This document shows positions 1 to 64,000 of a stretch of DNA of 64,000 bases, one piece after another. The stretch is from Phycisphaerae bacterium (lineage in GTDB: Bacteria > Planctomycetota > Phycisphaerae > Phycisphaerales > Phycisphaeraceae). Below the pieces are notes generated by a model. That model saw only the letters and a list, made by a program, of their open reading frames with translations. It did not search any database and was not told the DNA's origin. The translations under genes and the position numbers were made by a program. The stretch spans positions 186,001 through 250,000 of the forward strand of contig JAUHZU010000004.1 in the NCBI GenBank assembly GCA_030425705.1, written 5' to 3'. Every line of letters begins with the position of its first letter. Position 1 is the first letter of the stretch.

Positions 1-507
1 CATGACAACGATGTCGGGGGCGGACGCGAGCCCATCGTAGACGTCGATAAGCGCCTGGTAGTCTTCGAGGAAGCGTTCGACGGAGGTCTGTTCACCGTCG
101 AGCGCCGGGTTGTCCCAGTTCCAGTTGCCGTTGTTAATGTTCTGCTGGGTGCCGAGGCGTGCGTCGTTGGCCCCGAGCATGATGACGACGATGTCCGGCT
201 GGGAGAGCAGCGACGCGGCGTAGGCCGCCTGCTCGATGTAGGGCAGACCGCCGTCGGAGCGCAGGGTCGCGCCGCTGTGGCCGAAGCCGGGCCCGGCAGG
301 CGGGTTCTCGTACAGGCCGATGTTGTAGACCCCGCTGCCGAAGGCGCTGGTGAACATCGACTCGAGGAACTCGGGGTAGGTCGTGGTGTCCCAGTACTGG
401 CCGCGCGTGATCGAGTCGCCAACGAGGGTGACGTTGATCGTGCCTGAGGCGGGGCCCGCCAGCGCGGCGGACAGGGTCAGGATGGCAGGGGTGATGGATT
501 GGCGCAC
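1..507 (-). CDS. Secreted SGNH/GDSL-type hydrolase, C-terminal part outside window
   Basis: The minus-strand frame opens with GTG at 505-507 and is still open at base 1 (169 codons seen). Residues 2-21 form a hydrophobic signal peptide ending in PASG, so the protein is probably exported. Block I is GDSITRG with the predicted nucleophile Ser32, block II is HSGATL near residue 77, and block III is GANDAR with Asn114. These supply the nucleophile and oxyanion-hole residues of the SGNH fold. The catalytic Asp-His block lies beyond the window edge. The family comprises esterases, lipases and carbohydrate acetyl-esterases; the substrate cannot be told. No ATG is available upstream in frame, so GTG is the best start. 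Confidence 0.85.
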   Translation of the reverse strand, partial: MRQSITPAILTLSAALAGPASGTINVTLVGDSITRGQYWDTTTYPEFLESMFTSAFGSGVYNIGLYENPPAGPGFGHSGATLRSDGGLPYIEQAAYAASLLSQPDIVVIMLGANDARLGTQQNINNGNWNWDNPALDGEQTSVERFLEDYQALIDVYDGLASAPDIVVM

Positions 508-560
508 GGGGAATCTCGTGAAGCGGAGAATTGTACCCCGGCCCGCCTGGAAAAAGAAGT

Positions 561-578
561 GTTTTTATCGCTAAAAAC
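561..578. terminator. AT-rich inverted repeat between two minus-strand genes
   Basis: A 6-bp perfect stem (gttttt/aaaaac) with a 6-nt loop lies downstream of the ThuA-like gene. On the minus strand it is followed closely by a T-rich run, so it could be a weak intrinsic terminator. The stem is A/T only, so confidence is low. Confidence 0.3.
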
Positions 579-641
579 AAGGGTTCGGGCGCACCGGATA
601 ACGCCCAGCCCCTACAGCCCGCCCCGTTTAACACGCCCCGG

Positions 642-1631
642 CTACTCGGGGACGACGCTGCGCTCTTCGGCGGTCGGGAAGTCGTCCGGCACGGGGACGG
701 TGACCTCGCCCGTCGCCAGCCACTCGCAGGAGCGCTGGAGCAGGGTGCGGTAGCCGACACAGCGGAAGGCGTCGGTCTCGCGTTGGCCCCGCCAGAGGTG
801 GCCGGGCAGGAAGGTCATGACCGTGCCGTCGCCGTAGGGGATGGTCCAGATCATGGGCTCGTGGACGCCGGTGCCGCCGGTCGTCGAGTAGGCGGTGGCG
901 AGGAGGGTCATATCCTCGGCCGGTCCGCGCTGGCCGTGGTACAGCTCGTCGCGGGCGTGCATCCAGGTGGTGGGCAGCCCCTCGAAGATCGGGTGGTCCT
1001 CGCGGTGGGTGATGGGCCAGTCGTACTGCGGGCCGTGCCCGGCCCCGGGGCCCTGACCGGGCTCGACACGGACGATGTCGCCCTCGGCATCGACGTACAG
1101 CCGGTCGCCGAAGTCGGCGTTGCGCCACAGCAGCCCGACCATCTGCTCGTACTCGGTCCAGCCGGTAAAGGCGTTGTTGGCCGCGTGGAGGATGAGCGCC
1201 TTGCCCCCGCCGTCGATGTAGGCCTCGAACGCGTCGCGGACCTCGGCGGGCCACATCTGCCCGTTGTAGTCGGAGACGACGACGTCGTAGTCGCTGAAGC
1301 GCGGCCGCCAGTCGGCCCAGCCCGCGTCGTCCGCGCCGCCGGCGGGTGAGGTGCTGGTGTCTATATCGAACCGGTCGCCGGCGTCTTCGAGGATGCCGAT
1401 GATCAGCGGGGTCGTGCGCTCCCAGTCGTGGTTGTTCTGCCCGGTGAGGATCAGCACACGCGTCGGCCCGGCCGGCTGGGTGTCGGGGGCACGCTCGAAC
1501 CGCGGCTGGCCGTTGGGCTGGGGCCGACGCGTCGGCCGTTCGTCCTGTACCGCAAACACAGGCACCAGCGCCACCGCGACGACAGCGGCAACGAGCAGCG
1601 AGAACCAACGACGATCGATCTTACGCGGCAT
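642..1631 (-). CDS. ThuA-like domain protein, membrane-anchored or exported
   Basis: 329 aa. Residues 10-28 form a hydrophobic segment behind a basic N-terminus (signal peptide or anchor). The rest matches the ThuA (trehalose utilisation) glutamine-amidotransferase-like fold. It opens with TRVLILTGQNNHDWERTTP, followed by SDYNGQMWP, ALILHAANNAF and the late block WTIPYGDGTVMTFLPGH. Planctomycetes carry many such proteins, often with sugar dehydrogenases or c-type cytochromes, but no such partner lies here. The biochemical role of the family is unclear. AGGAG lies 8 nt before the ATG. The gene is divergent from the NlpC/P60 gene. Confidence 0.85.
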   Translation of the reverse strand: MPRKIDRRWFSLLVAAVVAVALVPVFAVQDERPTRRPQPNGQPRFERAPDTQPAGPTRVLILTGQNNHDWERTTPLIIGILEDAGDRFDIDTSTSPAGGADDAGWADWRPRFSDYDVVVSDYNGQMWPAEVRDAFEAYIDGGGKALILHAANNAFTGWTEYEQMVGLLWRNADFGDRLYVDAEGDIVRVEPGQGPGAGHGPQYDWPITHREDHPIFEGLPTTWMHARDELYHGQRGPAEDMTLLATAYSTTGGTGVHEPMIWTIPYGDGTVMTFLPGHLWRGQRETDAFRCVGYRTLLQRSCEWLATGEVTVPVPDDFPTAEERSVVPE

Positions 1632-1701
1632 GAGGGGCTCCTTGATACAGCAGACGCATTCCGTCCGGCAATCTTACCACGGCCCGGGCCCGTGACGGCG
1701 G

Positions 1702-1707
1702 TATGAT
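1702..1707 (+). promoter_or_regulatory. -10 hexamer TATGAT, leaderless geometry
   Basis: TATGAT ends 6 nt before the ATG at 1714 and no Shine-Dalgarno sequence intervenes. A transcript would start at or next to the A of the ATG. No convincing -35 is visible. Confidence 0.5.
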
Positions 1708-1713
1708 CCGCGG

Positions 1714-2418
1714 ATGCCCGTGGACCAAGGATCCAGTGCAAAGACCGCCCCACGCCGACACTCGGCCTTGTTTCGCCGACGTGCGGCCATCACCGTGTGC
1801 TGCCTGGCCTTGATGACCGCGAGCCTGTTTGGCTGTGCCTGCTACCCCGGTGAGACCCTCGACGGGGCCACTGACGCCCCGGCGGAGCAGGAAAACCGGG
1901 CGTCGATCACCGTGGTGCCGGCGACGGACCGCCTGCTCGACGACGCCGCGGCCATCAGCCCGCACCTCGCCCGGGTGATCGACGCCGCCCGGCCGACCCT
2001 CGGCACGCCCTACGACTGGGGCGGCGAGGACCTGCGGGCCGGCGTCGACTGCTCCAACTACACCTGGCTGCTGCACCGCGGGCTCGGCCTGCCCTACCGC
2101 CGCTACCTCAACACCCGCCGGCTGGCCGACCACACCCAAGGCAACGGCCTGCGATCCGTCCCCCACGACGCGGCCCGGCCCGGCGACCTGCTGGTCTACG
2201 GCTACCACGACGACAACGGACGCTGGCACGGCCACATCGTCATCCTCATCGACCCGACCGGCGAATACACCGGCCACCCCGGCCTCGCGCTGGGGTCGCA
2301 CGGCCGACCCGCCAACGGCGTCCAGTTCGTCACCTACCCCGGCTACACACACGGCTATTGGCGCCGCCCCGAGCAACGCCTGCACAACGTCCTGCGCGTG
2401 GAGGGCGTTTTGGATTGA
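1714..2418 (+). CDS. NlpC/P60-family lipoprotein, putative cell-wall cysteine peptidase
   Basis: 234 aa. A long basic N-terminus leads into a hydrophobic stretch with lipobox SLFGC (Cys41), so export and lipidation are predicted. The C-terminal half has the NlpC/P60 order: YDWGGEDLRAGVDCSNY carries the presumed nucleophile Cys113 and WHGHIVILID carries the catalytic His near 174. The GDLLVYGYH block between them is typical. Family members hydrolyse peptidoglycan stem peptides or related amides. It appears monocistronic. An internal start nearer the hydrophobic segment is possible, but the -10 spacing favours 1714. Confidence 0.82.
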   Translation: MPVDQGSSAKTAPRRHSALFRRRAAITVCCLALMTASLFGCACYPGETLDGATDAPAEQENRASITVVPATDRLLDDAAAISPHLARVIDAARPTLGTPYDWGGEDLRAGVDCSNYTWLLHRGLGLPYRRYLNTRRLADHTQGNGLRSVPHDAARPGDLLVYGYHDDNGRWHGHIVILIDPTGEYTGHPGLALGSHGRPANGVQFVTYPGYTHGYWRRPEQRLHNVLRVEGVLD

Positions 2419-2481
2419 TTGCGAGGACGACCGACTCGTACCGCATCAACCCCACCGGCATAGCTCCGCGGCCTTGCCCGA

Positions 2482-2487
2482 TAAACT
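2482..2487 (+). promoter_or_regulatory. -10 hexamer TAAACT, leaderless geometry
   Basis: TAAACT ends 6 nt before the GTG at 2494. This supports that GTG as the start of the DUF3800 gene. Confidence 0.45.
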
Positions 2488-2493
2488 GGTGCC

Positions 2494-3372
2494 GTGACCG
2501 TACCGCAACCAACCCGTCCAGACCCCGAAGAGCCACAGGGCCAGACGGATGAATCCATTGCCTCCGGGGCACCGTCCACACACTACTACTACGTCGATGA
2601 GGCGGGCGATGCCACTCTGTTCTCGCGTAAAGGGAAAGTGCTGCCCGGGACCGAGGGTTGCTCCCGCTTCTTTATCCTCGGCAAGCTGGATGTCGCTGAA
2701 CCCGATGCCCTCGCGGACGCACTTCATGCGCTTCGGCGGCAATTGCTGGCAGACCCGTACTTCGCGGGTGTGCCGTCGATGTCTCCCGCCCGAAGAAAGA
2801 CCGCCTATCTGTTCCATGCGAAAGACGATCTGGCCGAGGTCCGGCGAGAAGTCTTCAAGCTCTTGCTGGACTTTGATGTCCGGTTCTACGCGGAGGTGCG
2901 GGATAAAAACGTCATCGCCGAGAAGGTCATCGATCACAACAACCGTCAGCCGTTGTACCGCTATCACCCCAATCAACTCTACGACCGCTGCGTCCCCAGA
3001 CTCTTCAAGGACCGCCTGCATCAGCACGACGCCTACCGGATCGTGTTCGCCAAGCGTGGTTCCAGCGACCGCACCGATGCGTTCGAACGCGGGCTCCAGG
3101 CCGCACGAGACGCTTTCCGTCGCCGGTGGGGTATCGAAGGCGTTTCACCGATCGAGGTCGTCGCCTCCAACCCCAAGAGCATCGCCTGCCTCCAGGCGGT
3201 GGACTACTTCCTGTGGGCCACTCAGCGATGCTTCGAGCGCGGGGAACACCGCTATCTCGATATGTTGTGGGAGAAGGTCGGTCTCATCGTTGACCGCGAC
3301 GACACACGGCAGTCCCCGGCCGGTGAGTACTACAAGCGCAAGCGCCCGATCCCCCACGGTTCCCGCGCATAA
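2494..3372 (+). CDS. DUF3800 domain-containing protein
   Basis: 292 aa from GTG. A polar N-terminal tail of about 30 residues precedes the DUF3800 signature YYYVDEAGDATLF. The rest keeps the family pattern of acidic blocks, including VRFYAEVRDKNVIAEKVID and, near the C-terminus, SIACLQAVDYFLWATQR. DUF3800 proteins are uncharacterised, sporadically distributed and often found in accessory or defence-related DNA, which is a weak hint of transfer. No defence partner is adjacent. It lies between the NlpC/P60 gene and the convergent end of glmS. Confidence 0.8.
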   Translation: MTVPQPTRPDPEEPQGQTDESIASGAPSTHYYYVDEAGDATLFSRKGKVLPGTEGCSRFFILGKLDVAEPDALADALHALRRQLLADPYFAGVPSMSPARRKTAYLFHAKDDLAEVRREVFKLLLDFDVRFYAEVRDKNVIAEKVIDHNNRQPLYRYHPNQLYDRCVPRLFKDRLHQHDAYRIVFAKRGSSDRTDAFERGLQAARDAFRRRWGIEGVSPIEVVASNPKSIACLQAVDYFLWATQRCFERGEHRYLDMLWEKVGLIVDRDDTRQSPAGEYYKRKRPIPHGSRA

Positions 3373-3376
3373 AAAA

Positions 3377-3443
3377 AGCTGGCGGATATAGGGCCCTCCG
3401 AAGAGTTCCACACGGCATGGAGCCGAGTTTCGTCCAACCAGCT
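3377..3443. other. Intergenic region with terminal agctgg/ccagct stem
   Basis: The 213-bp gap between the DUF3800 gene and glmS holds a short stem pairing 3377-3382 with 3438-3443. Inspection gave no cloverleaf and no T-run. I see no gene here. Confidence 0.2.
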
Positions 3444-3585
3444 AATTGATTCTATCGGGCTGCGATGTGCTTGACAATCACGGATTCACCGGATCAGTTC
3501 CCGGCGGACACCCGCTGATGGCACTCGCGGTCTGGGGGGTAGGGCCGCTTACAAACCCGGACGGGCCAATAGAACTGTTCCACCC

Positions 3586-5421
<1,836 letters not shown>

Positions 5422-5438
5422 CCGGTAGCTCTCCTAAG

Positions 5439-5536
5439 CGATGATTGTAGCCGGGCCCCACGCGAGACGGCTTGATCCTGCGGGGCCGGCAGGGCCACGG
5501 GCCGCGCAGCAGGCGACCCAGCCCCTACAATCATCG
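5439..5536. promoter_or_regulatory. 12-bp inverted repeat carrying divergent -10 hexamers
   Basis: cgatgattgtag (5439-5450) and its exact reverse complement (5525-5536) flank the glmS/ABC permease divergent region. Each copy contains TACAAT pointing toward its own gene: 5444-5449 for glmS and 5526-5531 for the permease. It reads as a symmetric divergent promoter or operator. No clear -35 boxes are visible. Confidence 0.35.
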
Positions 5537-5569
5537 GTCCGATCGCCCCCCCGGCTCGGTACCGACCCC

Positions 5570-6385
5570 ATGAATCTCGCCCACCCGTCCAGCCCGGCCC
5601 CCGCCCAGTCCGCCCGCCTCTGGCCGGCGGTGCGCGCGATCTGGGCACGCGAGATGGTCCGCTTCGCCCGGCAGCGCTCCCGCGTCGTCGGCGCGCTCGT
5701 CACGCCCCTGCTGTTCTGGGTCCTGCTGGGCCTGGGCGCCGACCGCGCGTTCGACACCGGCGCGGGCGGCGACGTCGGGTACCTCGCCTACTTCTTCCCG
5801 GGCGCGCTGGTCATGATCCTGTTGTTCACCGCGATCTTCTCAACCATCAGCGTGATCGAGGACCGGCGGGAGGGCTTCCTCCAGGGCGTACTCGTCAGCC
5901 CCGCGCCGCGCGTCGCGGTCGTCCTGGGCAAGGTCCTGGGCGGCTCGACCATCGCGACCGTACAGGGGCTGGTGTTCCTCGCGCTGTTCCCGCTGGTCAC
6001 GGACGCGTGGCCGGGCCTGGGCACGGTGCTGCTCGCGGCGGTGTTCCTGCCGGTGATCGCGGTCGGGCTCACCGGGCTCGGGCTGGTCCTCGCCTGGCCG
6101 ATGGACTCGACCGCGGGCTACCACGCGATGATGAACATCCTGCTGATGCCCATGTGGTTCCTCAGCGGGTCGGTGTTCCCGGCCGCGACCGCGCCCGGCT
6201 GGATGCGCGCCGTCATGATGCTCAACCCGCTGACCTATGGCCATCAGACGCTCGCGGGCCTGCTGCTGGGCGACGGCGCGGGCGACCCGCTGCTGCCGCT
6301 GCCCGTCTGCGCCGCGATCGCGCTGGGCTTCGCCCTGCTCATGATCGCCTGGGCCACCCGGCTGGCGAACCGCCCGATGCGCTAG
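5570..6385 (+). CDS. ABC-2 type transporter permease
   Basis: 271 aa starting at the ATG after a 5' region with no coding signal. Six hydrophobic segments carry the ABC-2 membrane domain, with the cytoplasmic loop VIEDRREGFLQGVLVSPAPR followed by GKVLGGSTIA and the late MMLNPLTYGHQTLAGLLLGD, as in NodJ/DrrB-like exporters. It would need a partner ATPase, and none is encoded in the window. The SCO gene follows after 51 bp. In other planctomycetes such permeases sit in oxidase-assembly clusters, so a link to cytochrome maturation is possible. Substrate unknown. Confidence 0.85.
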   Translation: MNLAHPSSPAPAQSARLWPAVRAIWAREMVRFARQRSRVVGALVTPLLFWVLLGLGADRAFDTGAGGDVGYLAYFFPGALVMILLFTAIFSTISVIEDRREGFLQGVLVSPAPRVAVVLGKVLGGSTIATVQGLVFLALFPLVTDAWPGLGTVLLAAVFLPVIAVGLTGLGLVLAWPMDSTAGYHAMMNILLMPMWFLSGSVFPAATAPGWMRAVMMLNPLTYGHQTLAGLLLGDGAGDPLLPLPVCAAIALGFALLMIAWATRLANRPMR

Positions 6386-6436
6386 ACTGTCTCGGCCACA
6401 GTCCCCGCATACACCGGCCAGGCCCCCCACCCCCCG

Positions 6437-7117
6437 ATGACCAAGCACCTGCTCAACCTGCCGATCCTGCTCGCGGCGACGTTCTGCCTCGCCGCCTGCG
6501 CGGTCATCACCGCCGCGGTGTTCTACCCCGATGCCGGGCCCGCCGGCCCCACCAAGCTCCTCGACCCGCCGCTACCCGCGCCGGACTTCGCCGTCACCGA
6601 TCAGGACGGCCGGACGATCACCCAGCAAGACATGCTCGGCCAGGTCTGGGTCTGCGACTTCTTCCTCACCCGCTGCACCGGCGTGTGCCCGATGCTCGGC
6701 CAGGCGATGGCGCACCTCGCGACGCAACTCGACGCCGACCCCGCGTTGCAAGACGTTCGGCTCATCAGCTTCAGCGTCGACCCCGAGCACGACCGGCCCG
6801 ACATCCTGGTCGACTACCGCGCCAAGTGGCTGCCCGTCTGGGCCGGGGGCAACGACCGTCAGCGCGAGGCGATCGACCGCTACTGGCGGCACGCGGCCGC
6901 CGACGACCAGGACGCGTTCTGGGCGCTGGTGAACCGCGGGTTCCTGCTCACGGTCGGGCCGAACACCAACCCCGAGGACACCTCCACGCCGATCGCGCAC
7001 AGCAGCAAGCTGGTGCTGATCGACGGCGAGGGGCGGATCCGCGGGTACTACGACGGGCTGATCCCCGAAGAGATGGACACGCTGGTGGACGACCTGCGGC
7101 GTATGGTGGCGGAGTGA
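6437..7117 (+). CDS. SCO1/SenC-family copper chaperone for oxidase assembly
   Basis: 226 aa. An N-terminal hydrophobic anchor (residues 8-30) leaves the thioredoxin-like domain outside the membrane. The copper motif CTGVC gives Cys80 and Cys84, and TPIAHSSKLVLID gives the third ligand His188. SCO proteins deliver copper to the CuA site of cytochrome oxidase subunit II or reduce its cysteines. The oxidase genes lie 42 kb away with their own SCO gene, so this copy may serve another oxidase or a separate step. It probably shares a transcript with the ABC permease upstream and the two helical-repeat genes downstream. Confidence 0.92.
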   Translation: MTKHLLNLPILLAATFCLAACAVITAAVFYPDAGPAGPTKLLDPPLPAPDFAVTDQDGRTITQQDMLGQVWVCDFFLTRCTGVCPMLGQAMAHLATQLDADPALQDVRLISFSVDPEHDRPDILVDYRAKWLPVWAGGNDRQREAIDRYWRHAAADDQDAFWALVNRGFLLTVGPNTNPEDTSTPIAHSSKLVLIDGEGRIRGYYDGLIPEEMDTLVDDLRRMVAE

Positions 7118-7124
7118 GGGCGAG

Positions 7125-8051
7125 TTGAACACACCCAACCCCAACGCGTTTGAGCTGCCGACCGCCGAGCGTCTGGCGCGGCACCTGGACGAACACCCGC
7201 CGGTCGCGCCGGCGCCGGTGCGGAGCTGGGTGCTGCTCGCGATCGCGGGCGGGCTGCTGCTGATCTCGCCGGCCCTACTGATGTACCCGGTGCTGATGCT
7301 GCCGGTGGCGGTGGCGGGGCTGGTGGCGGTGGGCGTTTTCAGCGGGAAAGTGCAGCAGGCGCGGGCGCTGCGGCAGCGGGTGGTGCGGGCGTGGGAGCTG
7401 GCGATGCTGCGGCACCACCGCGAGGCGCTGCGCCGGGCGTGGGAGCTGCTGCCGCTGGTCGCCCGGCACCCGGACCTGCACCTGCGCTGTGTCACGGTCT
7501 TCGCGCACGTGCTCGACGAGCAGGCCGGCTACGACGCGGCGCTGGTCGCGATGGACCACCTGCTGGAGCGCGTGCCCGACCGTCACCCGATGGCGGTGCA
7601 GGTCCGGCTGCAACGCGCCAACGCCGCGTTGTGCTCCGACCGCCTGGCCGACGCCGACGACGCGCTGCGCAAGCTCCGCGGCACGGTCGACACGCTCCCG
7701 CCCGGCCCGCTGCCCGCGGGGTACCACCTCGCCCGGCTGGTGCAGGACGTCCGCACCGGCCACTTCGCCGACGCCGCCGAGCAGGCCGACGCCACCGCCG
7801 CCCACCTCCGCCCGCTGGGTGTCTACGCGGGCTACGGCTACGGGCTGCTCGCCTACTGCCAGCACCAGACCGCGCTCCGCGCCGACGACCCCCAGGCCGC
7901 CGACACCGCCCGCCGCGCCGCGCGTCGGCTGTGGCACAGGGCCACGCTGCTGGTCCCCCCCGCCGCGCTGGCCTTCCGCTACCGCGAGCTCGAAGCCATG
8001 CCCGCCGACCCGCCGCCGAGCCCGACCCCCGCCGCCGAACCCCACGCGTGA
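7125..8051 (+). CDS. Membrane-anchored helical-repeat protein (hypothetical)
   Basis: 308 aa from TTG, with ggag and gag upstream. Residues 35-75 hold two hydrophobic segments. The remainder is soluble and alpha-helical, with TPR-like paired helices rich in Ala, Leu and Arg (for example HREALRRAWELLPLVARHP and YDAALVAMDHLLERVPDRHP). The C-terminus is Pro/Ala-rich. Its stop overlaps the GTG of the next gene (GTGA), implying translational coupling. The two genes have the same architecture and are probably paralogues. Function unknown; a scaffold role on the inner membrane is only a guess. Confidence 0.7.
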   Translation: MNTPNPNAFELPTAERLARHLDEHPPVAPAPVRSWVLLAIAGGLLLISPALLMYPVLMLPVAVAGLVAVGVFSGKVQQARALRQRVVRAWELAMLRHHREALRRAWELLPLVARHPDLHLRCVTVFAHVLDEQAGYDAALVAMDHLLERVPDRHPMAVQVRLQRANAALCSDRLADADDALRKLRGTVDTLPPGPLPAGYHLARLVQDVRTGHFADAAEQADATAAHLRPLGVYAGYGYGLLAYCQHQTALRADDPQAADTARRAARRLWHRATLLVPPAALAFRYRELEAMPADPPPSPTPAAEPHA

Positions 8052-8959
8052 ACGACACCGCCCCCCAGCCCGACCACGCGGCAGACCCGCCCGGCCCCGG
8101 TGCGCCCGCGTCGCTCTTGCTGCCGATCGACCCGGCCGAGTTCCACCGCCAGGTCGCCTGGGGCGTGGGCTACCAGCGGATCGCGCTGGGGCTGACGGTC
8201 GCCGCCATCGCCGTCGTGCTGATGCTGCCGCTGCTGCTGCCCGATCAGGACGCGCAGCGGCTGCCCGCGCTGCTGGCGGTGCTCGTGGTGCCGGCGGTGT
8301 GGGTGCCGCTGAGCATGACGACCACGCGGGTCGCCCGCGCCCTGCCGATGATCGGCGCGGCGCTTGCGGGCCGGCCCGCCGAGGCCGAGCGCATGATCCG
8401 CGAGCAGCTCGCCCGCAAGCCGGTGATGCGCTGGGCCCGGCTGCTGGTGTACCACCGGCTGGCGACGCTGCGGCACCACCAGCGCCGGTTCGACGAGTCC
8501 GCAACGATCTGCCAGCTCGTGTTGCAGCAGCCCCTGGCCGGGCCCGCGGCGTCGGCCCGGCCGCACCTGCTGCTCATGCTCGCCGAGGCGCAGCTCTGCC
8601 GAGACGACCTGCCCGGCGCGTACCGCGCGCTCGACGCCCTGCACCGCACCCGCCTCTCGCTGGCCGACGCGATCCAGCGGCTCGCGCTGCAGACCCGCTA
8701 CGCCCTCAAGGCCGGCGACTACGACCACGCCCTCGCGCACGGCCGACGCAAGGTCGAGCTGGCCGAGCTCATGCCCGCGCCCCAGTGCGGCGCGGTCCAC
8801 GCCATGCTCGCCACCGCCGCGCACAAGGCCGGCCGGCCCGAGCTCGCTACGTGGCTGTGGGAACGCGCCGAGCTGCTCTGCCCCCCGCAGCTCATGCTCG
8901 AACTCCGGCGCGGCGCGTTCGAGGTCGAGGTCGTGGTCCCCCAGGACGGCGACGCATAA
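8048..8959 (+). CDS. Second membrane-anchored helical-repeat protein (hypothetical)
   Basis: 303 aa from a GTG that overlaps the previous stop. Two hydrophobic segments (about residues 40-60 and 67-88) are followed by alpha-helical repeats such as HHQRRFDESATICQLVLQQP and KAGDYDHALAHGRRKVELAE, a TPR-like pattern of small and bulky residues. Order, size and topology repeat those of the preceding gene. The stop TAA lies 5 nt before a 28-bp palindromic repeat that may end transcription of the four-gene unit. No catalytic motif seen. Confidence 0.72.
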   Translation: MNDTAPQPDHAADPPGPGAPASLLLPIDPAEFHRQVAWGVGYQRIALGLTVAAIAVVLMLPLLLPDQDAQRLPALLAVLVVPAVWVPLSMTTTRVARALPMIGAALAGRPAEAERMIREQLARKPVMRWARLLVYHRLATLRHHQRRFDESATICQLVLQQPLAGPAASARPHLLLMLAEAQLCRDDLPGAYRALDALHRTRLSLADAIQRLALQTRYALKAGDYDHALAHGRRKVELAELMPAPQCGAVHAMLATAAHKAGRPELATWLWERAELLCPPQLMLELRRGAFEVEVVVPQDGDA

Positions 8960-8964
8960 TCCAA

Positions 8965-9049
8965 CGCCCCGCCGCGTGTGACGCGGCGGCTATTCACACC
9001 TGCAAGACCAAGCGCCCTGGTTAGCCGCCGCGTCACACGCGGCGGGGCG
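8965..9049. repeat. Palindromic repeat family A: inverted pair, 28-bp perfect arms
   Basis: Arms 8965-8992 and 9022-9049 are exact reverse complements, separated by 29 bp. Each arm is itself a hairpin: ccgccgcgt, loop cac, acgcggcgg. The element begins right after the stop of the upstream gene, so it can act as a terminator-like structure. A third, single copy lies at 61911-61938. Confidence 0.9.
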
Positions 9050-9082
9050 CTCCCCTAACCCCGACCCCCACCCCCGCCCGGG

Positions 9083-9088
9083 TATGAT
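9083..9088 (+). promoter_or_regulatory. -10 hexamer TATGAT, leaderless geometry
   Basis: TATGAT ends 8 nt before the ATG at 9097. No Shine-Dalgarno lies between. Confidence 0.5.
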
Positions 9089-9096
9089 GCGCCCGC

Positions 9097-10218
9097 ATGA
9101 CGCACGGACTCCCACACGACCTGCTCGCCTCGCTCCTGCCGCACGCGTGGTTCGCCGGCGGCAATCAGTTGCTGCTCATCGGCGTCGCCGTCGTCGCGAT
9201 GGCCGCGGTCATCAAGGGCGCTGACTGGCTGGTCGAGGGCGCGGCGGGCATCGCCGCGAAGCTGGGCATGCCCAAGGTCATCATCGGCGCAACCATCGTC
9301 TCGCTGGGCACCACCGCGCCCGAGGCCGCCGTCTCCGTCCTCGCCGCGTTCTCCGGCAACGCCGGCCTCGCGCTGGGCAACGGCGTGGGGTCCATCATCG
9401 CCGACACCGGCCTCATCTTCGGGCTTGGCTGCGTCCTCGTCGCCCTCCCCGCCGACCGATTCGTCCTTACCCGCCAGGGCTGGGTGCAGTTCGGCAGCGC
9501 GGCCTTCCTCGCCGTCCTCTGCTGGGTGCTCTACGCCCTGCACCGCGAGCAGGCCTACATCGGCTGGCCCGTCGGCGTGCTGCTGCTCGCGGCGCTGGTC
9601 GCGTACATGGCCATCTCCGTCCGCTGGGCCCGCCAGCACCCGCACGGCGAGCCGCACATCGTGACCGATGATATCGCCACCCCCAGCGACAGCGTCGACA
9701 TCGACATGCACGAGCACGCCGAGGACAAGTCCCTGGCCGTGCTCGCGCTGATGGGCCTCGCGGGGCTGGCCATCGTCATCCTGGCCGGCGACGGGCTGGT
9801 CGGCTCGGTCAGCGAGCTCGCCCACCAGTGGGGCGTGCCCGACGTCGTGATCGCCGGCACCATCGTCGCCTTCGGCACGTCGCTGCCCGAGCTGGTCGTC
9901 GGCATCCAGGCGATCCGCAAGGGACACTTCGAGCTGCTCGTGGGCAACGTCATCGGCGCGGACATCCTCAATGTTCTGTTCGTCGTCGGCGCCGCCGCCG
10001 TCGCCGCCCCGCTCGCCATCGCCTACGACCAGGCCACCAAGCAGGCGACCACATCCTTCGTCTACATCGCCCTGCCCAGCATGATGCTCATGCTCCTGTA
10101 CTTCCGCCTGTGCATCTTCAAAGCCACCAAAGACGGCCACTTCAGCAAGTGGATGGGCTACCCCCTGCTCGCTGGCTACCTGGTGTTCTCCGTCCTGTCG
10201 TACGTCATGGCGACGTAG
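9097..10218 (+). CDS. Calcium/sodium antiporter, CaCA family
   Basis: 373 aa integral membrane protein with about ten hydrophobic segments in two inverted halves. The two diagnostic alpha repeats are present: GATIVSLGTTAPEAAVSV near residue 65 and GTIVAFGTSLPELVVGI near residue 255. Each carries the acidic residue that binds cation. A charged, His-containing cytoplasmic loop (around IDMHEHAEDKS) separates the halves. The family (YrbG-like) exchanges Ca2+ for Na+ or H+ across the inner membrane. It is a single gene, ending against a palindromic repeat. Confidence 0.93.
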   Translation: MTHGLPHDLLASLLPHAWFAGGNQLLLIGVAVVAMAAVIKGADWLVEGAAGIAAKLGMPKVIIGATIVSLGTTAPEAAVSVLAAFSGNAGLALGNGVGSIIADTGLIFGLGCVLVALPADRFVLTRQGWVQFGSAAFLAVLCWVLYALHREQAYIGWPVGVLLLAALVAYMAISVRWARQHPHGEPHIVTDDIATPSDSVDIDMHEHAEDKSLAVLALMGLAGLAIVILAGDGLVGSVSELAHQWGVPDVVIAGTIVAFGTSLPELVVGIQAIRKGHFELLVGNVIGADILNVLFVVGAAAVAAPLAIAYDQATKQATTSFVYIALPSMMLMLLYFRLCIFKATKDGHFSKWMGYPLLAGYLVFSVLSYVMAT

Positions 10219-10225
10219 GAATGAA

Positions 10226-10300
10226 GTGAATAGTTCACAGTGAACAGTGAAAAGTAAAAGCGTGGCGGCTTTCCCACGCTGTTCACTGTGCACTATTCAC
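10226..10300. repeat. Palindromic repeat family B, nested hairpin
   Basis: Outer arms of 22 nt (10226-10247 and 10279-10300) pair with one mismatch. An inner gcgtgg/ccacgc stem (10260-10265, 10274-10279) sits between them. The element separates the convergent antiporter and GmhA-like genes and would fold on either strand, so it is a likely bidirectional terminator. Its right arm contains the last codons and stop of the GmhA-like gene. Confidence 0.8.
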
Positions 10301-10895
10301 TGTTCACCCGCGCCAGCGCCAGCGCCGGCTCGAGCGCCTCGCAGACCGTGTGATACAGCAGCAGGTGCATCTCCTGCACCCGGGCGGTCACGTCGCTGGG
10401 CACGACCAGCTCGATATCCGCCAGCCCCTTGCACCGGCCGCCGCCCTTGCCGAGGAACGCGACGGTGTGGACGCCCATCGCCTTCGCCTGCCCGATCGCG
10501 GCGACGATGTTCGCCGAGTTCCCGCTGGTCGAGAACACGCACAGCACATCGCCCGGCTTGCCGTGCGCACGGACCTGGCGTGCGAACATCTGCTCTAGCC
10601 CATAGTCGTTGGCGATGGCGGTGACGATGTTGTGGTCGGCGGTGAGATCGATCGCGGGGTATGGCGGGCGGTCGTCGCAGTAACGGTTCGCGATCTCGCT
10701 GGTGAGGTGCGCCGCGTCACCCGCGCTCCCACCGTTGCCGCAGGCCATGAGCTTGTGCCCGCCCGTCAGCGCCCCGCCGATCACGCGCGTCGCCTCGGCG
10801 AGCGCCGGCGCGAGCGCCTCGCACTGCACGGCGAGCGTCGCGACCTCGGCCAGGTTCGTCTTCAAGAGCGCGGCAGGATCAGAGGCGTCGGGCAT
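10293..10895 (-). CDS. gmhA: SIS-domain sugar isomerase, GmhA-like (sedoheptulose-7-phosphate isomerase)
   Basis: 200 aa single SIS domain. GNGGSAGDAAHLTSEIANRY is the GmhA/DiaA phosphosugar-binding signature and STSGNSANI the second phosphate-binding loop. The length fits GmhA (about 190-200). GmhA converts sedoheptulose-7-phosphate to D-glycero-manno-heptose-7-phosphate for heptose synthesis; the non-enzymatic DiaA type is the main alternative. The GT9 heptosyltransferase-like gene near the window end would be a natural user of heptose. The last residues VNSE and the stop are encoded by palindromic repeat B. Confidence 0.85.
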   Translation of the reverse strand: MPDASDPAALLKTNLAEVATLAVQCEALAPALAEATRVIGGALTGGHKLMACGNGGSAGDAAHLTSEIANRYCDDRPPYPAIDLTADHNIVTAIANDYGLEQMFARQVRAHGKPGDVLCVFSTSGNSANIVAAIGQAKAMGVHTVAFLGKGGGRCKGLADIELVVPSDVTARVQEMHLLLYHTVCEALEPALALARVNSE

Positions 10896-10901
10896 GCGAT
10901 G

Positions 10902-10907
10902 AGTGTA
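10902..10907 (-). promoter_or_regulatory. -10 hexamer TACACT, leaderless geometry
   Basis: On the minus strand TACACT ends 6 nt before the ATG of the GmhA-like gene, with no Shine-Dalgarno. Confidence 0.45.
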
Positions 10908-10963
10908 TCGAATGACAAGGATTCAAGACCAGCCGGCGGCTTACGGACGCCGGTTACTCGGGC

Positions 10964-11067
10964 GTAGGGTGGGTGGAGCGAGTCCGCGAGCGATACCCAC
11001 CAGAAATCGCCAACCGGTTGACAGCGCGCGGTGGGTATCGGCCGCGGACGGCCTCCACCCATCCTAC
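10964..11067. repeat. Palindromic repeat family C, 38-nt imperfect arms
   Basis: Arms 10964-11001 and 11030-11067 match as reverse complements at 32 of 38 positions, with a 28-nt loop. The element fills the gap between two minus-strand genes. Its right arm contains the stop codon (11064-11066) of the SDR gene. Confidence 0.85.
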
Positions 11068-11870
11068 TTGTCCGCCTTCAGCTTGCGGTAATGCCGCCGC
11101 ATCACCCACGCCGAGAGGCGCGGACACGCCGTGCCCGCCGCGAGCGCGAGCCGCGTCAGGCCGCTGGGCCAGACCTCCGGCCGGGGGCGCTTGAGCGCCT
11201 TGACCACGCACTTCGCCACATGCTCGGCCGACTGCTGCATCAGTTCCGGCGTGTTGTCCATCCCCGTGCCACCCGCGGCCTCGACGAACGCCGTCTTCGT
11301 CCCGATCGGGTGCACGCTCGTCACCGACACGCCCTGGTCCACCAGCTCCGCGCGCATCGCCCCGGCGATCGCGTCCTGCGCCGCCTTCGTCGCCGAGTAC
11401 ACCCCCAGCATCGGCACGCCGACCTCGCTCGCCGCGGACGAGCAGACCAGCAGGTGCCGCAGCCCGCCGTCGGTCTGCAGCAGCTTCGGGAACGCCGCCT
11501 GCAGCGTGTAGCACGTGCCGAAGTAGTTGACATCGAACAGCGCGCGGGCCCGGTCGTCGGGCGTCTCGAGCACGGTGCTGAACAGCCCGTAGCCCGCGTT
11601 GGCGAACACCGCGTCGAGCCGGCCGAAGGTGTGCCAGCACTGCTCCACCGCGTCCCGGACCTGCCGCTCGTCGGCGACATCGGCCGTGCACGTGTGCGCC
11701 CGCCGGCCGTGCGCATCGACACGCTGCGCGGCCTCCGCGAGCTTATCCGCCCGCCGGGCGACCAGCGACACGTGCATCCCCGCCGCGGCGCAGCGCTCGG
11801 CCGTCGCCGCGCCGATCCCGCTGCTCCCGCCGGTGATCAGGATGACTTTGTCGTGGAGGTCGCGGGCCAT
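11064..11870 (-). CDS. Short-chain dehydrogenase/reductase (SDR)
   Basis: 268 aa from the ATG at 11868-11870; an upstream in-frame extension falls in repeat DNA and is rejected. The Rossmann motif is LITGGSSGIGAA near the N-terminus. ANAGYG is the NNAG equivalent, and the catalytic Ser is followed by YSATKAAQDA (YxxxK). A classical SDR uses NAD(P)H to oxidise or reduce an alcohol/ketone. The C-terminal RPRPEVWPSGLTRLAL extension with basic residues resembles membrane-associated SDRs acting on lipids. Substrate unknown. The final codon abuts palindromic repeat C, which supplies the stop. Confidence 0.88.
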   Translation of the reverse strand: MARDLHDKVILITGGSSGIGAATAERCAAAGMHVSLVARRADKLAEAAQRVDAHGRRAHTCTADVADERQVRDAVEQCWHTFGRLDAVFANAGYGLFSTVLETPDDRARALFDVNYFGTCYTLQAAFPKLLQTDGGLRHLLVCSSAASEVGVPMLGVYSATKAAQDAIAGAMRAELVDQGVSVTSVHPIGTKTAFVEAAGGTGMDNTPELMQQSAEHVAKCVVKALKRPRPEVWPSGLTRLALAAGTACPRLSAWVMRRHYRKLKADK

Positions 11871-11883
11871 ACCCAATCCGTTA

Positions 11884-12001
11884 GAAACCACCGATGTACA
11901 CGGATGAACACCGATAGGATAGGCAGTTGATCTGCTTGCAGCGTCAACGTGCACGCCGCACTCGTCCTGATCCGTGTGCACCGGTGTGCATCGGTGGTTT
12001 C
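11884..12001. repeat. Palindromic repeat family D between divergent genes
   Basis: Arms 11884-11915 and 11970-12001 pair at roughly 27 of 32 positions. The unit is built from a gatgNacac-type word repeated within each arm. It occupies the SDR/pyrE divergent spacer, so any promoters there must overlap it. Confidence 0.75.
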
Positions 12002-12015
12002 ATTCTTTCCGCCGC

Positions 12016-12021
12016 TATACT
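12016..12021 (+). promoter_or_regulatory. -10 hexamer TATACT, leaderless geometry
   Basis: TATACT ends 7 nt before the pyrE ATG at 12029, in the short unique segment after repeat D. Confidence 0.5.
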
Positions 12022-12028
12022 CCTCCCC

Positions 12029-12574
12029 ATGACACGAGACCAGCTCATCCAGCGCATCGCCGACGCCGCCCTCCTCCGCGGCGAGTTCACCCTCCGCAGC
12101 GGGCGCACCAGCCGGTACTACCTCGACAAGTACCTGTTCACGACCCAGCCGGACATCCTCGAAGCGCTGGGCGCGATGTTCGCCGAGCGCCTCGCCGCGC
12201 TGCCCGGCGGTCTCGACGGCATCGACCGCCTCGCGGGCACCGAGCTCGGCGGCATCCCCCTGGTCAGCGCCGCCGCCATCGCCACCGGCAAGCCCGCCGT
12301 CCTCATCCGCAACCAGAAGAAGGGCTACGGCACCGCCAAGCAGCTCGAAGGCGCGATCAACCCCGGCGAGACCGTCGTCCTCCTCGAAGACATCGCCACC
12401 ACCGGCGGCCAGGTCCTCGAGGCCGGCTCCATGCTCCGCAACGACTTCCAGGTCCATGTCCCAACTATCATCGCCACCATCGACCGCGAAGAGGGCGCAA
12501 GAGAAAACATCGAAACCGCGGGCTTCACGTTCGATGCGCTGTTTACGAAAAGCGATCTCGGGATTGATGAGTAG
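12029..12574 (+). CDS. pyrE: Orotate phosphoribosyltransferase
   Basis: 181 aa. It transfers the ribose-5-phosphate of PRPP to orotate, giving OMP in pyrimidine synthesis. The N-terminal RGEFTLRSGRTSRYYLDKY is the OPRT signature. AGTELGGIPLVSAAA follows, then KGYGTAKQLEG (flexible loop) and the PRPP-binding motif VVLLEDIATTGG near residue 115. The length is normal. A longer in-frame start at 11927 would read through repeat D and is rejected. No other pyrimidine gene is nearby. Confidence 0.95.
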   Translation: MTRDQLIQRIADAALLRGEFTLRSGRTSRYYLDKYLFTTQPDILEALGAMFAERLAALPGGLDGIDRLAGTELGGIPLVSAAAIATGKPAVLIRNQKKGYGTAKQLEGAINPGETVVLLEDIATTGGQVLEAGSMLRNDFQVHVPTIIATIDREEGARENIETAGFTFDALFTKSDLGIDE

Positions 12575-12620
12575 GTGGTCGGCAGATGGCGTCAAGCCTC
12601 AGTGCCTAGGGCATCAAGAA

Positions 12621-13028
12621 TCACGGTTCAGCCCCCTGCTCCAGCAGCTGCTCCATACCCTCGGGCATATCCGACTCATTTGCAATGCGCCATCGTACCT
12701 CTCGCACCCGAAACGCTTCAAAGACGATGCAGGCCCAGAGTACAAATGTGTTTCCATCTCGATCTCGAACATGCACAACGCGATAGGTGTCGTACTCCCC
12801 CCGGACGCCCATCTTGTGGCTTTGCGCCACACCAACCTCGATCTCGAACTTTGGGAATGGGCCTGTCCTGAACAATCCGGGCCAACGTGACGAGATGTAC
12901 TCGTAGCCATGCTTCTCCAACACGGGTTCCAAATGCTCGCGATGATCTCGGCGATGGCGTCTCAATACGAGAGCGACCGATACCACAAGCAAAGTCACGA
13001 TCAAAAACGCAACCCAAATGTAAGTCAT
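12621..13028 (-). CDS. Hypothetical membrane-anchored protein
   Basis: 135 aa. One N-terminal transmembrane segment (residues 4-24), then a basic RRHRRDHREH stretch and a small soluble domain containing FPKFEIEVGVAQ and YDTYRVVHVRDRDGNTF, a beta-rich pattern. GGAGGTG lies at good distance before the ATG, which supports translation. No family recognised. It is convergent with pyrE. Confidence 0.65.
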   Translation of the reverse strand: MTYIWVAFLIVTLLVVSVALVLRRHRRDHREHLEPVLEKHGYEYISSRWPGLFRTGPFPKFEIEVGVAQSHKMGVRGEYDTYRVVHVRDRDGNTFVLWACIVFEAFRVREVRWRIANESDMPEGMEQLLEQGAEP

Positions 13029-13118
13029 AGCAGCACCTCCGCACGTTACTACCTTACTCGACCTAAATTGTTGGTTTGGAGCTGTACTACCCAGTTCCTG
13101 CCGGCCGCTGACGAATAC

Positions 13119-15359
13119 TCACCCGATCAGCCCGTCCTCCGCGAGGTCTTGTTGGCCGTGGATGATGATCGGGTCGATCTCGGTCTCGATGGCGACCTGG
13201 CCGCGGGCGTCGACGACAGCGATGGGGACCTTGCCGGCCTTCCAGTCGGCGAGGGGCAGCAGCGGCCAGCGGGCCGGGGTCCGGCGGTCGGGGTCGATGG
13301 TGATGTATGTGCCCGTCGCGCCGGGGGCGAGCTTGTCCACTACCAGTTGCGGCGTCGCGAGGAAGTAGCCCAGCGTCGTCACCCCGCGCGGGTAGTGCGC
13401 GAGGTTGTCGGTGATGTACGCGTCGACAAACCCCTTGGACTGGTGGTGGGTGTTGGCCATCACCTGCATGTCCCAGTAGTGGCTGGCGGAGGGCGGGCCC
13501 TGGAGCTTGAGGTAGCGGGCGAGCATGTCCCGCCAGAGGTTCTGGGAGATGCGGAGGTGGTCGGTCTCGACGGAGGTGTTGCAGTTGCCGTAGCGGCGCT
13601 TGGTCTCGCGCTGGGCGGAGTAGATGTCGGTGGCGATGAGGTCGCGGGGCATGGCGGTAGGCATGCCGACCATGAAGGGCAACAGCTCGCCGTTGGGGTT
13701 GTAGATGCAGTAGACCTCGCGGACGTTCTGGTCGTCGTTGGCGTCGAGGGCGGGGTCGACGCAGACGGCCAGGTGGTCGCCGACCCAGGCGTCGCGCTCG
13801 ACGCGTCGCGCGGCGTCGTCGGCGTGCTGGTCGAAGGCCTTGGCGTCGGGGGCGACGTCGGCGTTGCCAGCGTGCTGGAGCAGGTCGGCCGCGGCGCGGA
13901 GGCCGACGATGCGTTTGATGGCGAGGTAGGTCTGCTTGGGCGAGGCGCGGAAGCCCGGGGCGTAGCGCGAGGCGTGGGTCGAGGTGTGCCCGACGGACGG
14001 GAACCCGGAGTGGTCGCGGTCGGTCCAGTCCAGGTACCTGCCCAGCCCAACGACCAGCGCGTGGTGCTGCTTGATGAGGGAGGTGTCGCCGGTCCAGCGG
14101 GTGTAGGCCTGGAGCAGCGCGAGGAAGTCGGAGTTCTGCTCGGCGGGTGAGGGGTGCTTGTAGTTGGCGCGGCGCGCGTCCATGCCGAGCCCCAGGTCGT
14201 GGGCGATGATCCGGCCGTCGCTGGGCTCGTGCTCGCCGGAGCGTTCGGCCCACTGGCGGAGCTGGAGCTTGAGCAGCCGGGGCCAGAGCGCGAAGTAGAA
14301 CATCGCGCTGTTGCACTCGGCGTTGAGCGTGGACTGGTACAGCCGGGACCCCTCGGTGACGGAGAACCAGTCCAGCCGGCTGCCGGGCGGCGCGGACTCG
14401 TCGGCGATGCCGGGGTGGGCGTGGCTCATCCACCAGGTGTTGGCGAGGTAGGACTGCCAGGACTGGTTGACCAGGTGGGCCTGGGGCAGGTTCAGCGGCG
14501 CCTGCTGGATAAGCTTCTCCAGCCGGCGCGAGTGGGCGAGGTGGTCGTCGCGCGTCGCCACGGCGTCGGCCACCAGCGCGTCCAGGTCCGACCAGTGATC
14601 GACATACCGGAACGTCGCGTCGAACTCCCGGCCCGACCGGCCGACCTGCATCACCGGGTCGGCGACGTGCGCGCACCACACCAGCCGCCACTTCTCGCCC
14701 GAGTCGGGCATCGTGATCGGCATGACGATCTCCAGCCCGTCGCCCTCGGCCGTCGGCGACGCGCCGGGCGTGAGCGAGACGATCCGCTCGCGCGCGGGGA
14801 CCGTCGGGCCGTCGCGCGGCGGCAGGTTCTTCTCGGGGAACGGGCTGCCGCGGTCGGGGTTGAACGTCAGGTGGTTGTTGTAGTGCAGGTCGATCGCGCC
14901 GTCGCCCGCGGTGACCCGGGTCTCGGGTCGGCTCAGCCGGATGAACAGCTTGACGTTGTCGACGCCCTGCTCCTCCTGCTGCCGGCGCCACCGGGCGTGG
15001 ACCATGTGGTGAACCCGGCACTCGAGATAGAACACCGGCATGGTGCAGAGCTTCTCGTCCTGCGGGTAGAAGGGCGCGTGCAGGTTCAGCTCGAACCGGA
15101 CGCCGAGCTTCTCGGAGTAGGCGCGGAAGGTGATGGAGTTGAAGCGTTCGAACTGCTCGCAGCTGATGAGCGGCGTGCCGAGGGTCGTGAAGGGCAGGAC
15201 GCGTTCGGTGCCGTCGGGCTCGACCATGCCGACGCACAGGTCCATGGGCCGGTCGAGGAACCGCCCCATCGCGCCGTGCATGACGCGTTTTTTGTACGGC
15301 TCAAACAGCAGGCCGAACCGGCTGCCAAGCCGGGCGAGTTGCCAGGTCATGAGCTGCAT
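13119..15359 (-). CDS. Six-hairpin glycosidase-like protein (putative glycoside hydrolase)
   Basis: 746 aa, no signal peptide, so probably cytoplasmic. The N-terminal 300 residues look beta-rich. The C-terminal half has the helical motif order of (alpha/alpha)6-barrel glycosidases: STLNAECNSAMFYFALWP, IIAHDLGLGMD, DFLALLQAYTRWTGD, YLDWTDRDHSGFPSVG and KQTYLAIKRIVGL. This resembles GH52, GH116 or DUF4965-type enzymes, but the exact family is not certain by eye. Candidate acids are the Glu in LNAECN and the Asp in AHDLG. Substrate unknown. The gene stands alone. Confidence 0.6.
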   Translation of the reverse strand: MQLMTWQLARLGSRFGLLFEPYKKRVMHGAMGRFLDRPMDLCVGMVEPDGTERVLPFTTLGTPLISCEQFERFNSITFRAYSEKLGVRFELNLHAPFYPQDEKLCTMPVFYLECRVHHMVHARWRRQQEEQGVDNVKLFIRLSRPETRVTAGDGAIDLHYNNHLTFNPDRGSPFPEKNLPPRDGPTVPARERIVSLTPGASPTAEGDGLEIVMPITMPDSGEKWRLVWCAHVADPVMQVGRSGREFDATFRYVDHWSDLDALVADAVATRDDHLAHSRRLEKLIQQAPLNLPQAHLVNQSWQSYLANTWWMSHAHPGIADESAPPGSRLDWFSVTEGSRLYQSTLNAECNSAMFYFALWPRLLKLQLRQWAERSGEHEPSDGRIIAHDLGLGMDARRANYKHPSPAEQNSDFLALLQAYTRWTGDTSLIKQHHALVVGLGRYLDWTDRDHSGFPSVGHTSTHASRYAPGFRASPKQTYLAIKRIVGLRAAADLLQHAGNADVAPDAKAFDQHADDAARRVERDAWVGDHLAVCVDPALDANDDQNVREVYCIYNPNGELLPFMVGMPTAMPRDLIATDIYSAQRETKRRYGNCNTSVETDHLRISQNLWRDMLARYLKLQGPPSASHYWDMQVMANTHHQSKGFVDAYITDNLAHYPRGVTTLGYFLATPQLVVDKLAPGATGTYITIDPDRRTPARWPLLPLADWKAGKVPIAVVDARGQVAIETEIDPIIIHGQQDLAEDGLIG

Positions 15360-15365
15360 GGGGGT

Positions 15366-15371
15366 AGGTTA
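15366..15371 (-). promoter_or_regulatory. -10-like hexamer TAACCT, leaderless geometry
   Basis: TAACCT on the minus strand ends 6 nt before the ATG at 15359. The match to the -10 consensus is weaker than at other sites. Confidence 0.3.
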
Positions 15372-15448
15372 GCGGATTCCCGCGCGCATGCGCATGTTGA
15401 TAAACCGGCACGGACTTGCAGCTTAAGCCGCCAGTCGATCACAACCAC

Positions 15449-16702
15449 TCACCCTGTCGGCAGTACCTTCATCAGCCGTTCGACGACCGCGGGGACGACT
15501 TCAAGGGCGTAGTCGATGTCGGCGTCGGTGGTGTAGCGCGAGAGGGAGAAGCGGACCGTGCCGTGGGCGGTGGGCTCGTCCATGTGCATCGCCATGAGGA
15601 TGGGCGAGGGCTCGAGCGATCCGCTGCTGCACGCCGCGCCGGCGCTGGCGCAGACGCCGCGCTCGCTGAGCCCGAGCAGCACCGCCTCGGCCTCGACGCC
15701 GGGGAACGCGATGCTCGCGGTGTTCGCCAGCCGCGGCGCGCCGGCGGAGTTGACCACGGCCGTCGGGATACGCTCGCAGATCGTCCGCTCGAATCGGTCG
15801 CGCCGCGTGCGGATCACGTCGCACGCGGCGGCGTTAGCGAGGTGCGCCTTCGCGAGCTCCGCGGCCTTGCCCAGCGCGAGGATGCCGATCGTGTTCTCCG
15901 TGCCGGGCCGGCGTTCGCGCTCCTGTGACCCGCCGAGCTGCTGTGCCGCGAGCTTGACCAGGCGGCGCACGTACAGCGCGCCCGACCCCTTGGGCCCGTG
16001 CAGCTTGTGGGCCGAGCAGGTGAGCAGGTCGGCCTGCGCGGCGTGGACATCGACGGGCACCTTGCCGACGGCCTGGGTCGCATCGATGTGGAAGAACACG
16101 CGCGGCCGGGCCACGCCAGCCTCGCGCAGCACTTCACGTTTCGCGGCGATCGCCTCGCCGATCTCGGCGACGGGCTGCAGGACGCCCGTCTCGTTGTTCG
16201 CCCACTGGACCGACACAACCACGGTCCGCATCGCACCATCCCCCTGCAGCAGCTCATCGAGGGTCGCGGCGATAGATGCCGGCGACACCCGGCCGTCGCC
16301 ATCGACCTCGCTGAAGCGCAGCACCGCGCCGTGCCGGGCCAGGTGCTTCGCCGGGTCGCGCACGGCCGAGTGCTCGACGGGCAGGGTCATGACGGCCGGG
16401 GCGGCGGCTTCGTCGGCGTCGCCGTTCATCGCGCGGTGCCAGAGCTCCGGTTCGATGAGCCCGCGGAGGGCGAGGTTGTTCGCCTCGGTCCCGCCGGAGG
16501 TGAAGGTGATCTCGCGCGGCTCGGCCCCGAGGAGCTGCGCGACGTGTTGCCGGGCGAGCTCGAGCTTCTGACGGACCTGCTGGCCCAGGCGGTGCACGCT
16601 GGAGGGGTTGGCGTAGGCGTGCTCGGCCGCGTCGCGGATCGTGGCCACCACCTCGGGCGCGAGCGGGGTCGTGGCGTTGTTGTCGAGGTAGCAGGTCTGC
16701 AT
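15449..16702 (-). CDS. Cysteine desulfurase (IscS/NifS type)
   Basis: 417 aa from the ATG of MQTCYLDNNATTP. This PLP enzyme takes sulfur from cysteine for Fe-S clusters and tRNA thiolation. TSGGTEANNLAL is the PLP phosphate site and CSAHKLHGPKG holds the Schiff-base Lys. GVCASAGAACSSGSLEPS carries the catalytic Cys loop of class I enzymes. A run of about 15 polar/Ala residues (around NGDADEAAAP) is a small family-atypical insertion. No isc genes flank it. The C-terminal RFSLSRYTTDADID is typical. Confidence 0.93.
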   Translation of the reverse strand: MQTCYLDNNATTPLAPEVVATIRDAAEHAYANPSSVHRLGQQVRQKLELARQHVAQLLGAEPREITFTSGGTEANNLALRGLIEPELWHRAMNGDADEAAAPAVMTLPVEHSAVRDPAKHLARHGAVLRFSEVDGDGRVSPASIAATLDELLQGDGAMRTVVVSVQWANNETGVLQPVAEIGEAIAAKREVLREAGVARPRVFFHIDATQAVGKVPVDVHAAQADLLTCSAHKLHGPKGSGALYVRRLVKLAAQQLGGSQERERRPGTENTIGILALGKAAELAKAHLANAAACDVIRTRRDRFERTICERIPTAVVNSAGAPRLANTASIAFPGVEAEAVLLGLSERGVCASAGAACSSGSLEPSPILMAMHMDEPTAHGTVRFSLSRYTTDADIDYALEVVPAVVERLMKVLPTG

Positions 16703-16708
16703 CCGGGC

Positions 16709-16714
16709 ATTGTA
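16709..16714 (-). promoter_or_regulatory. -10 hexamer TACAAT, leaderless geometry
   Basis: TACAAT on the minus strand ends 6 nt before the cysteine desulfurase ATG. It supports that start over the longer upstream frame. Confidence 0.5.
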
Positions 16715-16780
16715 GGTCCGCGTCCGCCGCGAACGGCCGCCCCGCCGCGCTTTATTATGAAACAATCCGCCCGGCCGGGG

Positions 16781-16786
16781 TATCAT
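16781..16786 (+). promoter_or_regulatory. -10 hexamer TATCAT upstream of lysA
   Basis: TATCAT lies 40 nt before the lysA ATG, giving a leader of about 33 nt. The leader ends in a CCCGACCCGCGACCCGACC run, a member of the C-rich repeat found before other starts. Confidence 0.4.
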
Positions 16787-16826
16787 GCCCCGCCCGGCCC
16801 GACGCACCCCGACCCGCGACCCGACC

Positions 16827-18128
16827 ATGGACCACTTCACCTACCGCGACGGCCGGCTGTTCTGTGAGGACGTGCCCGCGGCGGACCTCGCCCAAGCCGT
16901 CGGCACACCGGCGTTTGTCTACTCCAAGGCCACACTGCTGCACCACTACCGCGCGCTGCGGGACGCGTTTGCGCCGCTCGACCCCGTCCTCTGTTACTCG
17001 ATCAAGAGTTGCAGCAACCTGGCCATCCTCAGGCTCCTGGCCGACGAGGGCTGCGGCATGGACGTGGTCTCCGGCGGGGAGGTCTGTCGCGCCCGCGCGG
17101 CCGGGGCCGACATGCGCAAGGTCGTCTACGCCGGCGTGGGCAAGACCGACGCGGAGATCGAATTGGCCATCGGCGAAGGCATCGGCTGGTTCAACATCGA
17201 GTCCGAACAGGAGTTCGAGAACATCGCCGCGATCGCCAAGCGCCTGGGCCGGACCGCCCACGGCGCGCTGCGCATCAACCCCGACGTCGCCGACGCACGC
17301 ACCCACGCCAAGACCACGACCGGCAAGAAAGAGACCAAGTTCGGCGTGGACATCGAGCGCGCCCGTCGGTTCTTCAAGGCCTACGGCAAAGACCCGCACC
17401 TGCGGCTGGATGCGCTGCACCTGCACATCGGCAGCCCGATCTACTCGCCCGAGCCCTACGTCCGCGCGGTCACCAAGGCCGTCGCCCTCATCGACGAGCT
17501 GAAACACGAGGGCATCACCATCACCGCGCTGGACATCGGCGGCGGGTACGCGGCGGACTACGAGACGGGCGCGTCCCCCTCGTTCCAGAGCTACGCCGAC
17601 GCGATCGTGCCGCTGCTGGGAGACTTCAAGCGCGGCGGCGGGACGGTCATCCTCGAGCCGGGCCGGACCATCGCCGCCAACGCCGGCGTCCTGCTGACGC
17701 GGGTGCAGTACATCAAGCAGGGTGGGACGAAGAAGTTCGTGATCTGCGACACGGGCATGCACCACATGATCCGCCCGACGCTGTACGACGCCTGGCAGTT
17801 TGTCTGGCCGTGCGAGCCCGGGCCCGCGTTCGCGCCGCCCAGGCGCGCGAAAGAGATGGGCATGGACGGGCTGGCGCTGTGCGAGGTCGTCGGGCCGATC
17901 TGCGAGACCGGCGACTACCTCGCGCTGGACCGCCCGCTCCCGCCGATCGCGCGCGGCGACCTGCTGGCCGTCTTCGGCGCCGGGGCCTACGGCATGTCGA
18001 TGGCCAGCCACTACAACACCATGCCCAAGCCGCCGGAGGTGCTGGTCGACGGCGACCGGTACACCCTCATCCGGCGGCGCGAGACCTACGACGACCTCGT
18101 CGCCGCGGAGATCGACCCGACCGGCTAA
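16827..18128 (+). CDS. lysA: Diaminopimelate decarboxylase
   Basis: 433 aa. It decarboxylates meso-diaminopimelate to lysine with PLP. The fold-type III barrel carries the Schiff-base Lys60 in CYSIKSCSN, followed by GCGMDVVSGGE. LDALHLHIGS and LDIGGGYAADY are the phosphate-binding loops, EPGRTIAANAG follows, and GPICETGDYLALDR holds the catalytic Cys. The SIKSCSN version of the lysine motif, rather than AxKAN, is common in planctomycete LysA. An in-frame ATG at 16785 lies inside the -10 hexamer, so 16827 is the start. Confidence 0.93.
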   Translation: MDHFTYRDGRLFCEDVPAADLAQAVGTPAFVYSKATLLHHYRALRDAFAPLDPVLCYSIKSCSNLAILRLLADEGCGMDVVSGGEVCRARAAGADMRKVVYAGVGKTDAEIELAIGEGIGWFNIESEQEFENIAAIAKRLGRTAHGALRINPDVADARTHAKTTTGKKETKFGVDIERARRFFKAYGKDPHLRLDALHLHIGSPIYSPEPYVRAVTKAVALIDELKHEGITITALDIGGGYAADYETGASPSFQSYADAIVPLLGDFKRGGGTVILEPGRTIAANAGVLLTRVQYIKQGGTKKFVICDTGMHHMIRPTLYDAWQFVWPCEPGPAFAPPRRAKEMGMDGLALCEVVGPICETGDYLALDRPLPPIARGDLLAVFGAGAYGMSMASHYNTMPKPPEVLVDGDRYTLIRRRETYDDLVAAEIDPTG

Positions 18129-18155
18129 CGAGGCGGGCGGGTGGCCCGAACGTGG

Positions 18156-18161
18156 TAGCAT
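18156..18161 (+). promoter_or_regulatory. -10 hexamer TAGCAT, leaderless geometry
   Basis: TAGCAT ends 6 nt before the ruvB ATG at 18168. Confidence 0.4.
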
Positions 18162-18167
18162 CCCGGC

Positions 18168-19292
18168 ATGGCCACCGAGCGCATCATCTCTGCCGACGCC
18201 GCTTCGCCGCGCGAGGAGCAGTTCAACCTCGCGCTGCGGCCGCAGTCGCTCGCCGAGTACGTCGGCCAGCCCGCGTTGACCGACAAGCTGGCGATCACTT
18301 TGGAAGCCGTGCGCCAGCGCGGCGAGCCGATGGAGCACGTCCTGCTGCACGGCCCGCCGGGCCTGGGCAAGACCACCCTCGCCCACATCATCGCCCACGA
18401 GATGGGCACGCACCTCACCGTCACCGCCGGGCCCGCGCTCACCAAGCCCGGCGACCTGGTCGGCCTGCTCACCAAGCTCCAGCCCCGCGACGTCCTCTTC
18501 ATCGACGAGGTCCACCGCCTGCCCATCGCGCTCGAGGAGTACCTCTACTCGGCGATGGAGGACTTCAAGATCGACGTGCAGATCGACTCGGGCATGCACG
18601 CCAAGACGATCACGCTGCCCGTCCAGCCGTTCACCCTCATCGGCGCGACGACGCGCGCGGGGCTGATGTCCGGCCCGATGCGCAGCCGGTTCGGGCTCAG
18701 CCACAACCTCGAGTTCTACAGCGAAGCCGACCTGCTGAACATCTTGCAGCGGAGTGCGGGGCTGCTGGGGATGGGAAACGATGGGGGCCAAGGGGCCGAG
18801 GGGCCGGGGGGACAAGTGAGGGAACCGGAGGCAGAAGACTCGCAACACTCGGCCCCTGGGCCCCCGGGCCCCTGGGCCCCTGCGCTGTCCACCATCGCGC
18901 GTCGCTCGCGCGGCACGCCACGGATCGCCAACCGCTTGCTCCGCCGGGTCCGCGACTACGCGCAGGTGAAGCACGGCAACCGGCTGACCCCGGCCGTGGT
19001 CGATGAGGCGCTGCAGCTCGAAGGCGTCGATGCGCTGGGGCTGGACGAGCTGGACCGCAAGTACCTGCGCTGCATCGCGGAGGTCTACGAGGGCGGGCCG
19101 GTCGGTTTAGAGGCCGTCGCCGCGACGCTGGGGGACGACGCGGGCACGCTGGAGCAGGCGGTCGAGCCGTACCTGCTGCAGATGGGCTTCCTCGCCCGCA
19201 CCCGCAAGGGCCGGCAGCTCACACGCACCGGCGCGGAACACCTGGGCGTGAAGCTGAAAGCCCGCAGCGACGACGCGGCGGGGTTGTTCTGA
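18168..19292 (+). CDS. ruvB: Holliday junction branch migration ATPase with in-frame palindromic insertion
   Basis: 374 aa, longer than the usual 335-350. RuvB is the hexameric AAA+ motor that drives branch migration with RuvA. Walker A is HGPPGLGKTTLAH and Walker B is VLFIDEVHRLP. Sensor I (TLIGATTRAG) and the arginine finger region (PMRSRFG) follow. The C-terminal winged helix ends RTRKGRQLTRTGAEHLG. Between LLNILQRSAGLLG and IARRSRGTPRIANR, where about 12 residues are normal, some 40 Gly/Pro/Glu-rich residues (about 203-242) are encoded by a palindromic repeat. Reading frame and flanking conserved residues are intact, so the protein is probably functional. ruvA and ruvC are not in the window. 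Confidence 0.95.
   Translation: MATERIISADAASPREEQFNLALRPQSLAEYVGQPALTDKLAITLEAVRQRGEPMEHVLLHGPPGLGKTTLAHIIAHEMGTHLTVTAGPALTKPGDLVGLLTKLQPRDVLFIDEVHRLPIALEEYLYSAMEDFKIDVQIDSGMHAKTITLPVQPFTLIGATTRAGLMSGPMRSRFGLSHNLEFYSEADLLNILQRSAGLLGMGNDGGQGAEGPGGQVREPEAEDSQHSAPGPPGPWAPALSTIARRSRGTPRIANRLLRRVRDYAQVKHGNRLTPAVVDEALQLEGVDALGLDELDRKYLRCIAEVYEGGPVGLEAVAATLGDDAGTLEQAVEPYLLQMGFLARTRKGRQLTRTGAEHLGVKLKARSDDAAGLF
18784..18880. repeat. Palindromic repeat family E inside ruvB
   Basis: ggggccaaggggccgag at 18784-18800 pairs with 18848-18864 as an inverted repeat (16 of 17). Further ggggcc/ggcccc units extend to 18811 on the left and 18880 on the right. Base use here is unlike the flanking ruvB codons. 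The element is translated in frame. Confidence 0.75.
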
Positions 19293-19305
19293 ATGACACC
19301 GTGAT

Positions 19306-19376
19306 GCGCGGGTGACGCACCGCGTCCCGCGCGGGCTGGCGTGATCGGCGAGCAACACGGCACGTTGCGCGTCGCC
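19306..19376. terminator. Two hairpins between convergent genes
   Basis: 19306-19318 pairs with 19322-19332, and 19347-19356 pairs with 19364-19376, each with small bulges. They fill most of the 95-bp gap between the convergent ends of ruvB and the next minus-strand gene. No T-run follows, so intrinsic termination is uncertain. Confidence 0.4.
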
Positions 19377-19387
19377 CACGAAACGTG

Positions 19388-20095
19388 TCACGCGCTGACG
19401 TGCTTCTTCCCCAAGGGGACGAGGCCCGCGACGAGGACGACGGCGACGAGGGTGATGCCGAACGCCGGGCTGATCTGGCGGAGCGACGCGGGCTGGGCGA
19501 GCATGAGCAGGAGCCAGCCGGCGATCAGCGCGTAGCGGATCGTGACCAGCCGGCCGAGCGTGGGCGGCAGCACGACGCGTCGGCGGCGCTGGTCGGTCGG
19601 CGGGCCGAGGATCGATTCCACGGCGAACACGATCGCCAGCGCCAGCAGCAGCGTGGTCGCGATGCCCTGCAGCTTCTTAGCGTGTTCCTCGCGGCGGAGC
19701 ACCACCGGGCCCTCGGCCGAGAGCAGGTCGGCGACGCGCGCGGCGCGCTCGTCCGCGAAGCGGTTGTTGATCTGCGCGATCTGCTCGTCGCGGGCGGTCA
19801 TTACCGAGTCGCCCGGGTCGCCCACCGCGGCGTACTGCCGGATGATGTCGTCCAGCAGCTTCTCGCGTTCGGGGCTGTCGCTGTCGAAGGCCTGCAGCGC
19901 GTCGCGGGCGGCGTTGAACTCGGTCAGGTCGCCGCTGCCGATGAACACCCGGTCGTAAACATCGGGCGCGAGCCGGCCCAGCGCGGCGGGGCTAAGCAGC
20001 ACCCCCAGCAGGATCCCGGCGACGATCATGTACAGGTGCCGCTGGTCGGGCAGCGGCCAGAGGGCGACGGGTTCGGGGTCGTTGGGGTCGGCCAT
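19388..20095 (-). CDS. Hypothetical four-helix membrane protein
   Basis: 235 aa. One transmembrane segment near residues 22-42, a soluble coiled-coil-like middle (about 50-140, with FNAARDALQAFDSDSPEREK and DEQIAQINNRFADERAA), then three hydrophobic segments near 145-165, 187-205 and 212-229. No family recognised. It is the last gene of a minus-strand run that begins with the ECF sigma gene, but it has its own -10. Confidence 0.65.
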   Translation of the reverse strand: MADPNDPEPVALWPLPDQRHLYMIVAGILLGVLLSPAALGRLAPDVYDRVFIGSGDLTEFNAARDALQAFDSDSPEREKLLDDIIRQYAAVGDPGDSVMTARDEQIAQINNRFADERAARVADLLSAEGPVVLRREEHAKKLQGIATTLLLALAIVFAVESILGPPTDQRRRRVVLPPTLGRLVTIRYALIAGWLLLMLAQPASLRQISPAFGITLVAVVLVAGLVPLGKKHVSA

Positions 20096-20102
20096 GGGAC
20101 CG

Positions 20103-20108
20103 ATGATA
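20103..20108 (-). promoter_or_regulatory. -10 hexamer TATCAT, leaderless geometry
   Basis: TATCAT on the minus strand ends 7 nt before the ATG at 20095. Confidence 0.45.
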
Positions 20109-20129
20109 GGCGATCGTCGGCGGGGCGGG

Positions 20130-20492
20130 TCAGGCCGGCTGCATCGTCGGCGTGCCCTGCCGGGCGTGTTGCCGGGCGGCGCGGAGGACGCCGAGCATCA
20201 GGTCCACCGCGTCATCGAGGGAGTCGTGCAGCGCCTGGCAGTCCGCGCCGTCGCCGCCGACGTTGGCGTAGGTCTGTTCGAGCAGGAGCTGCCGGACCGT
20301 CGGCCGGAGCGCTTCGATCGGTTGGCCGGTATTCATCAACACCAGCTCCAGCAGCCGGGGCAGCAGCCACGCGACGGGGCTGGCCTGGAGGAAGACGGCG
20401 TTGGCGGCCCGGCCCGGCTCCGCGGCGCGGGCCCGCCGGCGGACCTCGTCCCGGAGCAAACACTCGGCCTGATGGAGGACTGCGGGTGACAT
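20130..20492 (-). CDS. Hypothetical small helical protein
   Basis: 120 aa from the ATG at 20490-20492, chosen because GGGAG lies 6 nt upstream; a longer frame starts at 20543 without such a site. It is predicted all-helical, with AECLLRDEVRRRARAAE, then LLPRLLELVLMNTGQP and a C-terminal helix ending ARQHARQGTP. No family recognised. It lies downstream of the sigma factor and its candidate partner. Confidence 0.55.
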   Translation of the reverse strand: MSPAVLHQAECLLRDEVRRRARAAEPGRAANAVFLQASPVAWLLPRLLELVLMNTGQPIEALRPTVRQLLLEQTYANVGGDGADCQALHDSLDDAVDLMLGVLRAARQHARQGTPTMQPA

Positions 20493-20666
20493 CCGTGACT
20501 CCCGTGGGGTGGAACCGGTCTCAAGCCGCCCCACCTCCTCCAAGTTAACGCGTCACCCCACCGCCACCAAGCAGAATCTACCCTGAATGGGCTAAGAAAA
20601 ATCCGCCACGCAAGGCGCGGCGGATCGGGGTGCTGGCGGGGTTTTTGGCGGCTGAGTGGCGATGCG

Positions 20667-21836
20667 TTACGGCACGAGGAACGCGTCGTAATCCGTGTCA
20701 TCCGTCTGGTCCGCGTCGCGCTTGAGGACCGCGCGCTGGGTCCAGATGTTGTCGTGGTCGTCGTACGGCGTCACTACCGGGCGGAGGACCCACGCGACCG
20801 AGCCGTCGGCCATGAGCACGTTCTGCCCGGCGTCGCGGTGGTTCTGGCTGGCGGTATTGTCCCAGCCCGGCAGGCGGGTGAGCCGGCCGTCGCGGATCGT
20901 GTAGAGCGGGTTGGTGTCGGCCATCACCGGGCCGTTGAACGCGGGCAGCCGCAGGGCGCGGGTGCCCTCGATGGCCTGGGCGCTGTAGAGCCCGCCCATG
21001 ACGAGGGTGGGCTCGGCGGAGGTGCAGGTGAGCTGTTCCTGCCGGAGGTAGCCCTCGCGTGGGAGGGTGAGCAGGTGGATCGCGCTGGTCGCGGCGGCGT
21101 CGCCGCGGTGGTCATCGACGAAGGCGGACAGCGCGCCGAAGGTCGGCCCGGCCGGCAGGCCTTCGCGGTGGTCGTTGGCGTACTGGGTGAGCCCGGTGCC
21201 CGCCTTGGCGAGGTTGGCGCGGCAGGTGGCCTGCTCGGCGTCGGCGCGGGCCTTGCTCATCACCGGCAGGAGCAGGGACAAGCTGATCAGGACCAGCGCC
21301 GCGACCGTGCCGGCCTGCCGGAGGCCGAGCGTCCAGCCCCGGTGAGGCGCGCCGGCTTCTGCGGCGGCCTGCGTGGCGGCCAGGGCCCAGCGTTGGCGTT
21401 CGATGTGGGCGAGGGTGCGGTCCGCGAGGCCGACGGGCGACGGTTCCGATCCCGGGCGATCGGTGTCCAGCAGCCTCAGCAGCGCCCAAAACGCGTCGCG
21501 GCGTGCGCGCAGGCCGGCGGGCACCGGGCCGTCTTCCGCGCCGGCCGCACGCTGGTCCATCAAGGCGTCCAGGGCCCGGGCGTCGCCGTCGCAGAGCGTG
21601 ACCCGGCCGGCCTGGGCCGAGCGGAGCGACTCCACCCGCGCCAGCGCCGCGTCCACCAGCGTGGCCGGCGGGTCGTCGGCGTGCCAGCGGCCCAGCAGCG
21701 CGAGGACCGCCCGCACCCGGGCGTCGCGCTCGGCGGGGGCGTGGCCGGCCAGCTCGCCGAGCGCCGCGTCGAGTGCGGCCGCGTCGGCGGGGGTCAGCGG
21801 GGTCCATCCGGGCTGGGGGGCGTCATCGGGTCGCAT
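20667..21836 (-). CDS. Sigma-linked membrane protein with pseudopilin-like C-terminal half
   Basis: 389 aa. Residues 1-165 are helical, Asp/Ala-rich and would be cytoplasmic. One transmembrane segment lies near 173-192 (VAALVLISLSLLLPVMS). The outer part resembles a planctomycete pseudopilin body: KARADAEQATCRANLAKAG (compare the SxARxxAxxxxCxSNL helix) and, near the end, NHRDAGQNVLMADGSVAWV, the H-x9-DG motif of DUF1559-like proteins. The prepilin cleavage site is missing. It follows an ECF sigma gene by 132 bp, so an anti-sigma role is inferred but not shown. It carries no zinc-finger HxxxCxxC motif. Confidence 0.6.
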   Translation of the reverse strand: MRPDDAPQPGWTPLTPADAAALDAALGELAGHAPAERDARVRAVLALLGRWHADDPPATLVDAALARVESLRSAQAGRVTLCDGDARALDALMDQRAAGAEDGPVPAGLRARRDAFWALLRLLDTDRPGSEPSPVGLADRTLAHIERQRWALAATQAAAEAGAPHRGWTLGLRQAGTVAALVLISLSLLLPVMSKARADAEQATCRANLAKAGTGLTQYANDHREGLPAGPTFGALSAFVDDHRGDAAATSAIHLLTLPREGYLRQEQLTCTSAEPTLVMGGLYSAQAIEGTRALRLPAFNGPVMADTNPLYTIRDGRLTRLPGWDNTASQNHRDAGQNVLMADGSVAWVLRPVVTPYDDHDNIWTQRAVLKRDADQTDDTDYDAFLVP

Positions 21837-21968
21837 GGGTCGGTCGATCGGGTCTCGGTAGGTCGCGGTACACGGTTCATCGGTGATACGTCGGCCGGGC
21901 CGGCCGGGTTTGCGGGAATCCGGGGGAATCCGCGGCGGTTCCCGGCCGCCGGGTCGCGGGGCCCCGGG

Positions 21969-22613
21969 TCAGGGGTCGCCCCGGTGGGCCGGGTCGTAGA
22001 GCGTGCCGTAGTGGGCCTTCCAGAGCTGGGCGAAGGTGCCGACGGCCGCGTGGAGCCGGCTCTTGACCGTGCCCAGCGGGATCGACAGCATCGCGGCGAT
22101 CTCCTTGTAGGCGAACTGGTGGAAGTAGGCCAGCGCCAGGACCTCCCGCAGGTGGTCGGGCATCTGATCGACCACCCCGCGGACCAGCTCGGCCACCTCC
22201 GCGTCGTCGGCCGAGGCGTCGGGCAGGGTGATCTCCGCCTCGAGCAGGTCGATAAAGCTCGCGCCGTCGGACTGGGTCTTGTCGATCAGGGCCGAGAGCG
22301 GCGCGGCGCGTTGGCGTTTCTGCTTGCGCAGCAGGTCGCGGGCCTTGTTCGCCGCGATGGTGAACAGCCAGGGCTTGAACCGTTTGGACGCATCGAACGT
22401 CGCCGCGGAGATGTGCACCTGCAGGAACGCCTCCTGGAACAGGTCTTCGGCCGCCGCGCGGTTCCCGGAAAAGCGGATCAGGAAGTGGAACAGCTCCTGC
22501 TCGTACCGCTCGATCAGTTGACGCAACGCCGGCACCCGCCCCTCGCGGTAGGCCACGACAAGCTGCTCGTCACTCAGGTCACTCAGCCCGCCCTGGGCCA
22601 GGTCGTCCGGCAT
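21969..22613 (-). CDS. ECF-type RNA polymerase sigma factor
   Basis: 214 aa from the ATG 8 nt below a TACAAT hexamer. Region 2 reads AAAEDLFQEAFLQVHISAA and RFKPWLFTIAANKARDLLR. Region 4 reads LALAYFHQFAYKEIAAML followed by SIPLGTVKSRLHAAVG, a helix-turn-helix that binds -35 DNA. The linker between them is longer than average and acidic. The downstream membrane protein could be its regulator. Target genes are unknown. Confidence 0.93.
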   Translation of the reverse strand: MPDDLAQGGLSDLSDEQLVVAYREGRVPALRQLIERYEQELFHFLIRFSGNRAAAEDLFQEAFLQVHISAATFDASKRFKPWLFTIAANKARDLLRKQKRQRAAPLSALIDKTQSDGASFIDLLEAEITLPDASADDAEVAELVRGVVDQMPDHLREVLALAYFHQFAYKEIAAMLSIPLGTVKSRLHAAVGTFAQLWKAHYGTLYDPAHRGDP

Positions 22614-22620
22614 GTAGGGG

Positions 22621-22626
22621 ATTGTA
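22621..22626 (-). promoter_or_regulatory. -10 hexamer TACAAT, leaderless geometry
   Basis: TACAAT on the minus strand ends 7 nt before the sigma factor ATG at 22613. Confidence 0.45.
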
Positions 22627-22832
22627 CGGCCAGCCGATCCGATGCGCGGCCGCCCGGGGCCCGGTTTCCCGCCTCCGCACGGCCGAGACACCATTTTGTC
22701 ACCGGCGTGAAACCTCCAGGACCTACACTCGTCTGTGGAGGGTGGGCATAAACCCACCCCCCCTACGCGTTACTCAAGTATCGTGACGCCGGACGCAACG
22801 ACGCCGGCCTACCCCTCCGGGGAGACCCCGCC

Positions 22833-23006
22833 ATGAAACACCCCAACCTCTCTTCCGACCGTGTCCTGGACCTGCTCGCCCGCCTGCGCTCCCGCCAGTT
22901 GGACCTGGCGATGCGCGGTAAGGTCGCGGACTCGGCCCGCTACGCCCACCGCGCCAGCAAGGTCCGCCGGTACTCCCAGCGCCGCGTCGTAGAAGCGGTG
23001 GCGTAA
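22833..23006 (+). CDS. Small basic protein, 57 aa (hypothetical)
   Basis: ATG at 22833, stop TAA at 23004-23006. GGGGAG lies 9 nt upstream, a good Shine-Dalgarno. The protein is helical and very basic (for example RLRSRQLDLAMRGKVADSAR and KVRRYSQRRVV), so nucleic-acid or ribosome contact is conceivable. It sits in an otherwise empty 438-bp spacer between the divergent sigma factor and aroDE genes. No family recognised. Confidence 0.5.
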   Translation: MKHPNLSSDRVLDLLARLRSRQLDLAMRGKVADSARYAHRASKVRRYSQRRVVEAVA

Positions 23007-23038
23007 CACCCGCGCCGCGCACGCCGGGCACCGCGGGC

Positions 23039-23044
23039 TATCCT
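23039..23044 (+). promoter_or_regulatory. -10-like hexamer TATCCT, leaderless geometry
   Basis: TATCCT ends 7 nt before the aroDE ATG at 23052. Confidence 0.4.
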
Positions 23045-23051
23045 GTCCGCG

Positions 23052-24740
23052 ATGACCCAGCTCTGTGTCCCGATCTTTGTTCATGACCCCGCGCAGACGC
23101 GCGGCGACGCCCGGCGTGCGCAAGAGGCCGGGGCCGACCTGATCGAGCTGCGCATCGACCCGATCGCCGAGCAGGCGCGCGGCGACGCGTCGGTGCTGGA
23201 TGCGCTGGTCGCGCTGGTGCGCGAGAGCCCGCTGCCGTGCATCGTTACCTGCCGGCCGGCGTGGGAGGGCGGGCAGGACGACGGGGAAGACGCGGAACGC
23301 ATCGCGCTGCTCGAGCACCTGGGGACGCGGTGCGCCGGGCACGGGCCGGCCTACTTTGATGTCGAGCTCGCGGCGTACCAGCGGTCGGCGAACCTGCGGC
23401 AGAAGGTCCACCTCGTCGCCGACCACCCCGGCCAGGACCCGCCCCGCCGACGCGAGCCCGGGCTGATCCTCTCGTCGCACGACTTCGAGGGCCGGCCCCC
23501 CGACCTGCTCCGCCGGGTCGGCGACATGGCCGACGCTGAGGGTTGCCGGGTCGTGAAGGTCGCCTGGCACGCCCGCTCGCTGCGCGACAACCTCGAAGCG
23601 TTCGAACTCCTCGCGGCCCGGCACAAGCCGACGATCGCCCTGTGCATGGGCGCGTTCGGCCTGCCGTCCCGCGTGCTGGCCAAGAAGTTTGGTGCGCTGC
23701 TCACCTTCGCCGCGCTCGGCGACGCCGACGCCACCGCGCCCGGCCAGCCCACGGTTGAACAGCTCAAGACCCTCTACCGCTGGGACCATATCGGGCCCGA
23801 CACGAAGGTCTACGGCGTCATCGGCGACCCGGTCGGCCACTCGATGTCCCCGGCGATCCACAACGCGGGGTTCACCGCCACCGGCTACGACGGGGTGTAC
23901 CTGCCGATGCGCATCCCGCCCGAGTACGAGCACTTCAAGGCGACGGTGGATGCCTGGCTGAATGACCCGCGCTTAGAATTCCGGGGGGCGTCCGTGACGA
24001 TCCCGCACAAGCAGCACCTGCTGCGCTTCGTCCGGGAACAGGGCGGCGAGGTCGAGCCCCTGGCCGAGCGCATCGGCGCGGCCAACACGCTGCACCGGCG
24101 CGACGACGGCACGCTCTACGCCGGCAACACCGACTATGCCGCGCTGCTGGACGCCGTGTGTGACGCCTTGAACGAGCCGCGACCGTCAGGGAGCGGACCC
24201 GCGCCGTCGTCAAGCCCATCCCAAGGGTCCGCTCCCTCACGGCCGCGGCTCGTCGATCGCGAAGCCCTCGCGGGGAAACGCGTCGCGGTGCTCGGCGCGG
24301 GGGGCGCGGCGCGGGCGGCCGTCGCGGGATTCACCCACTACGGCGCGCACGTCACGGTCCACAACCGCACGCCCGACCACGCCCGCGCGCTCGCCGAGGC
24401 CTTCGACGCCAACCACGCCCCGCTCGATGCCGTCGACCTCGACCAGACCGACATCCTCATCAACTGCACGCCCGTCGGCATGCACCCGAACGTTGATGCG
24501 TCACCGCTCGACTTCGGACACCGGGCGTTGGACATCGAGAACCCCCCGCTTGTCTTCGACACGATCTACAACCCCCACGAGACCCGGCTCCTCTGCGACG
24601 CGAAGGCCGCGGGCTGCCGGACGATTCCGGGGGTCGAGATGTTCGTGCGACAGGCCGCGGCACAGTACGCGCTGTGGACCGGGCACGATGCGCCGATCGA
24701 CGTGTTCAGGCAGGTTGTTATTGACAGGATGACTGGATAA
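23052..24740 (+). CDS. aroDE: Bifunctional 3-dehydroquinate dehydratase / shikimate dehydrogenase
   Basis: 562 aa fusion covering shikimate pathway steps 3 and 4. Residues 1-245 are a type I dehydroquinase: ADLIELRIDPIA, CIVTCRP, LILSSHDFEG (catalytic His) and CRVVKVAWHARS (Schiff-base Lys). Residues 255-562 are shikimate dehydrogenase: VIGDPVGHSMSPAIHNAGF, GASVTIPHK, GNTDYAALL, the NADP loop VLGAGGAARAAVAG and INCTPVGM. Residues 374-401, just before the Rossmann domain, are encoded by a palindromic repeat. The last residues and stop lie in a second repeat. Both active-site sets are complete. The fusion itself is known in some bacteria and in plants. Confidence 0.95.
   Translation: MTQLCVPIFVHDPAQTRGDARRAQEAGADLIELRIDPIAEQARGDASVLDALVALVRESPLPCIVTCRPAWEGGQDDGEDAERIALLEHLGTRCAGHGPAYFDVELAAYQRSANLRQKVHLVADHPGQDPPRRREPGLILSSHDFEGRPPDLLRRVGDMADAEGCRVVKVAWHARSLRDNLEAFELLAARHKPTIALCMGAFGLPSRVLAKKFGALLTFAALGDADATAPGQPTVEQLKTLYRWDHIGPDTKVYGVIGDPVGHSMSPAIHNAGFTATGYDGVYLPMRIPPEYEHFKATVDAWLNDPRLEFRGASVTIPHKQHLLRFVREQGGEVEPLAERIGAANTLHRRDDGTLYAGNTDYAALLDAVCDALNEPRPSGSGPAPSSSPSQGSAPSRPRLVDREALAGKRVAVLGAGGAARAAVAGFTHYGAHVTVHNRTPDHARALAEAFDANHAPLDAVDLDQTDILINCTPVGMHPNVDASPLDFGHRALDIENPPLVFDTIYNPHETRLLCDAKAAGCRTIPGVEMFVRQAAAQYALWTGHDAPIDVFRQVVIDRMTG
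24172..24253. repeat. Palindromic repeat family F inside aroDE
   Basis: Arms 24172-24200 and 24225-24253 are reverse complements at 27 of 29 positions with a 24-nt loop. The element is read in frame and gives a Pro/Ser/Gly/Arg-rich linker. It lies between the substrate-binding and NADP-binding lobes of the shikimate dehydrogenase part. Confidence 0.9.
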
Positions 24741-24808
24741 GCAGGATGAACCGGATCAAAGCTGGGTCCTCCCATCCTGTTGATCCTGCAACATCCTGTC
24801 ATCCTGTC
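24723..24808. repeat. Palindromic repeat family G at the aroDE 3' end
   Basis: Left arm about 24723-24758, right arm 24773-24808, built from a caggatNa-type word repeated three to four times per arm; pairing is imperfect with a one-base slip. The aroDE stop (24738-24740) lies in the left arm. It is followed by the aldo/keto reductase gene on the same strand. Confidence 0.8.
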
Positions 24809-24828
24809 TGAAAAAGGAATCGCAAACG

Positions 24829-25776
24829 ATGCGTTATCAATCCCTCGGCCGGACGGGCCTGAACGTCTCTGTCGCCGGGCTCGGATGCGGCGGGCACTCG
24901 CGGCTGGGCACGGCCTACGGCAAGGACCTCGACCACGCCGCGTCGATCGTCAGGCTCGCGGTCGAGCACGGCGTCAACTACATCGACACCGCCGAGTCCT
25001 ACAAGACCGAGCCGGCCGTCGCGCGTGCGCTGCGCGACCTCGACCGCGACAAGCTGGTCCTCTCGACCAAGGCCGGGCTGTGGACCCGCGACGACGTGCC
25101 GATGCCTACCGCCGACGAGTTCATCGCCAAGCTTGACGGTTCGCTGCGGACGCTGGGCGTCGAGACGATCGACGTGTACCACGTCCACGCCCTGGCCGAG
25201 CACCAGATCGACTACGCACTGTCGGACATCCTGCCCGCCTTGGAACACGCGAAAAAACAGGGGAAAATCCGCTTCCTCGCCGTGAGCGAGGTCTTCCACC
25301 ACGACCCGGCCCACGCGACGCTGCCGGCCCTGATGCGGCGCACCGACGCGTTCGACGTGTTCATGGTCGGGCTCAACGCGCTGAACTTCAGCGCCCGCCG
25401 AGCGGTCCTGCCGATGTCCCGCGAGCGCGGCATCGGCGTCGAGGTCATGTTCGCGGTCCGCAAGGCGCTGACGGACCCCGCGCACCTGCGCGAGACGGTG
25501 GCCGGGCTGATCGCGTCGGGGCAGGTCGATGCCGACCAGGTGGATGCCGACGACCCGCTGGGTTTCCTGGTCGACGACGAGACGCCGACGGTGATGGACG
25601 CGGGCTACCGCTTCTGCGCCCACGAGCCGGGCTGCCACACCGTCCTGTTCGGCACGGGCAACCCCGATCACCTGCGCGACAACATCGCGTCGCTGAACAA
25701 GCCCACGCTCTCGGCCGACAAGCTCGCGCAGCTCGCCACACTCTTCGGCCGGGTCGATTCGGTGTCGGGGAACTAA
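24829..25776 (+). CDS. Aldo/keto reductase
   Basis: 315 aa. An NAD(P)H-dependent (beta/alpha)8-barrel oxidoreductase. The N-terminal MRYQSLGRTGLNVSVAGLG is typical. YIDTAESYKTE carries the catalytic Asp and Tyr, LVLSTKAG the Lys and DVYHVHALAE the His of the tetrad. aaaGGA lies before the ATG. The middle (SGQVDADQVDADDPLGF) is a little longer than in close relatives, and the C-terminal cofactor loop ends in CHTVLFGTGNPDHLRDN. Substrate unknown. Confidence 0.92.
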   Translation: MRYQSLGRTGLNVSVAGLGCGGHSRLGTAYGKDLDHAASIVRLAVEHGVNYIDTAESYKTEPAVARALRDLDRDKLVLSTKAGLWTRDDVPMPTADEFIAKLDGSLRTLGVETIDVYHVHALAEHQIDYALSDILPALEHAKKQGKIRFLAVSEVFHHDPAHATLPALMRRTDAFDVFMVGLNALNFSARRAVLPMSRERGIGVEVMFAVRKALTDPAHLRETVAGLIASGQVDADQVDADDPLGFLVDDETPTVMDAGYRFCAHEPGCHTVLFGTGNPDHLRDNIASLNKPTLSADKLAQLATLFGRVDSVSGN

Positions 25777-25798
25777 TGCGATTCTCGGCGGGTGCCCC

Positions 25799-26212
25799 CT
25801 ACCACGCCGCCTCGAAGGCGTGCTCGTAGTGGCGGACCTCGGGCCGTTGGCCGTCGCGCAGGTCCACGCCCACGACGTCGAACCGCACGCCCAGCCCGCC
25901 GAGCCGGGCCGCGTGTTTCTGCTTGAGCTGGTAGGCGAGCGTGGTGAGCTTGCGCTGCTTCTTCACACCCACGCGGTGCTCGGGCGCAACCGAGCTTGCC
26001 CGGTCCTCGGACGTCTTCACCTCGACGATGACCAGCGTTGCCCGGTCGGGCGTGAGCATCACCAGGTCGATCTCGCCCGCCACGTTCCGCAGGTTGCGCG
26101 CGACGGGTTTGTAACCGTGTCGCCGGAGGTAGCGCTCGGCGACACGCTCTCCGCGCTCGCCGGGCGGGCGGTGGCGGCCGATGCCGAGCAGTCCGGCGAG
26201 CCGGGCCCTCAC
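25799..26212 (-). CDS. yraN: YraN/UPF0102 family nuclease-like protein
   Basis: 137 aa from GTG at 26210-26212, which overlaps the stop of the upstream gene (GTGA, coupled). The family fold is restriction-endonuclease-like: GERVAERYLRRHGYKPVARN, then GEIDLVML with the Asp and LVIVEVKTSED with the E-x-K triad. The role is poorly known; a Holliday-junction or DNA-uptake-linked nuclease has been proposed for the family. Longer in-frame starts would run far into the upstream gene. Confidence 0.85.
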   Translation of the reverse strand: MRARLAGLLGIGRHRPPGERGERVAERYLRRHGYKPVARNLRNVAGEIDLVMLTPDRATLVIVEVKTSEDRASSVAPEHRVGVKKQRKLTTLAYQLKQKHAARLGGLGVRFDVVGVDLRDGQRPEVRHYEHAFEAAW

Positions 26213-26598
26213 GACGCCGCCGCCATTTCGCTGATCACCCAGGGGCCATAGATCAGGAAGGCCAGCAGCACGACGTGCAGCGCGACATAGACCGAGCCGG
26301 CCAACCCGCCGTAGACTCGGACCGTGCACGCGGGTACCGCGATCGGCCAGAACAGGAAGACGACCCAGAGCGAAAGCGTGGGTAGGGGCTTGTGGTGATA
26401 GCGCGCATCTGCCCGGGCCCAGAGTGTAAAGAACCCACCCAACATCAACGACAACCAGCCGAACAGTTCGGCCCTGCCCGCCACAAGCGCGGTGCCCAGG
26501 AGCAATGCGAACAGCATCGCCGCGAGGTACAGGACGACGCGTCGATGACGGAACCGCGCATCGGTCGTCGCAGCGTCGTGTTGGGAATCACCCGGCAT
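26209..26598 (-). CDS. Hypothetical four-helix membrane protein
   Basis: 129 aa. Hydrophobic segments lie near residues 21-40, 44-60, 70-92 and 102-123, with a short His/Arg-rich cytoplasmic start. aggggggat precedes the ATG. It lies 17 bp after the PpiC-type gene and overlaps yraN, so the three are likely one operon. No family recognised. Confidence 0.65.
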   Translation of the reverse strand: MPGDSQHDAATTDARFRHRRVVLYLAAMLFALLLGTALVAGRAELFGWLSLMLGGFFTLWARADARYHHKPLPTLSLWVVFLFWPIAVPACTVRVYGGLAGSVYVALHVVLLAFLIYGPWVISEMAAAS

Positions 26599-26615
26599 AT
26601 CCCCCCTCACGCGCC

Positions 26616-27839
26616 TCAGCCCGCGGTGTCGTAGCGGGCGATGGCGATGTCCAGGAGCTTCTCGGTCATCAGCACCGGGTCGGTGTAGCCCCCGCCGTTC
26701 CACAGCGTCTCGCGGAAGTCGCGGAACAGCGTGTCCCACTGCTCCAGCCGGAGCCGCTGCTCGAGCTCGACCTGCACGTCGCGGAGCTGCACGTCGGCGC
26801 CGGGCACGTACGCCTGCACCTGCACGAAGAAGTGCCGGTCGCCGGCGGTGATGGGCCCGGCGTGCTCGCCCTGCGCGAGGCCGAGGATCACGGCGTTGAC
26901 CTCCTCGACGCCCAGCACCTGGTCGCCGGTGATCGGCTCGCCGCTGTTGAACTCCCCGCCGGACGTGGGGTTGTAGCTGTTGAGCGTTTCGTCGCGGGCG
27001 ACGACCTCGAAGGCGTCGCCGTCGGCGAGCTTGCGGGAGATGACCTCGGCCGACACCGCGTCTCGGGTCATCATCAGGCGGATGACCCGGCGGTCCTCGG
27101 TGTTGAACACGCCCTGGGCCATCATGTCGTTGAACCGGCGTTCGACGTCGCGCTGCTGCACGTTGATCTGCGGCATCAGCTCCTGCTGCAGGTACCGGCG
27201 GACGACCAGCTCCTCGCGGTACTGCGCGAGCGCCTCGTCCAGCTCCATGTCCTCGGCCGCGAGGAACTCCGCCCGCGCCTTCGCCAGCGAGCCCTGGCCG
27301 TAGAACCGCAGCAGCTCTTCGCGGCGCGCCTGCACCATGCCCGCCACCGCCTGCCACTCGCGCTCGCTCAGGCCGCTGCCGGCCTCGGCGAGGATCAGCT
27401 TGTCGATCAGCACCTCGCGCATGCGCCCGGCCAGCACCGGCGCGGCACGCCGCAGGAACTCGTCCCCGTCGTACCGCCGGCCGAACGCCGCGAGCTCCGC
27501 CTCGACCGGGTCGAGGATCGTGTGCGCGTAGATCGCTTCGCCGTTGACGTGGCCGAGCATCGCGTCGACCGCGTAGGCGCGGTCCCGGCCGGCCGCGCCG
27601 GGGGTGTCGGCGGTGGAGGCGTCGGTCGTCGTGGTCTCGGCATCGCCGGGCGAGGTGGTGACCGCGACCGGGTCGGGGCTGGCCTGCTCGGCAACGAAGT
27701 CCTCGGGCGCGACCCGGCCGGCGCTGGGGGCCGTGAGCCCGTCGAAGCTGCCGCAGCCCAGCAGCGCGAGCGTCGCGCCCATCGCGGCCGTCGCGGCGGA
27801 CAGGCGTCGGGTCAGGCGTCGGTCGGGTGCGGGGTGCAT
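26616..27839 (-). CDS. PpiC/SurA-like peptidyl-prolyl isomerase lipoprotein
   Basis: 407 aa. A signal peptide with lipobox LALLGC (Cys29) is followed by a Thr/Pro/Asp-rich linker to about residue 90. Residues 95-230 are a SurA-like helical N-domain (GHVNGEAIYAHTILDP through VVRRYLQQELMP). The region after ERRFNDMMAQGVFN looks like a parvulin domain: EVVARDETLNSYNP, GEFNSGEPITGDQV and VILGLAQGEHAGPI, then RHFFVQVQAY. It probably aids folding of exported proteins. GGAGCG lies before the ATG. It heads an operon with a membrane protein and yraN. Confidence 0.78.
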   Translation of the reverse strand: MHPAPDRRLTRRLSAATAAMGATLALLGCGSFDGLTAPSAGRVAPEDFVAEQASPDPVAVTTSPGDAETTTTDASTADTPGAAGRDRAYAVDAMLGHVNGEAIYAHTILDPVEAELAAFGRRYDGDEFLRRAAPVLAGRMREVLIDKLILAEAGSGLSEREWQAVAGMVQARREELLRFYGQGSLAKARAEFLAAEDMELDEALAQYREELVVRRYLQQELMPQINVQQRDVERRFNDMMAQGVFNTEDRRVIRLMMTRDAVSAEVISRKLADGDAFEVVARDETLNSYNPTSGGEFNSGEPITGDQVLGVEEVNAVILGLAQGEHAGPITAGDRHFFVQVQAYVPGADVQLRDVQVELEQRLRLEQWDTLFRDFRETLWNGGGYTDPVLMTEKLLDIAIARYDTAG

Positions 27840-28059
27840 GGGTTCGCTCCGGGTGCGTCGGTCCGCCGGCGAGTCAGCAGGCGGCCAGCCGCCCCCCTCG
27901 ATCCGGGCCCACTATGTTATCGGCGACTCGCCCGCCGGGGGCTGAAACGCTGCCGCGCAGGGGCGGCCGTCCCCCCCCCGCTACTCCGTCACCCGACGCC
28001 CAGGGGTGAATCGGTGGGACGCCCCGCCATGCCGTGACTGGGCCTAGTTAAAAATCACA

Positions 28060-28090
28060 CAGGGCCCCGCGGTGGAAACGCGGGGCCCTG
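28060..28090 (-). terminator. Intrinsic terminator downstream of the P-type ATPase gene
   Basis: A 12-bp perfect stem cagggccccgcg/cgcggggccctg with a 7-nt loop. On the minus strand a TTTTT run follows within about 8 nt. An outer cctag/ctagg pairing extends the structure, so it may also act on the other strand. Confidence 0.8.
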
Positions 28091-28123
28091 GTCCTAGGCG
28101 GTAAGTTTTTATGAAGCAACGCC

Positions 28124-30235
28124 TTACGCCGGAGCGACCTCGCCGGATGGCGCGGGGCCGACGTGCTCGATCCGGCGGGCCCGGCGGGTGGTCTCGACCG
28201 TTTCCTCGGGCTCGTGGATGTGCTCGCCCTCGCGCACGAGGCGGGCGGAGTTGAAGATCACCACGATCGAGCTGATCCCGTGGCCGATCGCCGCGATCCA
28301 CGGCTGCATGTACCCGGCCAGGAGCAGCACGACCATGAGCAGGATGTAGATCAGCGTGCCCACGAGGTTCTGCCGGATCACCGTGACCGTCTTGCTCGAG
28401 AGCCCGACGAGGAACGGGATGCGGTTGAGGTGGTTGTTCATCAGCGCGATGGACGCGGAGTTGATCGCGACGTCCGAGCCGGCCGCGCCCATGGCGATGG
28501 ACACGTCGCCCGCCGCGAGGGCCGGGCCGTCGTTCACGCCGTCGCCGACGACCGCGACGGTGTGCCCCTCGGCCTTGAGGGTCTCGACGAGTTCGAGCTT
28601 GTCGCCGGGCAGCGCCTCGGCGGTGAAGTCGGTGATCCCCAGCGCCTCGGCGACGCGTCGCGCGGGGCTCCAGCGGTCGCCGGTGATCATCACCCGCCGC
28701 TTCACGCCCAGCTCGTCCAGCTGCGCCAGCGCGTCGGGTGCGCCCTTCCGCGGCTGGTCGGCCAGGCCCAGCCAGCCCACGGCCCGTCCGTTGTGCGCCA
28801 CGAACAACAAGCTCAGCCCCTCGGTCTCCGATGTGTCCAGCGGCGACATGTCCACGCCCTGGTCCTGCAGGAACGCCTCGCGCCCCACCAGCACCACGCC
28901 GCCGTCGGACAGGGTCGCCTTCACGCCGCGGCCCGACACCTCCTCGAAGCCCTGAGTCGTGGCCGGCTCGAGCTTCGCACGCTCGGCCACATCGACCACC
29001 GCCCGCGCGACCGGGTGCCGGGAGTTCACCTCCGCCGAATAGCACCAGCGCAGCAGGTCCGCGCCCTCGACGCCCTCGACCGGCTTCATGCGGGTCACGC
29101 TCAGGTCGCCGGTCGTCAGCGTGCCCGTCTTGTCGAACACGATCGCCGTGCAGCGTCGCACGACCTCCAGGTCCGACACGCTCTTGACCAGCACGCCCAG
29201 CCGCGCCGACGCGCTGAGCGCCGCGACGATGGCCGTCGGCCCGCACAGGATCAACGCGCACGGGCACGCGATCAGCAGCAGCGAGATCGAGTTCTTCAGG
29301 TCCTTGGTGAACACGAAGATGATGAACGCGAGGATGATCACCACCGGCGTGTAGTACGACGCGTACTTGCTCAGCTCGCGGACGACCGCCGGCTTGCTCG
29401 ACGCCGCCTGCAGGATCAGCGACTGCACCTTGCCCAGCGTCGAGTCCTCGCCGGCGCGGGTGATCTCGATCTCCAGCCGGCCCGTCTCGTTGATCGTGCC
29501 CGCGAACGCCTCGTCGCCCGGGGCCTTCTCCACGGGCACGGACTCGCCGGTGATGTTCGCCTGGTCCACCGTCGAGTTGCCCGCCTTGACGATGCCGTCG
29601 CCGGGGATGTTGTCGCCCGGCAGCACCAGCACCACGTCGCCGGGCTTCAGGTCCTTGGCCTGGACCTCGCGCTCGCCTTGGTCGGTGAGGAGCACCGCCT
29701 TGGTCGGGGTGATGCGGATCAGCGACTCGATGGTCTTGAGCGCGCCCGCCGCGGTCCGGTGCTCGATCAGCGAGGCGATGAGCATAAAGAACGCGACGAC
29801 CGCGCACTCGAAGTAGATGCCCGCCGCGAACGCCGCGATGATCGCCAGCGCGACCAACTCCTCCATGTGCGAGCCGCCGGCGACGTGCTCGTCGTCGTGG
29901 TGATGGTGGTGGTCGTGGCCGCAGTCCGCGCCGTGGGCGGGGTCGCCGTGGTCGTGCGAGCACCGGCCGGTGATCAGCGCCTTGCCCGCGCCGTAGACGA
30001 TCGGCCCGCCCAGGAACAGCGACGCGAACATCGCCAGCAGGTCGCTGTGGTCGTTGGTGTCGAAGGTGAACCGCGCGATGACCGCCGCGAACAGCAGCGT
30101 CACACCGACCAGCACGAGGATGATCTGCAGGTCGACCCGGCGCTGCTCGTCCTCCGCCGACCCCGCCGGGGCCGGGCCGTGGCTGTGGTCGTGATCGTGG
30201 GTGTGCGCGGGGTCGTGGGCATCAATCGCGGACAT
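28124..30235 (-). CDS. Heavy-metal P1B-type ATPase with His-rich N-terminus
   Basis: 703 aa from the ATG preceded by AGGGAG. Domains: a His/Asp-rich tail (residues 7-20), two transmembrane segments, a second His cluster (93-117), then the actuator domain with TGES at 229-232. The transmembrane metal site IACPCALILCG has CPC at 324-326, the phosphorylation motif DKTGT spans 368-372, RHPVARAVV is the P1B His-Pro motif and VVGDGVNDGPAL the hinge. CPC fits Cu+, Zn2+ or Cd2+ export. There is no CxxC HMA domain; the histidine clusters may replace it, which suggests Zn2+, but this is inference. Confidence 0.93.
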   Translation of the reverse strand: MSAIDAHDPAHTHDHDHSHGPAPAGSAEDEQRRVDLQIILVLVGVTLLFAAVIARFTFDTNDHSDLLAMFASLFLGGPIVYGAGKALITGRCSHDHGDPAHGADCGHDHHHHHDDEHVAGGSHMEELVALAIIAAFAAGIYFECAVVAFFMLIASLIEHRTAAGALKTIESLIRITPTKAVLLTDQGEREVQAKDLKPGDVVLVLPGDNIPGDGIVKAGNSTVDQANITGESVPVEKAPGDEAFAGTINETGRLEIEITRAGEDSTLGKVQSLILQAASSKPAVVRELSKYASYYTPVVIILAFIIFVFTKDLKNSISLLLIACPCALILCGPTAIVAALSASARLGVLVKSVSDLEVVRRCTAIVFDKTGTLTTGDLSVTRMKPVEGVEGADLLRWCYSAEVNSRHPVARAVVDVAERAKLEPATTQGFEEVSGRGVKATLSDGGVVLVGREAFLQDQGVDMSPLDTSETEGLSLLFVAHNGRAVGWLGLADQPRKGAPDALAQLDELGVKRRVMITGDRWSPARRVAEALGITDFTAEALPGDKLELVETLKAEGHTVAVVGDGVNDGPALAAGDVSIAMGAAGSDVAINSASIALMNNHLNRIPFLVGLSSKTVTVIRQNLVGTLIYILLMVVLLLAGYMQPWIAAIGHGISSIVVIFNSARLVREGEHIHEPEETVETTRRARRIEHVGPAPSGEVAPA

Positions 30236-30540
30236 GAACGTCTCCCTGAGAACAACCCCCGGCACAAAAACACACACGGGCCGCCGCCCCGGGCCCACCC
30301 CGGGCGGACAGCCAACCCCCGCCGCCGATCGGCAGCCGGGCGGAGAAGTATAGCACCCCCCCGCCGGGGCCATCGCCCGCCACGCCCCGCAGGGCTTATC
30401 GGCCCCCGGCCCAACCCATCGCTGGCACACCCCGCGCGCCGCCCTAACACACGCCCGCTACCCTCCCCCCGTCGCGGCAAGCGACCCCGCCAGGCCCCCG
30501 CCCGCAAGCCCGCCCCAGCCCCCGACCCACGAGACCCGCC
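30236..30540. other. C-rich divergent spacer
   Basis: The 305-bp region between the divergent ATPase and a small plus-strand gene is very C-rich on the plus strand. I see no ORF with coding character, no RNA fold and no clear promoter in it. Confidence 0.4.
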
Positions 30541-30879
30541 ATGCCCGCCCCCGCCCCCGTCCCGCTGACCCGCGACGCACCGCACGACCCCACCGACCGT
30601 GTGGCCCCGTGCCCGGCCGTCCAACCCGATGCCGAATTGCCCCTGGACCCCACGAACCCGGCCCAAGTCGACGACCTCGACGAGGACCGCCAAAGCGACC
30701 TCGACGACGACGAGCAGCAGGCCTTCCTCGACAAATTCTACATGCACCTGGACGGCCAGCTCCCGCCCGAGGACCTCCCCAGCCTCCAGCACCTGCTCGA
30801 CCACACCCCCAACGCCGGCCGGCTCGCGATGGACGCCCTCCGCCTCGACCACCTGCTCCGCGAAGTCTTCGCGGAGTAG
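30541..30879 (+). CDS. Small acidic protein, anti-sigma-like (hypothetical)
   Basis: 112 aa. The N-terminal half is Pro/Asp-rich and disordered. Residues 60-110 read FLDKFYMHLDGQLPPEDLPS and LLDHTPNAGRLAMDALRLDH, resembling the helical core of zinc-free planctomycete anti-sigma factors (YLDGxLxxxxxxxLxxHL). No transmembrane segment and no zinc ligands. No sigma gene is adjacent. The pseudopilin gene follows after 113 bp. Confidence 0.5.
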   Translation: MPAPAPVPLTRDAPHDPTDRVAPCPAVQPDAELPLDPTNPAQVDDLDEDRQSDLDDDEQQAFLDKFYMHLDGQLPPEDLPSLQHLLDHTPNAGRLAMDALRLDHLLREVFAE

Positions 30880-30957
30880 GCAGCGGGTCCTATCGCTCAG
30901 ACACGGCCGTACCCGCCACGAACCCGGCGTCACATCCCGGCGAGACCGGGTTTTTCG

Positions 30958-30986
30958 TTGGCCGGCCACACCCCGCCAAGTAGACT
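30958..30986 (+). promoter_or_regulatory. Promoter TTGGCC-N17-TAGACT, leaderless geometry
   Basis: -35 at 30958-30963, 17-bp spacer, -10 at 30981-30986. The -10 ends 6 nt before the ATG at 30993. Confidence 0.5.
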
Positions 30987-30992
30987 ATCCGC

Positions 30993-31793
30993 ATGGAGAG
31001 ACGCCGTACCCCCGACGCCCGCCCAGATCTCCGCCCAAAGCGCGGGTTCACTCTGATCGAGCTGCTGGTGGTCGTCTCCATCATCGCGCTGCTCGTCGGC
31101 ATCCTGCTGCCGGCCCTCAGCGGCGCGCGGAAGTCCGCGGTCGAGGCCCAGTGCAAGTCGAACCTGCGCCAGGTCTCCGCCGCGCAGTTCATGTACCAGC
31201 AGGACTTCGGCGTCTTCGCCCGGCTCTGGTCCGCGGCCGACGGCGACGGCGAGGCCGTCAACAACCCCGTCTCCCCGCTGGCCGACTACCTGGAGGTCGA
31301 CCGCCGCCGGCTCCCCGAGCCCGGCTCGGTGATGCAGTGCCCCGCCGTCGAGCCCGCCGAGTTCGAACGCCTCGCGCCGCTCGTCCAGCCCGGCCACCAG
31401 GTCTCGTCGTTCGGCATCAACCCGGCGATGCAGTTCGACCGCTGGGACTTCAGCACCGCCAAGGCCTCGGCCAGCGACCTCATCCTCGTCGGCGAGCAGG
31501 CGCTCGAGCCCTTCGAGCAGCTCCAGACGTCCAACGGCAAGACCGCCGTGCCCCTGCCCTACAGCGGCGCGGCCTGGCTGTCCCTCAACAACCACGACCC
31601 CCAGCGCGGCTACCGCCACTTCGACGGCGGCGCGAACTACGCCATGCACGACGGCAGCGCCCGCCGGCTCTTCCACAAAGACCTCACGCTCTCCGGCAAC
31701 CACTGGGCGTGGTGGGACACCAAGGACGACCCCTGGACCCTCCAGGCCATGACCTCCTCCGGTGCCCCCGGCGGCTGCGGCTGCGGCGAGTAG
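30993..31793 (+). CDS. Type II pseudopilin-like protein (prepilin N-terminal methylation domain)
   Basis: 266 aa. A basic leader ends at the prepilin peptidase site RGFTLIELLVVVSIIALLVG (cleavage after Gly, N-methyl-Phe, Glu5 present). The helix continues SGARKSAVEAQCKSNLRQ. The globular part has the planctomycete ending with GGANYAMHDGSARRLF (H-x-DG type). These proteins are numerous in planctomycetes and may form pseudopili or surface structures; the exact role is unknown. The C-terminus has Cys/Gly residues (GGCGCGE). Confidence 0.9.
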   Translation: MERRRTPDARPDLRPKRGFTLIELLVVVSIIALLVGILLPALSGARKSAVEAQCKSNLRQVSAAQFMYQQDFGVFARLWSAADGDGEAVNNPVSPLADYLEVDRRRLPEPGSVMQCPAVEPAEFERLAPLVQPGHQVSSFGINPAMQFDRWDFSTAKASASDLILVGEQALEPFEQLQTSNGKTAVPLPYSGAAWLSLNNHDPQRGYRHFDGGANYAMHDGSARRLFHKDLTLSGNHWAWWDTKDDPWTLQAMTSSGAPGGCGCGE

Positions 31794-31825
31794 GCACAAT
31801 CGACAACGGGTCAACAGCGCCCCGC

Positions 31826-32821
31826 TCACACCCCGCCGAACGCTTCGCGCAGCATCGCCAGGGACCGGGGCACGGCCTGCATCGGGCTGTCTTTGCCCTC
31901 GAACTCCAGGCAGATGTACCCGCGGTAGTCCGCGTCTTTCAGGATCTGCGCGACGCGGGGGTAGTCGATGTCCAGCTCGTACCACACCCCGCCGCCGAAG
32001 TACGTCTTGGCCTGCACGAACACCGCCTCGGGGGCGAGCGCCTCGTACTGCGCGTACTGGTCCTCGAGGAAGTTGCCCGTGTCCAGCGTCGCGCGCAGCC
32101 AGGGCGAACCGATCGCGTTGATCACCCGCAGCACCCCGTCGGCGTTGCGGCCCAGGCCCCAGTGGTTCTCCAGGCCCATGACGATGCCACGTTCTTCCGC
32201 CTCCCGCGCCAGGCGGTCGTACGCGTTGATCACCCACTCGAAGCCCTGCTCGTCGGAGAACTCCCGGGGCGTGGGCTCGCGGCCCTGGTTGGCCATCAGC
32301 TCGTTGAAGTCGCCCTGCGTGCCCCACCGCCCGGTGTTGACCCGCATCGTCGGGATGCCCAGGTCGTAGGCCAGCTCCAGGGAGGCGATGGTCTTGTCGA
32401 GGTTGGCCTGCCGGGCCTCGGCGTCGGGGGTCACGAAGCCCTGGTGGGTGGACAGCCCGCAGAGGTTCAGCCCGTTGAGCAGCGCCGCCCGCTTGATCTC
32501 GCGGACGTGGGGGTTGTCCTTGCGGTGCATCTGCACCTCGAGCACCTCGAACCCGTCGAAGCCCATCGCCGCGGCGTGCTCGATGCATCGCAGCATGTCC
32601 GGCGGCTCCTGCTCGGGGTCGTACCGCCAGAACGAGTAGCTCGACACGCCGATCGGGTTGGGCCGACGCCGGGGCGACGCCTGCCCGCCGTCCCGGCCGG
32701 CCGCGTCCTGCTTGCGGGCCCCCGCCACCCGCGGCTGGGCCGAGCAGGCCCCCACCGTGCCTGCGGCCACCACCGCCGCCGCCGAACGCGTCAGAAAAGC
32801 CCGCCGTGGGATCGCTTGCAT
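31826..32821 (-). CDS. Tat-exported sugar phosphate isomerase/epimerase-like TIM-barrel protein
   Basis: 331 aa from the ATG with GGAGG 8 nt upstream. The Tat-like signal PRRAFLTRSAAAVVAAG is followed by Cys and a basic linker. The rest is an AP-endonuclease-2-type TIM barrel (xylose isomerase-like): SSYSFWRYDPEQEPPDML, GFDGFEVLEVQM, IVMGLENHWGLGRNADG, LRATLDTGNF and GYICLEFEGKDSP give the metal-binding Glu/Asp/His set. Such exported proteins are common in planctomycetes and are thought to act on sugars. Substrate unknown. Confidence 0.85.
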   Translation of the reverse strand: MQAIPRRAFLTRSAAAVVAAGTVGACSAQPRVAGARKQDAAGRDGGQASPRRRPNPIGVSSYSFWRYDPEQEPPDMLRCIEHAAAMGFDGFEVLEVQMHRKDNPHVREIKRAALLNGLNLCGLSTHQGFVTPDAEARQANLDKTIASLELAYDLGIPTMRVNTGRWGTQGDFNELMANQGREPTPREFSDEQGFEWVINAYDRLAREAEERGIVMGLENHWGLGRNADGVLRVINAIGSPWLRATLDTGNFLEDQYAQYEALAPEAVFVQAKTYFGGGVWYELDIDYPRVAQILKDADYRGYICLEFEGKDSPMQAVPRSLAMLREAFGGV

Positions 32822-32940
32822 CAAGAGGCCTCCAATTAGGTGCAGAACCAGCCCGAGCCGCCGCCGGGCCATACCCGCGGACGGCAACGCCCTATGGTAC
32901 TGACCCATCTGGGTGGGCGCGGTGGTCAGGAAGAGCGCAG

Positions 32941-33003
32941 GAACCGTTTTCGGTGCCACAGGAGGCCCGGATGCGGTATACGGTCCTGTCACCTTTTCGG
33001 TTC
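32941..33003. repeat. Palindromic repeat family H
   Basis: Left arm 32941-32963 and right arm 32984-33003 pair as gaaccg..ggtg..acagga with internal bulges. It lies in the spacer upstream of the TIM-barrel gene and downstream of a small minus-strand lipoprotein gene, at the edge of the anomalous region. Confidence 0.6.
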
Positions 33004-33043
33004 CAGAACGAACAAACAGGGCACACAAATCGAAGGGCTTCGT

Positions 33044-33487
33044 CTATTCACGCGACGAGATTTCGGACGCCCCTGCCGAAGTTAGAAAATCTTCGATGTG
33101 ACTCTTCATATGATCCCATATCTCAGTTTCACTGCTACTCACAAGCAAACTCGTGTCAGCCAGCAGCATGTTCTGTAACACAATGTGATCGGATGGGGTG
33201 GGCAAAACCAGATTCGGTGAGTCCGGCGAAGTACCGCCTAGATACAAGCGCCCGCCTTCATCCGAATCCTGAATATGTACCCAAACAATTTCATGAGTGG
33301 CACCACAACCCGACACGCAAGAAAATCGAGCACCTTTAGATCCCCCATCTCTATACATAACAACCGCCTTGACCTGCATCGACGCCCCCCGATCACTACC
33401 ATTCACACCGCACCCATAGGCGACAGTAAAAAACATGCACATCAAGATAAATCGCACAACCACGGCTCTATACACAACATGCTCCAT
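33044..33487 (-). CDS. Small putative lipoprotein (hypothetical)
   Basis: 147 aa from the ATG at 33485-33487; ATGs at 33512-33514 and 33560-33562 are also in frame and none has a good Shine-Dalgarno. A signal peptide FILMCMFFTVAYGC suggests lipidation. The mature part contains MQVKAVVMYRDGGSKGA and SCVSGCGATHEIVWVHIQ, beta-rich with a CxxxC pair. No family recognised. Codon use is visibly more AT-rich than in neighbouring genes, suggesting transfer. Confidence 0.5.
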   Translation of the reverse strand: MEHVVYRAVVVRFILMCMFFTVAYGCGVNGSDRGASMQVKAVVMYRDGGSKGARFSCVSGCGATHEIVWVHIQDSDEGGRLYLGGTSPDSPNLVLPTPSDHIVLQNMLLADTSLLVSSSETEIWDHMKSHIEDFLTSAGASEISSRE

Positions 33488-33572
33488 ACGGGTAGAAATG
33501 TTGTCAGGAACCATTTCCCGTCTGCGGTGCCTGATCGATTCGAGTTTGGCCCGTCGGTTCATCCGTAAGCAA

Positions 33573-33617
33573 CATGCCAGCCAGCGTAGCCGGGGGGGTG
33601 GGGTATGCCAAGTGTTT
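33573..33617. repeat. 45-bp direct repeat, copy 1
   Basis: Matches 35028-35073 at 38 of 45 positions with no gaps. The core cagcgtagccgggggg is identical. On the minus strand it lies just upstream of the small lipoprotein gene. Confidence 0.75.
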
Positions 33618-33684
33618 CCCGGCGTCGGCATGGGGCGGGCCTCTTTTCGATGTGCCGGGGACGCGGATCGTGTGTTTGTCCGGC

Positions 33685-33905
33685 TCCCGGGCGTTCGCGG
33701 GCCGGGCTCGGGGTTCACCGGGCGCGGCCGGGCGTTCATGCGGGGTGGCCGGGGGTTCACAAGCCGTCTGTGAAGGCCCGGGGAGGCCCCGGGGGCGTTC
33801 GCTGACGGGAGACGGGCATTCATCGACGGCCCGTGAATGCTCCCAAAGCGCTTGTGGACATTCACAGGTCACCCGCGAAACCCCCTCGCCGGCTGGTGAA
33901 GACGC
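33685..33905. repeat. Degenerate 21-bp tandem repeat
   Basis: The word RTTCRY recurs with 20-21-bp steps (near 33693, 33713, 33734, 33755, 33797, 33818, 33860), with other members degenerate or inverted. About ten units. All open frames show heptad periodicity, for example RGSPGAA GRSCGVA GGSQAVC on the plus strand, as expected for a 21-bp unit. No single frame looks like a real protein. It lies in the gene-free stretch 33488-33991. Confidence 0.6.
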
Positions 33906-33991
33906 GGGAATGGCCCAAACATCCTGATAACCGTCCCCGCGATGCGCGCGTCATCAAAACAGGGGCCGATCCCGGTTCGATACCCCCAACG

Positions 33992-34249
33992 CTACCTACG
34001 GATCGGGGTGGGGTAGAATATTTTCAGGGATACCAAAAGGGGTCCGTCCCTGTTTGGATACTCCGCCAGCATAATGATGGAAGCAAGCGGCAGATCAAAA
34101 AAGCGTTGGGTATGAAGGACGACACCTGTTGAGGTGATTTCATGGATATCTTCACCAGTAAATGGAGCTAAAGAACATGCCACAATTACAGTTGCAAGCA
34201 GGGCTGCACACAAAAGCAAAAGGCGAGACAGTATCATCAGAATCTGCAT
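33992..34249 (-). CDS. Very small putative lipoprotein or membrane peptide (hypothetical)
   Basis: 85 aa. Residues 2-24 are strongly hydrophobic and end in VIVACS, a possible lipobox. The rest is short (EITSTGVVLHTQRFFDLPLA). Relatively AT-rich. Could be a genuine small gene or a remnant. No family recognised. Confidence 0.4.
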   Translation of the reverse strand: MQILMILSRLLLLCAALLATVIVACSLAPFTGEDIHEITSTGVVLHTQRFFDLPLASIIMLAEYPNRDGPLLVSLKIFYPTPIRR

Positions 34250-34284
34250 CTGAATCTCTGTTTCTGCGCCGTCACTGAACGCTC

Positions 34285-34638
34285 CTAGGATTCTTGGATT
34301 GAATCATTCTTCGCACTTTGGGCTTCCCGACTTACAGTCTTCATGCACCACAGAATTGAAGCGAGTCCAGCTAGGCTCAGAATGACCGTGGTGATTAGTA
34401 CACGAAACAAAACTACGAGCTGAGCTGAGAAAGCTTCGACTGTTTGATTGTGGCCATCCATTTGCGGTGAATTGTATCCAAACGTCTTTGCTAGTCCTCT
34501 ATGAGTCACTGACAATTGATGGTCAACAACAATCACCAATGTCAAGCTTGTCACAGCTAGGAGAAGCACAGCCATGCTAAGTGCCAAAGAGATCCAATAG
34601 CCACGGTGTTTCATGTTGTTAGTCTGATCTCCACTCAT
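34285..34638 (-). CDS. Small two-helix membrane protein (hypothetical)
   Basis: 117 aa. Transmembrane segments near residues 15-38 and 76-98 flank an exposed loop (HRGLAKTFGYNSPQMDGHNQ). The start ATG overlaps the stop of the upstream frame (ATGA), and an alternative ATG lies 8 codons in. Base composition is AT-rich for this genome. No family recognised. Confidence 0.5.
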   Translation of the reverse strand: MSGDQTNNMKHRGYWISLALSMAVLLLAVTSLTLVIVVDHQLSVTHRGLAKTFGYNSPQMDGHNQTVEAFSAQLVVLFRVLITTVILSLAGLASILWCMKTVSREAQSAKNDSIQES

Positions 34639-35066
34639 TGCAGGTTCGCGGCATTGGTTATGCTGTCCACATTGTCACGTAGCTGATGAGGAATCGATAC
34701 ATCATCATCGCGGTGAGGAAGATACGATCGCTCCAACATATGCCCCCACCCGTTCGAGGACAAGAGATCTGGACCACCAGCACCAATAGGCTGCTGATTG
34801 TTAGGATGCCGAATACTTGGGTCGTGGTTCGCAGGGTTCCAGTTTGACCGCTCAATATGACTAGATTGTGCAGTAGGACTATATGGCCTAAATTTAACCG
34901 GATCATCCGCTGCACACCAACCTGCTTCGCACACCGCCAAGGGTATCGAAACGGGGGCGGACCCCGTTTTCGGGGTGGGTGGTGCGTGTCCGCTGAGGGG
35001 GGCTGCTGGTGGGTTGCGGGTGGTCGGCATGCAGGTCAGCGTAGCCGGGGGGTTGGGGTGGGCCAA
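34635..35066 (-). CDS. Uncharacterised open frame coupled to the two-helix gene
   Basis: 143 aa as drawn, but the first 50 residues fall in the direct repeat and a Pro-rich stretch, so the true start may be an internal GTG near 34942. The hydrophilic remainder (FRPYSPTAQSSHIERSNW, GGPDLLSSNGWGHMLE) matches nothing I know. The ATGA overlap with the next gene argues for translation; a competing frame over 34658-34915 gives a hydrophobic peptide. It could be a decayed gene tail. Confidence 0.3.
   Translation of the reverse strand: MAHPNPPATLTCMPTTRNPPAAPLSGHAPPTPKTGSAPVSIPLAVCEAGWCAADDPVKFRPYSPTAQSSHIERSNWNPANHDPSIRHPNNQQPIGAGGPDLLSSNGWGHMLERSYLPHRDDDVSIPHQLRDNVDSITNAANLQ
34949..34970. repeat. 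Short hairpin aaacgggg/ccccgttt
   Basis: Stem 34949-34956 with 34962-34969. The same ggggtccgtccc-type word recurs at about 34034-34055 inside a looser inverted repeat. The two sites bracket the small AT-rich genes. Confidence 0.45.
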
Positions 35067-35073
35067 GGGTTTT
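35028..35073. repeat. 45-bp direct repeat, copy 2
   Basis: Second copy of the repeat at 33573-33617, 1455 bp away in the same orientation. It overlaps the nominal start of the 143-aa frame. Confidence 0.75.
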
Positions 35074-35367
35074 GTGCTGCGGGCGATTTTTCGCTTTGCG
35101 GGGGTTTTTCTAGTTCGGGGCCGGCTCGGCGCGCGCGGGGGTGGGGGTTGGCCTCTCTATAGAAAGACTCGGGCAGCGGATTCTTGGGTGGGCGTAGGTG
35201 GGAAGGGGTGGGTGCGGGCGTGTCGGGGCGGTAGGCCGGGCGCGCGTGGGGGCGGGGGTTTCCCCGGGCGGGGAGGGGCGGGTTTTTGGGTCGGTGAGCG
35301 ATTACGCACTTCGACCCGGGGTTTTCCCGTGCTGCCTTGGGGCGGGCGGTGCGTGGGTTGGGCGGGG
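35074..35367. other. G-rich gene-free tract
   Basis: About 290 bp with strong G bias on the plus strand and many runs of three or more G (for example around 35190-35290). No coding frame looks genuine. It has G-quadruplex potential. Confidence 0.4.
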
Positions 35368-36690
35368 CTACTCGTTGAGGCGGGTGTGGAGGTGGGCTTT
35401 GAGGGCGGGGCCGTCGCGGTCGAGGTCGAGCCAGGGGGTGCCCGATGTGAGGCCGGCGGCGGCGCGGAGCTCGTCGGCGAAGCCCACCTGCGGGTCGAGG
35501 GTGATGCGGACGGCGGGGACGGCGGCGGCGAGGGCGGGGTCGCCCGCCGCGGCGGCCCGGAGATCGGGCACCACCCAGGACCAGGGGGCGTCGGGGGTAT
35601 GGGGGGCTGGGTCTCGGGCCTCGGGGTTGGAGGCTTCGCCTGAATCTTCGGTTTTTGGGATGTCACCGGGGTTTTGGGGGGTGGAGACGCGGGTAGATGC
35701 ACCCTCGGCCTGGGGGCCGAGGACTTCGGGGTGGTCGGGGTGGATGAGCAGGGGCGTGAACGGCTCGCCGACCATACCCAGGTGGATCTGGCGGGCGGTG
35801 GTGGCGTTGTCGACGTCCCACCAGACCCCGCGGGCGGCGGCGACGGCCCGCCGGGTGCCGGGCGTGTCCAGCGCGCCGTAGTCGTCGAGCAGCTCGGCGA
35901 GGGCGGTGGTCATGGCGTCGTTGTAGGGGGTGCCGTCGGCGTGCATGATCCGCAGGGCCCGGCCGGCGGCGACGGCGCCCAGCAGGTGCGACGGCTGGTC
36001 GTCGTAGACGAAGGCGGACTGGACCTCGGGGATGACCATGACCCCGCGGAAGCCGAAGGAGGTGAGCACCTCGTGCCAGCTGCTGATGATGTAGCCCATG
36101 CGGACGGCCAGAAGCACCGCGATTTCCTGTGCGAAACGCGCTCTCGCGTCGGGGTCGAGGGTGTGCCAGGCGTCGGGGTAGTCGAGGTGGACCAGGAAGA
36201 GGGTGGGCTCGGCCCCGGCGAGGAGGACGCGCGGCCGGCCCGCTTCGAGCGCGGGGTGGATGCGCTGGTAGGCGAGGTAGGTGAGGTCGGCGGCGTTGCG
36301 GGTGTGCGCGAGGTCGACGAAGCCGACGCGGGTGGTGTAGATGATCCCGCCGGACGCCTCGCCGAGGCGGACGGAGCGCCAGGCGGACTGGCGGTAGGTG
36401 TGTTGGCCCAGGGCGTCGCGGTCGCCGTAGCGGACGGGGATGGGGCCGTAGGGGTGGGGCAGGGAACCGATGCGCATCATGGGGACGCGTTTACTGCGTT
36501 CATCGGGCAGGCCGGGGTCGCTGCGGGAGAGCTGGCAGTAGGCCCGTTCGCCGGTGACGGGGTAGCAGCCGGCGAGTGTGGCGAGGAGGCAGACGAGGGC
36601 GAGGGTTGCGGCGACAGCGCGGGGCCGGTGGTCGGCGGGGCTGGCCGGGGGACGGGCGGGTTGGGGGCAAGCCGCTAACCGCATCTTCAT
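35368..36690 (-). CDS. DUF4056 domain lipoprotein
   Basis: 440 aa from the ATG of MKMRLAACPQ; upstream in-frame sequence is His/Arg/Pro-rich antisense and is rejected. Signal peptide with lipobox LATLAGC. The DUF4056 body has MRIGSLPHPYGPIPVRYGDR, GGIIYTTRVGFVDLAHTRN, MGYIISSWHEVLTSFGF and FVYDDQPSHLLGAVAAGRAL. DUF4056 is found in envelope proteins of Gram-negative bacteria; function unknown. A Pro/Glu/Thr-rich stretch (about 310-355) encoded by 35600-35710 contains a copy of the C-rich CCCGAGACCC word and may be repeat-derived. The C-terminal part (LRAAAAGDPALAAAVPAVR) is family-atypical. Confidence 0.8.
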   Translation of the reverse strand: MKMRLAACPQPARPPASPADHRPRAVAATLALVCLLATLAGCYPVTGERAYCQLSRSDPGLPDERSKRVPMMRIGSLPHPYGPIPVRYGDRDALGQHTYRQSAWRSVRLGEASGGIIYTTRVGFVDLAHTRNAADLTYLAYQRIHPALEAGRPRVLLAGAEPTLFLVHLDYPDAWHTLDPDARARFAQEIAVLLAVRMGYIISSWHEVLTSFGFRGVMVIPEVQSAFVYDDQPSHLLGAVAAGRALRIMHADGTPYNDAMTTALAELLDDYGALDTPGTRRAVAAARGVWWDVDNATTARQIHLGMVGEPFTPLLIHPDHPEVLGPQAEGASTRVSTPQNPGDIPKTEDSGEASNPEARDPAPHTPDAPWSWVVPDLRAAAAGDPALAAAVPAVRITLDPQVGFADELRAAAGLTSGTPWLDLDRDGPALKAHLHTRLNE

Positions 36691-36810
36691 AAAATAGCGA
36701 GAACCGGCCCGGTCGGTGGATGGGCCGGTCGGCTGGGTCTGGTGCGGTACACGCGGCGCAGGCCGGTGGGTAAGATATCGGCCGACCTTTCCAGACAAGG
36801 AGCCCCGGCG

Positions 36811-37311
36811 ATGACCCCCCCTGCCCCAGCCCCTGCCCCGCTCGGGGACGACGAACGCGCGGCGGCGAAGACGATGCTGGCGGCGACCTGGCGGTCGTGG
36901 GGGCTGTGCGTGCTGGCACCGTCGGCGTGGCTGGCGTACGCGGTGTGGCGTCTGCCGATGTCGGGCGCGGGGCTGCAGAACGGCGATTCCGGGGTCGTGG
37001 GGGCGGTTTCCGGGCCCGGCTGGGGGTGGCTGGTAGGGCTGGCGGTGGTCTGGCTGGCGTTGGCGGGGCCGGCGGTGTTTGCGTTGCGGAGCTACTGCTT
37101 CCGGGCGTTGTGGGATGGTCGGGCGGTCGAGCCGCAGAGCTACCTGAAGGGGATGGGGACGGTGTGGGCGGTGCTGGTGGTGGGTGCGGTGCTGGCGTTG
37201 ATGGGGGCGGTGCTGTCGGGGCAGTGGCTGCCGGGCGTGGTGGTGGCGGGCGTCGCGGTGGGCCTGGTGTTGGTGATCCGTCCGAACGGGCGGGCGTTGG
37301 GGCTGGGCTGA
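36811..37311 (+). CDS. Hypothetical four-helix membrane protein
   Basis: 166 aa from the ATG with aaGGAG 8 nt upstream; TAAGAT at 36771-36776 could be its -10. Hydrophobic segments lie near 30-50, 70-92, 110-133 and 136-156. A short acidic cytoplasmic start. It sits upstream of the act operon on the same strand but is separated by 415 bp containing a promoter, so a link to the respiratory complex is uncertain. No family recognised. Confidence 0.65.
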   Translation: MTPPAPAPAPLGDDERAAAKTMLAATWRSWGLCVLAPSAWLAYAVWRLPMSGAGLQNGDSGVVGAVSGPGWGWLVGLAVVWLALAGPAVFALRSYCFRALWDGRAVEPQSYLKGMGTVWAVLVVGAVLALMGAVLSGQWLPGVVVAGVAVGLVLVIRPNGRALGLG

Positions 37312-37594
37312 GCCGGGGCTGTTTCGGGGGGTGTGCAACGGGTACGACAGGTTATGCCCAGCCGGCCGCTGCTCGGTCGGCTGCGGTGGCAGCGTGGTCG
37401 CCAGACTCGGGTTTCAATCCGGACCGGATCGGGCCCATTATGGCTGCGCGACAGGTGCGCATCGGTGGGGGTTGGGGCGGTGATTCGTTCGACGGAATCT
37501 GTCGTCGGTCGTGGCGCGGACGGCCGATAAATCAGCGGTGCAAATCGGTGTTGAAACCCAGGCGCAATAAGCGGTTCGCGACGGGCCGGCCGCT
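37312..37594. other. Gene-free spacer upstream of the act promoter
   Basis: About 280 bp between the membrane protein gene and the act promoter. I see no ORF with coding character, no tRNA and no long repeat. It may hold regulatory sites for the respiratory operon. Confidence 0.4.
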
Positions 37595-37623
37595 TTGTCA
37601 AGGCGTCGCGGACTGGCTATCTT
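37595..37623 (+). promoter_or_regulatory. Sigma70-type promoter of the act respiratory operon
   Basis: TTGTCA at 37595-37600, 17-bp spacer, TATCTT at 37618-37623. Transcription would begin near 37630, about 95 nt before the actA start. It is the best promoter match before the act genes. Confidence 0.6.
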
Positions 37624-37726
37624 GTATGGTTCGACCCAGCCGCGCATCGTCCCGGCTCCCCGGCACCCGCGCGCGACCCGCGGGCCGACCCAGCGCCCGC
37701 CCGACCCGCGCAACAAGGCGACCGAC

Positions 37727-38527
37727 GTGTCCTACCAAGCTACCGACAAGTTTGTGTTCCCCAAGTGGGCGAACTACCTGCTCCCCCTGATCGTCGTCAG
37801 CGCGCTCGGCGGCGCGGCGGTCGTCCCGCCCCTGGTGCTCTTCGGCGGGTCGGCGGAGACGCAGAACGTCGGGTACCAGCCCGACCAGCCCGTGCCCTAC
37901 TCGCACGAGCTGCACGTCGGCCAGCTCGGCATCGACTGCCGGTACTGCCACACCACCGTCGACGACGCCTCCTTCGCCGCGATCCCCCCCACCCAGACCT
38001 GCATCAACTGCCACGCGCCGGGCACCACGTCCGACGGCGGCAGCACGAACCTCTCGGGCGTCCGCCAGAACTCGCTGGCGCTCCGCCCGGTGTGGGAGAG
38101 CTGGGAGACCGGGCTGGCGATCCCGTGGGTGAAGGTCCACGACCTGCCGGACTACGCGTACTTCAACCACTCGGCGCACGTGAACCGCGGGGTCGGCTGC
38201 GTGTCGTGCCACGGCCGGGTCGACAAGATGGGCGGCGCGGGCACGGACGACGCGATCGCCGGCGTGTACCAGGTCCAGAACCTGTCGATGGCCTGGTGCC
38301 TGGAGTGCCACCGCGCCCCGGAGAACCACCTGCGCCCGGTGGACGAGATCACGAACTTCGACTGGTCGCCGGTCATGCACCCGCTGGCGATCGAGCAGGG
38401 CTACACCGACGCGGAGAACCCGCACCACGTCAGCGAGGCGCAGCAGATCGTCGGCATGCACCTGAAGGACCGCTACCAGATCAACAGCGCTGCGTACATG
38501 CAGTCGTGCTCGACGTGCCACCGGTAA
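37727..38527 (+). CDS. actA: Alternative complex III subunit ActA, pentahaem cytochrome c
   Basis: 266 aa from GTG; a longer frame from 37595 overlaps the promoter. One N-terminal transmembrane anchor (residues 15-40) is followed by a periplasmic domain with five CxxCH haem-binding motifs: CRYCH (71), CINCH (92), CVSCH, CLECH and CSTCH at the very end. This is the ActA pattern of alternative complex III, the quinol:cytochrome c oxidoreductase that replaces bc1. It is first in the act operon and should pass electrons from ActB toward ActE and the oxidase. Confidence 0.93.
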   Translation: MSYQATDKFVFPKWANYLLPLIVVSALGGAAVVPPLVLFGGSAETQNVGYQPDQPVPYSHELHVGQLGIDCRYCHTTVDDASFAAIPPTQTCINCHAPGTTSDGGSTNLSGVRQNSLALRPVWESWETGLAIPWVKVHDLPDYAYFNHSAHVNRGVGCVSCHGRVDKMGGAGTDDAIAGVYQVQNLSMAWCLECHRAPENHLRPVDEITNFDWSPVMHPLAIEQGYTDAENPHHVSEAQQIVGMHLKDRYQINSAAYMQSCSTCHR

Positions 38528-38668
38528 GACCCGTTGGATGGGGTGACCGGGTGAAGGATGGAGCCCGGCCCGCTGGCCTCGGCCGGCCACGCGGCACCCC
38601 GCTAGACCGGACGCCACCCCACGAACCATCGCCCCGGCCCCTTGGCCCCCAATAGACGAGACCCCACC

Positions 38669-41600
38669 TTGTCCACCCTCGAACAGAACATCACCGGGCA
38701 GGCCTACTGGCGTTCACTCGAAGAGTACGCCAACACCCCCGAGTTCCAGGCCAGGCTGCACGACGAGTTCGCCGACTACGCGCCCGACGAGATCCAGGCG
38801 ATGTCCCGCCGGTCCTTCCTCAAGCTGGCCGGCGCATCGATGGCGCTGGCCGGGCTGACGATGACCGGCTGCCGGCGTTGGCCCAAGGAGGCGCTCGCGC
38901 CGTTCGCGACCCGCCCCGAGGACCTGATCCCCGGCGTGCCCAACTACTTCGCGTCCATGACCCACCGCGGCGGGGTCGCCCACCCGGTGCTCGTCGCCTC
39001 GTTCGACGGCCGGCCCATCAAGGTCGAGAGCCACCCCAAGGCCGGCTACGCGACGGACGTGTTTGACCAGGCCCTCACCCTGCAGCAGTACGACCCCGAG
39101 CGCGCCCGCGACGTGGCCTACGGCACGGGCGAGAGCGTGACGCGCAGCTCGTGGACCGCGTTCGAATCCTTCCTTAAGGAGAAGGTCGCCGAGCTGAAGC
39201 AGGACGAAGGCGGCAAGGGCTTCGCCGTGCTGAGCCAGGCGTCGTCGAGCCCGACGTTCCTTCGGCTCAAGGCCGAGCTGCTGTCGCAGATGCCGGGCAT
39301 GACCTGGGCGACGTGGGAGCCGCTGAACCGGGACAACGAGCTGACCGGCGCGATCCACGCTCTGGGCAAGCCGGTGCGGACGCACTACCGCTGGACGGAC
39401 GACCACGGCACGCCGACGGTGAAGGTCATCGCGTGCTTCGACAGCGACTTCCTGTGCGACCACCCGTCCGCGACGAGTAACGCCAAGGGCTGGGCCGCGG
39501 GCCGTAAGAGCGCCGACATCGGCCGGCTCAAGGGGCATCACCACGGGGAGGCGCACGGCACGGCGATGATGAACCGGCTGTACGCCGTCGAGTCGGCCCT
39601 GACGATCACGGGCAGCGCCGCGGACGAGCGTCTGCCGATCCGGCCGTCGCGCGTCGCGCACGTGCTCGCCGCCCTCGCGGGCGAGCTTGGCGCGGTGGCG
39701 GACGCGGGCGAGCCGACGCTGACCAAGACCGAGCAGGCCTTTGTCGCGAAGCTGGCCGACGACCTGAACCACGCGAAGGGCGCGTCGATCCTGACCGCCG
39801 GGCCGAACCAGCCGGCGGACGTACACGCGCTGGTCTACAAGCTCAACGACTTCCTGGGCAACCACGGCAGCACGCTGGTCTACACCGACGAGCCCGCGGC
39901 CGGGGAACAGACGAACCTCGAATCCCTGGCCGGGCTGACCGCGAAGATGGCGGCCGGCGAGGTCGACACGCTGGTGATGCTCGGCGGGAACCCGGTGTTC
40001 GACGCCCCGGCGGACCTGGGCTTTGAGGCGGCGTTGGGCAAGGTGCACCACGCGGTGCGCCTCGGGCTGTATCGCAAGAACGAGACCGCCGCGCTGTGCG
40101 AGTGGGCGCTGCCCGAGGCGACGGGCTTCGAGTGCTGGGGCGACGGCCGGTGGTACGACGGCACGGTCGCGGTGCAGCAGCCGCTGATCCTCCCGCTGTT
40201 CAACGGCCGCAGCGCCGACGAGCTGCTCGCGTCGCTGGTCGGCGAGTCCTCGCTGGCCGAGCCGAGCAGCTACCAACTCGTGCGCAAGACGTTCAAGGAC
40301 GGCGGCCTGCTGGCCGGGGCCGACTTCGCGTCGGTGCTGGACGACCCGGGCTACGCCGCGGACCAGCGCGGGTTCGAGAAGGACTGGCGCCGCGCGGTGC
40401 ACCTGGGCTTCGTGCCCGGCAGCGCGTTTATGCCGACCCCGATCACCACCACGATCGACACGGGCATCATCCTGCCCGAGCGGACCGACAGCGCCGAGAT
40501 GGAGGTCGTGTTCCGGCCCGGCGCGGTGCTCGACGGCCGGTTCGCGAACAGCGCCTGGCTGCAGGAGGTGCCCGACACGCACACCAAGGTGTCGTGGGAC
40601 AACCCGGTGCTGATCAGCGTGCCCGACGCGGAGGACAAGGGGCTGAAGTACGGCGACCTGATCGATGTCACGGTCGATGGCGCGACGGTGCAGATGCCCG
40701 TCTTCATCCAGCCCGGCCAGGCGAAGGGCACGGCCATCGTCGCCGTCGGCAACGGCCGATCGGTCTGCGGCCACGTGGGTCAAGAGGTCGGCTTCAACGT
40801 GTACCCGCTGCGCAAGCAGGCGGGGATGGGATTCGCCGCGGTCACGCTGGGGGCGAAGGCGGGCCACCACCGCCTGGCGATGACGAGCGTGCACCACCTG
40901 GTCAACGGGATGAGCCACTTCCCGGGGTTTGTCGACCAGACGGCCGAGTGGGGCCTGGAGAAGCGGGCCGGGGCGTACGGCGAGAGCGGCACGGCCGGCA
41001 ACATCATCAAGGAAGGCACCTTCGCGGACTACCAGACCGACGAGGGCGTGTCGCACATCATGGGCCACGGCCACGGGGACGTTCGGCTGCAGCTGTTCCA
41101 GGTCCCGCGCCAGGAAGAATGGACCGAGCAGGCCGAGAAGCTCGTCGCCGAGCACGCGCACGAGGCGGAAGACGGCTGGCAGCCGCGCACGGCGTTCAAC
41201 GCGCCGCACGCGTGGGGCATGACGATCGACCTGAACTCGTGCATCGGGTGCAACGCGTGCGTGATCGCGTGCCAGGCGGAGAACAACATCCCGGCGGTCG
41301 GCAAGGACCAGGTCTGGCGTTCGCGTGAGATGCACTGGCTGCGGACGGACACGTACTACAAGGTGAAGGGCGAGGACGGCCCGAGCAAGCCGGAGAACGT
41401 GCAGGTCGTGCACCAGCCGGTGATGTGCGTACACTGCGAGAACGCGCCGTGCGAGCAGGTGTGCCCGGTCGCGGCGACGGTGCACGACGCCGAGGGCCTG
41501 AACACCATGGTCTACAACCGCTGCATCGGCACGCGGTACTGCTCGAACAACTGCCCGTACAAGGTCCGGCGGTTCAACTACTTCGACTTCCACAGCAAGT

Positions 41601-42085
41601 CGGTGCGGCAGGACGTCGCGAACCCCTGGCTGAACATGCCCGACACGCAGCAGGCGAAGGTCGTCAGCGAGATCAAGTCGATGGTCTTCAACCCGGACGT
41701 GACCGTGCGGATGCGCGGCGTCATGGAGAAGTGCACCTACTGCACCCAGCGGGTCCAGCGGGCCAAGATCCAGCGCAAGAACGACTTCGTGCAGGGCCTC
41801 GAAGGCCGGTACGGCCACGACGCCGACACCAAGACCGTGCCCGACGGCACGATCGTCACCGCCTGCCAGGACGCCTGCCCGACCGACTGCATCACTTTCG
41901 GCGACCTCAACGACCCGCACTCGAAGGTCAGCCAGATCCAGACGAACAACCGCCGGGCCTACTCGGTGCTCGAAGAGCTGAACTCCCGCCCGCGGACCCA
42001 GCACCTGGCCAAGCTCCGCAACCCCCACCCGTCGTCGTACGGCGGGCACGGGCACGGCGGCGGCCACGAAGAAGGCGACCACTAA
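38669..42085 (+). CDS. actB: Alternative complex III subunit ActB, molybdopterin-oxidoreductase-like/Fe-S protein
   Basis: 1138 aa from TTG at 38669; TTG at 38642 is an in-frame alternative. Near residue 46 the Tat-like motif SRRSFLKLAGASMALAG precedes a Cys, giving export and probable lipid anchoring. Residues 70-760 are the molybdopterin-enzyme-like domain, which in ActB proteins lacks the cofactor. Residues about 857-1080 are a ferredoxin domain with CIGCNACVIACQ, CVHCENAPCEQVCP, RYCSNNCPYK and CTYCTQRVQ/CQDACPTDC, enough for [4Fe-4S] and [3Fe-4S] clusters. The C-terminus is His/Gly-rich (GHGHGGGHEEGDH). In this fused form ActB is the largest subunit. Confidence 0.93.
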   Translation: MSTLEQNITGQAYWRSLEEYANTPEFQARLHDEFADYAPDEIQAMSRRSFLKLAGASMALAGLTMTGCRRWPKEALAPFATRPEDLIPGVPNYFASMTHRGGVAHPVLVASFDGRPIKVESHPKAGYATDVFDQALTLQQYDPERARDVAYGTGESVTRSSWTAFESFLKEKVAELKQDEGGKGFAVLSQASSSPTFLRLKAELLSQMPGMTWATWEPLNRDNELTGAIHALGKPVRTHYRWTDDHGTPTVKVIACFDSDFLCDHPSATSNAKGWAAGRKSADIGRLKGHHHGEAHGTAMMNRLYAVESALTITGSAADERLPIRPSRVAHVLAALAGELGAVADAGEPTLTKTEQAFVAKLADDLNHAKGASILTAGPNQPADVHALVYKLNDFLGNHGSTLVYTDEPAAGEQTNLESLAGLTAKMAAGEVDTLVMLGGNPVFDAPADLGFEAALGKVHHAVRLGLYRKNETAALCEWALPEATGFECWGDGRWYDGTVAVQQPLILPLFNGRSADELLASLVGESSLAEPSSYQLVRKTFKDGGLLAGADFASVLDDPGYAADQRGFEKDWRRAVHLGFVPGSAFMPTPITTTIDTGIILPERTDSAEMEVVFRPGAVLDGRFANSAWLQEVPDTHTKVSWDNPVLISVPDAEDKGLKYGDLIDVTVDGATVQMPVFIQPGQAKGTAIVAVGNGRSVCGHVGQEVGFNVYPLRKQAGMGFAAVTLGAKAGHHRLAMTSVHHLVNGMSHFPGFVDQTAEWGLEKRAGAYGESGTAGNIIKEGTFADYQTDEGVSHIMGHGHGDVRLQLFQVPRQEEWTEQAEKLVAEHAHEAEDGWQPRTAFNAPHAWGMTIDLNSCIGCNACVIACQAENNIPAVGKDQVWRSREMHWLRTDTYYKVKGEDGPSKPENVQVVHQPVMCVHCENAPCEQVCPVAATVHDAEGLNTMVYNRCIGTRYCSNNCPYKVRRFNYFDFHSKSVRQDVANPWLNMPDTQQAKVVSEIKSMVFNPDVTVRMRGVMEKCTYCTQRVQRAKIQRKNDFVQGLEGRYGHDADTKTVPDGTIVTACQDACPTDCITFGDLNDPHSKVSQIQTNNRRAYSVLEELNSRPRTQHLAKLRNPHPSSYGGHGHGGGHEEGDH

Positions 42086-42146
42086 GACCCGGCGTCGCGT
42101 CGCGATGCGGCGATGGCTGACGATTGAACACGCGGTTTTGGGCGCA

Positions 42147-42186
42147 AGACCCTAGACCCGAAACCCAAGACCCCAGACCCGACCTA
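42147..42186 (+). repeat. C-rich CCCGARACCC repeat upstream of actC
   Basis: A run of units such as gacccgaaacccaagacccc ends 4 nt before the actC ATG, where a Shine-Dalgarno would be expected. Related runs precede the starts of the genes at 46957, 48480, 51639 and 63874. Confidence 0.65.
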
Positions 42187-42190
42187 CTCC

Positions 42191-43660
42191 ATGGCAGCGA
42201 TCCACCCCGGAACACAGATCCCGTCGGTCGAGACGGACAACACGCTGGACGACCCGTGCCGACGCGCACCGCTGGTCACCGGCGGGCTGGACTTCACCGG
42301 CGTCACCGACGCGGTCGCCAAGTCCGCCATCAGCCGGCCCACCCTCCTGTGGTGGGTGCTCTTCGCCATCACCGGCCCGATGGCGCTGGGCTTCTTCACG
42401 ATGATCGGCTACCTGTTCGTCACCGGCACGGGCATCTGGGGCAACAACCAGCCCGTCGCCTGGGGCTTCCCCATCGTCAACTTCGTGTTCTGGGTCGGCA
42501 TCGGCCACGCGGGCACGCTGATCTCCGCGATCCTCTTCCTCTTCCGCCAGAACTGGCGCACCTCCATCAACCGCTTCGCCGAGGCGATGACCATCTTCGC
42601 GGTCGTCTGTGCCGGCATCTTCCCGGGCATCCACGTCGGCCGGCCCTGGCTGGCGTACTGGCTGTTCCCCTTCCCCAACCAGATGGCGATGTGGCCGCAG
42701 TTCCGCTCGCCGCTGCTGTGGGACGTCTTCGCGGTCGGCACCTACGCCTCGGTGTCGCTGCTGTTCTGGTACACCGGCATGGTCCCGGACATCGCCACCC
42801 TCCGCGACAAGGCGCAGTCCCGCATCGGCCAGATCTTCTACGGCTTCCTGTCGCTGGGCTGGACCGGCAGCGCCCGGCACTGGCACCGGTTCGAGCGGGC
42901 GTACATCCTCCTCGCCGCGCTGTGTACCCCCCTGGTCCTCTCGGTGCACTCGGTCGTGTCCTTCGACTTCGCCGTCGCCCAGATGCCCGGCTGGCACACC
43001 ACCGTGTTCCCGCCCTACTTCGTCGCGGGCGCGATCTACGGCGGGTTCGCCATGGTGCTCACCCTCGCCATCCCCTGCCGCGTCTGGCTCGGGCTGGAAC
43101 ACATCATCACGATGCGCCACATCATCAACTGTGCCAAGGTCATGCTCGGCACGGGGATGATCGTCTGCTACGCCTACTCGCTGGAGTTCTTCACCGCCTG
43201 GTACTCGGGCCACCACTTCGAGCAGTTCGTCTTCCGCAACCGGCCCCTGGGCAACCACTACCTCGGGTTCTGGATGATGGTCTTCTGCAACTGCGTAGGC
43301 CCGCAGGTCCTGTGGATCAAGAAGGTCCGCGAGAACGTCTGGGGCATCATGTGGGCGGCCATGTGCGTGAATATCGGCATGTGGTTCGAGCGGTACGTCA
43401 TCGTCACCACCTCGCTGAGCCGGGACTTCCTCCCCGGGTCCTGGGCCCAGTTCGTGCCGACCTGGGTGGACGTGGTGATGTTCACCCTGAGCTTCGGGCT
43501 GTTCGGCTCGCTGTTCCTGCTGTTCCTCAAGCTCCTGCCGACCATCGCCATGGCCGAGGTCAAGACCGTCATGCCCGCGGCCCACGCCCACGGGCACGGC
43601 CACGATGACGGCGACGCCGACCACGGCCAAGACCCCCAGCCCCATGTGGAGGGCGCGTAA
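42191..43660 (+). CDS. actC: Alternative complex III subunit ActC, NrfD-like quinol-site membrane protein
   Basis: 489 aa, polytopic with about ten transmembrane helices, of the NrfD/PsrC family. Conserved features include [16 protein letters not shown] in an early helix, the [12 protein letters not shown] segment and [19 protein letters not shown]. It should bind quinol and anchor ActB in the membrane. The C-terminus is a cytoplasmic His/Asp-rich tail ([16 protein letters not shown]). No Shine-Dalgarno is visible; the C-rich repeat occupies its place. It lies 105 bp after actB. Confidence 0.93.
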
Positions 43661-43662
43661 CC

Positions 43663-44292
43663 ATGACCGCGATCGACACCCCTATCACCGAAGACCACAG
43701 CGCCGAGCACGACGTGCCCGCGAAGCTGTACGGGCTCATCGGCGAGTTCGACAACGTGACCGACATCATCGCCGCGGCCAACACCGCGCGCGAGGCCGGC
43801 TACAAGAAGATGGACGTCCACAGCCCGTTCCCCATCCACGGGATCGACGACGCCATCGGCATCAAGCAGACCATCCTCCCCTGGATCGTCCTGTTCATGG
43901 GGCTCAGCGGGATGACCACCGGGCTGCTCCTCACGACCTACACGATGGCCGACTGGCTGCCCCAGCCCGGGTTCGTGCCCGAGAACTTCGAGGGGTACAC
44001 GTTCCTGATCTCCGGCAAGCCGCTAGTGTCGCTGGCGGCGTTTATCCCGGTCATCTTCGAGCTGACGATCATGTTCAGCGCGTACACCGCGGTGTTCGCG
44101 ATGTTCCTGCTCAACAAGCTGCCCCTGCTGAGCAACCCGCTCCTGAAGAGCGAGCGCTTCCGCCGGGCCACCGACGACCGGTTCTTCCTGGCGATCGACG
44201 CCCGCGACGGCAGCTTCGACGCGCACAAGACCGCGGACCTGCTCCGCAACATGCACGGCTGCCTGGCGGTCGAGCTGATCGACGACGACTGA
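43663..44292 (+). CDS. actD: Alternative complex III subunit ActD (DUF3341)
   Basis: 209 aa. The N-terminal soluble part has the DUF3341 signature YGLIGEFDNVTDIIAAANTAREAGY with DVHSPFPIHGIDDAIG. Two transmembrane helices follow (about 65-90 and 120-145). The C-terminal part (ATDDRFFLAIDARDGSFDAH) is again soluble. ActD packs beside ActC in known structures. The start follows actC by 2 bp with GGAGG upstream, so translation is coupled. Confidence 0.93.
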   Translation: MTAIDTPITEDHSAEHDVPAKLYGLIGEFDNVTDIIAAANTAREAGYKKMDVHSPFPIHGIDDAIGIKQTILPWIVLFMGLSGMTTGLLLTTYTMADWLPQPGFVPENFEGYTFLISGKPLVSLAAFIPVIFELTIMFSAYTAVFAMFLLNKLPLLSNPLLKSERFRRATDDRFFLAIDARDGSFDAHKTADLLRNMHGCLAVELIDDD

Positions 44293-44341
44293 TCCCGCCG
44301 TGAACGGCCCGCCCCAAGCGGCCCGCCGGAAACTTGAGACC

Positions 44342-45151
44342 ATGATGAAGCTCTCTGATATCGACCTCGACCTGCGACTGCCCGCCCCGCCGCTGCTGCT
44401 GGTGTCGGTGCTGGTGATCGGCGCGTTCGTGCCGGCCACGATCGCGTCGGCGATCTGGTACAAGCGCAACAAGATGACCGCCGAGCCGCGGTACCACATC
44501 TTCCAGGACATGGACGCGTCGATCGCGGTCGGCGCGCAGGAAGACAGCGTCGTCTTCTCTGATGGACGCGGGGCCCGGCCGTACGCCCCCGGCACGGTCG
44601 CTTGGGGCCGGCACACCGCTGCGCCCGACCCGGGCATGCTCAAAGACGACGACCTGGCCTACCGCGGGTTCGTCGTCGACCCGGAGACCGGCGAGCCCGT
44701 CCGCGTCGGCGAGGGCGAGACCGCCACCCCCGAGTTCCTCGGCGGGTTCCCCACCATCGTCTCGGTCAACCTCCGGTTTCTCGAGCACGGCCAGGAACAG
44801 TTCAACACCTTCTGCATGCCCTGCCACGGCCGGGACGGCCTGGGCGAGGGCCCGGTCCACGACCGCGCAACCCTGCTCGTCGAGCAGAACGGCAACCCGA
44901 CCGGCACGGCGTGGACCGCACCGGCGAACCTCACCGACAACAAGTTCGCGGAGGGCGAGTACCCCAACGGCCACCTGTTCAACACCATTACCCACGGTGC
45001 CGGCAACATGGCGGGCTACGGCTCGCAGATCGGCGTCGCGGACCGCTGGGCGATCGTCGCCTACGTCCGCGCGATCCAGGCCGGCAGCCGCTCCGACGCG
45101 GTCGCCGGCGTCCCGCACGACCACGACGGCGACGGCGTCGCCGATCACTGA
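44342..45151 (+). CDS. actE: Alternative complex III subunit ActE, monohaem cytochrome c
   Basis: 269 aa. An N-terminal hydrophobic segment (residues 15-40) anchors a periplasmic cytochrome c with one haem motif FCMPCHGRDGLGEGPV; GYGSQIGVADRWAIVAYVRA is the usual C-terminal helix. It takes electrons from ActA and hands them to the caa3 oxidase. GAG is present before the ATG; an upstream GTG is less likely. The C-terminus is Asp/His-rich (HDHDGDGVADH). Confidence 0.92.
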   Translation: MMKLSDIDLDLRLPAPPLLLVSVLVIGAFVPATIASAIWYKRNKMTAEPRYHIFQDMDASIAVGAQEDSVVFSDGRGARPYAPGTVAWGRHTAAPDPGMLKDDDLAYRGFVVDPETGEPVRVGEGETATPEFLGGFPTIVSVNLRFLEHGQEQFNTFCMPCHGRDGLGEGPVHDRATLLVEQNGNPTGTAWTAPANLTDNKFAEGEYPNGHLFNTITHGAGNMAGYGSQIGVADRWAIVAYVRAIQAGSRSDAVAGVPHDHDGDGVADH

Positions 45152-45285
45152 CCACGGCAGGCAGGACGCCTGTCCCACAACCCCGGCGAGATGGGCTGAC
45201 GCCCGCCGACGCCGATTGCAACCGAAGACCCCTGCGACGCGGCGCCCCCGCGCCGCGTCCCTTGCCCCGACAGAGGTGAACCGCC
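45152..45285. other. actE-actF spacer with a GGCAGG-type hairpin word
   Basis: Contains ggcaggacgcctgtcccac near 45157-45178, which folds as a small ggcagg/cctgtc hairpin. I suspect a truncated member of another palindromic repeat family. No gene seen. Confidence 0.3.
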
Positions 45286-46872
45286 TTGGCTCACGGACCT
45301 AAAACCATCGAAGAAGCCGACAAGACGCCGATCGGCGCATCCGCCTGGCCCGCGTGGCGGACGTGCGTCGTCATCGCGATCGTCGGCACGGTGCTGCTGG
45401 CGACCGCGCTGGTCTCCAAGAACCCCGGCGTGGTCGGCGGCGGGCTGCCCCGCCTCGCGTTCGCCTACCTGGTCGGCTACTGCTTCTTCCTGGCCGTCAC
45501 CATCGGCGCGCTCGCGCTGGTGCTGCTCACCACGCTCTTCCGCGCCGGCTGGGTCGTCGCCGTCCGACGCGTGCCCGAGACCTTCGCCGCCAACTTCGTG
45601 TGGGTCGGCGTGCTCGGCCTGCCCATCATCCTCATGGGCTTCCTCGACAGCGAAGGCCAGGTCTACCCCTGGGCTATGAGTCAGAAGAACCTCGAAGCCC
45701 AGATCCACGAGGCCCACCACCTGCTCGAACCGCACGACGGGCACGACGAGGCGCACGGTGACACGAACCCCACCGCCCACGTCCAGCCCGTCGCCGACGA
45801 CGGACACGGCCACGCGCTCGACCCCGCCAGCGACGGGCTCCACGCCCTCACCGGCCAGCCGATGGGCGCGGCCTACCCCGACGAGGACGAGGCCGCCCGC
45901 GCGATCCAGCGGGCGAACTACGTCGGCCTGCTCGGCTACATGCTCGACAAGAAACGCTGGAACGGCGCGATCGAGGGCGACGCGCTCGTCCCCGTCGGCA
46001 AGGGCATGGTCGTCCCGTGGTACGACCCGTTCTTCTACGCGGTGCGGATCGTTCTGTACTTCGTCGTGCTCTCGGCCATGGGCATGTTCCTCTGGAAGTG
46101 CTCGGTGAAGCAGGACGCCTCGGCAGACCCGGCCCTGACGACCCGTCGCGAGTGGTGGGCCCCGCCGATGACCGTGCTGTTCGCGCTGGGGATCACGTTC
46201 CTGGCCTTCGACGTGATGATGTCGCTGGACCCGGCGTGGTACTCGACGATGTTCGGGGTGATCTTCTTCGCCAACAGCTTCCTGGCGGGGATCGCGACGA
46301 CGATCCTGGTCTGCCTGGCGCTGCAGAAGAAGGGGTTCCTGAAGATCGTGAGTGTGGACCACTACCACGACCTGGGCAAGCTGCTGTTCGCGTTCACGTT
46401 CTTCTGGGGCTACGTGAGTTTCAGCCAGTTCATGCTGATCTGGTACGCCTCGCTGCCGGAGACGACGTACTGGTTTGAGCTGCGTGGCGCGACGACCGTG
46501 CCGACCGCACCGCAGGCCGGCTCGGGCTGGCAGTGGATGATCCTGGTGCTGCTGTTCGGGCACCTGATCGTGCCGTTCGGCTTCCTGCTGAGCCGGCACG
46601 TGAAGCGGAACCTGACGCTGCTGTCGATCGCGGCGGTGTGGATGCTGCTGATGGTCTACCTGGACCTGTTCTGGTACATCATGCCGCAGTACCGCAGCCC
46701 GGCGGTGACGTTTGGCCTGCCGGAGATCGGCGCGGTGCTCGCGGTCGGGGGCGTGGTGTTCGCCCTGTTCTTCGGCCGGTTCCGCCAACACGCCCCAGTC
46801 CCGCACAACGATCCCCGGATGCACGAGTCCGCCGCGCTGGACACCAGCGCGTGGGCGCCGATCTATCACTGA
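45286..46872 (+). CDS. actF: Alternative complex III subunit ActF
   Basis: 528 aa from TTG with gaggtg upstream. Ten or so transmembrane helices arranged like ActC but without the quinol-binding residues of ActC. A long extracytoplasmic or cytoplasmic loop (residues 130-200) is His/Asp-rich (HHLLEPHDGHDEAHGD). Later blocks EWWAPPMTVLFALGITF and FFWGYVSFSQFMLIWYASLP fit the ActF family. ActF is a structural membrane subunit paired with ActC. Confidence 0.9.
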   Translation: MAHGPKTIEEADKTPIGASAWPAWRTCVVIAIVGTVLLATALVSKNPGVVGGGLPRLAFAYLVGYCFFLAVTIGALALVLLTTLFRAGWVVAVRRVPETFAANFVWVGVLGLPIILMGFLDSEGQVYPWAMSQKNLEAQIHEAHHLLEPHDGHDEAHGDTNPTAHVQPVADDGHGHALDPASDGLHALTGQPMGAAYPDEDEAARAIQRANYVGLLGYMLDKKRWNGAIEGDALVPVGKGMVVPWYDPFFYAVRIVLYFVVLSAMGMFLWKCSVKQDASADPALTTRREWWAPPMTVLFALGITFLAFDVMMSLDPAWYSTMFGVIFFANSFLAGIATTILVCLALQKKGFLKIVSVDHYHDLGKLLFAFTFFWGYVSFSQFMLIWYASLPETTYWFELRGATTVPTAPQAGSGWQWMILVLLFGHLIVPFGFLLSRHVKRNLTLLSIAAVWMLLMVYLDLFWYIMPQYRSPAVTFGLPEIGAVLAVGGVVFALFFGRFRQHAPVPHNDPRMHESAALDTSAWAPIYH

Positions 46873-46918
46873 GTAAGCCGTTCGCTCCCCGCATTGAGCC
46901 GTCAGCCGGAAAGCGGAT

Positions 46919-46956
46919 ACCCCGACCCGAGACCCCCGACCCGAAACCCGATCCCC
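46919..46956 (+). repeat. C-rich CCCGARACCC repeat upstream of the small His-rich gene
   Basis: cccgacccgagacccccgac plus further units fill the last 38 nt before the ATG at 46957. A longer frame beginning at 46894 would translate this repeat and is rejected. Confidence 0.65.
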
Positions 46957-47349
46957 ATGGCAAGCAGCAGCAAGAACATCTCGATGCCCCTGGTCTTTGC
47001 GATCTCGGTCGGCAGCGTGTTCGCGATGGTCGCGATCACGGTGTTCGGCATGGCGTGGTATGAGTACGAGGACCGCAAGGTCATCAACGCCCGCGTCGAG
47101 GCCGCGCCCATGCACAACGAGGCCTACGAGGCCCGCTACGGCGCGGGGGCCGACAGCGTGCAGATGCAGAACCTCAACAGGACCGGGAGCATGACATTCC
47201 AGCCCGAGCGCGGGATGCCCGAGACCGTCACCTACACCCCGATCGACCGCGCGATGGAGCAGGTCGTCGCGGCGAACGGCGGGCACGTCGAGCACAACCA
47301 CGCACACGATGACCACGACCACGGCGACCACGAAGGACACGACCACTAA
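46957..47349 (+). CDS. Small single-helix His-rich membrane protein of the respiratory cluster
   Basis: 130 aa. One transmembrane helix (residues 10-30), a short ordered part (EYEDRKVINARVEAAPMHNE) and a C-terminal tail of about 20 residues made of His, Asp, Asn and Glu. Its place after actF suggests an accessory subunit like ActG, but sequence similarity to ActG cannot be claimed. The tail could bind Cu or Zn. Confidence 0.65.
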   Translation: MASSSKNISMPLVFAISVGSVFAMVAITVFGMAWYEYEDRKVINARVEAAPMHNEAYEARYGAGADSVQMQNLNRTGSMTFQPERGMPETVTYTPIDRAMEQVVAANGGHVEHNHAHDDHDHGDHEGHDH

Positions 47350-47359
47350 CCCGTAGCCC

Positions 47360-47376
47360 GGCCGGCTTGACCGGCC
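47360..47376. terminator. Hairpin ggccgg-cttga-ccggcc
   Basis: A 6-bp stem with a 5-nt loop in the gap between the small His-rich gene and the SCO gene. No T-run. It could attenuate or punctuate the long transcript. Confidence 0.35.
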
Positions 47377-47433
47377 TAGGATGCCTCCCGGCCGAGCATT
47401 TGTTCCCCCTCGGCCAGGGGTTGGAGACCGGCG

Positions 47434-48408
47434 ATGACGCCCCCGCTTCTGCGGCAACCCGGACCGACGACCCGCGCGAGTACGACGCCGCGCGGCCGCG
47501 CGGCCGGTGCGCGGTGGGCCGGGGCCGCCCTGCTCGGCGTGGCGGTTTCGCTGGGCGGGCCGACGCCCCCCGCGTCCGCCTCGAACTACAACAGCAACGT
47601 TGAAAGCACCCAGTCCAACCCCTGGAACGAGGAGCTGCGGAACGATGTCGGCGTGGTGGAGAAGCTCAACTCGCCCCTGCCGCTGGACCTGGTGTTCACG
47701 GACGAGGACGGCAACGACGTCACGCTCGGGTCGTTCTTCGAGGACGGCCGGCCGGTCATCCTGAACATCGGCTACTACCGCTGCCCGACGGTCTGCGGGC
47801 TGGTGCTCAAGAAGCTGTCGGACACGCTGGGTGATACCGGGCTGGACATGGGCGAAGACTACATCGTCCTGAACATGACCATCGACCCGGACGAGACGCC
47901 CGAGCACGCCAAGCAGGTGCGCGACGACGCGTTTAGCTTCCTCAAGGAGAACGGCGTCACGCCCAACCCCCAGGGCTGGCGCTTCCTCACGGCCGACGCC
48001 GCGACGATCGAGGCCGTCACCACCGCGACGGGCTACCACTACTTCTACATCGCCCCGCAGAACGAGTACGGCCACCCGGCGGTGCTGGTGCTGGCGACGG
48101 GCGACGGCACGATCAACCGCTACCTGCAGGGCACGGCCTACGACGCGCGGACGCTGCGGCTGTCCATCGTCGAGACCTCCGAGGGCAAGGCCGGCTCGCT
48201 GCTGGACCAGGCGTTCCTTACCTGCTTCCGCTACGACCCGGACGCGAACAACTACACCGCGACCGCCAAGTTCATCATGATGATCGCCGGCGTCGTGACC
48301 ATGCTCACCCTCGGCGGCGGCATGGGCGTGCTCTTCGCCTACGAACGCCGAAGGCGCGCACTGCTGGAGACGGATACGACAGGCCCCACGGATACAGAAA
48401 CACGGTAA
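47434..48408 (+). CDS. SCO1/SenC-family protein with C-terminal membrane anchor
   Basis: 324 aa. Signal-like N-terminus (residues 25-50), SCO domain with copper motif CPTVC (Cys117, Cys121) in NIGYYRCPTVCGL and His214 in EYGHPAVLVL. Unlike most SCO proteins a C-terminal transmembrane helix follows (about 280-305). It stands directly before ctaC, so it most likely metallates the CuA site of that oxidase. GGAGACC precedes the ATG. Confidence 0.92.
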   Translation: MTPPLLRQPGPTTRASTTPRGRAAGARWAGAALLGVAVSLGGPTPPASASNYNSNVESTQSNPWNEELRNDVGVVEKLNSPLPLDLVFTDEDGNDVTLGSFFEDGRPVILNIGYYRCPTVCGLVLKKLSDTLGDTGLDMGEDYIVLNMTIDPDETPEHAKQVRDDAFSFLKENGVTPNPQGWRFLTADAATIEAVTTATGYHYFYIAPQNEYGHPAVLVLATGDGTINRYLQGTAYDARTLRLSIVETSEGKAGSLLDQAFLTCFRYDPDANNYTATAKFIMMIAGVVTMLTLGGGMGVLFAYERRRRALLETDTTGPTDTETR

Positions 48409-48442
48409 CGGGCAGCACCCCCGGGCACTGAAGTACCCAGGC

Positions 48443-48479
48443 CGACACCCGAGACCCCAAACCCTAGACCCGCCCCACC
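48443..48479 (+). repeat. C-rich CCCGARACCC repeat upstream of ctaC
   Basis: acccgagaccccaaacccta and one further unit end directly at the ctaC ATG. Confidence 0.65.
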
Positions 48480-49673
48480 ATGAACACCCTGCTCCTCAAC
48501 CTGCTGGCCACGACCGACGGCGTCCGGCCGTCGACGACGTGGTTCCCCGAGAACGCGAGCACCGACAACAACGTCGACCCGCTGTTCTACTTCATCTTCT
48601 GGATCTGCGCGTTCTTCCTGGTGCTCAACGCCGGGCTGATGATCTACTTCGCGATCCGCTACCGCCAGCGCAACAAGCAGGGGGCGGCGCACGGCCACAC
48701 GCACAACACGGCGATGGAGGTCACCTGGTCGGTGATCCCCGCCATCATCCTCGCCATCATCTTTATCTGGGGCTTTCGCGGCTTCCTGGACATGGCCAAC
48801 CCCCCGCAGATCGCGCCCGAGCACGAGATCGCGGTCAACGGCTACCAGTGGGCCTGGGACTTCACCTACCCCAACGGCGAGACCGTCAGGGGCGTGGGCG
48901 CTGAGAAGCCCGCGCTGCACGTGCCCGCCGGCGTGCCCGTCCGCCTGACGCTCACCTCCTCGGACGTGCTGCACTCGGTCTTCATCCCCGCGTTCCGGGT
49001 GAAGAAGGACGTCGTGCCCGGCCGGGTCACCCAGCTCTGGTTCGAGCCGGTCTACGACGCCTCGCGCGAGACCGTAGCACTCGACGTCCCCGACCCTGCC
49101 GACCCAAACCAGACCGTCACCCTGCACCCCAATGAATACGACCTGTTCTGCACCGAGTACTGCGGGCAGGCCCACTCGCTGATGATCACCAAGGTCTACG
49201 TCTACTCGCCCGAGGAGTACGCGACCTGGTACGCATCGATGACGGTTACCCCGCCGACCACCCCCCTGATCGAGCTGGGCTCGAACCTGTACGTGCAGAA
49301 GTGCGCGACCTGCCACACGATCGACGGCAGCGCGAACACCGGGCCGACCTGGCAGAACCTCTACGGCAGCACGCACGGCACCAGCGCCGGCCCGACGCTC
49401 GCCGACGACGCCTACATCATCGAGTCGATCCGCAACCCCGGCGCGAAGATCGTCGACGGGTACGGCAACAACATGAGCGCGTTCCCGAACCTGACCGACC
49501 GCGAGATCCGGGCGATCATCGAGTTCATGAAGACCATCAGCGACAACGCCGAGGCCGACGAAGACCTGACCTACGGCGACCTGAACGACGACGGCACCCT
49601 CAAGACCGAGGGCGAGGCCGACGGCAGCGGAGACGATGCCGGCGGCGGCGACGCCCCGGCGGAGAACGAGTAA
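48480..49673 (+). CDS. ctaC: Cytochrome c oxidase subunit II fused to cytochrome c (caa3 type)
   Basis: 397 aa. Two transmembrane helices (about 35-62 and 80-100), then the cupredoxin CuA domain with HSVFIPAFRVKKDVVPG and the binuclear copper motif CTEYCGQAHSLM near residue 224. A C-terminal cytochrome c domain carries CATCH near residue 276 and a late Met ligand candidate in NNMSAFPNLTD. The fused haem c defines a caa3 oxidase that accepts electrons straight from ActE. An acidic tail follows. Confidence 0.95.
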   Translation: MNTLLLNLLATTDGVRPSTTWFPENASTDNNVDPLFYFIFWICAFFLVLNAGLMIYFAIRYRQRNKQGAAHGHTHNTAMEVTWSVIPAIILAIIFIWGFRGFLDMANPPQIAPEHEIAVNGYQWAWDFTYPNGETVRGVGAEKPALHVPAGVPVRLTLTSSDVLHSVFIPAFRVKKDVVPGRVTQLWFEPVYDASRETVALDVPDPADPNQTVTLHPNEYDLFCTEYCGQAHSLMITKVYVYSPEEYATWYASMTVTPPTTPLIELGSNLYVQKCATCHTIDGSANTGPTWQNLYGSTHGTSAGPTLADDAYIIESIRNPGAKIVDGYGNNMSAFPNLTDREIRAIIEFMKTISDNAEADEDLTYGDLNDDGTLKTEGEADGSGDDAGGGDAPAENE

Positions 49674-49720
49674 GCAGACCCCGACCCGACCCACCGGTGA
49701 TCCGCCGGAGATTTTGAACC

Positions 49721-51505
<1,785 letters not shown>

Positions 51506-51517
51506 CGTGCGGGTGAC

Positions 51518-51633
51518 GGGTCTGGGGTCGGGGGTCTCGGGCTGAATCGCCCACCCCGGCCGCGACGCTGATGCCCGACGCTTGGATTGGATGCCTCCGC
51601 CCGAAACCCGAACCCCAAGACCCGAACCCCGAG
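51518..51633. repeat. Inverted pair of the C-rich CCCGARACCC repeat between ctaD and ctaE
   Basis: 51518-51541 reads gggtctggggtcgggggtct and on, the reverse complement type; 51599-51633 reads in the usual direction and ends 5 nt before the ctaE ATG. The 57 bp between them are unrelated. A hairpin in the mRNA would enclose the ctaE leader. Confidence 0.7.
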
Positions 51634-51638
51634 TTCCA

Positions 51639-52892
<1,254 letters not shown>

Positions 52893-52981
52893 CGGGCTGG
52901 CCTGTTCCGGATCTCGGATAAAGACGACCAACAAGCCGTGGCCGAGCAACGCGAAGCCGCGGGTCCCATGAAAGCAACCCT

Positions 52982-53413
52982 ATGTCCGACACGACACTCA
53001 CACACAGCAATCACGACGCGCACGGCCACGACGACCACGAACACCACGTCGTCGGGTGGAAGCTCCTCACCGTTGTCTTCGTCGCGCTGATGATCCTGAC
53101 CATCCTCACGGTCGCGGCGATTAACGTCGACCTCGGGCCGTTGAATATCGTCGTCGCTCTGGGTATCGCGCTGGTCAAGGCGCTGCTGGTCGTCTTTATC
53201 TTTATGCACATCTGGTGGGACCGCGCGTTCCACGGCCTGTTGATCGCCGGGTCGCTGGGGTTCGTCACCTTGTTCATCGCGTTCACGATGATCGACACGG
53301 CCCACTACGACCACAACATCCAGGCCCAAGACCGCACCATCGAGTCGGACGCTGTCAAGGACGGCACCTACACCCCGGTGCCGACGCTCACGATCGAAGA
53401 CGCCGGGCACTAA
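52982..53413 (+). CDS. ctaF: Cytochrome c oxidase subunit IV family protein
   Basis: 143 aa. A His-rich start (HDAHGHDDHEHHVVGW) precedes three transmembrane helices (about 25-47, 55-75 and 84-105) of the prokaryotic subunit IV type: LLTVVFVALMILTILTV, ALGIALVKALLVVFIFMHI and WWDRAFHGLLI. A short acidic tail. It follows ctaE and is a small accessory subunit. Confidence 0.9.
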   Translation: MSDTTLTHSNHDAHGHDDHEHHVVGWKLLTVVFVALMILTILTVAAINVDLGPLNIVVALGIALVKALLVVFIFMHIWWDRAFHGLLIAGSLGFVTLFIAFTMIDTAHYDHNIQAQDRTIESDAVKDGTYTPVPTLTIEDAGH

Positions 53414-53540
53414 GCCGCCCCCTCCAGCCGGGTCCAGCGCAGCGCCGGCCCGGGTGCCCTGCCGCGGTGCCCGGGCCGGCGTTGCGCTTGGCCCGGCCTG
53501 CATCGACTCCGGCGCATAGAATCCGGTAGCTACCGCGCCC

Positions 53541-54227
53541 ATGCCCCACCACACCACCCCCAACCCGCCCGCCGACGCGCCCTCGCCGTTCAAGACGCTG
53601 ATGGGCCGGGGCGGCGGCAACGCGCACACCCCGCCGGGCACGCAGGCGCTGGGGATGTGGCTGTTCCTCGCGGCGCTGGGCGTGCTCTTCGTGGCCGGGC
53701 TGCTGGCCTACGTCCTCATCCGGGTCATGGGTACGCGCGGGTACACCGCGCCGACCGGCGAGGTCTTCCCCCCCACCGCGCCGCCGCTGCACACCCTGCA
53801 GATGCCCCTGGTGCTCTGGCTCAGCACCGCCGCGATCCTGCTGTCCAGCTACACCCTCCACCGCGCGGTCGAGAACATCCGCCACGAACGGCAGGACCGC
53901 TTCCGGCAGGCGCTCACCGCGACCTTCCTGCTCGCCGCGCCGTTCTTCCTCGCCCAGCTCTTCGGCCTGGGCATCATGCTCCGCGACCACAGCGACCTCG
54001 CCGTCGGCGGGGCGTCGTCCCTCTACCGCACGATCGTCTTCCTCGTCGTCGTCCACGCGCTGCACCTGGTCGGCGGGCTGGTCCCCCTGGCCGTCGTCAC
54101 CCGCCGCGCCCACGCCGGGCTGTACGACCACGAGTACTACACCCCGGTCGCCAACCTCGCGCGGTACTGGCACTTCCTCGATGCCGTCTGGCTGACGATG
54201 TTCGGCACGTTCCTGGTACTGGGGTAG
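53541..54227 (+). CDS. Second haem-copper oxidase subunit III-like protein
   Basis: 228 aa with five transmembrane helices. LGMWLFLAALGVLFVAGLLA, VLWLSTAAILLSSYTLHRAV, FLLAAPFFLAQLFGLGIML and ARYWHFLDAVWLTMFGTFLV match subunit III. Unlike ctaE it has no insertion and a normal length. It closes the cluster 127 bp after ctaF. Two subunit III genes in one cluster may be alternative or joint partners of CtaD. Confidence 0.88.
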   Translation: MPHHTTPNPPADAPSPFKTLMGRGGGNAHTPPGTQALGMWLFLAALGVLFVAGLLAYVLIRVMGTRGYTAPTGEVFPPTAPPLHTLQMPLVLWLSTAAILLSSYTLHRAVENIRHERQDRFRQALTATFLLAAPFFLAQLFGLGIMLRDHSDLAVGGASSLYRTIVFLVVVHALHLVGGLVPLAVVTRRAHAGLYDHEYYTPVANLARYWHFLDAVWLTMFGTFLVLG

Positions 54228-54250
54228 GTACAGCACGGCCCGCAAAAAAA

Positions 54251-54279
54251 GAAGCCCACGGTTAACAACCGTAGGCTTC
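54251..54279 (-). terminator. Intrinsic terminator for the minus-strand Tad-like genes
   Basis: Stem gaagcc-c-acggtt / aaccgt-a-ggcttc with a 3-nt loop and one mismatch. On the minus strand a run of seven T follows at once. It lies between convergent operons and terminates the unit ending at 54310. Confidence 0.85.
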
Positions 54280-54309
54280 CGTATCGTTGGCTAATTCGTT
54301 GCGCCCGGG

Positions 54310-55086
54310 TCAGTACTGCCAGCCGCCGTTCTGGTTCCACGACGTGGGGATCTCCGGCCCGCGATACGCGGGGTAGGCGGTGTAGAAGTCGCGGATGGCG
54401 GTCGCGAGGTCGTTGTTGGCGGTGTAGGGCTCGAGCCCCTCGTCCAGCTCGACGAAGAAGACCTCGCGGAGCGATGAGCCGGGCGTGACGCGGTAGCCAT
54501 TGGGCTCCCACTTCTGTTTCTCGCCGTTGTAGGTGATGCCGTTGCTGTAGCGCCAGTCGCCGTTAAGCCGGCGGTGCCCGGAGCGGGTGCGGGTGAGGTC
54601 GGACATGAGCGCGGCGAGGTAGGGGCTCACCTGGTCGTGGCGTGCCTCGAAGCGTTCGTAGAGGTTGGTGGGCGAGTTGTTGAGCAGGCTCTCGAGGTAG
54701 GCGAAGGTCTCGTCGGCGGTCTGCTGCTGGAGCAGCCGGTGCGCCTCGGGGATGCCGGTGCGTCCGCGGTTGCCGGCGGCGGAGAGGGTGCGGGCCTGGT
54801 CGGACGTGTCGCCGTAGAACGTGTCGTTGAGCGGCTGGTGCGCGAGCACCTCGGCCTGCTGCGGGCCGCGCGCGCCGGGCGTGACCTGCCGCCAGGTCTC
54901 GTAGCGGTCCATGTTTGTCACCCGCTCGAGCCGGCGGAAGTTCCAGCCGAGGTACATGATGAGCACGATCACGACCATGAGGATCGGCGTGATCATCACG
55001 GTCTCGGCCATGACCGCGCCGACGCGGCTGCGGCGGACGGTGCGGCGGGTTGGGCGGGTGTGGGTCGGCATGGGGTTCTCAGTCAC
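54310..55086 (-). CDS. TadE-like pilus-associated protein
   Basis: 258 aa from GTG. A basic start, then the TadE-type segment GAVMAETVMITPILMVVIVL near residue 24 with the conserved Glu, followed by an exported domain with no known motif (RFEARHDQVSPYLAALMSD, ITYNGEKQKWEPNGYRVT). TadE proteins are minor pseudopilins of Flp/Tad systems. It is last of three genes of this kind. Confidence 0.75.
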   Translation of the reverse strand: MTENPMPTHTRPTRRTVRRSRVGAVMAETVMITPILMVVIVLIMYLGWNFRRLERVTNMDRYETWRQVTPGARGPQQAEVLAHQPLNDTFYGDTSDQARTLSAAGNRGRTGIPEAHRLLQQQTADETFAYLESLLNNSPTNLYERFEARHDQVSPYLAALMSDLTRTRSGHRRLNGDWRYSNGITYNGEKQKWEPNGYRVTPGSSLREVFFVELDEGLEPYTANNDLATAIRDFYTAYPAYRGPEIPTSWNQNGGWQY

Positions 55087-55156
55087 TTCGTCTCCCGCGG
55101 GGCGGCGTGCTATCCCACGGGCACGGGTACGTATTCAGTCGGTCGGTCGCACCCGC

Positions 55157-57040
55157 TCAGTGGTTCAGCAGGATCGGCGCGAGGTCTTCGACCGAACGGA
55201 GGTACTCCACGATCTCTTCGACCTCGGCGGGGCTGAGGTCCGGGTAGCCCGACAGCGCGCCGGGGTTGGTCTGCATGACGGTCACCCAGCCGGAGAAGTC
55301 CTGGACCGGCTCGAGCTGGGCGTGCCACATCTGGGTCCAGAGGTCCCAGGAGTGGTTGTTGAAGATGCCGGCCTGTGCGATGGCGACGTGGCCGTCGTAC
55401 GCGGTAGCGCGGAACAGGCGGGACCACATCGGCGCGGTGCTGGGCTGCTTGGCGACGCCGAGGATGGCGAACGGCTCGCCGGGCCGGCCGATCGCGCCGT
55501 CCTGCGGGCGGAACATCAGCTCGTGCATGAAGTCGATGGGCGCGGGCAGGTCGGCCCGGCTGCTGAAGTTGTTGGGGTTGCGCAGCTCGATGCGCGGGCC
55601 GACGTTCATCCCCGCCCAGACGAACTCGCGGATGAGGACCGTGCGGACCTCGACGCCGTCGGGCGTGGTGCCGACGAGCTCGGCCTCGTCCTTCCACGTG
55701 TGGTTGCCGGTCTTGGGCAGGCCCGGGACGTTGAGCCGGCCGCCGCGCGGGCGGAGGATCGTCCAGTCGGTGAGGACCGGCTCGGAGGTCGTGGGGATGC
55801 CGTCGTAGTAGACCTGCTCGTAGTCCATGCGGATGAACTGCGTGTACGCGGCGCGGGGCGTACCGGCCTCGATGATGGCGCGGGCCTCTTCGTAGTCGGT
55901 GATCCACTGCGGGTCGAGGAACTCCCACTCCTGAGCCGACCCGGGCCAGACGACGTTGAGCTTGTTGCCGCCCATGCGGTTGACGCGGGTGACGAACTGG
56001 CTGTTGAACAGCGGGCCCTGGTTCTCGAAGCTGCCGTCGACACGGTCGCGCAGCACCCGGCCGAGCCACTGCCAGGTGCCGAAGGTGGTGTACGAGGTGA
56101 CACGGCTGGAGATGGTGATCGACCCGCCGCCGCGCCCCGTGCCGCCGGACCAGCGCGAGCCGAAGTTGTCGGTCACGCGTTCGCTGCCGCGGTCGGGGTT
56201 GGGGATCTCTACGTCCTCGCGCTGCGCGGCGTGCCAGCCGAAGATCGTGTCGTACGGCCCGCGGTTGGTGATCTCGTGATCCACCCAGTCGGGCAGCCGG
56301 CCCGCCACGACAGGCAGCCGGTAGTCGTCGAAGCGGTAGCGGGTCCACAGGAACGTGGGCTCGTAGGGCGCGATGAAGGCGGCCGACTCTTCGCCGCGGT
56401 GGTGCATGTTGTCGAGCCCGGTTTCCTGGGCGTTGTACTGCGCGAGCTCGCCGACGTTCTCCATCGTCGCCTGGCTGATCGCGTCGAGCGACTCCATCGC
56501 CTTCCACAGCTCGCCCCGGCCGAACTCGCTGTCGTAGAACGTCATCTCCCGGACGTCGTAGCCCGAGTGGTTGAAAAACTGGTCCATCTCCCAGAGCACG
56601 GCGATCTGCTGGATCAGGTCGGCCTGGATCTGCCGGAGCGTGTCGCGGACCCACGGGTCCATACCGCCCCGGCCGAGCTGGTCCTCCACCGTGTCGAGCG
56701 TCGCCTCTTCGTCGGCGAGGGTGTACTCCACCGCGAGGGGTACGGAGTCGAGCATCTGCACCACGGCGATCAGGCGCGACACCTCGACGTTGTTCATCGC
56801 CACCGTGTTGAACGACCGGGCGATGTAGCCCGCGCCGCTGACGGCGGTGGCGTCGGCGGCGTTCTGCGTCTCCTGGCGGAGCTGCGCGTGCCGGCCGGTG
56901 TTGAACACGTACCCGATCATCCCGGCGATGAGGAAGGTCGCAAGCACCGCGATGATGATGACCACCCCGCGCTGCCGCGCCGACCGCGCGCGGAGCGGGC
57001 GGCGTCGGCGGTGGACGGCGGGTCGGGGTGTGACGCTCAT
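55157..57040 (-). CDS. TadG-like pilus-associated protein
   Basis: 627 aa. The N-terminal RQRGVVIIIAVLATFLIAGM helix (about residue 22-42) followed by NTGRHAQLRQETQNAADATA is the TadG/RcpC-associated pattern. The long exported region has Asn/Trp/Arg-rich blocks and no von Willebrand domain that I can see. It probably works with the two TadE-like proteins; no TadA ATPase, TadB/C or prepilin peptidase lies in the window. Confidence 0.75.
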   Translation of the reverse strand: MSVTPRPAVHRRRRPLRARSARQRGVVIIIAVLATFLIAGMIGYVFNTGRHAQLRQETQNAADATAVSGAGYIARSFNTVAMNNVEVSRLIAVVQMLDSVPLAVEYTLADEEATLDTVEDQLGRGGMDPWVRDTLRQIQADLIQQIAVLWEMDQFFNHSGYDVREMTFYDSEFGRGELWKAMESLDAISQATMENVGELAQYNAQETGLDNMHHRGEESAAFIAPYEPTFLWTRYRFDDYRLPVVAGRLPDWVDHEITNRGPYDTIFGWHAAQREDVEIPNPDRGSERVTDNFGSRWSGGTGRGGGSITISSRVTSYTTFGTWQWLGRVLRDRVDGSFENQGPLFNSQFVTRVNRMGGNKLNVVWPGSAQEWEFLDPQWITDYEEARAIIEAGTPRAAYTQFIRMDYEQVYYDGIPTTSEPVLTDWTILRPRGGRLNVPGLPKTGNHTWKDEAELVGTTPDGVEVRTVLIREFVWAGMNVGPRIELRNPNNFSSRADLPAPIDFMHELMFRPQDGAIGRPGEPFAILGVAKQPSTAPMWSRLFRATAYDGHVAIAQAGIFNNHSWDLWTQMWHAQLEPVQDFSGWVTVMQTNPGALSGYPDLSPAEVEEIVEYLRSVEDLAPILLNH

Positions 57041-57091
57041 CGCGGGGAACTCCGGGGCGGGGCGGGGTCGGCGGGGGTGCCGCCTGTGTGG

Positions 57092-58066
57092 CTATCGGCG
57101 GGGGACGCGCGGCGGGTCGGGCAGCGTGCGGGTGATGCCCTCGTTGGTCAGGACAGCACGGGCGCGGATCACGGTCCAGGTGCCCGGGGGCGGCGGCGTG
57201 CCCGCGCGTTGGTTGCGATTCATCGGCTCGTACGTCCCCGAGTTCGCGCCGTCGTCCCGGCTGCCGGTCATACGGAAGATCTGCGACGCCACCGGCACGG
57301 TCAGCGCGAACTCGTGGCGGACCTGCACGGCGACGGCGTCCTTCGGGCCGAACTCGGTCGTCCCCGTCACGTCGTCGAACAGCACCGTGCCGTCTTCGAG
57401 CTGGCGGACGGTCTGCACGGTGACGGCGGTGTGGGCCGCGGCGTAATTCAGCCGGCCCTGGGCGAGGTTGTCGACCCAGTTGGGCGCGGTCACGCCCCGG
57501 GCGTTGAAGAAGCGGTTGAGCCCGGCGACGACCTCGGGCGCGGACTGCAGCCCACCCTCTTCCTGGCCGGACACGGGCATCACGGCGATGACCGCGGCGG
57601 CGCGGATGTGGTCGTACTTATCCAGCCCCTCGGCGGGCGTGAGCACGTTCGGGCCGTCGGGCGAGACATCGGCGGGGATGTAGACGATGGCCGACCGCGC
57701 CGCGGCGTAGGCGGCGTAGTTGACGTAAAACAGACCGGTAAAGACCAGCATGGTCTGGATCAGGATCAGCGTGACCGTCAGCAGGAACGGGGCGACGAGG
57801 ACGAACTCGATGGTCGCCACGCCCGATTCGCCCCGCCGGTCGGCCGGCTTGCCGGCAGGATTGCGGTTCCGCCGGGCCCGCACAGGGGCGGACGTCACCC
57901 GCAGCCGCCAGCCCATCCAGAGGATGAGCAGCAGACAGACCCCGGCAACGCCGAGGTAAGTCATTGCTGGGCCGCTGGTTAGGGTCTCCCACCACCAGGC
58001 ACGCGCGAGCGTGCCCGGGCCAACAGCCACGGCCGGGATATCGAACAGTGGGGGATTCATCGCCAC
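57092..58066 (-). CDS. TadE-family protein with N-terminal membrane extension
   Basis: 324 aa from GTG at 58064-58066 or 322 aa from the ATG at 58058-58060. An N-terminal transmembrane helix (about 33-52) precedes a basic loop, then the TadE segment ESGVATIEFVLVAPFLLTVT near residue 80 with the conserved Glu. The exported part ends PDPPRVPRR. Two membrane segments are unusual for TadE. It heads the three-gene unit. Confidence 0.78.
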   Translation of the reverse strand: MAMNPPLFDIPAVAVGPGTLARAWWWETLTSGPAMTYLGVAGVCLLLILWMGWRLRVTSAPVRARRNRNPAGKPADRRGESGVATIEFVLVAPFLLTVTLILIQTMLVFTGLFYVNYAAYAAARSAIVYIPADVSPDGPNVLTPAEGLDKYDHIRAAAVIAVMPVSGQEEGGLQSAPEVVAGLNRFFNARGVTAPNWVDNLAQGRLNYAAAHTAVTVQTVRQLEDGTVLFDDVTGTTEFGPKDAVAVQVRHEFALTVPVASQIFRMTGSRDDGANSGTYEPMNRNQRAGTPPPPGTWTVIRARAVLTNEGITRTLPDPPRVPRR

Positions 58067-58074
58067 AACCTACG

Positions 58075-58080
58075 ATTGTA
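58075..58080 (-). promoter_or_regulatory. -10 hexamer TACAAT upstream of the TadE-like operon
   Basis: TACAAT on the minus strand ends 8 nt before GTG (58066) and 14 nt before ATG (58060). The first spacing fits the leaderless pattern. Confidence 0.45.
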
Positions 58081-58208
58081 CCGGGGCTGACGCCCTCTCC
58101 ATAGAGAGTAACGCCGAAAAACCACGATCATTTCATCGGAGATGGCGGATTCCGGGGATTCCTCGGGCGGAAAATCCGTCAAAACGGACCTTCGGGACCG
58201 GAGAACCC

Positions 58209-58475
58209 TTAGCTGGCGCTGGCCGCGACCGCCGCCAGGCCGTACAGGATGATCACGATCACGCTGAGAACCAGTGCGATGACACCCACAATGATGCCCG
58301 CCTGGGCCAGACCGCGGCCGCCGATTGTGCCGCCCGAAGCGTCGATTTCCGCGATTGCGCTGCGGCCGAGCACGATCCCCACGATGCCCAGGATGATGCC
58401 GCAGACAAAGATCCCGATGCAGCTGCAGACCAGTGAGCCAATCGCTTTGCCGGAAGTTTTTGGAGCTTGAGACAT
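58209..58475 (-). CDS. DUF4190 domain membrane protein
   Basis: 88 aa from the ATG of MSQAPKTSGK, preceded by GGGGAAC at ideal distance; an ATG four codons earlier lacks a site. Two transmembrane helices (about 12-38 and 57-82) flank the DUF4190 cytoplasmic loop GRSAIAEIDASGGTIGGRGL. The family is common in Gram-positive bacteria and planctomycetes; function unknown. Confidence 0.88.
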   Translation of the reverse strand: MSQAPKTSGKAIGSLVCSCIGIFVCGIILGIVGIVLGRSAIAEIDASGGTIGGRGLAQAGIIVGVIALVLSVIVIILYGLAAVAASAS

Positions 58476-58606
58476 GCTGTTCCCCATAGGTGGAGTGGTG
58501 TGAGAGGTAGAAGAGACGGCCGGGCAACCTAGTGGACTTCAGGAATCTAGCGGCTGAACGGGTAAAACACAAGGATCAAGCGCGGTCCGGCCTACCCAAG
58601 TCGGGC

Positions 58607-60376
58607 TCAGCGCGTATAGAACACCTGAGACTCGACCCAGTGGGTGGCCTGGGCCTCGTCCCGGCCGAGGTTCTCGTAGGCCATGGGGATGTAGCCGAGC
58701 GTGGCTCGGCCGGCGGCGTCGAAGGCGTCGTCCAGCGGGACCTCCCAGGGCGAGACGACCGCGCCCGGGGCCCAGCCCGCGCGGTCGAACTTCCAGGTCC
58801 CGCCCTGCGGCCGGCAGGGGTTGAGGTAGCAGTCGTCGGTCCAGAGCAGGTCGCCCAGCCGGGCCGAGCCGTTGATGACCAGGGTACGGTCGGCGGGCAT
58901 GAACTCGCCGGCGTTGTAGGTCGCCGGGTGCATACCGTGGCCGGTCACCATCAGCCGGACGAACGCCCCGGCCGCGCCGTCGGGCAGGGTCAGGGTCTGG
59001 TCGGTAAAGAAGTCGGCCATGGGCGACGCCGGGTTGCCGTACTCCGGTTCCCCGACCCAGAGGTTGCGGACGGCGACGACCTCGCGCTCGGGCGTGCCGG
59101 GGTAGTAGTCCAGCGTGACGGTCACCGTCCAGCCGCGCGTCGTCGCCGGGGTCTCGCCGGTCATCCACGTGTCGACGAACAGGCCCGCCTCGACCCGGCC
59201 GGTGAGCAGCGTCGCGTAGTCGGTCACATCCACCTTCCACTGATAGGGCCGGCCGTAGGGCGTGATGAATCGGATGAGCTCGTACCGCTCGCCCTCGCCG
59301 TCCCAGACGTAGACCGCGCCCTTCTTGTCCCAGGGGTCGCACCCGCCGGGCGCGGGGTCGAGCGTAAGCGTCGCGATGATCCGCCCGGTCGTCGCGGGGT
59401 CGATGCGGGGCAGGGCCACGGCCGCGCGCGGCTCTCGGTTGCCGGCGTTCACGACCTCCGCATCCACAAGCACGGCCCGCGACGGGGCGGCGCGCTCGGC
59501 CGCGCGGTCGCCGACCTCGTAACCGATCGCACGGATATCAAACGCCGCGGCGTAGTCGCTGCTGCTCGCGCCGAACGCCAGGCGGTGCTCGTACGGCCGA
59601 AGCTCCGCCACAAATAGCCGCTCGACCACCGCCGACTCGTCGATCCAGACCGACACGTACCCCCCGCCGACCGCGTGCTCCACCGACACGCGTACGTCGT
59701 GGAACCCCTCGTTTTCGTCGGCGTCATCCTCGATCCCGGCCGGGTAATCGACCTCGCAGAACACGTTGGCGACCTCGACGCCGTCGTAGTGGATCGAGAC
59801 CTCGCGCTGCGGGCGGTCGTAGATGTTGCCCAGTGCGTTGAACCAGTTGCCCGACGGCGGGTTGTGGGTGTCGAACGCGACCGCGAACGTGCCCGGCAGG
59901 TTCGGCTCGTCCCACCCGAAGCCCGCGGGCAACGCGTCGACCGGCCCGGTCGCGCCGTAGCGCGCCGTCGGCAGCAGCGCGACCGCGCCGCCCAGCCCGC
60001 CGACCCCCGCCCGCAACGCGAACGACAGCTCCACCGTCTCGTACCCACCACGCTCCCACAGCCCGAACACCGCAGTGTTCGTCTGGTGCGTGTACCGCCA
60101 GGCCATCAACAGCTCGAGCGTGTCCCCCGGGTCGTACACGCCCTCCTCGATCTGCTCGGGCGTCACACCCGAGGGCGTCACGACGGGCGGCGGCACCTCG
60201 CCCGGGTCGGCCACCGCCCCGCCGCCCCGCCGGCCACCCACGCCGCTGACGTAGACCGGCGTGCCGTTGAACGTCGGCCCGTCCGCCGACCCGCCGTCGC
60301 CCTGTGCCGTTGCCGGCACCGGGCCGGCCAGGAGGGTCAGTCCAAACACAACAGCCAGCAGCCGACTCAGACGCAT
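58607..60376 (-). CDS. Secreted lectin-like / PNGase F-family protein
   Basis: 589 aa. Signal peptide 1-24. Residues 85-290 look like an L-type lectin (ConA-like) sandwich, with GTFAVAFDTHNPPSGNWFN and DVRVSVEHAVGGGYVSVWID. Residues 330-589 align with peptide-N-glycosidase F of Elizabethkingia: GCDPWDKKGAVYV, YELIRFITPYG, DVTDYATLLTG, VDTWMTGE and FDRAGWAPGAVV. Of the three catalytic acids of PNGase F (Asp60, Glu118, Glu206) I align Asp350, Asp402 (Glu to Asp change) and Glu491. N-glycan or glycoprotein cleavage is therefore plausible but the substitution leaves activity open. GGAGC lies before the ATG. Confidence 0.8.
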   Translation of the reverse strand: MRLSRLLAVVFGLTLLAGPVPATAQGDGGSADGPTFNGTPVYVSGVGGRRGGGAVADPGEVPPPVVTPSGVTPEQIEEGVYDPGDTLELLMAWRYTHQTNTAVFGLWERGGYETVELSFALRAGVGGLGGAVALLPTARYGATGPVDALPAGFGWDEPNLPGTFAVAFDTHNPPSGNWFNALGNIYDRPQREVSIHYDGVEVANVFCEVDYPAGIEDDADENEGFHDVRVSVEHAVGGGYVSVWIDESAVVERLFVAELRPYEHRLAFGASSSDYAAAFDIRAIGYEVGDRAAERAAPSRAVLVDAEVVNAGNREPRAAVALPRIDPATTGRIIATLTLDPAPGGCDPWDKKGAVYVWDGEGERYELIRFITPYGRPYQWKVDVTDYATLLTGRVEAGLFVDTWMTGETPATTRGWTVTVTLDYYPGTPEREVVAVRNLWVGEPEYGNPASPMADFFTDQTLTLPDGAAGAFVRLMVTGHGMHPATYNAGEFMPADRTLVINGSARLGDLLWTDDCYLNPCRPQGGTWKFDRAGWAPGAVVSPWEVPLDDAFDAAGRATLGYIPMAYENLGRDEAQATHWVESQVFYTR

Positions 60377-60501
60377 CGCGAAGCTCCGGGTGGGTCCGGG
60401 GTGGGAAAATCCGGTGGGGCTGTCAGCATACCGGCCCCGCCGCGCCTACGAAAAAACCCGCCGGTCGGGCGGGCTGTTTCGTCGGTCGAGCATGGCTCGG
60501 A

Positions 60502-60573
60502 TTGGCCCACAGGGACTTGAACCCCGACTGACAGAATCAGAATCTGCTGTGCTACCAATTACACCATGGGCCA
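60502..60573 (-). tRNA. tRNA-Gln (anticodon CUG)
   Basis: 72 nt. Acceptor TGGCCCA/TGGGCCA (7 bp), D arm GTGT/GCAC, anticodon arm GCAGA/TCTGT with loop TTCTGAT placing CTG at 60538-60540, and T arm CGGGG/CCCTG with TTCAAGT. Discriminator A; the CCA end is not encoded. All stems pair. Confidence 0.95.
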
Positions 60574-60589
60574 GCACGGTGAACGGAAT

Positions 60590-60618
60590 ATCGTAGGAAT
60601 CGGCACGGCGAGCGTCAA
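60590..60618 (-). promoter_or_regulatory. Promoter of tRNA-Gln
   Basis: On the minus strand TTGACG (60613-60618), 17-bp spacer, TACGAT (60590-60595). Transcription would begin about 10 nt before the tRNA 5' end. Confidence 0.7.
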
Positions 60619-60670
60619 CCGATGAATCTCCACGGCCCTTGCAGACCGGCATCCCGGCCGCCCTGCAGAA

Positions 60671-61150
60671 CTAACCGCCATCCACCGTCGGCAGGGGCGC
60701 GCGATCCGGCGGGACCCACGCGGACTTCGCCTCGGGGCTGAACAGCCGGTCGTGGCTGTAGTGTCGGCCGAGCAGACGCGGGTCGAGCAGCGCCGGGTGC
60801 CGATCGAGGAACGCGTCTGACGCGCGGTCAGACCCGCAATCCTCCGCGGCAGTGCCGGCCTCGCTTCGGACCGCCGCGGCGACGAGTGCGAGCCAGGCCC
60901 GCGTGATCGTCTCGTGGTAGCCGCGGCTCGGGCTTTCGGGCACCCGGTTCGCCGCGTTGAGCCGACGCAGGCCGGCGGTAAAACCCGCCGACGCCTCGGC
61001 AAACCCGGCGTCGCGCAGCAGCAGGTACGCGACCCGCACGTGTCGGCGGTGCGTCCACTGTTCGTTGGGGATCGTGCAGGCGTGGAACGCCGAGAGCAGC
61101 GCCGCGTCGTCGAGCCCGTCGTCGGGTAGGCCGAGCGGATTCAGGGACAC
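60671..61150 (-). CDS. Uncharacterised conserved-looking helical protein
   Basis: 159 aa. It contains FHACTIPNEQWTHRRHVRVA, YLLLRDAGFAEA and GYHETITRAWL, with His residues at regular places that could bind metal. I have the impression of a widespread unnamed family with the EQWTHxxHxRVA and YHETITR blocks, but cannot name it. The start is 9 nt after the rpe stop with GGGGGT between, so it is in an operon with rpe. Confidence 0.7.
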   Translation of the reverse strand: MSLNPLGLPDDGLDDAALLSAFHACTIPNEQWTHRRHVRVAYLLLRDAGFAEASAGFTAGLRRLNAANRVPESPSRGYHETITRAWLALVAAAVRSEAGTAAEDCGSDRASDAFLDRHPALLDPRLLGRHYSHDRLFSPEAKSAWVPPDRAPLPTVDGG

Positions 61151-61159
61151 GCCGACCCC

Positions 61160-61870
61160 CTACCGCGCCAGCGGGCAGGCGTGGAACGTGTCGATCACCG
61201 ACTGCGGGTCGTCCGAGCCGAACAGCGCCGACGCGGTGACCAGCGTGTCCGCCCCCGCCGCGACCGCGCGGCCGACCGTCGCCGGGCTCAGCCCGCCGTC
61301 CATCTCGATGCGTGTCGACGGGCCGACGCGGTCGGCGACCCAGCGCGTCTTGCCCAGCACCTCGGGCATGAACGACTGCCCCGACCAGCCGGGGTTCACG
61401 CTCATCACCAGCACCAGGTCCACCGCGTCGAGGTACGGCTCGAGCGTCTCGACCGGCGTCGGCGGGTTGACGACGATGCCCGCCTCCATCCCCAGGCCGT
61501 GGATCCGCTCGATCAGCGCGTGGCCATCGATCCCGCCCGCGTCTTTCGCAAGCTGGGTATCGCAGACCTCGACGTGGAACGCGAACTGGTTCGCCCCCGC
61601 CGCCGCGAACGCCTCCACATAGTCCTGCGGCCGCTCGACCATCAGGTGCACATCCAGGTACACGTCCGGCAGGTGCCGACGCACCCCGCGGATCATGTCC
61701 GCACCCATCGTGAGGTTGGGCGCAAAGTGCCCGTCCATCACGTCCACGTGCAGCAGGTCCGCGCCCATCCCCAGGACACGCCGGCAGTCCGCGGCCATAT
61801 CCCCGAAATCAGCCGAGAGGATCGACGCGGCCACGAGCGGGTGAGAGGGTTGTTGTTTGAGATCGAGCAT
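61160..61870 (-). CDS. rpe: Ribulose-phosphate 3-epimerase
   Basis: 236 aa from the ATG of MLDLKQQPSH; an upstream ATG at 61898-61900 adds ten unconserved residues. The TIM barrel epimerises ribulose-5-phosphate and xylulose-5-phosphate in the pentose phosphate or Calvin cycle. Motifs: VAASILSADFGDM, LLHVDVMDGHFAPN, VDLVLVMSVNPGWSGQSF and EMDGGLSPATVG, with the metal His and Asp pairs. Length is normal. Confidence 0.95.
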   Translation of the reverse strand: MLDLKQQPSHPLVAASILSADFGDMAADCRRVLGMGADLLHVDVMDGHFAPNLTMGADMIRGVRRHLPDVYLDVHLMVERPQDYVEAFAAAGANQFAFHVEVCDTQLAKDAGGIDGHALIERIHGLGMEAGIVVNPPTPVETLEPYLDAVDLVLVMSVNPGWSGQSFMPEVLGKTRWVADRVGPSTRIEMDGGLSPATVGRAVAAGADTLVTASALFGSDDPQSVIDTFHACPLAR

Positions 61871-61910
61871 GGTGTAGAAAAAACGGGATACACGAAACAC
61901 ACCGATGGGG

Positions 61911-61938
61911 TTAGCCGCCGCGTCACACGCGGCGGGGC
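61911..61938. repeat. Palindromic repeat family A, single copy
   Basis: Same sequence as 9021-9048 (ttagccgccgcgtcacacgc and eight more bases). It forms the ccgccgcgt/acgcggcgg hairpin just downstream of the AIM24-family stop on the minus strand, where it can act as a terminator. Confidence 0.85.
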
Positions 61939-61943
61939 CTTCC

Positions 61944-62648
61944 TTACCCCTGCGCCCCCATGATGCCTTCCTCGAACGGCTGGATCACCACCCAGCCGTC
62001 GCCCTCGAAGTGCATCTGGTACGACTCGCCGCTGGTCCGACCGATGAACGTCTTCAGCGACACGTCTGTCTTGAACTTCGGCTCCAGACTCCCCGACCAC
62101 ATCACCGTCGCCTGCGGATCGGTAAACACCGGGCTGCCCGGCGAAACGCGCAGCGTCATCGGGTCGTAGTGCGACGCGACCGCCACCATGCCCGTGCCCG
62201 TCAGCCGGATGTTGAACAGCCCACCCGCCGCCATCGCCGCGAGCTTCTTGGCCATCTTGATCTCGTACTTGATCGCCGGCTCAAACGCGAGCAGGTCCTG
62301 TCCGTTCACCACGATCGTCTCGTTCTGTAGATTGAGGATCGTGATCTTCTTGCCCTGGTCAGCGAGGTAGAGCTTGCCCTGGCCCTCGGCCTTGGTCAGG
62401 CGGGCCCCCTCGCCGGACACCGCTTTCTTGAGCAGGTTGCCGATGCCCTGCTCGAGGATGCCTTCGCGCACGAACTTGATCCCGCCGGTGTACGCCACCA
62501 TCGAGCCCATCTTCGTCCACACCATGCCGTTGAGGTTCACCTCCAGCAGGCGTTCGGTCTCGAACTCGAACAGCCCCTGCCCCCGGTCGCGCTCGGCGGT
62601 GCGGGAAACAAACTCGGAAACGGAATAGCGTTGGTCGGCGTCGGACAT
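61944..62648 (-). CDS. AIM24 family protein
   Basis: 234 aa from the ATG of MSDADQRYSV preceded by ggGGA. The beta-rich AIM24/TIGR00266 fold shows in LLEVNLNGMVWTKMGSMVAY, GEGARLTKAEGQGKLYLAD and GLFNIRLTGTGMVAVASHYD. In mitochondria Aim24 affects inner-membrane architecture; bacterial homologues have no settled function. It is downstream of the GT9 gene on the same strand. Confidence 0.88.
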   Translation of the reverse strand: MSDADQRYSVSEFVSRTAERDRGQGLFEFETERLLEVNLNGMVWTKMGSMVAYTGGIKFVREGILEQGIGNLLKKAVSGEGARLTKAEGQGKLYLADQGKKITILNLQNETIVVNGQDLLAFEPAIKYEIKMAKKLAAMAAGGLFNIRLTGTGMVAVASHYDPMTLRVSPGSPVFTDPQATVMWSGSLEPKFKTDVSLKTFIGRTSGESYQMHFEGDGWVVIQPFEEGIMGAQG

Positions 62649-62719
62649 GGCGGTCCCCTGCGGTGAGTTAGATCCAGTGCGGTCGGTGACGGACCCATCA
62701 TACCGCCACCGCCTGTCGC

Positions 62720-63802
62720 TCACGCGGGAAGCCGGGCGGCCAGTTTCTCCCACACGGCATCGACATCGACGCGCGCGATCAGCGTGTCGTCGTCCTTCCG
62801 CGCGCGGTAGCCGGCCATGTCCTGGGGCGTGAGGCCCGCGGGCTGGACCACGTCCCCGTCGCGCCGGTACGGGCCCACGAGCGCCGGGTCCGTCGGGCCG
62901 AACACGCCTACCGCCGGCCGATCCAGACCCACCGCCAGGTGCAGCGCGGCCGAGTCGTTCGCCACCACCGCCGCCGCGCCCTCGATCAGGGCCATGAGCT
63001 GACCCACCGTCGTTGTGGGCAGCAGCGCCCGCCCGCCAAGCGCCGCGGTGATCGGCGTCAGCCGGTCGTGCTCGTGCGGCGCGGCCAGCAGCACCACCCG
63101 TTCGTCAACAGTTTCGTGCGCCAGCGCCCGCTCCGCGACCGCCGCGGCCTTCGCGGCCGGCCAGCACTTGCAGCCCCACTGCGCGGTCGGCGCGAACAGC
63201 ACCGTCCGCCCCGCCGTCAGACCGTGCTCCCGCCGGTACCGCGCGGCCCAGGCGCGGTCGTCGTCCCCCACGTACAGCCGCATGTCGTGCACCGGCGTCA
63301 GCCCGTCCGCCACGAGCAGCCCGAGCATCCGTTCCACCGTGTGCAAATCGGCCGACACCTTGTGCTTGACGTTGTACCCGAGCCAGCCACGCTCGCGCGC
63401 GTCGGCGAACCCGACCCGCCGGGGCGCACGCGTCAGCCAGGTCAGCAGCCCCGACCGCGCGAGCCCCTGCAGGTCGTAGACCCGGGTGTAGCCCGCCTTC
63501 CGCAGCCGCTTCGCCAGCGCGAGCCCCGCCCGCGTCGCCGTCGGCCGTAGCCCGAACCCGCCCAGCGCCCGGCGGTCGAAGGGCACGACGCCGTCGAGCA
63601 TCGGGTGGTGCTTCACCGCATCGACAAAGGCCGTGTGCACCAGCCAGTCGATGCGTGCCGCGGGGAACGCCGCCCGCAGCGTCGCCAACGCCGGCACGGT
63701 GCGCGCGACGTCCCCCAACGCCGTGGGACGCACGATCAGGAGACGCTCGGCGTCGGGTCCGTCGTCTCGGGGATCGGGGTTCGGGGGCTCGCCGCCTGAC
63801 AT
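62720..63802 (-). CDS. Glycosyltransferase family 9 (heptosyltransferase-like)
   Basis: 360 aa. GT-B fold. N-terminal RLLIVRPTALGDVARTVPAL is the acceptor-side signature of ADP-heptose:LPS heptosyltransferases, and TAQWGCKCWPAAKAAAVAER plus AAAVVANDSAALHLAVGLDR are the donor-side blocks. It probably adds heptose to lipopolysaccharide core on the inner face of the membrane. The GmhA-like gene in this window fits that pathway. The first 15 residues (GEPPNPDPRDDG) are encoded by a copy of the C-rich repeat and look dispensable. Confidence 0.88.
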   Translation of the reverse strand: MSGGEPPNPDPRDDGPDAERLLIVRPTALGDVARTVPALATLRAAFPAARIDWLVHTAFVDAVKHHPMLDGVVPFDRRALGGFGLRPTATRAGLALAKRLRKAGYTRVYDLQGLARSGLLTWLTRAPRRVGFADARERGWLGYNVKHKVSADLHTVERMLGLLVADGLTPVHDMRLYVGDDDRAWAARYRREHGLTAGRTVLFAPTAQWGCKCWPAAKAAAVAERALAHETVDERVVLLAAPHEHDRLTPITAALGGRALLPTTTVGQLMALIEGAAAVVANDSAALHLAVGLDRPAVGVFGPTDPALVGPYRRDGDVVQPAGLTPQDMAGYRARKDDDTLIARVDVDAVWEKLAARLPA

Positions 63803-63809
63803 TCCAGTA

Positions 63810-63815
63810 ACATTA
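63810..63815 (-). promoter_or_regulatory. -10 hexamer TAATGT, leaderless geometry
   Basis: TAATGT on the minus strand ends 7 nt before the GT9 ATG at 63802. Confidence 0.35.
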
Positions 63816-63846
63816 GCGGCTCGTGGGCCTACCGTGTTCCGGCCTG

Positions 63847-63873
63847 TACCCCAGACCCGAGACCCCAGACCCT
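63847..63873 (+). repeat. C-rich CCCGARACCC repeat upstream of the metallophosphoesterase gene
   Basis: ccccagacccgagaccccag and one more unit end directly at the ATG. An opposite-strand copy at about 63763-63790 overlaps the GT9 start, forming an inverted pair about 57 bp apart, as between ctaD and ctaE. Confidence 0.6.
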
Positions 63874-64000
63874 ATGTCCACCGCCATCATCTCCGACATC
63901 CACGGCAACATCGACGCCCTCGAGGTCGTCCTGGCGGACATCGACCAGCGCGGCGTCGACCGCATCGTCTGCCTGGGCGACATCATCGGCTACGGCCCGA
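63874..64000 (+). CDS. Metallophosphoesterase, N-terminal part
   Basis: 42 codons to the window edge. ATG at once after the C-rich repeat. [17 protein letters not shown] carries the D-x-H metal ligands and [11 protein letters not shown] the G-D motif of calcineurin-like (YfcE/ApaH-like) phosphoesterases. The remaining ligands are outside. Substrate unknown. Confidence 0.9.

Follow-up and report, generated by a model that had tools for sequence, protein, structure and literature searches.

A REPIN read in frame within aroDE of a Phycisphaerae bacterium, and the association of its repeat family with class 3 TnpA-Y1 transposases

REPINs are regarded as non-autonomous mobile hairpins composed of two inverted REPs and moved by a HUH tyrosine transposase. 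The accessible text of Quentin et al. 2018 describes a class 3 of TnpA-Y1 transposases, recognizable by the motifs NHVH, W[TA] and YV..EQ, occurring in Planctomycetes, Acidobacteria and Proteobacteria and accompanied by atypical flanking hairpins of high copy number; the foot of these hairpins reads CnGA and ~600 copies are present in Solibacter usitatus (PMC6006769). According to the same text, unusually long members were dropped as fusions or annotation errors (PMC6006769). Palindromes lying within genes have been described as well. The Rickettsia palindromic elements, known before 2013, are read in frame and have a length of ~150 bp (PMC10969869). The intragenic GTAG/CGTC REP dimers reported in 2013 encode 20-30 residues in repair and RNA-related genes, including those of the PVC bacterium Opitutus terrae (PMC3733652).

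In this work we have analyzed a window of 64,000 nt from the genome of a Phycisphaerae bacterium, in which a palindrome is read in frame within aroDE. The palindrome is a REPIN, a pair of GAGCCGCGACCGTNAGGGAGCGG hairpin REPs that stand face to face. We propose, with a probability of roughly 0.86, that it belongs to a family mobilised by a HUH tyrosine transposase of the class 3 TnpA-Y1 / RAYT kind, was inserted in frame on the branch of this species and was kept by the tolerance of a protein linker.

The palindrome in aroDE and its empty sites

The open-frame analysis gave aroDE as a single frame that stays open across the palindrome, and both enzymes of the fusion were identified by Pfam and NCBIfam. 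The arms of the inverted repeat (24172-24200 and 24225-24253) have 29 nt each, of which 27 are complementary (93%), are separated by 24 nt and correspond to codons 374-401; the description given in an earlier note on this DNA (29-nt arms matching at 27 positions, residues 374-401, in frame) was thus reproduced. The length of 82 bp given there has to be corrected, as the ends of the element lie at 24174-24251 and leave the outer AC/GT as a split target or a REP foot. Both inverted REPs are capable of forming a hairpin, and the 78-nt body folds as single-stranded DNA with -31.2 kcal/mol (z = -7.1; none of 200 shuffles equalled it). At the possible stop position of the REP (TNA) both arms read TCA, so the aroDE frame remains open. 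Another inverted repeat, GACAGGATGACTGGAT...ATCCTGTCATCCTGTC at window 24723-24808, provides the final aroDE codons and the stop.

Table 1. Features of the aroDE locus (window coordinates) and list of the valS loci carrying a transposase. G and L numbers are our labels for genomes and loci.
Feature	Position	Strand	Description
aroDE, host gene	23052..24740	+	type I 3-dehydroquinate dehydratase / shikimate dehydrogenase, 562 aa
AC flank	24172..24173	+	does not vary beside copies of the same genus; either part of a split ACGT target or the first two letters of the foot ACGA
REPIN body	24174..24251	+	78 nt = 26 codons, read as EPRPSGSGPAPSSSPSQGSAPSRPRL; absent from 29 homologues
Left REP	24174..24196	+	GAGCCGCGACCGTCAGGGAGCGG; tag GAG, 4-bp stem, 2x2 internal mismatch, 2-bp stem, GTNA loop
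Inner part	24197..24228	+	ACCC/GGGT prolong the long stem; remainder is loop, its sequence differing from copy to copy
Right REP, inverted orientation	24229..24251	-	GAGCCGCGGCCGTGAGGGAGCGG; one mismatch to consensus
GT flank	24252..24253	+	mirrors AC flank
Carriers of valS-embedded transposase			G198, G324, G404, G401, G359, G304, G319, G378, G398, G325, Phycisphaerales OFTM204
valS-transposase loci			L219 (G300, Phycisphaerales OFTM204), L220 (G198), L279-L283 (G398, G401, G325, G359, G404), L368, L372-L374

The palindrome falls between the Pfam matches Shikimate_dh_N (256-347) and Shikimate_DH (405-473), which agrees with the placement at the domain linker suggested before: it separates the substrate-binding from the NADP-binding part of the shikimate dehydrogenase (SDH), in the linker ahead of the Rossmann domain. 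On alignment, Arabidopsis DHQ-SDH, the structure of which has been solved (2gpt), has a Ser/Pro-rich stretch at the equivalent place.

A search with the aroDE protein covered 121 genomes of the order. Most of these gave a match that is interrupted at residues 374 and ~401, its two DNA pieces almost touching each other, and exactly 26 residues are missing in 29 of the 30 aligned aroDE sequences, three genomes of the same genus among them. The linker is therefore not a conserved protein segment encoded by other DNA in relatives, and since the 29 homologues do without the 26 residues the insertion most likely arose on the branch of this species. The net gain relative to the homologues equals the interval from GAG to CTC (24174-24251). 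When the insert is removed in silico, the codons AAC GTC are joined and the protein reads ALNVDREAL, to be compared with ALKINREQL and GLNIAREEL in relatives. The comparison with homologues revealed no target-site duplication or repeated flank at aroDE, the net gain being exactly 78 nt; this length favours a split ACGT target over a REP foot, as far as a single clean site can without being proof, and an insertion of 82 nt combined with a loss of 4 nt is possible too. A REPIN close to aroDE in G344, the complete genome of a sister species, was considered as a further empty site (L264) and rejected because its spacer differs by ~700 nt from the window. The gene aroDE provides the only clean empty site, the loops of other host genes varying in length too.

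According to the proposed course of events, the copy would have lengthened the gene by 78 nt when it entered the hinge codons AAC GTC between AC and GT, and the frame kept open would specify an enzyme with a 26-residue linker rich in Ser, Pro, Gly and Arg. Selection may have retained the insert since the site between the two SDH lobes tolerates extra residues. AroDE with the insert is presumably made and active, and its retention would reflect neutral tolerance and not benefit.

A hairpin retained for its usefulness in aroDE, e.g. by slowing the ribosome between the lobes during folding or as an element of mRNA stability or attenuation, appears improbable. The body is indeed very stable when folded as RNA (-53.3 kcal/mol, z = -7.5 against shuffles) and sits exactly on the domain border, where pausing could aid folding, but it is missing from all the homologues mentioned, same-genus ones included, and the same REP sequence is scattered through unrelated genes and intergenic sites. 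Moreover, no terminator-like or promoter-like site was found and no Rfam family reached its gathering score. The Rfam match to mir-632 (27.7 bits vs a gathering score of 67 bits) arises from the palindrome and was rejected.

The REP family and its transposase partner

REP copies were counted by a pattern search; as the loose REP pattern gives many chance singles at the named loci, single elements within genes were left out there. The genome containing the window has, besides the aroDE element, one more full pair, at C2:113818-113900 in a spacer, along with two decayed halves, and 66 REP cores are present in G344, so that the copy check proposed with the earlier note shows an element that is not single-copy. 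The counts range from 0 to 174 across 51 genomes of the family, and the REP is present in 13 of 294 sampled planctomycete genomes with up to 286 copies. Its distribution is patchy and comprises Planctomycetota, Acidobacteriota, Legionella and others; the exact core was found, among the matches listed, in records of Acidobacteriota, Legionella, Chloroflexota and Verrucomicrobiota.

All six hairpin pairs are kept in 16 distinct REP variants (100% of cells paired) and three of the six show compensatory changes, which supports the REP hairpin. The REP tag reads ACGAG and thus differs from the terminal GTAG or CGTC and their listed variants. In the order of the window the foot is read as ACGA, and copies of other lineages, flanked by CC, CA or CG, fit CnGA. 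The full pairs of G344 are flanked by AC...GT without exception, and its REPINs (L250-L278) have two main sizes, 78 nt with ACC...GGT inside and 69 nt with GGC...GCC inside, their loop sequences being different. Lengths divisible by three are over-represented, with 20 of 29 in G344 and 29 of 49 elsewhere (each p ~1e-4 vs one third, the true significance being lowered by the shared ancestry of copies). Additional ACGAG copies at 15 and 18 nt outside the insertions were seen in 9 of 185 cases.

At least seven pairs are read in frame in G344, namely in valS, trmD, clpB, tsaB, miaB, ksgA and a Cu-ATPase gene, surrounded by codon structure and gene-family matches. The copy in trmD sits where the gene passes into a GNAT-like C-terminal part, and in a serine hydrolase gene a further one, close to the N-terminus, may lie before the true start. 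Same-genus homologues of these host genes are without the element, most of the loops concerned being length-variable anyway. The ksgA loop that holds a REPIN in G344 carries in G374 (L337) a different palindromic repeat, PLPAGEGPGVRG...PSPRPSPVGGGEG, also in frame.

Other palindromes are present in the window. The insert in ruvB (18770-18885) belongs to a different palindromic repeat family with its own ~10 dispersed partial matches in the genome, in line with the claim that the ruvB and aroDE elements are unrelated, and the view that two repeat families have made their way into genes within 6 kb is upheld. The ruvB insert occupies the same place in G344 and is therefore older than that in aroDE. 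At 10964-11067 an inverted pair tagged with GTAG (GTAGGGTGGGTGGAGCG...), resembling a REPIN of the GTAG type, lies beside a short-chain dehydrogenase-like gene.

The genome containing the window has a single Y1_Tnp gene with none of this REP nearby and no class 3 transposase, which makes the aroDE copy an orphan; no class 3 transposase was found in G344 either, despite its many cores. Relatives as well as Legionella shakespearei have the REP on the flanks of a distinct HUH transposase with SNHVH or TNHVH, WTRHGSTRYL and YV..EQ; examples from relatives are RSNHVH, WTRHGSTRYL and YVINEQ, and some members have YVLEEQ or YTLEEQ. By its motifs NHVH, W[TA] and YV[VI][AENY]EQ the putative cognate transposase matches class 3 TnpA-Y1. 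Two profile searches gave 44 related loci; the REP or a variant adjoins 10 of the 13 transposase loci scoring above 200 bits (the exceptions being G374, G283 and G047) and none of those scoring below ~200 bits. Related free transposases of G374, G395, G321 and G242 have none of this REP close by. The association suggests that the family is moved by the class 3 transposase, probably through a single-strand mechanism like that of IS200/IS605. With the cognate enzyme lost from the genome or never present in it, the aroDE copy is probably immobile today.

An element of the Rickettsia palindromic type, with a mechanism unrelated to RAYT and only a secondary association with the transposase, would show the same behaviour, i.e. 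in-frame palindromes in housekeeping genes (PMC10969869, PMC3733652), and genomes with many REPs and no tight-clade class 3 transposase do exist (G344 with 66, G389 with 99 and G371 with 68), for whose copies the transposase model has to invoke either a loss or the assistance of another transposase. We nevertheless consider such an origin improbable, because the REP accompanies the tight transposase clade in 5 of 5 genomes of the family vs 18 of 46 others (one-sided Fisher ~0.014, calculated by hand) and the REP variants at transposase loci change in step with the lineage of the transposase. Less probable still is a MITE belonging to an ordinary DDE insertion sequence: a short palindrome that lacks its own coding capacity and lies within genes would fit, but target-site duplication is lacking at aroDE, each arm is itself a covarying, tagged hairpin, and the arms flank a HUH transposase in several lineages. 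An artefact of assembly or binning is the least credible, since the genome, split as it is over 21 contigs, has the window on a contig of 370 kb with the frame and the codon-position G+C continuous on either side of the insert (0.69, 0.45, 0.93 and 0.74, 0.47, 0.91), and the family occurs also in complete single-contig genomes.

A class 3 transposase inside valS

The most surprising by-product of the analysis of this REPIN family was a class 3 transposase in one frame with valyl-tRNA synthetase (ValRS) in 11 planctomycete genomes (Table 1). The HUH and Tyr motifs are intact in all 11. In the 10 genomes with a delimitable loop the transposase is bounded by QWYVKVTDDRLAGAALRAM and RYAKTFQxWHENIRDWCISRQ of ValRS, and translated REPs, e.g. 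TSRDREGA and PLPHGRGS, were found on both sides of it at each of the seven valS loci inspected. The loop comprises 62-92 residues in eight examined sequences without the transposase. In G344 (L262) and G296 (L217) this loop is occupied by another RAYT, in G344 a match to NF047646, and the repeats around it are also others, reading GTGILPV / HRQDACAT or GTGVSPV / GRDARAT. The trees of the ValRS part and of the transposase part agree partly, which is compatible with descent or repeated entry. Two further genes contain a Y1_Tnp (RAYT) domain in frame, namely purH (L218:2814-5345, minus strand) and a methylase gene of the Eco57I / DUF7008 type (L216:1299-6140, minus strand).

As a tentative idea, to which we give less than even odds, the class 3 REP system of Phycisphaerales-type planctomycetes might lead a life at the level of proteins comparable to that of inteins. 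The transposase would be kept as a translated insert of the ValRS loop, where selection acts against frameshifts and stops, and the REPINs, mostly multiples of three in length since their source copies are translated, would seed in-frame inserts such as that of aroDE in housekeeping genes; unrelated RAYTs would have used the same ValRS loop. Since valS contains the transposase in frame and with intact catalytic motifs, the way in which protein-level genomic parasites persist becomes directly testable.

Comparison with known systems

None of the open-licence papers searched contains the REP sequence or its peptides, apart from a 12-mer in a Bradyrhizobium paper that looks like a chance match, and none of them mentions RAYT together with valyl-tRNA synthetase. 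The Rickettsia palindromic elements are comparable by their behaviour, being palindromic, in frame, located in housekeeping genes and tolerated at the protein level; they come from an unrelated lineage and are longer than the aroDE element. We know of no transposase partner of the Rickettsia elements. The described REPINs and REPs with RAYTs (PMC3116915, PMC2817692) share with this family the inverted REPs with outward tags, the dispersed and non-autonomous character and a REP-flanked HUH transposase, which here is found in relatives. Unlike them, the present family has the tag GAG and the foot ACGA in place of GTAG, many copies in frame in genes and lengths that are mostly multiples of three. 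The intragenic GTAG/CGTC REPs (PMC3733652) differ from the aroDE family in tags and sequences.

The class 3 REPtrons (PMC6006769), compared by motif, are alike in the transposase motifs, in the phyla and in the high-copy flanking hairpins; the published foot is CnGA vs ACGA in the order of the window, and in-frame intragenic copies are not described in the accessible text of that paper. The aroDE element thus belongs to a known phenomenon, that of the intragenic REPs and the Rickettsia palindromic elements, and extends it to a REP family whose transposase partner is identified. As far as the available literature shows, the in-frame habit of the family, of which aroDE is the cleanest case, the foot ACGA of this order and the location of the transposase within ValRS are new. 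The aroDE insert is a clean, branch-specific example of a mobile hairpin joining a core metabolic enzyme, to which G344 adds at least seven more.
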